From a virus, in the IMG/VR virus record IMGVR_UViG_3300007541_000130, positions 1-29,225 of that record: DNA of 29,225 nt; one strand, written 5' to 3'. The position numbers and the translations under genes are program-made. The number at the start of each line of letters is the position of its first letter. Position 1 is the stretch's first letter. The notes under the pieces are model-generated. The model saw only the letters and a program-made list of their open reading frames with translations, had not been told where the DNA came from and ran no database searches. Below are positions 1 through 29,225 of this stretch, one piece after another.

Positions 1-242
1 CTGCATTTGTTCAAGACGCTATTGATGCAAGAACTTATGTTACTTCTGTAGGAGGAGCAACTTCTATTGCTGTCACACATAACTTAGGCACAAAGGATGT
101 AATTGTTCAGTTATATGACAACACGACTTTCGACACTGTATTAGCTGACGTAAATAGAAACTCGACATCTCAAGTTACATTGACTTTTGCATCAGCTCCT
201 AGTGCTGGAAACATACGCGTGTTAGTTTCAAAAATAATATAA
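1..242 (+). CDS. Tail fibre or receptor-binding structural protein, C-terminal end (5' truncated)
   Basis: This gene enters from the left edge. Reading from base 3 gives 79 residues ending at TAA (240-242), so the start is outside the window. The visible part is a Ser/Thr/Val-rich beta-strand segment containing VTHNLGTKDVIVQLYD and ending in NIRVLVSKII. From memory, this HNLGTKDV...DVxR...IRVLV pattern is a common last domain of phage fibre and other virion surface proteins, where it probably forms a small beta-sandwich cap. The neighbours are two further adhesin-like proteins, which supports a role in host attachment at the outside of the virion. The family call rests on pattern recognition only. 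The length of the whole protein and its N-terminal anchor cannot be judged here. Confidence 0.7.
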   Translation, partial: AFVQDAIDARTYVTSVGGATSIAVTHNLGTKDVIVQLYDNTTFDTVLADVNRNSTSQVTLTFASAPSAGNIRVLVSKII

Positions 243-263
243 TGTAATATTAAATTGAGTTAA

Positions 264-617
264 ATGCTTGTAAAGACAGACTTAGAGGTTGAGGGCTCAA
301 TAACATCTACATCGTTAAATGCTATTGAGGATACTCCGACTACAACAATAACGCTCGATAGACCATGGGGCAGACACAGCAATATGGATACGGCTAACTC
401 AAACTCTGCTTTCACAATCGCATCTAACCCTGTTGTAGGAGGCACTTGTATAATGAAGATTAACAGAGCTACAGAGCCAACAGTAAGTAATCCAGACGCA
501 ACATCAGCTAGAAAACTTGCTGGATCAGCGACATTTGCCGCAAGTACAGATATGTATCTTGTTGTAACTTGGATGGGAACTAATAGAAAAGCTGATTACT
601 TTTTTCTAGAGATATGA
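264..617 (+). CDS. Putative tail-fibre-associated beta-structured protein
   Basis: The gene encodes 117 residues, starting at an ATG 21 bases after the previous stop, and its TGA overlaps the next start (ATGA). The N-terminus MLVKTDLEVEGSITSTSLN resembles the short beta-strand lead-in seen at the start of many phage fibre proteins. The rest is rich in Ser, Thr, Ala and Asn with alternating hydrophobic strands and no Lys-rich or catalytic motif. The position between a fibre C-terminus and a glycine-hinged adhesin suggests a virion surface or fibre accessory protein. No enzyme motif, signal peptide or membrane segment is visible. The function is inferred from composition and neighbours, and it could also be a decoration or baseplate-like protein. 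Confidence 0.55.
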   Translation: MLVKTDLEVEGSITSTSLNAIEDTPTTTITLDRPWGRHSNMDTANSNSAFTIASNPVVGGTCIMKINRATEPTVSNPDATSARKLAGSATFAASTDMYLVVTWMGTNRKADYFFLEI

Positions 618-1315
618 TTAATATAAACCCTTGGAGATTACTTATGCAACAGGCTGCCGCAGGTGGTGGTGGGGGTCCTATTACACTTGTAACAACTGGC
701 TTTCAAAGGTCTACGTCAAGTACTCAGCAAATGACCATTTCAGGTATTCAAAGTGGCGATTTTATATTAGTCTCAAGAGCATCTGATACATACGTTGCTA
801 ATGACCCGCCAAATATGACTTTAGGACATACAACGGGAATTTCTTATACAAATGTAAGAGCGGGTTGGTATTATGCATTTTCTTCAGGAACTTCATTTAC
901 CGCAACTGTTGATGGCGACCCATCTGCAAACAGTTATAGGGTTATTTGGGTATATAGCGTATGGAGAAATGTAAATCAATCAAATCCAATCAATACTTGG
1001 GCGTTCTCATATTCAGGGTCAAATGGTATTCCTAATCCACCTTCAATCACTACAGATGTTGATGGATGTATGATAGTACCAATGATGATGTTGGATGATG
1101 ATGATATTCAAGATATAACCGCTCCAAGTGGATATGATTTAGCAATATCTACCGCTACAAGAGACCAAGTTTACACGGCAAGTGGTGCAACAAATGCACA
1201 CGCTTACCTGCTTCAATCAAGTGCAGGAAGTATTGACCCCGGCACATTCGGAAGTTCAAGCGTAACATTGGATGACCAATGGGCGGCTTACACAATAGCA
1301 TTAGAACCAGCATAA
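614..1315 (+). CDS. Putative adhesin / receptor-binding protein with poly-Gly hinge
   Basis: The gene encodes 233 residues and starts in an ATGA overlap with the previous stop. A short N-terminal part (MININPWRLLMQQAAA) is followed by five consecutive glycines at about residues 17-21. After that comes a beta-rich, Ser/Thr/Tyr-rich domain with several Trp residues (RAGWYYAFSS, WVYSVWRNVNQSNPINTW) and a central acidic run LDDDD. A glycine hinge leading into a jelly-roll-like domain is typical of phage adhesins that sit at fibre tips. The Trp and Asp content is compatible with sugar binding, but no catalytic residues can be assigned. The neighbours on the left are fibre-like, so a receptor-binding role is the best guess. 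The exact fold is not established from sequence alone. Confidence 0.55.
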   Translation: MININPWRLLMQQAAAGGGGGPITLVTTGFQRSTSSTQQMTISGIQSGDFILVSRASDTYVANDPPNMTLGHTTGISYTNVRAGWYYAFSSGTSFTATVDGDPSANSYRVIWVYSVWRNVNQSNPINTWAFSYSGSNGIPNPPSITTDVDGCMIVPMMMLDDDDIQDITAPSGYDLAISTATRDQVYTASGATNAHAYLLQSSAGSIDPGTFGSSSVTLDDQWAAYTIALEPA

Positions 1316-1332
1316 TAAAAAAAAACAATAAT

Positions 1333-1734
1333 ATGTCACTAACTTTATCAGAACAATTAAAATTAATAGACGGAGATTTAGCTATCTCAACTAAGTCTTT
1401 TTTCGATTTATCAAGACAAGCTGTCTTAGATTCTTGCGCGACATTTCAAGCGAGTCACAAGGTAACAGACCCAGCTGTTAACGCGCATGCTCATGATTAT
1501 GTGTTAAAAATGAAATCTTTGATTTCTAGGTTTTTTAGAAACGATTTTTCTGTAATAGAACAGATATCCAGGATGATTGCTTCTAACATAGGAGCGTCTA
1601 CTGTAACTTATGATGAATTATCCTTGTATACTGAAGCTCAGTTAATGAATTTAATAAAAGACAACACGTATGCTGCAATGGAAAATATAGCTACCATATG
1701 TCACGAAGAAAAAAGCGCATATAATTATCTATAA
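1333..1734 (+). CDS. Hypothetical phage protein (133 aa), mostly helical
   Basis: I chose the ATG at 1333, which follows an A-rich leader, over an in-frame ATG at 1279 that would overlap the preceding adhesin gene by 37 bases. The protein begins MSLTLSEQLKLIDGDLA and looks mostly alpha-helical, with several His and Cys residues spread along it (DSCATFQASH, NAHAHDY, TICHEEKS). No known motif, signal peptide or membrane segment is visible. It lies between the attachment cluster and a coiled-coil protein. I do not recognise the family. The arrangement of His and Cys residues could in principle bind a metal, but the spacing matches no standard zinc finger. Confidence 0.6.
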   Translation: MSLTLSEQLKLIDGDLAISTKSFFDLSRQAVLDSCATFQASHKVTDPAVNAHAHDYVLKMKSLISRFFRNDFSVIEQISRMIASNIGASTVTYDELSLYTEAQLMNLIKDNTYAAMENIATICHEEKSAYNYL

Positions 1735-1758
1735 ACAATAACTTAATTTTATTTTATC

Positions 1759-2013
1759 ATGTCAAAAAAAGAAACAAAATTGAAAAATCAAAAAATTAGC
1801 GACAAACATTACAACGACCTCAAGTCTTTATTAGATGATTTGTCAAAAGTTCAATCTCAAATTGGAGTGTTAGAGACTAGCAAGCATGAATTGCTTCATG
1901 AAGTTTCGGTTTTAAAAGTAAAGTTGTCAGAGCTTCAAGTTGAATTGAAAGAAGATTACGGGGACATAATTATAGATGTTTCAGATGGATCTTACACTAC
2001 AAAGGAACAGTAA
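1759..2013 (+). CDS. Small coiled-coil phage protein (84 aa)
   Basis: The protein begins MSKKETKLKNQKISDKHY and then forms an amphipathic helix with a heptad-like pattern of Leu, Val and Ile from about residue 20 to 65 (LLDDLSKVQSQIGVLETSK, VSVLKVKLSELQVELKE). It ends in a short strand-like tail, YGDIIIDVSDGSYT. A long helix followed by the [IV]DxxDGSY tail is a pattern I associate with small conserved proteins of Bacteroidota phages, but I know no function for it. The coiled coil predicts self-association or binding to another helical protein. It is in line with the genes on both sides and separated by short gaps, so co-transcription is likely. Confidence 0.6.
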   Translation: MSKKETKLKNQKISDKHYNDLKSLLDDLSKVQSQIGVLETSKHELLHEVSVLKVKLSELQVELKEDYGDIIIDVSDGSYTTKEQ

Positions 2014-2031
2014 TTATTAATTTTTTAACCA

Positions 2032-2316
2032 ATGACCTATTTTTACCAAATATACACCAAGTCACAGGGTGACGAAGTTATAAATGAAGAAAGTAAAAAA
2101 ATTTGGGAGCAGAAGATAAATAAAAAGAATTGGAGAATCGTTCAACTTCCAAATGGATATTATCAATCGGAATACCTTTATGATGGAAGGTGGATTGATG
2201 TAACGAGGAGATCGACTATAGACGCTTGTGAGAAGGCTATAAACGAATCTATTGATTATTACAAGAAGAAGTTAGAACCAGCAAAGTTACCAATAGTAGT
2301 AAAAACATTTGAATAA
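2032..2316 (+). CDS. Hypothetical phage protein (94 aa)
   Basis: This is a small, basic protein. The visible parts are an N-terminal strand (MTYFYQIYTKSQGDE), a Trp-containing segment (KKIWEQKINKKNWRIVQ), an aromatic beta-hairpin-like stretch (LPNGYYQSEYLYDGRWIDV) and a C-terminal Lys-rich helix. Nothing catalytic is visible. The NGYYQSEY...DGRW part suggests a compact beta-sheet with exposed aromatics. The gene ends 22 bases before groEL and may be in the same transcript. I do not recognise the family and assign no role. Confidence 0.55.
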   Translation: MTYFYQIYTKSQGDEVINEESKKIWEQKINKKNWRIVQLPNGYYQSEYLYDGRWIDVTRRSTIDACEKAINESIDYYKKKLEPAKLPIVVKTFE

Positions 2317-2338
2317 AGTTAATTTCAAATTTAATTAA

Positions 2339-3910
2339 ATGGAATATAATAACCCTAGTGAGATAGTTAAAGATCTGACTTTCGATAAAGAAGCAGCAGA
2401 TAAAATAATGGAGGGAGTGAGGAAGCTGACGCAAGCCGTCGGCTCCACTCTCGGTGCATCTGGAAAATGCGTTATATATGAAGATGCTTTAGGCAAGCCG
2501 GTAATAACAAAAGATGGCGTTACGGTTGCAGAGAGCGTTGTTCTTATAGATCCAGTAGAAAATATGGGAGCTACACTTATTAAGGAAGCTGCAAGAAATA
2601 CAGTTAAGCAAGCTGGGGATGGAACTACCACAGCTACAGTTTTAGCATACTCTATATTAAGGAGTCTTAGAGAGAGTAACATTGAGTTTAGAGAGCTTAA
2701 AGATGGAGTAAATAGCGCTCTTGAGAAAGTTTTAAAGTATATCGACTCAATAAAGAAAGATGTTACCGATGAAAATATAGAGGATGTTGCCACTATATCT
2801 ACAAACAATGATAGTGAGCTTGGACGTATGATAGCTGAAGCTTACAGATTTGCTGGAAAAAATGGTGTTGTTTTAATGGAGGAGTCTGAGAATGAAAAGA
2901 CTTATGTTGATTTTCAGAAGGGGGTTAATTTTGACTCTGGATTAAAATCACAACATCTTGCCACAAATGAAGAGAGTGATAAATGTGAATTGGACAATCC
3001 ATATGTTTTGATAAGTAATTCTCCAATTGAAAGTATAAGGAAGATTCAGGGAATTCTTGAGTTTGTGATTAAGGAGAAAAGAAGTCTTTTGATTATAGGA
3101 GAGTTGGCTCAGCAACCTATGTCTGCGTTATTAATGAATAAAGTAAAAGGCAATATAAAAGTTAATATTGTTGATTTGCCTGGCTTTGGCCCGACAAAAA
3201 TGGACACTCTACATGACTTAGCTTTATTGACTGGCGCTAAATTGATAGACGAGTCTCTGGGAGATGATATGGAAATAATGGATTATTCGGTGTTAGGTAC
3301 AGCATCAAAGTCGGTAACAGACAGCAAGAGTACTGTGCTTAAAATTGAAGATGATGTTTTTGGACTGGACGACAGGATTAAATCTGTTGAAGATAAGATA
3401 TCAAAAGAAGAAAATCCATTTATAAAAAAGAAATTAGAGCAAAGATTATCAATGCTTAACGGTTCTTTATCTGTTGTAAAAGTAGGAGCGCAAAGCAAGG
3501 TTGAGCTAAAGGAGAAGAAAGACAGGGTTGAAGATGCAATATACGCTGTTAAGGCCGCTCTTCAAGAAGGAATTGTTCCTGGCGGAGGGGTAGCTTTATT
3601 GAACGCATTTCATAAAGTTAAACCAAAATCTGACGCTGAAAAAGTTCTTTTGAAATCTATAACATACCCTAGTGCTAGAATTTTAATGAATGCAGGAATA
3701 CAGGTTCCTGCATGGGATGAAATAAGCAAGGCTGGATACGGGGTAGACGTTACTACAGGAAAGACAGTTAATATGATTAAAGCTGGGATAATCGATCCGG
3801 TTTTGGTTACTAAAACAGCTTTAAAAAATGCCGTTAGTGTCGCTCTTACTATAATGTCAGCGGATTGTGTTATATCAAATAAAAGAATAGGAGATGCAAG
3901 CGATAAATGA
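2339..3910 (+). CDS. groEL: Phage-encoded GroEL (Hsp60) chaperonin
   Basis: The product is 523 residues and aligns with bacterial GroEL end to end. Visible landmarks are the equatorial ATP site: TLGASGK (37-43), ITKDGVTVA (D59, the counterpart of E. coli D52) and GDGTTTATVLA with D94 (counterpart of D87). The apical domain has LLIIGE and VDLPGFGPTKMDTLHDLAL. The returning part has RVEDAIYAVKAAL, where D399 matches the ATPase residue D398, then VPGGGVALL. The E. coli-type GGM-repeat tail is missing; the protein ends SNKRIGDASDK. The key ATPase residues are intact, so it should be active as a foldase. It overlaps the groES start by 17 bases, giving the order EL-ES, the reverse of the bacterial operon. 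The likely clients are capsid, fibre or hub proteins; this is inferred from position. The call is very secure, while ring state and partner choice are unknown. Confidence 0.97.
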   Translation: MEYNNPSEIVKDLTFDKEAADKIMEGVRKLTQAVGSTLGASGKCVIYEDALGKPVITKDGVTVAESVVLIDPVENMGATLIKEAARNTVKQAGDGTTTATVLAYSILRSLRESNIEFRELKDGVNSALEKVLKYIDSIKKDVTDENIEDVATISTNNDSELGRMIAEAYRFAGKNGVVLMEESENEKTYVDFQKGVNFDSGLKSQHLATNEESDKCELDNPYVLISNSPIESIRKIQGILEFVIKEKRSLLIIGELAQQPMSALLMNKVKGNIKVNIVDLPGFGPTKMDTLHDLALLTGAKLIDESLGDDMEIMDYSVLGTASKSVTDSKSTVLKIEDDVFGLDDRIKSVEDKISKEENPFIKKKLEQRLSMLNGSLSVVKVGAQSKVELKEKKDRVEDAIYAVKAALQEGIVPGGGVALLNAFHKVKPKSDAEKVLLKSITYPSARILMNAGIQVPAWDEISKAGYGVDVTTGKTVNMIKAGIIDPVLVTKTALKNAVSVALTIMSADCVISNKRIGDASDK

Positions 3911-4151
3911 TTATGTGGTTATTCTTCCAATAAAAGAAGAGCCTAAGAATGTTGGTGGTTTTCTTATAACAGAGTCTATAAATAAAGACATAAGGTACTT
4001 TAAGGCGAAAATTATTAGCGTTGGTAATTTAACTCAAGGATTAGAAAAGGATAAAATTATATATTATGACAAGCACGCTGGCCATTCTATTTCTTTTGAT
4101 GGTAATTGGTATTCTGTTATCAGACAGAGAGATATAGTATTAGTAGAATGA
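3894..4151 (+). CDS. groES: Phage-encoded GroES (Hsp10) cochaperonin
   Basis: This 85-residue protein follows the GroES plan: an N-terminal strand NDYVVILPIKEEP, a mobile loop with GGFLITES (compare GGIVL of E. coli, the part that binds the GroEL apical domain), a central AKIISVGNLT strand (like GEVLAVGNG), a KDKIIYY segment (like VGDIVIF) and a C-terminal RQRDIVLVE (like ESDILAIVE). The start ATG at 3894 lies inside the groEL reading frame, preceded by AGGAG. The two genes are therefore translationally coupled. The protein is slightly shorter than the usual 95-100 residues, with a short roof region. It should cap the phage GroEL, the host GroEL, or both. Its own stop overlaps the next start (ATGA). 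Confidence 0.9.
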   Translation: MQAINDYVVILPIKEEPKNVGGFLITESINKDIRYFKAKIISVGNLTQGLEKDKIIYYDKHAGHSISFDGNWYSVIRQRDIVLVE

Positions 4152-4588
4152 ATATAAGCGCTAGTGATTTAAGGGATCTAAAATTCTTAAAATACTATAG
4201 GCTTGTTCGCAGATGGGCTTCAAAAACTTATGACTTAACAGAAGGAGAGCTTGAGTTATTGATATATCTTGACGCTCTTGAGCGATTCACATTGAAAGAT
4301 TTTAAAGAAGGTTCTTACATATATTCCTGGGATAAACACAGATGGTCTAAGTTTAAAAATGAAGGATGGGTTGTTGTATGGAGATCTGCTGATAGGAAGT
4401 CTGGAAAATACAACATATACACAGTATCTTTAAAAACAAAGATGCTTATAACTAGAATATACAAAATACTACTTGGTCAAGAAGATTTGCCTACGTCTAG
4501 GGTTAATGTTTTCTACGAAAACAAAACATATACTGATAAGGTAATGAATAAATCAATGGACGATATGTTAAAAGATAAAAATAGATAA
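4148..4588 (+). CDS. Winged-helix (MarR-like) DNA-binding protein
   Basis: I chose the ATG at 4148, which overlaps the groES stop as ATGA, giving 146 residues; an in-frame ATG at 4106 would extend deep into groES. The protein has a helical start with LKYYRLVRRWASKTYDLTE, a likely recognition helix around SWDKHRWSKFKNEG, then a wing-like WVVVWRSADRKSGKYNIY and SLKTKMLITRIYKILLGQE. This order (helices, basic recognition helix, beta wing with KxxxK) matches MarR-type winged-helix proteins. It is a candidate regulator of late or structural genes, or a DNA-binding accessory factor. The place between groES and the lysis and packaging genes does not say which. The fold call is moderately sure; targets are unknown. 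Confidence 0.6.
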   Translation: MNISASDLRDLKFLKYYRLVRRWASKTYDLTEGELELLIYLDALERFTLKDFKEGSYIYSWDKHRWSKFKNEGWVVVWRSADRKSGKYNIYTVSLKTKMLITRIYKILLGQEDLPTSRVNVFYENKTYTDKVMNKSMDDMLKDKNR

Positions 4589-4590
4589 TC

Positions 4591-4689
4591 ATGATGTACA
4601 ACAAGAAAACTTCAAGCTCAAAATCAAAAACCAAAAAATGCAGCAAGTGTGGTAAGCCAATGACAAAGAATCATAAATGTGGTAAGTGA
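4591..4689 (+). CDS. Tiny zinc-ribbon-like peptide (32 aa)
   Basis: This short gene encodes 32 residues starting MMYNKKTSSSKSKTKKCS. It contains CSKCGKP followed by NHKCGK, giving a C-x2-C...H-x-C arrangement (C17, C20, H28, C30) that could hold one zinc ion. The N-terminal half is made of Lys and Ser. It begins two bases after the previous stop, and its TGA overlaps the ATG of the next gene (TGATG). That tight packing supports real translation, although length alone would not. A nucleic-acid-binding or protein-binding zinc knuckle is plausible; no function is known to me. Confidence 0.5.
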   Translation: MMYNKKTSSSKSKTKKCSKCGKPMTKNHKCGK

Positions 4690-4988
4690 TGGCTGGAAAA
4701 GTAGATAAGAAGAATATGCCGTGTAACAAGCCTAGAGCTAGCACCAGGCCTGGAAAGAAAAAAATGGTTAAAGCTTGCAGCGGAGGAACAGAAAAGATAA
4801 TTCATTTTGGAGCAAAAGGCTACGGCCACAATTACTCTGATGCGGCTAGAAAAAGCTTCAAAGCAAGGCATAATTGCTCTGAAGCAAAAGATAAACTTAG
4901 TGCTAGATATTGGGCTTGTAAGAATTTATGGGCTGGAAAAGGTGGTTCAACCAAGTCAAGCCCTAAAAATAGAAAGGGTAAATATTAA
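4689..4988 (+). CDS. Conserved small basic phage protein (99 aa)
   Basis: I chose the ATG at 4689, overlapping the preceding stop, rather than the GTG one codon upstream. The protein is strongly basic (many Lys and Arg) and has a distinctive core: KKMVKACSGGTEKIIHFGA, KGYGHNYSDAARKSFKARH, then NCSEAKDKLSARYWACKNL and WAGKGGS. Four Cys and two His residues occur in the core. From memory this FGAKGYGHNYS...RKSF.ARH...YWACKNLWAG signature recurs as a small protein in many marine phage genomes, but I know of no established function. The high positive charge fits binding to DNA or RNA or packing inside the capsid. It sits among other small genes just before the holin. Confidence 0.65.
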   Translation: MAGKVDKKNMPCNKPRASTRPGKKKMVKACSGGTEKIIHFGAKGYGHNYSDAARKSFKARHNCSEAKDKLSARYWACKNLWAGKGGSTKSSPKNRKGKY

Positions 4989-4998
4989 AAATAATAAA

Positions 4999-5184
4999 AT
5001 GAAATCTAGAGGACTAGGAGATGACATAGAAAAAATCACAAAAGCTACTGGAATTAAAACTATGGTTGAGATTGTGGCTAACGGATTGAATATACCTTGC
5101 GGATGCTCAAGGAGACAGGAGCAATTAAACAAGCTAGTAAGTTACAAAAGGAGAAATGCCAAAAGACACAAAAAAGAAATTTAA
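4999..5184 (+). CDS. Small phage protein with CxC motif (61 aa)
   Basis: The start at 4999 follows an A-rich leader; an upstream in-frame ATG at 4807 would overlap most of the preceding gene in another frame and is rejected. The protein reads MKSRGLGDDIEKITKATGI, then KTMVEIVANGLNIPCGCSR and a basic end RRNAKRHKKEI. The GLGDxIEKITKATGIK part followed by CGC(x)RR and LNKL is a pattern I have seen in small proteins beside lysis or structural genes of Bacteroidota phages. Its function is unknown. Its 3' end overlaps the holin start by 29 bases, which suggests translational coupling with the holin. Confidence 0.6.
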   Translation: MKSRGLGDDIEKITKATGIKTMVEIVANGLNIPCGCSRRQEQLNKLVSYKRRNAKRHKKEI

Positions 5185-5623
5185 AGACACTAAGGTCGGC
5201 GGATTCTTATCGAGAAATGGCTCGTATATTGTAAGGGCTATTGGCGAATCTATTCCAGATAAAGGGCTGTTAGGTGTTGCCAAAAATCTAATAATGGATG
5301 ATAAAGATATGAGTGAGTCCGAAAAAAAAACAGCATTAAGCCTGCTTGATTTAGATGAAAAAGAACTAGATGATATAACAGCTAGGTGGGAGGCTGATTC
5401 TTCCGGGGACAATAAAATAGCTAAGATAGCTAGGCCAATAATAGTGCTGTATATGACTCTAGCAATGAGCGTTTATGTTGTTCTAGACTCAATAGGTTTG
5501 TTTTCTATGAAAGAAAGCTGGATAAATTTAATGGAAACTTTGTTGATTACTGTTTATGTGGCTTATTTTGGATCTAGAGGAATTGAAAAATATGGTGCAA
5601 TAAAGTCAAAACAAAGTAAATGA
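5156..5623 (+). CDS. Holin of the GTA_holin_3TM type
   Basis: This 155-residue protein has a soluble N-terminal half and a hydrophobic C-terminal half. A cytosolic helix region with ITARWEADSS (W78) leads to the hallmark RP motif (R93-P94) at the entry of the first membrane span (about 94-116). A second span lies at about 121-140 (LLITVYVAYFGSRGIEKY). This W...RP...FGxRxxEK plan matches the family of gene-transfer-agent release holins. In the inner membrane it would open holes to time host lysis. No endolysin is recognisable next to it, so the muralytic partner may be elsewhere in the genome. The start at 5156 has a clear AAGGAG upstream and lies inside the previous gene. Its stop overlaps the next start (ATGA). 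Confidence 0.75.
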   Translation: MPKDTKKKFKDTKVGGFLSRNGSYIVRAIGESIPDKGLLGVAKNLIMDDKDMSESEKKTALSLLDLDEKELDDITARWEADSSGDNKIAKIARPIIVLYMTLAMSVYVVLDSIGLFSMKESWINLMETLLITVYVAYFGSRGIEKYGAIKSKQSK

Positions 5624-5838
5624 ATTTAATTAGAAAAATTTCAATAGGAAGAGATTATAAGGACTCGGCTATGCATTATTCTGTCGGCCAAGAGGTATAT
5701 GGAGGTCATAAGATTTGCAATATAGTAGAGGAGGATGACAAATACAGAATATTTATATCGAAAAACAATGACGTGTTGCCGTGGAAGGATTTCAACAAGA
5801 ACATGGCTATTAGTATTGAATTTAATTTGGAATATTAG
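5620..5838 (+). CDS. Small conserved phage protein (72 aa), unknown role
   Basis: The ATG at 5620 overlaps the holin stop. The protein starts MNLIRKISIGRDYKDSAMHY, continues with VGQEVYGGHKICNIVEED and ends IEFNLEY. It looks like a single small beta-rich domain. The IGxDYK...MHYxVGQ pattern resembles small proteins that I associate with packaging-proximal regions of Bacteroidota phages; no function is known to me. The stop is TAG directly followed by TGA (TAGTGA), a tandem stop. The GTG used as the next start overlaps it by one base. It is probably part of the same transcript as the holin and terminase. Confidence 0.6.
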   Translation: MNLIRKISIGRDYKDSAMHYSVGQEVYGGHKICNIVEEDDKYRIFISKNNDVLPWKDFNKNMAISIEFNLEY

Positions 5839-6464
5839 TGAGGAGCTTATATAGTTTTATAATAAAACCAAAAAACGAAAGGTACGAAAATTCTAAGAAA
5901 ATAGGCGATAAAGATCTTATACTTAACACAGATATGCAGAATCATGAATATGTTAGTAGGATTGGAGTTGTATTGGAAACGCCTATAAATGTTAAAACCG
6001 GAATCAAAAAAGGAGATGAGGTTGTTCTTCATCACAATGTTTTCAGGAGGTTTTACGACATAAATGGCTTAGAGAAAAATTCAAAAAGCTATTTTGACGA
6101 AAAAGAGTATTTCGTTGATTCGGATCAAATATACATGTACAAGAGAAATGGTAAGTGGATGGCGGTTGACGGATATTGTTTTGTTAAGCCATTAATGAAC
6201 ATGGAAAAATTTAGCCTATCCACAAGTTCTGATTTGAAGGGAATAATAAAGTACATGGATAATGGATTGAAGAAAAATGGTATTAAATTAAATGATTTAG
6301 TTGGATTTGTTCCGGAAAGAGAGTATGTTTTTGTAGTAGAAAACGAAATTTTATACAGAGTTCCAACAAATTCTATTTGCATAAAATATGAATATCAAGG
6401 AGACGAAAAAGAATATAATCCAAGCTGGCTACAAGGCGGTAGAGGAGTTAATAAAAGTTGCTGA
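5838..6464 (+). CDS. Putative tandem GroES-like protein (208 aa)
   Basis: The frame opens with GTG at 5838, one base into the previous stop. The first half reads like a GroES barrel: LYSFIIKPKNE (strand 1), KKIGDKDLIL (mobile-loop place), YVSRIGVVLETP (like GEVLAVG), IKKGDEVVLHHNVF (like VKVGDIVIF) and FVDSDQIYMYKRNGK (like MSESDILAIVE). A second, more divergent copy follows: GYCFVKPL, LKGIIKYMDNGLK, IKLNDLVGFVPE, EYVFVVENEILYRV and NSICIKYEY. The match is by eye and the fold is an inference. Its presence 1.7 kb after true groES raises the idea of a second or adaptor cochaperonin. It could instead be a structural protein that shares the barrel. Its 3' end overlaps the next gene by 77 bases. 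Confidence 0.5.
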   Translation: MRSLYSFIIKPKNERYENSKKIGDKDLILNTDMQNHEYVSRIGVVLETPINVKTGIKKGDEVVLHHNVFRRFYDINGLEKNSKSYFDEKEYFVDSDQIYMYKRNGKWMAVDGYCFVKPLMNMEKFSLSTSSDLKGIIKYMDNGLKKNGIKLNDLVGFVPEREYVFVVENEILYRVPTNSICIKYEYQGDEKEYNPSWLQGGRGVNKSC

Positions 6465-6666
6465 GGAAAAGATAATAACAAATACCGATGACGACGTTAG
6501 CGCCGATAGACTAAAAAACGCAGCCGCTACAAAGAAATTGGCTATATTTGATGCTTTTGAGATATTGAACAGGATTGAGGAGGAAAAAGATAGGCTTGAC
6601 AACAAACCTAAAGAATTTGACGAAAGCAAGGTTTTTAAGGGTTTTGCAGAAAGGAGGTCTAAATGA
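6388..6666 (+). CDS. Putative small terminase subunit
   Basis: This 92-residue, mostly helical protein lies directly upstream of the large terminase, with stop and start overlapping (ATGATG). It has AGYKAVEELIKVAEEKI, then an acidic turn DDDVSADRLKNAAATKK, then FDAFEILNRIEEEK, and a basic end FKGFAERRSK. Two long helices separated by a turn fit the oligomerisation core of a small terminase, which recognises phage DNA and hands it to TerL. The position is the main support; no clear helix-turn-helix can be read. The start at 6388 lies inside the preceding gene, and a start further downstream cannot be excluded because the overlap is large. The alternative is a TerL accessory of unknown type. 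Confidence 0.5.
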   Translation: MNIKETKKNIIQAGYKAVEELIKVAEEKIITNTDDDVSADRLKNAAATKKLAIFDAFEILNRIEEEKDRLDNKPKEFDESKVFKGFAERRSK

Positions 6667-8879
6667 TGGAGTATAAACAGACGTTATTTAGTATTGTAGA
6701 TCCAATAAGAACTAACACTCTGATAAGATTAAACAAGAGTAAGTCTTGGGAGTACGGATATAATAAGGAACACGACATTGTCGTAATAAGCAAGACCGGA
6801 CAGATAGGTGAGGTTTATGAAATACAAAACTTAAAAATAGCACTTCCTCCAGCCCCAAAAGGATTGATTAAGGGTGAAAACAAATGGTCGCCTCATGATT
6901 ATCCAAAAGAGTTGGCTCAAATAAAAAGTATATTTGAATGGGACTCTTATCCAAAAGAGTTTAAGGAAAAATGGGATGAATATATCGATACTGAATTCAC
7001 CAGGCGCGAGGATGGATATTGGTTTTATAACAATGGAAAACCTACCTACATAACGGGGTCACACTACATGTATCTCCAATGGACTAAAATTGACGTTGGA
7101 AGACCAGATTTTAGAGAGGCTAATAGGCTTTTTTTTATATTTTGGGAGGCCTGCAAAGCAGATAATAGGAGTTACGGGATGTGTTATTTAAAGAATAGGC
7201 GTTCTGGATTCTCATTTATGTCGTCAGCTGAAACAGTAAATTTAGCGACTATAAAGTCTGATGCTAGATTTGGTATACTATCTAAATCTGGAGCTGACGC
7301 AAAGAAAATGTTTACAGACAAGGTTGTGCCTATATCATTGAACTATCCGTTCTTCTTTAAGCCAATACAAGATGGTATGGATAGACCTAAAACAGAATTA
7401 GCATATCGAGTGCCGGCATCGAAACTGACAAAGAAGAATATAACAAATGTCAATGATGTCAAAATGATGGAGGGTCTTGATACAACTATAGACTGGAAGA
7501 ATACAGGAGATAACTCATATGATGGTGAAAAGTTAAGTTTGCTTGTTCACGATGAAGCTGGTAAGTGGCTAAAACCAGATAACATATTAAATAACTGGAG
7601 GGTAACCAAAACAACATTAAGACTTGGCAGTAGGATTACTGGCAAATGCATGATGGGTTCGACTTCAAATGCTCTTGACAAGGGTGGTGAGAACTTTAAG
7701 AAACTATATTATGACTCCGATGTTACAAAAAGAAATAAGAATGGACAAACTCGCAGTGGATTATATAGTTTGTTCATCCCTATGGAATGGAACTACGAAG
7801 GATACATTGATTCTTTTGGACACCCTGTATTCGATACGCCGGAAGATAAAACTTTTGGACCTCTTGGAGACGAAATCGAAATAGGAGTAATAGAACATTG
7901 GGAAAATGAAGCAGACGGACTAAAAGGAGATCAAGATGCTTTAAATGAGTTTTATAGACAATTCCCTAGAAATGAGCAACATGCATTCAGGGACGAAACA
8001 AAAAGCAGCATATTTAATCTTTCTAAAATATACGAGCAAATAGATTATAATGAAGGCATTGGATATTCAAGCGTTATAACGAAGGGCAACTTCCAATGGC
8101 AAAACGGAATAAGAGACAGTAAGGTTTTGTTTGTTCCCGACAACAATGGAAGGTTTAAGGTGTCGTGGGTACCAAGTATAAATTTACAAAACCATGTAAT
8201 AGAAAAAAACGGAGTTAAATACCCAGGTAATGAACATATCGGAGCTTTTGGCTGTGATAGCTACGACATATCGGGAACTGTAGATAAAAGAGGTTCCAAG
8301 GGAGCGTTACACGGGTTGACTAAGTTTAATATGGATGATGCTCCAAGCAATTCTTTTTTTCTTGAATACGTAGCAAGGCCTCAAACAGCTGAAATTTTCT
8401 TTGAGGATGTTTTAATGGCATTAATATTTTATGGTATGCCAATACTTGCCGAGAATAATAAGCCTAGATTATTGTATTATATAAAAAGAAGGGGATATAG
8501 GGGTTTTTCAATGAATAGACCAGATAAAACCTTTACTAAGTTGTCTCCTGCGGAGAAAGAAATAGGTGGCATACCTAACTCTGGAGAAGATATAAAGCAA
8601 GCTCACGCTGCGGCTATAGAGAGTTATATAGATAAATATGTTGGACATGTTGGTGATGGGAATTACGGCACAATGTATTTTGATAGAACTCTTCAGGATT
8701 GGGCTGGATTTGACATAAACAATAGAACAAAGTACGACGCGGCCATAAGTTCTGGGTTAGCTATAATGGCCTGTAACAGGCATTTGTATAAACCAAATGA
8801 CGATAAAAAAGTTAAAACACTTGATTTTAGCTTCAAAAAATACAATAACTCTGGAGCTTTTTCAAAAATACTACGATAA
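6663..8879 (+). CDS. terL: Terminase large subunit (packaging ATPase-nuclease)
   Basis: The protein is 738 residues. The N-terminal ATPase has a degenerate Walker A at about 177-184 (KNRRSGFS), Walker B LLVHDEAGKW with D297-E298, and a coupling motif GSTSNALDKGG. The C-terminal RNase H-like nuclease shows FGCDSYDIS (D532) and the closing NRTKYDAAISSGLA with D692 after DWAGFDIN; a Glu in TAEIFFEDV may be the middle acidic residue. It pumps DNA through the portal into the empty head and cuts concatemers. The Walker A has RRSGFS in place of the classic GKS/T, as is common in phage terminases. The portal gene starts on the next base after its stop. The length is somewhat above the usual 500-650 because of an N-terminal extension of roughly 100 residues before the ATPase fold. 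Confidence 0.92.
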   Translation: MMEYKQTLFSIVDPIRTNTLIRLNKSKSWEYGYNKEHDIVVISKTGQIGEVYEIQNLKIALPPAPKGLIKGENKWSPHDYPKELAQIKSIFEWDSYPKEFKEKWDEYIDTEFTRREDGYWFYNNGKPTYITGSHYMYLQWTKIDVGRPDFREANRLFFIFWEACKADNRSYGMCYLKNRRSGFSFMSSAETVNLATIKSDARFGILSKSGADAKKMFTDKVVPISLNYPFFFKPIQDGMDRPKTELAYRVPASKLTKKNITNVNDVKMMEGLDTTIDWKNTGDNSYDGEKLSLLVHDEAGKWLKPDNILNNWRVTKTTLRLGSRITGKCMMGSTSNALDKGGENFKKLYYDSDVTKRNKNGQTRSGLYSLFIPMEWNYEGYIDSFGHPVFDTPEDKTFGPLGDEIEIGVIEHWENEADGLKGDQDALNEFYRQFPRNEQHAFRDETKSSIFNLSKIYEQIDYNEGIGYSSVITKGNFQWQNGIRDSKVLFVPDNNGRFKVSWVPSINLQNHVIEKNGVKYPGNEHIGAFGCDSYDISGTVDKRGSKGALHGLTKFNMDDAPSNSFFLEYVARPQTAEIFFEDVLMALIFYGMPILAENNKPRLLYYIKRRGYRGFSMNRPDKTFTKLSPAEKEIGGIPNSGEDIKQAHAAAIESYIDKYVGHVGDGNYGTMYFDRTLQDWAGFDINNRTKYDAAISSGLAIMACNRHLYKPNDDKKVKTLDFSFKKYNNSGAFSKILR

Positions 8880-11297
8880 ATGCAAAAAATACTACCAAAA
8901 GGTATATTCCCTTCGCAATCTGAAAGTGATTCTGTAAAGTCAAGCAAACAGTATGGTCTTGAAGTGGCTAAGGCGATAGAGGGAGAGTGGTTTAAAAAAG
9001 AAGGTGGAGCAACGAGATATCACGCTAATAGGGATAATTTTCATAAATTAAGACAATACGCCAGAGGCGAGCAATCTATACAAAAGTATAAAGACGAGTT
9101 GTCAATAAATGGAGATTTATCTTACTTAAACCTAGATTGGAAGCCTGTTCCTATTATACCTAAGTTTGTAGATATAGTTGTAAATGGCATAGAGAGTAGG
9201 CCTTATTCTGTTAGGGCTTACGCTCAAGACCCTTCTTCGATACAAGAAAAGACAAGATATATAAATGACGTCCTTAATGATATGTACGCTTATGACATTA
9301 AGGACAAGATTAAAAAGAGCCTTGGGGTAGATACCTTCAATACTCCTCAAGATAAAGTTCCAGGATCAGAGGAGGAGCTTCAATTGCACATACAATTAAA
9401 CTACAAACAAAACATAGAGATAGCTGCTGAAGAGGCTATAGATAATGTATTTGACCATAATAAGTATGATCAGATACAAAATAGACTTGCATACGACTTA
9501 GTTACAATAGGCATTGCTGCACACAAAAATTCATTTAATACAGCAGAGGGTATAAAGATAGAGTATGTGGACCCTGCTGACTTAGTATACTCCTACACTG
9601 ACTCTCCTTATTTCGATGATTTATACTACGTTGGCGAAATAAGAAAAACAACCATAACAGAACTCAAGAAGCAATACCCAAATCTTACGGATGAAGATAT
9701 AAAAGAGATAGAGGGTACTGGATCTAATCATGAAAACTACAATAGGTCTTATTCTTATTCTGATGCTGAGGATAATAATAATGTGTATGTTCTTTATTTT
9801 GAATATAAAACATATAAAAATCAAGTTTACAAGATAAAGGAAACAGCAACTGGTGCTGATAAGATAATAAAAAAAGACGATACATTTAATCCTCCTAAAG
9901 ACCAAAGATCTAGATTTGAAAAGGTAAATAGGTCTATAGAGGTTTTGTATACTGGAGCTAAGGTCATAGGAATGAATACTTTGCTTGAGTGGAAACTTGC
10001 AGAGAACATGACTAGGCCAAAATCTGATACCACTAAGGTTCAGATGTCCTACAACATTGTAGCTCCTAGGTATTATAAAGGTAAAATAGAATCTTTAGTC
10101 GGGAGAATGACTAGTTTCGCAGACATGATTCAATTGACCCATTTAAAATTACAGCAAGTATTATCTAGAATGGTTCCTGATGGAGTTTATCTTGACGCTG
10201 ATGGTATTGCTGAAATAGATTTAGGAAACGGAACTTACTACAGTCCACAAGAGGCTTTAAACATGTACTTCCAGACTGGGTCTATCATAGGTAGGTCTAT
10301 GACTCAGGATGGAGAGTTTAATCACTCTAGAACCCCAATCCAAGAGCTTCAAACTTCTGCTTCAAACGCCAAAATATCAAGTCTTATAAATTCCTACAAT
10401 TACTACATGGGAATGATAAGGGATGTTACCGGTCTTAACGAAGCTAGAGACGGGTCAACCCCAGACAAAGACTCTCTTGTTGGTGTTCAGAAATTAGCTG
10501 CAGCAAACTCAAATACAGCTACCAGACACATCGTACACTCTGTAATGTATTTAGCGCTTAAAGCAGCAGAGGCTTCTTGCCTTAGAGTTTCAGACGTATT
10601 AGAGTTTGGTAATACAACAGCATCTTTTATATCCAGCATAGGAAAGGTTAACGTAAGCACGTTGTCAGAAATAAAAGATCTTTATCTTCATGATTTTGGT
10701 ATATTTTTGGAGGTTTCTCCTGATGAAGAAGAAAGGCAGTTTCTTGAAAATAACATACAAATAGCTTTGCAAAGGGACCAAATAGGCCTCGACGACGTCA
10801 TAGATATCAGGAATGTAAAAAACATATCACTGGCTAATCAGCTCTTGAAGCTTAGGAAGACTAAGAAAATGGAGCGAGATCAAGCTATACAACAACAGAA
10901 TATACAGGCTCAAACGCAATCAAATATACAGTCAGCTCAAGCAGCAGCCGAAGCTGATATGCAGAAGAAGCAGGCTTTAACTCAAATGGAATCTCAATTA
11001 CAACAGGTTAAAGCAAATCTTGAGATGCAAAAACTAGAACGGGAAGCTCAACTAAAGGTTCAGTTAATGGAGCGTGAGTTTCAGTTCAACATGCAGCTTA
11101 AACAAGCTGAATTACAAGTGATAAACGAAAGAGATAGGTACAAGGAAGATAGAAAAGATAAGAGAACTAAAATACAAGCTTCTCAACAATCCGAGTTAAT
11201 AGATCAGAGAAAGAATAGCGGAGCTCCAAAGAATTTTGAATCTGCTGGATTTGATGGATTAGGAGGATTTGGATTGGAGCAATTTGAACCTAGATAA
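8880..11297 (+). CDS. Portal protein
   Basis: The protein is 805 residues and starts immediately after terL. The N-terminal portal body carries WKPVPIIPKFVDIVVNGI and RPYSVRAYAQDPSS, then YDLVTIGIAAHKNSF and IEYVDPADLVYSYTDSP, patterns found in podovirus-type portals. The middle has the stem and wing part (TRPKSDTTKVQMSYNIVAP, SLVGRMTSFADMIQLTHL, MIRDVTGLNEARDGSTPD). From about residue 655 the sequence turns into a long Gln/Ala/Lys-rich helix (QQQNIQAQTQSNIQSAQ, QMESQLQQVKANLEMQKLE). That tail could form a long coiled-coil barrel inside the capsid, as in P22-type portals. The portal forms the dodecameric DNA gate at one vertex. The call is secure from position plus motifs; the barrel is inference. 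Confidence 0.88.
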   Translation: MQKILPKGIFPSQSESDSVKSSKQYGLEVAKAIEGEWFKKEGGATRYHANRDNFHKLRQYARGEQSIQKYKDELSINGDLSYLNLDWKPVPIIPKFVDIVVNGIESRPYSVRAYAQDPSSIQEKTRYINDVLNDMYAYDIKDKIKKSLGVDTFNTPQDKVPGSEEELQLHIQLNYKQNIEIAAEEAIDNVFDHNKYDQIQNRLAYDLVTIGIAAHKNSFNTAEGIKIEYVDPADLVYSYTDSPYFDDLYYVGEIRKTTITELKKQYPNLTDEDIKEIEGTGSNHENYNRSYSYSDAEDNNNVYVLYFEYKTYKNQVYKIKETATGADKIIKKDDTFNPPKDQRSRFEKVNRSIEVLYTGAKVIGMNTLLEWKLAENMTRPKSDTTKVQMSYNIVAPRYYKGKIESLVGRMTSFADMIQLTHLKLQQVLSRMVPDGVYLDADGIAEIDLGNGTYYSPQEALNMYFQTGSIIGRSMTQDGEFNHSRTPIQELQTSASNAKISSLINSYNYYMGMIRDVTGLNEARDGSTPDKDSLVGVQKLAAANSNTATRHIVHSVMYLALKAAEASCLRVSDVLEFGNTTASFISSIGKVNVSTLSEIKDLYLHDFGIFLEVSPDEEERQFLENNIQIALQRDQIGLDDVIDIRNVKNISLANQLLKLRKTKKMERDQAIQQQNIQAQTQSNIQSAQAAAEADMQKKQALTQMESQLQQVKANLEMQKLEREAQLKVQLMEREFQFNMQLKQAELQVINERDRYKEDRKDKRTKIQASQQSELIDQRKNSGAPKNFESAGFDGLGGFGLEQFEPR

Positions 11298-11311
11298 AAT
11301 CATATAATATT

Positions 11312-12379
11312 ATGTCTGAAATACAAGAACAACTACAGAAAGAACAAGAAGGATCTATTCAAGAAAGAGAAACTAAGGTGCTTGAAAAAGCAGGAGTCAA
11401 AATAGATGACAATACTTATAAGTTAGACTTAAAAAATGCCGTTCAAAAACAAAGCCCAGATGAAAGCGTGCTACGCGAAGAAGAGCCCAAAGTGGAATTG
11501 CAAAAAATGGTCGGCAAAGACAACGAACAACTTGAAGAAGGTAAAGAAGAAGCAATAGAACTTATAAACGAAGAAGAAGATGAGCTGTATAGCAAAAAAA
11601 GTAAAGAAAATGAAGAGCAGCCAGTTCAAAATGAAACAAGGCAGCAAGAAACCCAAGCAGAAGTACGGGAAATAAACCTTCCAGAAAATATACAGAGCTT
11701 AGTGCAGTTTATGAATGAAACTGGAGGTAGTCTAGAAGATTACATTCGACTAAGCGCTGATTATTCCAAAGTAGATGATTTGGCTCTATTAAGGGAGTAT
11801 TACAAACAAACAAAACCGCATCTAGATAGAGACGAAATAGATTTTTTAATAGAAGATCAATTTGCTTTTGATGAAGATTTAGATAGCGATAAAGATATAA
11901 AAAGAAAGAAGCTTGCTTATAAGCAGGAGTTAAATGGAGCAAGGGAGTTTCTTTCAGGATTAAAAGATAGATATTATCAAGAAGTCAAGTCAAGGCCAAG
12001 CTTAAGTCAAGAGGCTAAAAACGCTATTGACTTCTTTAATAAATACAAAGAACAGCAGGATGAGCTAACTGCTATTCAGAAGCAACAATCTGAACGTTTT
12101 ACAAAGATGACTAATGAAGTTTTTCACGATGAATTCAAAGGTTTTGATTTCAAAGTCGGGGATAATAGATATAGGTTCAAAGTAAATGATGTTCAGCAAG
12201 CTAAAAATTCGCAGCTTGATCTTGTTAAAGCGTTCGGGACGTTCCTTAACGAAGACAACAGTATAAAAGATGCGTATGGTTATCATAAAGCTGTATTTGT
12301 TGCTAGAAATGCAGATTCAATAGTTAATCACTTTCATGAGCAAGGAAAGGCTGATGCTATAAGACAATTAGAAGCCTAG
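11312..12379 (+). CDS. Putative capsid scaffold protein
   Basis: This 355-residue protein is very rich in Glu, Gln, Lys and Asp, especially in the first 130 residues (KEQEGSIQERETK, LINEEEDELYSKKSKE). A more ordered middle follows: LPENIQSLVQFMNETGGSL, EDYIRLSADYSKVDDLALL, REYYKQTKPHLDRDEIDFL. The C-terminal part is a helical region with FHDEFKGFDFKVGDNRYRF. It lies between portal and major capsid protein, the usual scaffold position. It would guide capsid assembly from inside the procapsid and then leave or be degraded. I see no protease motif, so a maturation protease is not apparent in the window. The gene ends in TAG, and the reading frame stays open for another 40 codons beyond it to TAA at 12500. 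Confidence 0.72.
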   Translation: MSEIQEQLQKEQEGSIQERETKVLEKAGVKIDDNTYKLDLKNAVQKQSPDESVLREEEPKVELQKMVGKDNEQLEEGKEEAIELINEEEDELYSKKSKENEEQPVQNETRQQETQAEVREINLPENIQSLVQFMNETGGSLEDYIRLSADYSKVDDLALLREYYKQTKPHLDRDEIDFLIEDQFAFDEDLDSDKDIKRKKLAYKQELNGAREFLSGLKDRYYQEVKSRPSLSQEAKNAIDFFNKYKEQQDELTAIQKQQSERFTKMTNEVFHDEFKGFDFKVGDNRYRFKVNDVQQAKNSQLDLVKAFGTFLNEDNSIKDAYGYHKAVFVARNADSIVNHFHEQGKADAIRQLEA

Positions 12380-12394
12380 TCTAAAAACATAAAT

Positions 12395-12502
12395 ATGAAT
12401 CCAAGAAAAACATCCGACGGGATGATTGACGCTGGAGGATTTAAAGTGAGGGCTATATCTGGAGACGATAGCTCACAATTCAAAGTTAAAATAAGAAAAT
12501 AA
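12395..12502 (+). CDS. 35-residue peptide between scaffold and capsid genes
   Basis: The ORF encodes 35 residues: MNPRKTSDGMIDAGGFKVR followed by AISGDDSSQFKVKIRK. It is basic with two short FKV strands. It lies in the same reading frame as the scaffold gene, separated from its TAG by five sense codons (SKNIN). It might therefore be a separate small gene with an A-rich leader (aaaacataaat) or a C-terminal extension made by reading through the TAG. The composition looks coding rather than random. I do not recognise the family. The position suggests a head protein if real. Confidence 0.45.
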   Translation: MNPRKTSDGMIDAGGFKVRAISGDDSSQFKVKIRK

Positions 12503-12522
12503 TTTTTTAAAAAAAAGAAAAA
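12503..12522 (+). promoter_or_regulatory. A-rich translation leader of the capsid gene
   Basis: The 20 bases before the capsid ATG are six T followed by A and a single G. A-rich, Shine-Dalgarno-free leaders favour translation in Bacteroidota. This is the most extreme such leader in the window and fits a gene that must be expressed at very high level. No promoter boxes can be called with confidence. Confidence 0.4.
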
Positions 12523-13902
12523 ATGGCATTTGGAATAACAAATCCTGGCATCATATTAGCTAATGCATCGCCAGTTAAACAAACTTTAGCCAGCAACTAC
12601 ATTGACTTTACTGCTCAAGGTACGGCTGGATGGGCTCAACAATACCTTCCAGACCTTTACGAGGCTGAGGTAGAGCGTTATGGCGACCGTACAGTAGCCG
12701 GCTTCTTGAAAGCAACAGGCTCTGAGATGCCTATGTCTTCTGATCAGGTTATCTGGACAGAGCAGGGCCGCCTTCACCTTTCTTACTCCGGTACAGTAGC
12801 TACTGCAGCTACAGAAAGTGTTATCACTGGTTTAACAGCTCACGCAATTAGAGCTGGTCAGACTGTAGTAATTGCTCAAGGAAGCAATGTTTTCAAGGCT
12901 TACGTCACTAATGCTAGCTCAGCAGATCAAATTACAGTTAAATCATACACTGGGGCTTTTGCTGCTGCTGCATGTACATTATTTGTTTATGGTTCTGAGT
13001 TCAAAAAGGGAACTGTCGGAATGTCTGGTGCAGTTAAGCCAGATTTCGTTTCCTTGACTAACAAGCCAATAATCCTTAAAGATCATTACGAAATCTCCGG
13101 ATCTGACGCATCTCAAATTGGATGGGTTGAAGTTGCTGGCGAAAATGGTCAAACAGGGTATTTGTGGTATATCAAAGCTGAGGGTGACACTCGCACTAGG
13201 TTTGAGGACTACATGGAAATGGCTATGGTTGAAGCTGAGACTGTTACAAACACAAGCTTATCTGATGATGCAAATGAAGGTATCACTGGTAGCCAAGGTC
13301 TTTTCGAGGCAATCGAAGATCGCGGTCACATTGCTACAGATGTTTTTGTTAGCGCTGACCCTAAAGACGATTTAGCTAGCTTTGATGAAATCCTAATTAA
13401 ACTTGATAAGCAAGGAGCTATTGAGGAAAACATGCTATTCCTTAACAGAGATCAAGCTTTAGGATTAGACGATATGCTTGCGGCTCAAAATGGTCATTAC
13501 GCATCAGGAGGAGCTTCTTGGGGTGTATTTAACAACTCTGAGGATATGGCCCTTAATCTTGGATTCTCTGGGTTCCGTAGAGGTTCTTACGACTTCTATA
13601 AAACTGACTGGAAATACTTGAATGACGGATCAACTAGAGGGTTGATTGGTGGCGTTAAAGGTGTCCTAGTTCCGGCTGGTACCTCTAGCGTTTACGACCA
13701 AATACTTGGTAAAAACCTAAAACGTCCTTTCCTTCATGTTCGTTATCGTGCTTCTCAAGCTGATGACCGCAGAATGAAGTCTTGGATTACCGGTTCAGTT
13801 GGTGGAGCTTCTACTTCAAGCTTAGATGCTATGGAGGTACATTATCTATCTGAAAGATGTTTAATTGTACAAGGAGCTAACAACTTTATGTTATTTAAGT
13901 AA
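12523..13902 (+). CDS. Major capsid protein
   Basis: The protein is 459 residues. It starts MAFGITNPGIILANASPVK and has AQQYLPDLYEAEVERYGDR, then SEMPMSSDQVIWTEQGRLH. About residues 88-155 form a Thr/Ala/Val-rich beta insertion. It returns with VYGSEFKKGT, SLTNKPIILKDHYEISGSD and QIGWVEV, a central helical part (TRTRFEDYMEMAMVEAE) and a C-terminal HYLSERCLIVQGANNFMLF. This plan, next to a scaffold gene and a strong terminator, identifies the HK97-fold shell protein of this phage type. Codon use differs from the neighbours: by my count 10 of 17 Arg codons are CGT or CGC, while AGA/AGG dominate elsewhere. This fits very high expression. It is a likely client of the phage GroEL-GroES. No delta-domain cleavage site could be identified. 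Confidence 0.85.
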   Translation: MAFGITNPGIILANASPVKQTLASNYIDFTAQGTAGWAQQYLPDLYEAEVERYGDRTVAGFLKATGSEMPMSSDQVIWTEQGRLHLSYSGTVATAATESVITGLTAHAIRAGQTVVIAQGSNVFKAYVTNASSADQITVKSYTGAFAAAACTLFVYGSEFKKGTVGMSGAVKPDFVSLTNKPIILKDHYEISGSDASQIGWVEVAGENGQTGYLWYIKAEGDTRTRFEDYMEMAMVEAETVTNTSLSDDANEGITGSQGLFEAIEDRGHIATDVFVSADPKDDLASFDEILIKLDKQGAIEENMLFLNRDQALGLDDMLAAQNGHYASGGASWGVFNNSEDMALNLGFSGFRRGSYDFYKTDWKYLNDGSTRGLIGGVKGVLVPAGTSSVYDQILGKNLKRPFLHVRYRASQADDRRMKSWITGSVGGASTSSLDAMEVHYLSERCLIVQGANNFMLFK

Positions 13903-13910
13903 TAAACATT

Positions 13911-13955
13911 AGGGATGCAAGGGGGTTGTTTTTTCAGCCCCCTAATTCCCTTTTA
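13911..13955 (+). terminator. Rho-independent terminator after the capsid gene (nested hairpin)
   Basis: An inner stem GGGGGTTG (13921-13928) pairs with CAGCCCCC (13935-13942) around a loop of six T, with one G-T pair. An outer stem AGGGA (13911-13915) pairs with TCCCT (13947-13951). A run TTTT follows. It begins 9 bases after the capsid stop codon and would end or thin out the capsid transcript. Confidence 0.8.
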
Positions 13956-13972
13956 TTAAATTTTATTGTATT

Positions 13973-14710
13973 ATGGCTAGTAATAATGAATCATGGGTTT
14001 CTAAAGATAGAACCTATTTATTGAAAGGCGGAAAAACGCCATTAACCTATACTATAAGATCTAGAAATATATATTATTTCGACGAGGAATTAGGTTATGA
14101 AAGAGAATTAAAGTATACTGTAAACCAGAAAACGCCTTTTGTTGATGAATTCAAAGGGCAAGCTAGGTTGGCACACATAGTTTTTGAAGACGGGATATTG
14201 TTTGTTCCAAAAGAAAAACAGCCATTGCAAAAACTATTATCTATTTACCATCCAGACTTAAACTCTATTTACGAAGAGTATGATGCAGAGGCGGACGCTA
14301 TAGATGAGTTGTCTGCAATTGAATTAGAGATAGAGGCTTTGAACATAGCTAAGAACATGGATATAACATCTGCAGAGGCTATTGTTCGGGTAAACGTAGG
14401 ATCTCAAGTTAATAAAATGACGTCTCAAGAAGTAAAAAGAGATTTGTTAATATTTGCAAAAAGAGATCCTGAATCATTCTTGGAGCTTGCGAATGATGAA
14501 AACGTAGCTGTAAGAAATATAGGATTAAAAGCTGTCGAACAAGGTATTATCAAATTATCAGAAGACCAAAGGACTTTCAAATGGGCTTCTAACGGAAGGA
14601 AGCTAATGACTGTTCCTTTTGACGAGAATCCTTACTCGGCCCTAGCGGCTTGGTTTAAGACAGATGAAGGAGTTGAGGTTTACTCAGCGATAGAAAAAAA
14701 ATTGAAATAA
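13973..14710 (+). CDS. Conserved head-region protein (245 aa), unknown role
   Basis: The protein starts MASNNESWVSKDRTYLLKG. The first part is beta-rich (KTPLTYTIRSRNIYYFDEE, GQARLAHIVFEDGILFVPK), followed by an acidic helical middle (YEEYDAEADAIDELSAIE, LEIEALNIAKNMDI). The C-terminal domain looks like a small helical/winged fold (QEVKRDLLIFAKRDPESF, DQRTFKWASNGRKLMTVP). It is flanked by two terminators, so it may have its own expression level. The position just after the capsid gene fits a decoration, head-completion or vertex protein, but I know no characterised relative. No catalytic motif is visible. Confidence 0.6.
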   Translation: MASNNESWVSKDRTYLLKGGKTPLTYTIRSRNIYYFDEELGYERELKYTVNQKTPFVDEFKGQARLAHIVFEDGILFVPKEKQPLQKLLSIYHPDLNSIYEEYDAEADAIDELSAIELEIEALNIAKNMDITSAEAIVRVNVGSQVNKMTSQEVKRDLLIFAKRDPESFLELANDENVAVRNIGLKAVEQGIIKLSEDQRTFKWASNGRKLMTVPFDENPYSALAAWFKTDEGVEVYSAIEKKLK

Positions 14711-14713
14711 CCG

Positions 14714-14735
14714 ATGGGGCTTCGGCCCCATTTTA
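14714..14735 (+). terminator. Rho-independent terminator with UUCG tetraloop
   Basis: A 7-bp stem ATGGGGC (14714-14720) pairs with GCCCCAT (14725-14731) around a TTCG loop, followed by TTTAC. UUCG loops make very stable hairpins. It lies 3 bases after the stop of the preceding gene and 10 bases before the next start, so readthrough or a new promoter inside it must feed the downstream genes. Confidence 0.75.
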
Positions 14736-14745
14736 CTTATAAGAT

Positions 14746-15444
14746 ATGGCTATAAATGTAAACAAAGTTTACCGAGTAGTTCTTGCTATTCTTAATAAAG
14801 AGCAAAGAGGGTATTTAACACCGGAACAATTTAATCGCATTGCCAGGCAAGCTCAGTTAGACTTGTTCGACAAGGCCTTTTATGATTATAATAGAGCTGT
14901 TAGGAAACAAGCTATTGGTGACTTTGTTGAGTTTGCAGATATAGCTTCTAAAATAAAGGAGAAAATAGATATATTTCACACATCATCCACACTTAGTCAT
15001 TCTGCTGGAACAGTCACAGTTCCAGATTCATTATATCAGTTAATCGGAGTTTATTCTACTGATAGGATGAAAGAGTTCGAGGAAGTTACTAAGGCGGAAA
15101 TTCCATATTTACTATCTTCATCATTGACATCACCAACCTCATCGTATCCAATATATTATACCGAAGGGCAATACATAAAAATATATCCATTAGACTACAA
15201 TGGAAATGTAGTTATAGATTACGTAGTTCCTCCATCGGATCCTATTTGGGCTTATAATGGAGGTGGCGCTAATGCTTATACGTACAGTGAGGCTGATTCA
15301 AATGATTTCGAAATACATCAATCTGAGGAGGTTGATTTAGTTTCAAAAATATTAGCGTACTCAGGTGTAATAATAAAAGATCCAACTGTGATTCAGGTTG
15401 CAGCACAAAAAGAAGCTAGTGATTTTAACCAAGACAATATATAA
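14746..15444 (+). CDS. Putative head-tail connector / adaptor protein
   Basis: The protein is 232 residues. The N-terminal helical part has YLTPEQFNRIARQAQLDLF and DKAFYDYNRAVRKQA. The middle is a beta-rich region (TVTVPDSLYQLIGVYS, PIYYTEGQYIKIYPLDYNG, NVVIDYVVPPSDP). The C-terminus is helical (SEEVDLVSKILAYSGVIIK). Helical bundle ends around a beta insertion are typical of ring-forming adaptor proteins that bind under the portal. It lies after capsid genes and its stop overlaps the start of another connector-like gene (TAATG), which supports this role. No close characterised relative is known to me, so the name is by position and fold impression. Confidence 0.5.
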   Translation: MAINVNKVYRVVLAILNKEQRGYLTPEQFNRIARQAQLDLFDKAFYDYNRAVRKQAIGDFVEFADIASKIKEKIDIFHTSSTLSHSAGTVTVPDSLYQLIGVYSTDRMKEFEEVTKAEIPYLLSSSLTSPTSSYPIYYTEGQYIKIYPLDYNGNVVIDYVVPPSDPIWAYNGGGANAYTYSEADSNDFEIHQSEEVDLVSKILAYSGVIIKDPTVIQVAAQKEASDFNQDNI

Positions 15445-16343
15445 TGGGATTCATAACTGACGATCAAGAAACATATTACACTGGAGGTGATTTTGGAGGA
15501 TATAGATACATATCCCTTCATGATTTAGTAAACAACTTCATGTTCTCTTATGTAGGAGAAGGCAAAATAATAAGCAGGGCAAATAGAAGAGATGTTGTAT
15601 TCCATGTGAAGAGAGCGATGCAGGAGTTTTCTTACGATGTATCAAGAGTAGAGAAAATACAGGAGGTTGACGTGCCTAATACACTTTCCATCCCTATGCC
15701 TCAAGATTATATAAACTACGTGTCTATATCTTACGTTGATAAATCTGGGGTAGAGCATCCTATATCAAAAGGCAGGATAACATCCGCTCCTTCACAGGCT
15801 ATAGCGCAGGATAGTGAGGGAAATTACACCTTTGATGACCAAGGTAATTTGTCAATTTCCACTCCTGAAACAATATCTAGATTTAATTCAATAGATTCAA
15901 CAATATCGGATATAAGCCAAATCGGAGATGATTATTTTTATAATTATAGATTTGAAGGCGGACCTTCATTAGGATCTGGTGGCAGGTATGGGTCTGAGCC
16001 TGAATTATTGAGCAGGAATGGAATGTTTGTTATTGATGAAGCGAATGGAAAGATAAATTTCAGTAGCAATTTAGCAAACACTACCATTACCATAAAGTAT
16101 ATATCAGATGGACTAGGCACTGATCAAGAGATGAAAGTTCATAAGTTTGCTGAGGAAGCGATATATAAGTCCGTGGCATACTCCATATTAAGTGGAATGG
16201 CTAATGTTCAAGAATATATCATAAATAGGTTTAGAAGAGAGCGTAGAGCAGCAATGAGGACTGCAAAATTAAGACTATATGACATAAAGGCGTCAGATAT
16301 GATAAATATCATGAGGAATAAGTCTAAACAAATCAAACACTAA
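15444..16343 (+). CDS. Putative connector or tail ring protein
   Basis: The protein is 299 residues. A short start (MGFITDDQETYYTGGDFGG) leads to LHDLVNNFMFSYVGEGKII and NRRDVVFHVKRAMQEFSYD, a helical pattern I associate with short-tail phage connector proteins. It continues with beta strands VPNTLSIPMPQDYINYVSI and SYVDKSGVEHPI, then a Ser/Asp-rich loop region, and a basic C-terminal helix bundle (FRRERRAAMRTAKLRL). It probably forms a ring between portal/adaptor and the hub encoded next. It begins inside the stop of the previous gene and ends 4 bases before the hub start. The function is inferred from order and fold impression. Confidence 0.55.
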   Translation: MGFITDDQETYYTGGDFGGYRYISLHDLVNNFMFSYVGEGKIISRANRRDVVFHVKRAMQEFSYDVSRVEKIQEVDVPNTLSIPMPQDYINYVSISYVDKSGVEHPISKGRITSAPSQAIAQDSEGNYTFDDQGNLSISTPETISRFNSIDSTISDISQIGDDYFYNYRFEGGPSLGSGGRYGSEPELLSRNGMFVIDEANGKINFSSNLANTTITIKYISDGLGTDQEMKVHKFAEEAIYKSVAYSILSGMANVQEYIINRFRRERRAAMRTAKLRLYDIKASDMINIMRNKSKQIKH

Positions 16344-16347
16344 TTAA

Positions 16348-19300
16348 ATGCCAGAAATTAAGAATAGTTTCCTTCAAGGAAAGCTAAATAAAGATCTAGA
16401 ATCAAGAATTGTTCCTAACGGTCAGTATACAGATGCTTTAAATGTGCAGATTTCGAAATCTGAATCTGACGGAGTTGGATTGTTACATAATGTGAAGGGC
16501 AACAAGGTTGTTGCTGATTTGTCTTTAGATTCAAGTCACGAGATAATAGGAAGTATTTTTGACGACAAAAACAACAGGATCTTTTGGTTTGTGACTAATG
16601 GATCTTCAAATAATTATATATACGTATGGTCTCCAGACTCTTCTTCTAGTCTGAATACTCCTTTAAGAATAGTTTCTGGATCTTTCCTTAATTTCAGTAA
16701 GTCAAATATTATAACTGGAATCAATATAATAGAAGATTTTCTTTTTTGGACTGACAATCTTAATCCTCCAAGAAGGATCAATGTAGAGAGGGCTATATCG
16801 AACACATCGTATTATAATTCAGAAGTAAAAATAAGCGTAGCGAAATATGCTCCATACCAGGCCCCAATAATATTATCAGCAGAGCACGATCCAGACATAA
16901 AGTCAAAAAGAATAGAGGAGGAATTTGTGAGATTTGCTTATAGATATAAATTTAGGGACAATGAATACTCTGTGCTATCCCCGTTCACATCGATAGTCTT
17001 TCAAATGGACGATAGCGGAGGCGATATTCCAACCATAAGCGAAGATGTTAATTATATAGGTCTCGATGGATTGAGAGGTCTTGGAGCCTCTACTATGATG
17101 ACTGTAATGGTTAATCATATCAATAAGATATCATTTGAAATACCAATGCCCCCAAACCACTACTCTGATTATGAAATAAAAGAGGTTGAAATATTATACA
17201 AAGAATCTGACAGCATTGCTATAAGAATAATGGATTCTATAGATGTTTCAGAAATAAACACTGTACAGTATGTGTATAAATCTTCTAATTTCAAATCAAC
17301 ACTTCCGGAATCTCAACTGACAAGAGTTTTCGATGCCGTTCCAAGCAGGGCTCTTGCTCAGGAGGTAGCTGGCAATAGGATAATATACGGAAATATAACG
17401 TCAAACTTAGATCTTCCTAATATAAAATTTAGAGTGTTCAACTCAAAAAAAGGACAAGACTCTTTAAACGACCCCTCTGTAAAGCATCAAAGCATAAAGC
17501 AGAGAAGGACATATGATGTTGGAATTGTGCTTTCAGATATTTTTGGAAGAACATCTCCAGTAATAACTTCAGAAAATTCATCTGTTTACGTTGGGGCTAA
17601 AGACAAGAAGTTTGACAACTCATCTTTCGTCGGGGATTCTTTAAAGATGTTATTTACCGAAATAACAGACCCAAAAGGAACTATATACAATGCACAGACA
17701 AATCCATTTGGATGGTATTCCTATAAGGTAGTTGTTAAGCAATCTGAGCAAGAATATTATAACACATATATCCCAGGAATAGTTAATTATAATGGTGCCG
17801 CTGGATACTTTGTTATACACGGAGATAACGTAAATAAAATACCAAGAACATCGGACGGAGTTGAATTTCAAGATGAGTTTTCTTACTCCAAGACCAAAAT
17901 ATATCCTAAAGTAGTTAACTACACTAATAATGGCGTTTCTTCTTTTAGAAATTCAAACTATAGATTGCTTGACATAACCGAAATAGGCAAATTGTCACAG
18001 CACAAACTTCCGTCTACATCAAAGCTGTTTGAGTACACTAAAGACCACCTTATAGCAAAAATACCAGTAAAGACTGGTCAATTCTATAACAACATAACAG
18101 AGGGCGGAAGCTTCGCTGTTTTTGAAACAGAGCCATTTAAGTCCTCATTAGACATATATTACGAAACACCTACATCTGGATTGTTATCTGATATTCAAAT
18201 ATCTCCAATAACACTTAATAGACTTTCTGTCAGCGAAACAAATAGCTCTGCTTCTTCCGTTTCGGTTCCAGAAGATTCATTACCAGACGAAAGTCTTGTT
18301 TGTTACGTGTACGCATGGGACGACGAATTAAACAGGATACCAGGATCTTTAATAAATATGTCCCTGTCAAGTCAAACTTATTCCGGAAGGTTTGGGCTTA
18401 GATACAGTCAATCTCAAGGTGAGTGGGAGATATATCTAAAAGAGACTTTTGCTTATAATGGGGTAACATCTTCTTCGATAACAGTCAATGCCTCTCTCAT
18501 AGATTATCCTTCTGAAACAGCTTCGCTGTCTATTTCTGCGTCTCTTACAGATGTTGAGCCTGAAATGGCTGTAACTTCTACTGGTATAGTTTACTATTTA
18601 GATAAAAAGCAAACTGGCCCAAATGAGTATACTGGAGAGGTAGAGGCTCAAGGGTACTTGACGAAAGCTTGTGGAGTCGCAAATGACCCGACATTAGAAA
18701 GCGTTCTGTTCAAGGCTTTTGGAACCAATGGGTCAGCACACACAATAGATAGTAAAACCGACTTAGAATATACAATAACAAAAAGAGTTTACCAGCCTGA
18801 ATCAGATGTTTTATATAGCTCAAATCCTTCTTGGGTTAATAATTTTAAATTTATAGCCGACAGAGACATAAACTCACAAGGAATAATAGTCGATACTGCA
18901 TCTGGGACAGGATTCTTTTTTTACGAAACAGAAATAGGATTTACATACAATTCAGACGGAATAATTGATTATGAAAACCTAGATTCATCTCCGTTGCCTA
19001 CTGGATTTTACCATGTTTTGACAGATACTGGTCAACCAACTGGAGTGTATGTTGCGGATATGCTTCTTGAAATATATGTAAGAGATAGAGATGGAGCTGG
19101 AAGCAGGTACCCTCCTAATAATCAAGTCATCTCAGTTGTTGTTTCTCTTGTCAAAATATCTCAAGTAATTAGTAAAACTCCTAGAGAGCTATGCTATAGG
19201 TCTAGCACTATATTAAATGCAAACGATCCATCTTTAACAGACAGTAACGTTGATTCTGATAAGGTTTACAAATATAATTACGATGGGGATGGGCTTGTGA

Positions 19301-20211
19301 ATATGAACTGCAGAAAGGCTCAATGTAGGGATGCCAATAATCAGGTTATATATAGGTATGATGTTGATGGAATAACTGAAAATCCTCTTTGTGCTACATT
19401 GACTTGTAACGATGTGGACGGAAGAGAGATCCCGGCATACTTAGAAGATGATTACCAAAATCAGATACCAAATCCAGATTGTTATGAGGCTCCAGAGCCA
19501 AATTCTCTATGCACTAGATTAGATGGAACTACAATAGAAGATTGTTGTACAGATGCCGATAGAAATCCAGCTTCTCCTACATATGGTCAGGTTATAGAGG
19601 TTACATGCCCAGAGGTTCCTAGAGATCCAGACACAACTACAGTGGATCCAACTGACGAAACTACAGTTGGTTCTGATGGAAATGATTTTAGGGACTTCTT
19701 CGGAAATGTTCTTTGGTACGCCCCGTATTACACAGCAGACTCTAATGATCCTAGTGGATATAGAGTTACATTTGACAATATTTATGACGCATGTGATTCA
19801 ACCCCAAGAGCTGATGGTAGCACTCCATGGGTAAGGGCGACAGTTTATTTTGCTGGAGGAGTCAATGAAGATCCAATGGTTATTACAACATCAGCCGGCT
19901 CTCATCCATGGCCAATATACGCTGATTCGTCGTTGAATACTCCTGCGGCAAATGGATGGTACAGAAGAACCGACACTGGTGTTATTGGAAGATTCTCTTG
20001 GCAGTCAAATGCTCCAAGTTTAGCTGATCAAAATTGGGGATGGTTTATCGACCCAATTCCTTGTGCAAGTGTAACTCCTCCAGACCCAAATGAACCTGTA
20101 TGGACAAGGCCTGATGGAGGAGAAAATGTCGTTGTTACTGAAGATAATACAACAACCCAATGGGCTAGCCCATATACTGGAACAGGAGATAGACAAACAA
20201 ACGTACCTTAG
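16348..20211 (+). CDS. Giant tail-hub / stabilisation protein, N-terminal part
   Basis: The protein is 1287 residues. It starts MPEIKNSFLQGKLNKDLES and RIVPNGQYTDALNVQ, the signature start of a large virion hub family found in many marine short-tailed phages (from memory). Residues 1 to about 610 look like a propeller-rich hub (IIGSIFDDKNNRIFWFV, EDFLFWTDNLNPPRRINVE). About 615-760 has Ser/Thr-rich Ig-like strands. Residues 949-1087 hold ten Cys in a repeated pattern. The last part is another small beta domain (ANGWYRRTDTGVIG, QNWGWFIDPIPC). It ends in TAG, and the next gene begins one codon later in the same frame; the related long proteins I recall continue without a break. It probably forms the tail hub below the connector. 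The split is discussed as a finding. Confidence 0.75.
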   Translation: MPEIKNSFLQGKLNKDLESRIVPNGQYTDALNVQISKSESDGVGLLHNVKGNKVVADLSLDSSHEIIGSIFDDKNNRIFWFVTNGSSNNYIYVWSPDSSSSLNTPLRIVSGSFLNFSKSNIITGINIIEDFLFWTDNLNPPRRINVERAISNTSYYNSEVKISVAKYAPYQAPIILSAEHDPDIKSKRIEEEFVRFAYRYKFRDNEYSVLSPFTSIVFQMDDSGGDIPTISEDVNYIGLDGLRGLGASTMMTVMVNHINKISFEIPMPPNHYSDYEIKEVEILYKESDSIAIRIMDSIDVSEINTVQYVYKSSNFKSTLPESQLTRVFDAVPSRALAQEVAGNRIIYGNITSNLDLPNIKFRVFNSKKGQDSLNDPSVKHQSIKQRRTYDVGIVLSDIFGRTSPVITSENSSVYVGAKDKKFDNSSFVGDSLKMLFTEITDPKGTIYNAQTNPFGWYSYKVVVKQSEQEYYNTYIPGIVNYNGAAGYFVIHGDNVNKIPRTSDGVEFQDEFSYSKTKIYPKVVNYTNNGVSSFRNSNYRLLDITEIGKLSQHKLPSTSKLFEYTKDHLIAKIPVKTGQFYNNITEGGSFAVFETEPFKSSLDIYYETPTSGLLSDIQISPITLNRLSVSETNSSASSVSVPEDSLPDESLVCYVYAWDDELNRIPGSLINMSLSSQTYSGRFGLRYSQSQGEWEIYLKETFAYNGVTSSSITVNASLIDYPSETASLSISASLTDVEPEMAVTSTGIVYYLDKKQTGPNEYTGEVEAQGYLTKACGVANDPTLESVLFKAFGTNGSAHTIDSKTDLEYTITKRVYQPESDVLYSSNPSWVNNFKFIADRDINSQGIIVDTASGTGFFFYETEIGFTYNSDGIIDYENLDSSPLPTGFYHVLTDTGQPTGVYVADMLLEIYVRDRDGAGSRYPPNNQVISVVVSLVKISQVISKTPRELCYRSSTILNANDPSLTDSNVDSDKVYKYNYDGDGLVNMNCRKAQCRDANNQVIYRYDVDGITENPLCATLTCNDVDGREIPAYLEDDYQNQIPNPDCYEAPEPNSLCTRLDGTTIEDCCTDADRNPASPTYGQVIEVTCPEVPRDPDTTTVDPTDETTVGSDGNDFRDFFGNVLWYAPYYTADSNDPSGYRVTFDNIYDACDSTPRADGSTPWVRATVYFAGGVNEDPMVITTSAGSHPWPIYADSSLNTPAANGWYRRTDTGVIGRFSWQSNAPSLADQNWGWFIDPIPCASVTPPDPNEPVWTRPDGGENVVVTEDNTTTQWASPYTGTGDRQTNVP
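19192..19608 (+). repeat. Cys-rich repeated module inside the hub protein
   Basis: Residues 949-1087 of the hub protein contain ten cysteines. At least three units share an aromatic/acidic strand followed by an Asn-rich turn and a Cys: KVYKYNYDGDGLVNMNC, QVIYRYDVDGITENPLC and the longer REIPAYLEDDYQNQIPNPDC. Two short units (CTRLDGTTIEDCC and one ending VIEVTC) follow. The units are diverged, so this is a protein-level repeat rather than a DNA repeat. Confidence 0.6.
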
Positions 20212-20214
20212 AAA

Positions 20215-21426
20215 ATGGCTTATATAAAAGAAATAAAGTATTTTAATTGCTTTTTGATAAAAGACGCTGATAATAGATTTCACATAGAGGAGTCCAGAAT
20301 AAAGGGTGACTTTAATGGGAAAAGTGTTGATTATGGTGTTAGAGCTCATATAACGGACCCGGAATACGCTCAAGAAACTAGGGAAAACGCTATGATACAC
20401 TCAGGCGTATATAACAGTAGGACTGGAGTTAATAATCTAAATCAGTTTCCTATAGATCAAGCTATAACAATATCTGTAGATATTCAGCAGGGATCAATAC
20501 AAAAGCTTTTTGCTGAAGACCAGGTGTTAAACATATTCCAAGAGGAAAAGGTTAGATATGTTCCTATAGATAAGGATATAATATATACAGCAGAAGGAGT
20601 TCCGCTTTCTGCAGCAAGTAATGTATTTCTTGGTGATGTAGTAGCTTACGGAACAAATTACGGAATAGGAAAAAATCCAGAAAGCTTCTCAAGTTATTCA
20701 GGTCGTAAATACTTTGTAGATAAGCCCAAAGGCGCTGTTCTTAGACTATCTAGAGATGGCATAACAGAAATATCGGATTATGGGATGAGGAGTTTCTTTA
20801 GGAACAATCTATCAAACTCAAGCAGGATTTATACCGCATGGGATATACATAGTAAGGATTTGATTGTCACAGTAATAAAGCCAACAGACAGCTTTACAGT
20901 AGCATTTGATGAATCCGTAAATGGATGGTCTTCTTTTTTTAGTTATATACCAAGTGGTTTTTCTGGAAGCATAGACGGAAAGTTTTATACGTTTAAAGGA
21001 GTTGACTTGTATGAGCATCATGCCACGGATTATTACAATAGATTTTATGGTCAAGATCATGAATCTTATGTTGAATTCGTACTTAACGCGAATCCTTCCT
21101 TAAACAAAAACTTTCTTACTATTAATTATGAAGGCTCTGATTCGTGGAATATATCTAATATAGAAACAGACACAGATATAGCCTTCCCGATACCTGAATA
21201 TAGTATATATAATGAAGATTTGCTCATGTCTGCATTCCAAAAAAATAACAATAAGTATTATTCAAATTTAATAAATGCATCAGAACCTTCTGGGGGCGAG
21301 GTAGACTTTGGTGGGTCTATGTCTGGAATAAAAGGATACTACGCAAAAGTAAAAGCAGAGACTAGATCTTCTGACTACAAGGAGCTGTTTTCTGTTTCAT
21401 CAAATTATAATCCAAATAGTTACTGA
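20215..21426 (+). CDS. Tail-hub / stabilisation protein, C-terminal part
   Basis: The protein is 403 residues. It has ESRIKGDFNGKSVDYGVRA, ENAMIHSGVYNSRTGVNNL, SIQKLFAEDQVLNIFQEEK, IDKDIIYTAEGVPLSAASN, YGIGKNPESFSSYSGRKYF and LRLSRDGITEISDYGM, then SFTVAFDESVNGWSSFFSY and YEGSDSWNISNIE. From memory this block is the C-terminal half of the same large hub family as the preceding gene, usually fused to it. It reads like a beta-propeller. Here the reading frame is the same as upstream and only TAG AAA separates the two coding parts. It may be made as a separate subunit by re-initiation, or as part of a 1691-residue product if TAG is read through. No strong Shine-Dalgarno site precedes its ATG. 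Confidence 0.75.
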   Translation: MAYIKEIKYFNCFLIKDADNRFHIEESRIKGDFNGKSVDYGVRAHITDPEYAQETRENAMIHSGVYNSRTGVNNLNQFPIDQAITISVDIQQGSIQKLFAEDQVLNIFQEEKVRYVPIDKDIIYTAEGVPLSAASNVFLGDVVAYGTNYGIGKNPESFSSYSGRKYFVDKPKGAVLRLSRDGITEISDYGMRSFFRNNLSNSSRIYTAWDIHSKDLIVTVIKPTDSFTVAFDESVNGWSSFFSYIPSGFSGSIDGKFYTFKGVDLYEHHATDYYNRFYGQDHESYVEFVLNANPSLNKNFLTINYEGSDSWNISNIETDTDIAFPIPEYSIYNEDLLMSAFQKNNNKYYSNLINASEPSGGEVDFGGSMSGIKGYYAKVKAETRSSDYKELFSVSSNYNPNSY

Positions 21427-21427
21427 G

Positions 21428-22822
21428 ATGGGATTAGCAAGAAAGGCAGGTAAAAACGCCGCAAGACAGGGAAACGCAATAAATGAGATACTAGCAAATA
21501 GAGGAGCTGTTGTAAATCCATACGAGAATGTATCGGATTTAAGTGGGTTGATTTCCAATCCATATGCAAATATGACTAACTCGTATGCAAATCTAACGAA
21601 TACTTATGGTAATCTGACAAATGCATACGAAGGAATAACAAATCCTTATAGCAATTTATCTAGTGCTTATGATAGTTTGTCTAACCCTTACGCAAATTTA
21701 ACAAACTCATTTGCCGGGATGCAGAATGCATATGCGGACATCACAAACGCCTATGCGGATGTTGGGAATGCCTATGCGGATATGACCAACCCGTATGAAA
21801 ATCTTCAAGTAGCCACTAGGGCCGCTGAAATGGCTAATGAACAAACTGACATATCATTAGCATCGACATTAGATACGTTAAGAGCTACTGGATCTGGAGC
21901 TGGCGGGGCAACTGCATTAGCTAGAGAGGCTGCGTCAAGCAAACTTCAGATAGCAGCTGGCATAGAACAGCAAGAGGCTCAAAACACAAAATTAAGAGCT
22001 CAAGGAGAGCAACAAAGGCAAATGGCAGTTGCACAAGGAGAGCAATCTCGTCAAATGGCTACCGCTCAAGGCTCTATGGCTCAACAGATGGCTAGAGCTC
22101 AAGGTTCCATGCAACAACAACAATTGATGATGGGTGCCGACCAAGCAAATCAAATGGCTATGGCACAGGGGTCTATGCAAACACAGATGGCTAGAGCTCA
22201 AGGTCAACAGCAATTAATGATGGCTGGAGCACAGGCAGATTTAATGAACCAGCAAAACATAGCTCAACAAGCTATGGCTAACCAAATGGCTTATGCTGGG
22301 GCTGCTCAAGCTAACCAAATGGCTTACGCCCAAGGAGATCAAATGATGCAGTATTATCAAGGACAGGGAGCGTTGCAAGAGATGCAAATGAGGATGACGG
22401 AAGCTGAAAGATTACAAAATGCAGATATCTTAGGAAAAACATTTGTCTTTAACGCTGAGGAGTCAAGGAGGGCCGCAGACTTATCAAGGGCTTCTAGTTT
22501 ACAACAACAATATCTCCAACAACAAACGGATATTAAGGCTGCTAATAAACAATTATGGGCTGCTGGAATAAGTGCGGTTGGAGACATAGCCTCTGCATAC
22601 CTATCATCAGAAAGAAGATTAAAGAAAAACATTAAACTTATAGGGAAATCTAAATCCGGGTTAAACATATATGAGTTTGAGTATAGAGACAAAAAACACG
22701 GAGATGGAATTTATCAAGGAGCTATGGTTGACGAAGCGCCAAGCTATGCGATAGTTGATATGGGTGAAAACCTAGGGATAGATTACTCTAAGATTGATGT
22801 TGAATTTAAGAGGATAAAATAA
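21428..22822 (+). CDS. Repeat-rich internal-virion-like protein with S74-type C-terminal domain
   Basis: The protein is 464 residues with four parts. Residues 1-29 are basic. Residues 30-127 are fourteen 7-residue units of the type N-x-Y-x-N-L-T. Residues 191-322 are twelve 11-residue units of the type AQGxxxxQMAx. From about 393 there is a domain starting SERRLKKNIKLIGKS and GLNIYEFEY, YQGAMVDEAP, which matches the S74 intramolecular chaperone peptidase; S394 and K399 occupy the Ser-Lys dyad places of the S-[DE]-x-R-x-K motif. In that family the domain helps a trimeric fibre fold and then cleaves itself off. The position before two other large genes parallels T7 internal protein gp14. It may be an ejection or needle-like fibre protein; which of these is open. 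Confidence 0.7.
   Translation: MGLARKAGKNAARQGNAINEILANRGAVVNPYENVSDLSGLISNPYANMTNSYANLTNTYGNLTNAYEGITNPYSNLSSAYDSLSNPYANLTNSFAGMQNAYADITNAYADVGNAYADMTNPYENLQVATRAAEMANEQTDISLASTLDTLRATGSGAGGATALAREAASSKLQIAAGIEQQEAQNTKLRAQGEQQRQMAVAQGEQSRQMATAQGSMAQQMARAQGSMQQQQLMMGADQANQMAMAQGSMQTQMARAQGQQQLMMAGAQADLMNQQNIAQQAMANQMAYAGAAQANQMAYAQGDQMMQYYQGQGALQEMQMRMTEAERLQNADILGKTFVFNAEESRRAADLSRASSLQQQYLQQQTDIKAANKQLWAAGISAVGDIASAYLSSERRLKKNIKLIGKSKSGLNIYEFEYRDKKHGDGIYQGAMVDEAPSYAIVDMGENLGIDYSKIDVEFKRIK
21515..21808 (+). repeat. Fourteen 7-residue protein repeats (NPYANLT type)
   Basis: In-frame 21-base units encode NPYENVS, DLSGLIS, NPYANMT, NSYANLT, NTYGNLT, NAYEGIT, NPYSNLS, SAYDSLS, NPYANLT, NSFAGMQ, NAYADIT, NAYADVG, NAYADMT and NPYENLQ. 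The aromatic at position 3 is Tyr (or Phe) in every unit but the second. The DNA is diverged, so selection at protein level keeps the period. Confidence 0.9.
21998..22393 (+). repeat. Twelve 11-residue protein repeats (AQGxxxxQMAx type)
   Basis: In-frame 33-base units encode, for example, AQGEQQRQMAV, AQGEQSRQMAT, AQGSMAQQMAR, AQGSMQTQMAR, AQGQQQLMMAG, AQQAMANQMAY and AGAAQANQMAY, without gaps over 132 residues. An 11-residue period is the mark of right-handed (hendecad) coiled coils. Confidence 0.85.
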
Positions 22823-24615
22823 TGGCATTAGTACAAGTATCACCACAAGCCCAGGATTATGGGCAATACGCAAACCCAACATGGGTAAGGGCTAATACAG
22901 CTGGAAACGTAGCTTTAGGACAAGCTATAGCTGGTGTTGCGAAACAGGCTGGTCAACACTTTATAGATAAAGCTATAGAGAATAAGGCTGTTAATGAGCA
23001 AAATAAAAAGGACCAAGAGGAGTTATTAAGACAGCAGAGAGAGTTAGAGAAACAACAAGCTGATGCGAAAGCAAAATACGAGGCTGACTTAGAAAAGAAA
23101 AGACAGGAAATACTAAATGCTAATGCCAACAATGAAACGTTGTCAGGAATAGCAAACATGGCCGGTGAGTTCGGAAGAAAGATGTCTAATCCCGAAGCTG
23201 ATAAAGCAGAGTTAGACTTTCAAGCTTTAGATCAAATGCCAGCTGGTTCGTATACTCCTGTAATGTCAATACAAGGGAGAATAGATGACCTTGAGGCTAA
23301 AAGACAGGAATTGGATCAGTGGTCTACGGCTAAGAAAAGAAGAGATATAAGGAAAGATTTTTTAAAATCAGACAAAGGAACTCGATCTGAAAGAATAGCT
23401 GAGTACAAAGCCAAATACGATCTATTAAACACTCAAGTTGACGATCTTATTGAATTAAACAACTTCAACATCGACCCAGAGGTTCTCAAAAATGTGGATG
23501 AAAGCAAAATAAGGAAGGGTGATAGACAAAAGTACTTTTTAGCTAAAGCCCTTGGCAGCGGTGATTATCAGTCTAGAATTGGAGAGGACGGGATGGTCTT
23601 TATAGATTACACCTGGGAAGATATTAATGGAAAAAAGGTAAAATCAACTGAACTTGTTAGCGCTCTTGCTGATAATATAAAAGAAAGGACTCAATTTGGA
23701 TTTAACTTTGAAATGTCTACAGACGAAGGCTTTAATAAATTAGCTAACACATGGGCTACTAGAGTTGGTAAAGATATATCCAGATTCTATACAAAAGTAG
23801 AGTATCCTCTAGGGCCAGGTCAACCTGGTGTAACTACACTTGATAGAGAAGCATTGAAAAAACAGCTTTCATTGCAAAACGATTTAGTAGGAAATCTTAT
23901 AGATGGATTCTCGCAGAGAGCTATAGATGAAATCGACGGCATTAATAGTCGTGAAGAATTCCTTGACAAGGCTTTAGATTACGTTATAGATACCTACATC
24001 CCATTTGAGGGAAGTAAGTATCCTGTAGCTCCGCAGCAATCTTACTCTGGAAGAGGAGGCCGAGGCTACTCTAATAATGATGATCCTGTATTATCTAAAG
24101 TTGATGACAGGGTAGAAGGAATACTTAGAGGAATTAAGCTAGATCAAGATACGTTAAGAGGAACTAAAGATACACCTGCGCATAGCACACTCAATCCTAA
24201 AGGAGAAGGAGCATTTTCTATTTTAGCGGCGAAATATGGAGGCAGAGTTTCTGTTGAAAGAAGTCCTCTTCCACCTAAAGATATTGAGATTAAGCCGGAA
24301 GATTATGGAACGGGAAATTTTAATGACTTATATGGAAGAGAAATAAATAAGCAAAATAAGCGAAACTACAAAGAGACGATTTCTGTAAAAGACGAAAATG
24401 GGAAAGTTATTAAAAGCTACAATCTAAATGATGCAACTGGAGTTACTAGACTTGCTTTTGATTTGTCTGAAGAAATTGAATTCACAAAAGATCTTGAAAA
24501 GATATTTTCTTCTCAAGAACAATTTAGGAATTACCTTAGGTTCAAGATTAAAGAAAGAATTGATGATTATAACGCGGGCATTGAGTTTGAGGATGAATCA
24601 TATTTTGATAAATAA
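22822..24615 (+). CDS. Putative internal virion / ejection protein (597 aa)
   Basis: The gene starts in a TAATG overlap with the previous stop. The protein starts MALVQVSPQAQDYGQYANP and soon enters a long charged helix (EQNKKDQEELLRQQRELEK, QQADAKAKYEADLEKKRQE). Further on come a helical region (RIDDLEAKRQELDQWSTAK), a Gly/Ser/Tyr-rich linker (SYSGRGGRGYSNND) and a C-terminal part that is mixed and acidic. No membrane segment or catalytic motif is visible. The place between the repeat protein and a giant protein matches T7 gp15 between gp14 and gp16, so a role in the internal core or DNA ejection is the best guess. The assignment rests on order, helix content and length. Confidence 0.55.
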   Translation: MALVQVSPQAQDYGQYANPTWVRANTAGNVALGQAIAGVAKQAGQHFIDKAIENKAVNEQNKKDQEELLRQQRELEKQQADAKAKYEADLEKKRQEILNANANNETLSGIANMAGEFGRKMSNPEADKAELDFQALDQMPAGSYTPVMSIQGRIDDLEAKRQELDQWSTAKKRRDIRKDFLKSDKGTRSERIAEYKAKYDLLNTQVDDLIELNNFNIDPEVLKNVDESKIRKGDRQKYFLAKALGSGDYQSRIGEDGMVFIDYTWEDINGKKVKSTELVSALADNIKERTQFGFNFEMSTDEGFNKLANTWATRVGKDISRFYTKVEYPLGPGQPGVTTLDREALKKQLSLQNDLVGNLIDGFSQRAIDEIDGINSREEFLDKALDYVIDTYIPFEGSKYPVAPQQSYSGRGGRGYSNNDDPVLSKVDDRVEGILRGIKLDQDTLRGTKDTPAHSTLNPKGEGAFSILAAKYGGRVSVERSPLPPKDIEIKPEDYGTGNFNDLYGREINKQNKRNYKETISVKDENGKVIKSYNLNDATGVTRLAFDLSEEIEFTKDLEKIFSSQEQFRNYLRFKIKERIDDYNAGIEFEDESYFDK

Positions 24616-24634
24616 TACATCATATTAAAATAGC

Positions 24635-26128
24635 ATGTTTGAAATATACATCCATAACGGAAAAAGATATAAAGTATCTCCTGGTAGAAAGGAACAGTTT
24701 TTAAAAGATTTTCCAGAAGCTAAATTAGCAGAAGACGATAATCAATCATCTTCGGTAGCGAATGACAATCAAGTGTTCCGATTTATAGATGGCGACAAGT
24801 CTTTCAAGGTAAGTCAAAATAATCTTGACAGATTTATGAAAGACCATCCTGATGCTAAAGAAGGCAGGTTTACCAGGTCTGGAAAACTTAGATCTGGTTT
24901 TGAGGAGGAGGATTTTTTATCCGCTCAAGATCAAGCTATGCGTAAATATGCAGAGCAGCGATCTGTATATGATGCAGCTAAAAAAGAAAGAGATAAGCAG
25001 ATTTTCGAGGCTGGAACTGTTACTGGAATGTTGGGTTCTGGATATGACGAGGAGATAGAAAATGAGATAAAAAAAGACGAACAGTACACTAGATCGTTAG
25101 CTGACGAGAACGGAGATTTCGCTATATGGAACAATAGCCTTTACGGACAGAAGGAGTCTATAACAAATCAAATGAATGGATTGCCAGAGGGGCCTGAAAA
25201 GGAAGCTTTAAATAGGCAGTTGTTTGATGTTAATTTTAAGATAGCCAATAAGTTTAGAGCTAAAGATACGGTAGAAGAGCAAAAACCATCAGAGGTATTA
25301 AAGCAAAAAACAAATCAAGGTCCAAGACAATATGTTGTTAGGAATGGAATACCTGTGCCTAGAGAGTTCGTTATTCAGGCAAAAGGACTGGAGGGCTTTG
25401 ATGAACAATCAATTTTTGATGAAGCATCTAAGTATAGAGATGGAGGTTATTACGTTGTAACAAATCCTAATTCATTTCAAAACGAATTATGGAGCCCAGA
25501 CTATATACAGAAAGAAGCTAAAAAGCAAGGTGTAGCTCCAGAACAATTCATAGCCATAAAGAAGCAAGGCGGATATCAGTTCAACACAAATGGAGAGGCT
25601 GTTTACGACACTAGAAGAAACTCTAGTGTAATGAACATTCCTGACGAACTGTTTAGCTATATGGAGCGTAAAAGAGGCGAGAATGCAATACAGCAATATA
25701 AAGAACCTATACCAAAAGAGATTCCGCCTTCTGCGGCAAAAAATTTAACAGACGATCAATTAAAAGAACTTGGATTTAATCTAGACAATCCATTCCACTT
25801 ACAGTATTTAGGAAGAGATGCTGATGTTCCTGACGTGTCAGTAGACCAAGAAACTGGAATGCCTTATGTAGTTCCGGGTAGGAATAATGCGTTGGAGAGC
25901 AAGAGTATAATAAATGTAATTAACAATCTAAGAGGACAGCTTAGAGATATAACAAACAGTAACGCACCGGAAGAGGAGAAGCAAGCCCAAAGGCAGAGGT
26001 TAGTTGAGATAGGAATGCGTGCTTTTGGAGCTGATGATGACCCGAACAACGAAAAAATCAAATACTTTCTACAGTCAATAACAAATAATACTAAATTTGA
26101 TACAGAAGAAGAGGCTGTTAAGCTTTAG
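24635..26128 (+). CDS. Giant internal virion protein, N-terminal part (frame ends at TAG)
   Basis: The protein is 497 residues to the TAG at 26126. It begins with two copies of a short motif: YIHNGKRYKVSPGRKEQFL with KDFPEAKL, then FIDGDKSFKVSQNNLDRFM with KDHPDAKE. From memory this nGKxxxVxxxxxxxFxxxxPdA motif opens giant virion proteins of many Bacteroidota phages. The rest is hydrophilic and helical (AMRKYAEQRSVYDAAKKER) with a few beta-like parts. Continuity of composition and lack of a start in the next frame suggest that the true product continues into the frame at 26122 and that the break is a -1 frameshift or a single missing base. It probably acts during DNA ejection, like T7 gp16; this is inference. 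Confidence 0.7.
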   Translation: MFEIYIHNGKRYKVSPGRKEQFLKDFPEAKLAEDDNQSSSVANDNQVFRFIDGDKSFKVSQNNLDRFMKDHPDAKEGRFTRSGKLRSGFEEEDFLSAQDQAMRKYAEQRSVYDAAKKERDKQIFEAGTVTGMLGSGYDEEIENEIKKDEQYTRSLADENGDFAIWNNSLYGQKESITNQMNGLPEGPEKEALNRQLFDVNFKIANKFRAKDTVEEQKPSEVLKQKTNQGPRQYVVRNGIPVPREFVIQAKGLEGFDEQSIFDEASKYRDGGYYVVTNPNSFQNELWSPDYIQKEAKKQGVAPEQFIAIKKQGGYQFNTNGEAVYDTRRNSSVMNIPDELFSYMERKRGENAIQQYKEPIPKEIPPSAAKNLTDDQLKELGFNLDNPFHLQYLGRDADVPDVSVDQETGMPYVVPGRNNALESKSIINVINNLRGQLRDITNSNAPEEEKQAQRQRLVEIGMRAFGADDDPNNEKIKYFLQSITNNTKFDTEEEAVKL

Positions 26129-29100
26129 TTCCTGACTTCTATGCAGTAGAACCTTTAAGAAAAGCATTGGAGGACAATTACAATGCAAAGCAAGAAGAAA
26201 TGATGGATACTTTATATAAAATGACGTCTATCAGAAACAAAGCATTAATTGAAGAAGACCCAGTAAAAATTGAAACCCTACAAAACGCTTACTCGGCACT
26301 TCAAAATAAATACTCAGATCAGTATAATTCATTGTCCGATATACAGGAATCAACCGAAGTGTTAAATGATAACGCACTTAGAATTTCCGATGAAGTTTCC
26401 ATGGCTGTTGAAAACAACGCTATAAAAAATGCCGCTGGACTGTCTTATAGTAAGTCGGCTAAAGCAAGAAACTCAATATTAGAATTAGGAAGAACTATAA
26501 AAGAATCTCTGATTACAGCTAACAAGTATATAAACCAAGCGGCGATATTACAACCACCTCGTTATGACGATAAAATGATATCACCAATGCTTGATTATAG
26601 TGAACTTGATTTACAATCTCGTTTTGAACTTATTGATGAGATAAAAGAAAAGTCTGATAAAGAAATACTAAAGTCCGCAACTAAAAGAAACGAAGCATTA
26701 GAGCGTTTTTCTAGAGACTTGACTATTCAAGAAGCGAAAGATTTTGCTAAAAAGAACGATGTCTCTTTGATGAGTGATTACGTGTTAGAGTCTATGGCTT
26801 CTCAATCTGCATCTCATGCAGTAAGCTCTTTGATGTGGCTAGGAAGTATGGCGAATCCTGCTACTCTTGGAGCAAAAGTTGCTATTTATGCCACTCCTAC
26901 TGTTTTTGGGGTTTCGTCGTTCGGTAGAACTTACGGAGACTTGCTTTATCAAAATAGCCAAATAGAATCCCAAAGAAAGGCTATATCTGATATGATTGAC
27001 ACTGAAAAGTCGTCTGATAGTCCAAATGAGGAAAAAATATCATACTTAGAAAGTCAATACAATGATTTAGCTGGAGCAAGAATATATACGGAAGGAGAGA
27101 TGCTTGGAGCCGCTATGCTTGATGGATCCATAGAATACGGTTTTACTTACGGATCAGGAGCTTTATTTAGGTCTAACGCATTGAGAAGAATTGCATCTAG
27201 AGACGCAGTTAGATTATTTGGAAAAGATGTAAAACTTGGGCTTCCTACAAAGATTCGTACATTTGCAAACGCAAATAGGACTACACTTGAAAAAACAGCT
27301 ATAAAAGGAGCTGAGATATTTGGACTTGAAACAGCAGAAGAGACGGCTATAGCTGCTGCTCAAGGGTATGGAACTAGAGGCTTGTTTTTAGGTCAAGACG
27401 TTGGAGAGAAAGATGTGTTTGGTCCTGGAGGTTTTGGGGATTTTTATTCAAAAACAGCAATAAACTCATTCATAATGGGTGGCGGGCTGTCTGCCTTATC
27501 TACTGGATTAGGAATGACTAATGCTCATATATTAAGAAAAAAGTTTGATAACAAAGCAAAGGCTTTTGCGAAGCAGTATCAGGACTTAGTGGATAAATAT
27601 AATGAATCTGCTAAAAAAATGAATTCTCTAGAGGTTGGAACTAAAGAGTTTTCACAAGCGATTGACGAAACTACAGACCTAGGAATACAAATAAAAGCTT
27701 TAAAAACAAAAATAGGCAAGACGTTTACAAATGGAGAGATAGATGTTCAGAATTTGATAGCTTCAATTGGAAACCTAAGTGAAGATGAAGCTAATATACT
27801 TCTAAAAGAATATCACAATCAACAGAAAGAACTTATTAATCAGTCTCAAATATATTCCAGGATAAGAGAATTTGAAGATTATGTAGATGATGGAGAAGGA
27901 GGATTTAAGCATAGGTACACTGGTCTTGAGATAGATTCAGACCCTGTAGTTGGGGCTCTAAAAGAATCTAGAAGGAAAATGTCTGATAGTGCAAAAAAGA
28001 TTCAAGACATTCTAAACAAAAATAACATAAAAAATAAGTTAGATGTAGCAGACGAAACTCTGTTAGAGCGTTCAGCAGCTAGAATAGGAGAGTCATTTAG
28101 AGCTATGTCAGGAGCTGCTAAAATGACAAATCCAGATAATTTTTTATTTCTTGAAGACTCAGATGGCAAAACTGACTTTTCTGATTTGATGTATGAAATG
28201 AATACAGATCTAGTCAAGAATCAGATGTCGATTGAGAAGGCTAATCAATATAAATCTAGATTTCTTAGTATATATAAAAATTTAGAAGGATTTAAGTCGC
28301 TTTCAGACGCAAAGAAAAAGATTTTCGAGAAACATTTATCTAGATATGAAGGCGATTCAGGAAGCAATCTGTTCGTGAAAGAAATGTCGGCTAATGGATT
28401 TCACGTATCAAGTAAGACAAAAAACAAATTAGAATATACAGATCCGTCTATGGACGTAGCGGATGTCTATGAAAGTCTATCTGTAATAAATAGTCCGGTT
28501 ATATATTCAACTATAAACTCGGCTTCAAGTTTAGAACAAGCCTGGGAGGCGGCAAATACAGTATTCCATGAGCAATTTCACGGTAAGATGGGGGAAGTAG
28601 ACGATGCAACAGTAATAAAACTTCAAAATTATGCTAGGGGAATTCTTTCTGATGAAAAAATAAGAAAACAAGTAGAGAAAAGACTTGGAAAAGAAAGAGC
28701 CGATAAGATTTACGATTATTACAAAAAAAGACTCAATAAGTATGACAAAGGCAATAAGCAAAATCTAAGGGTTAGAGCCGAAGAAGCGTTAAACGTTGTT
28801 CTCTCTTTAAAGAACAGAGGGATTATAAACGAAAAAATGCTTTCAGATTCAGAAGCAGTAAATGGGTTTGTTATAGATCTAAAAAAGAAATTATTTGGAA
28901 AATTATTTGCTGCTGGAACAACTAAGTACAATACAGATGAGTCGAGTTCTACATTCAGTATAGATGAGAAGAACAGGAATAACGAGCTATTTAAGTTCCT
29001 AAATTCAGTAAATAGCTTCTCTAAAAAAGGAGGAAAGTACACTTCTGATGTAGCTCAATCGATAGGAGATTTTGATTATGATGAATATTCTGATTTTGAT

Positions 29101-29225
29101 GAAGATCAAGATATACTTGGAGAGCAGTACAGCGAAGGAGTTATTGATGCCGACGCATTTGAGTACGAATCAACAAATATAGATAATAGAAGAAAAAAAC
29201 AAGAGAGTTTAATTGACGGCGAGCA
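26122..29225 (+). CDS. Giant internal virion protein, continuation (no own start, 3' truncated by window end)
   Basis: From 26122 one frame stays open for 1034 codons to the window edge. It opens right after a TAA (26119-26121), and the first residues ALVPDFYAVEPLRKALEDN already look coding although the first ATG is only at 26200 (MMDTLYKMTSIRNKAL). That favours a frameshifted continuation of the preceding gene over a separate start. Visible parts: helical region; hydrophobic Gly/Ala-rich segments near 26820-26930 (SSLMWLGSMANPATLGAK), 27100-27170 and 27465-27520; charged coiled-coil parts; and HEQFH at 28567-28581, an HExxH zinc-peptidase-like motif, with a downstream VRAEEALNVVL that might supply the third ligand. 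Such giant proteins are often injected with the DNA. The C-terminus is missing, so other domains may follow. Confidence 0.7.

Follow-up and report, generated by a model that had tools for sequence, protein, structure and literature searches.

The muzzle is the tail-tip gate of crassviruses, a group in which 'hub' denotes the fibre-docking proteins (PMC10172136). It is both the gate and the probable cell-contact part of the crassvirus tail, and in the open-licence literature has been described only as one chain. In phicrAss001 it is represented by gp44, a single polypeptide of 1371 amino acids which occurs as a hexamer at the tail tip (PDB 7QOK/7QOL; PMC10172136). Single ORFs of 1324-1493 aa likewise encode the muzzles of Cellulophaga phage phi38:1, Tenacibaculum phage Gundel_1 and the Flavobacterium elemo phages. 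Variation in muzzle length through insertions into the crass and IG2 domains is only mentioned (PMC10172136), and full-text searches of the open-licence literature yielded no paper describing a split crassvirus muzzle. A two-piece design seems not to have been described previously, its novelty being provisional.

The window analysed here, comprising the entire 29,225 nucleotides of IMG/VR virus record IMGVR_UViG_3300007541_000130 (positions 1-29,225), is a genome fragment in which two plus-strand genes make up the muzzle. ORF1 (16348..20211; ATG...TAG) encodes the N-terminal chain of 1287 aa, assigned on the basis of a homologue tree and a match to phrog_14478 (E 2.4e-60; residues 4-356 to profile positions 1-339). 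The C-terminal chain of 403 aa is encoded by ORF2 (20215..21426; ATG...TGA), which matches the same profile at positions 906-1256 with its residues 6-351 (E 6e-47), as well as the crassvirus muzzle C-terminal domain PF25729 (crAss_MUZ_C; E 6e-10). The original prediction, that the two ORFs are parts of one protein family, is thus borne out by matches to the N and C parts of a single profile, while the name 'hub' which it gave that family was wrong, the match to PF25729 identifying the family as that of the muzzle gp44. No match was obtained in a PDB sequence search with ORF1 or ORF2 as query. The flanking genes are crAss-like and code for a terminase, a portal and virion structural proteins, two virion structural genes lying directly before ORF1, so that the gene order of terminase, portal, virion structural genes and muzzle is retained. 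The locus resembles that of phicrAss001 in family, in a gene place after the ring protein genes and in a match between the C-half HMM and gp44 (E 9e-17), and resembles those of phi38:1, Gundel_1 and the elemo phages in the homology of both its N-terminal and C-terminal parts and in its gene neighbourhood. It differs from all of these in not encoding a single polypeptide, since the window, like 85 related loci, divides the muzzle over two genes. As homology and gene place define the muzzle family, the two-gene form is a split variant of it.

ORF1 and ORF2 share one reading frame, and the coordinates confirm that only the TAG (20209..20211, plus strand) and an AAA codon stand before the ATG at 20215. 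A same-frame layout is expected by chance in one case out of three, and it is not kept in the relatives. No clear Shine-Dalgarno sequence precedes ORF2, and few genes in the window have one. Relatives of ORF2 were collected from IMG/VR, and the junctions of the loci compared (labelled with L-numbers) were read. Eighty-six loci, window included, were classed as split and thirty-one as fused, which does not represent a population frequency, as loci were retained by the strength of their match to an alignment composed mostly of split sequences. Maribacter phage Panino (L002; PP540027.1) was left out of the 86 split loci, being broken elsewhere in the gene. Its muzzle, deposited as two annotated CDS, is interrupted by a frame change at a C-TTTTT-C stretch (~12261-12282) just past the conserved GSIQKLF, which may reflect a sequencing indel, a real break or frameshifting. 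A frame break in the N-terminal part of ORF1 in L010 (about 6140-6194), which is intact in the near-copies L009 and L011, is probably an assembly error.

Among the split loci, the nearest relatives (65-71 % identical in ORF2) are separated at the same point as the window, with a TAA stop for ORF1 and with ORF2 in another frame. The closest split relatives more broadly (45-71 % identity to ORF2) are also broken at this place by differing junctions, namely a TAATG overlap in L006, TAATATG in L007-L011, and gaps of +7 nt in L012, +10 nt in L015 and L019 and +34 nt in L018. The ends of ORF1 align as x-P-stop (...NVP in the window, ...PEP in L006 and ...NIP in L008) and differ in frame and in stop codon, which is TAG in the window and TAA in both relatives. 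After removal of duplicates, seventy distinct junctions showed relative frames of 21/18/31 (chi-square p 0.14 against equal use), with ORF1 ending in TAA at 48 and in TAG at 22. The gap at ordinary junctions ranges from -1 to 47 nt, with a spacer that is often below 10 nt, and 17/20 of the other in-frame junctions have further in-frame stops within it. Extra coding sequence separates the muzzle halves in L132, as a 324-aa ORF (7017-7991), and in L129 and L138, as ~390 nt containing an ORF (about 7611-7999). A Met-Ala start of ORF2 is common to the window and other split relatives. Comparison with L006 gave a dN of 0.35 for the ORF1 core, a rough value since dS is saturated, and a dN of 0.21 with a similarly saturated and thus rough dS of ~2.9 for ORF2, and these values fit purifying selection on both coding sequences.

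It is thus very probable that the muzzle is encoded here by two adjacent genes, which arose by an old fission and would give a two-chain subunit, and that the in-frame position of the TAG in the window is coincidental. The split is conserved at the same place in a large clade of aquatic crAss-like phages, independent of frame or stop, and the TAG simply terminates the first of two real genes. Of the explanations put forward in the original prediction, a genuine two-subunit protein is supported by the 85 related loci which are likewise split, in all three relative frames. Split homologues with an intervening gap, which that prediction itself named as evidence against it, thus do occur. Neither readthrough nor amber suppression late in infection finds support, and the same holds for a nonsense mutation of recent date, the relatives being split with other stops and frames. 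The accompanying statement that the family is normally one chain holds for phicrAss001 and the cultured relatives checked, but fails for the window's own clade.

The two genes differ from a simply divided muzzle in a long C-terminal extension of ORF1. The core of ORF1, common to one-chain muzzles (residues 1-624; 16348..18219, plus strand), is homologous to the fused relatives up to a (L)DIYYET.TSGL motif, while the extension (residues 625-1287; 18220..20208, plus strand) is missing at this point in the close fused relatives and varies among the split ones. Only 10-16 residues separate the motif from xIxYYNxF, which corresponds to ORF2 residue 6 onward, in close fused relatives. Across all fused relatives 2-177 residues occur at the joint, against 271-954 residues between the same motif and the ORF1 stop in split ones. 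Six fused loci (L013, L014, L016, L020, L022 and L076) are 50-55 % identical to ORF2, but consist of one ORF of ~1180-1220 aa with no extension at the joint. The extension is protein-coding, with conserved Cys and Trp residues, and in the window's clade it ends in a module with the pattern A-C...GWY...W..P..C (residues 1140-1240; 19765..20067, plus strand). HMM matches to this module were restricted to ORF1 of the split loci of this clade, and it was found nowhere else among the examined loci. No match to the tip-domain module was obtained in phage records or PHROGs, with one weak cadherin match in Pfam. AlphaFold2 modelled the extension with a mean pLDDT of 47, predicting Ig-like strands over its first ~110 residues and giving low confidence for the remainder.

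The position of the break within the fold was approached through the fused homologue L020. Its AlphaFold2 model (mean pLDDT 69) has the phicrAss001 muzzle as its best Foldseek matches in the PDB (7qok_A, E 7.6e-23, and 7qol_P), placing it in the muzzle fold, although with a low overall TM-score (0.26) only the family assignment and strand order were used. The joint falls at L020 residues 771-778, within the loop that connects predicted strands 762-770 and 779-782. By HMM extrapolation the start of ORF2 corresponds to approximately residues 960-980 of gp44, a rough mapping, given how little sequence similarity to gp44 there is around the joint. In gp44 an insertion between IG2 strands G and H occupies residues 940-1012 (PMC10172136). 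The unbroken gp44 chain would thus be interrupted in the window roughly at the second crass-domain segment (IG2 G-H loop, about 940-1012), with an extra domain carried at the C-terminus of ORF1. The propeller would begin in ORF1, which would also contain IG1 and the greater part of IG2, including the bulk of the crass domain; the final strand of IG2 and the remainder of the propeller would be supplied by ORF2. With the propeller and IG2 divided over both chains, these would have to fold together. ORF1 and ORF2 may share a single message, on which translation of ORF2 would begin either by ordinary initiation or by termination-reinitiation 3 nt past the TAG. The two chains would form one muzzle subunit, since the second Ig-like domain region is interrupted in a loop and the beta-propeller needs both parts. 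Fission would leave free an ORF1 C-terminus bearing a long domain of variable sequence, Ig-like and with Cys residues, at the tail tip, where it would probably contact the host surface. Such a natural two-chain muzzle shows where the fold tolerates a break and singles out the domain likely to be in contact with the host.

Programmed readthrough of the TAG, or amber suppression late in infection, would give a short ORF1 product and a long ORF1+ORF2 product. The TAG, the shared frame and the single codon from stop to ATG accord with this in the window's phage, but frame and stop differ in all of its nearest relatives, and it is very improbable. The long form would insert 660 extra residues into the IG2/crass region, where no close fused relative has them, and neither the window, a fragment without tRNA genes, nor four related contigs contain a tRNA with a CUA anticodon. 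A suppressor tRNA may lie elsewhere in the window's genome, but nothing calls for one. In a readthrough gene the downstream frame would be expected to be kept among relatives, but it is near random at the 70 junctions. Together with the further stops in the gaps of most in-frame relatives and the whole ORF between the halves of L132, this means that the conserved functional form cannot be a readthrough product. From the sequence, a low level of readthrough is conceivable in the window's phage alone.

Recoding of TAG to an amino acid (genetic code 15), which would make ORF1 and ORF2 one gene in truth, has a precedent among gut crAss-like phages, which use TAG or TGA recoding with suppressor tRNAs, mostly in late genes (PMC7886860; PMC9523058). 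While the TAG-recoded phages are also crAss-like and have stops inside late genes, the window gives no sign of recoding. TAG is not avoided as a stop, ending three other genes (5838, 12379 and 26128) with 0, 40 and 6 codons to the next in-frame stop. Furthermore, the large genes are full length, no recognised gene of the window has an internal TAG, and in relatives the split involves TAA and other frames, so that recoding is extremely unlikely. A recent nonsense mutation or a sequencing error in a one-chain gene could account for a lone in-frame stop where 1691 codons are otherwise open, given that one-chain relatives exist. This is scarcely credible, however, as the split occurs at the same place in the closest relatives (L006, L008, L011 and L012), close one-chain relatives lack at this point the region that precedes the TAG, and ORF2 has the start shared by split relatives. 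Removal of the extension as an intron or intein, leaving one chain after all, is hardly tenable: such elements are known in crAss-like phages (PMC7886860) and the insert is missing at exactly this point in fused relatives, but it is protein-coding with conserved residues, the spacers are short, ORF2 has its own conserved Met-Ala start, no ribozyme core lies between the halves (Rfam gave no match at the window's joint, and none reaching the gathering threshold in seven relatives), searches for homing endonucleases and inteins gave no match, and a stop cannot lie within an intein.

The history of the two adjacent genes was considered using a maximum likelihood tree of 33 core sequences under a mixture model, in which the fused L013-L022 group nests inside the split clade, so that two changes are needed. 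A single clade of all split members was rejected in an AU test (p 0.006), while a grouping of the eight near split members was not (p 0.23). A quick tree built from 117 sequences required three changes. Rooting on phicrAss001 gp44 was abandoned on account of the length of that branch, 4.3 changes per column. The trees favour, as the simplest history, one fission at the base of a 97-member clade followed by two re-fusions, which would most simply be those of the L013 group and of L077/L082/L085/L106, and suggest that the fused state of L013, L014, L016, L020, L022 and L076 stems from re-fusion. Two or more independent fissions are possible as an alternative. The simplest history would constitute a case of gene fission with apparent reversal. 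For annotation, the two-gene form means that the C-half of the muzzle can be missed, or labelled hypothetical, in aquatic crassviruses.

A sequence element, A[TC]AAGT[AG]AT or AC[AG]TGTAATA, occurs within 40 nt before the ORF2 start at 45/73 distinct junctions of the wider split clade (among L021-L149), mostly 17-20 nt upstream of the ATG, and is absent from the window's own clade. At other long-ORF starts of the same loci it was observed in 2/466 cases, a contrast which is descriptive, as the pattern was chosen after viewing these junctions and related sequences lack independence. A diversity-generating retroelement at the 3' end of ORF1 was considered in view of the variability of the tip domain and the conservation of the junction element, and was set aside as no near-identical repeat of this end was present within the loci; these span at most ~17 kb, and a template further away is conceivable. 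Tentatively, it may be that the two-chain muzzle of the aquatic crassvirus clade arose through one fission which allowed host-contact domains to be exchanged, with at least two re-fusions upon loss of the domain, and that in much of the wider clade the A[TC]AAGT[AG]AT element (-17 to -20) would act in cis to serve the split, for example in ORF2 start or tip-domain exchange. Elsewhere in the window, a small ORF without a Pfam match (2032-2316) lies just upstream of a gene for a phage-encoded GroEL-like chaperonin (2339-3910; phrog_5725, E 7e-130; Pfam Cpn60_TCP1).
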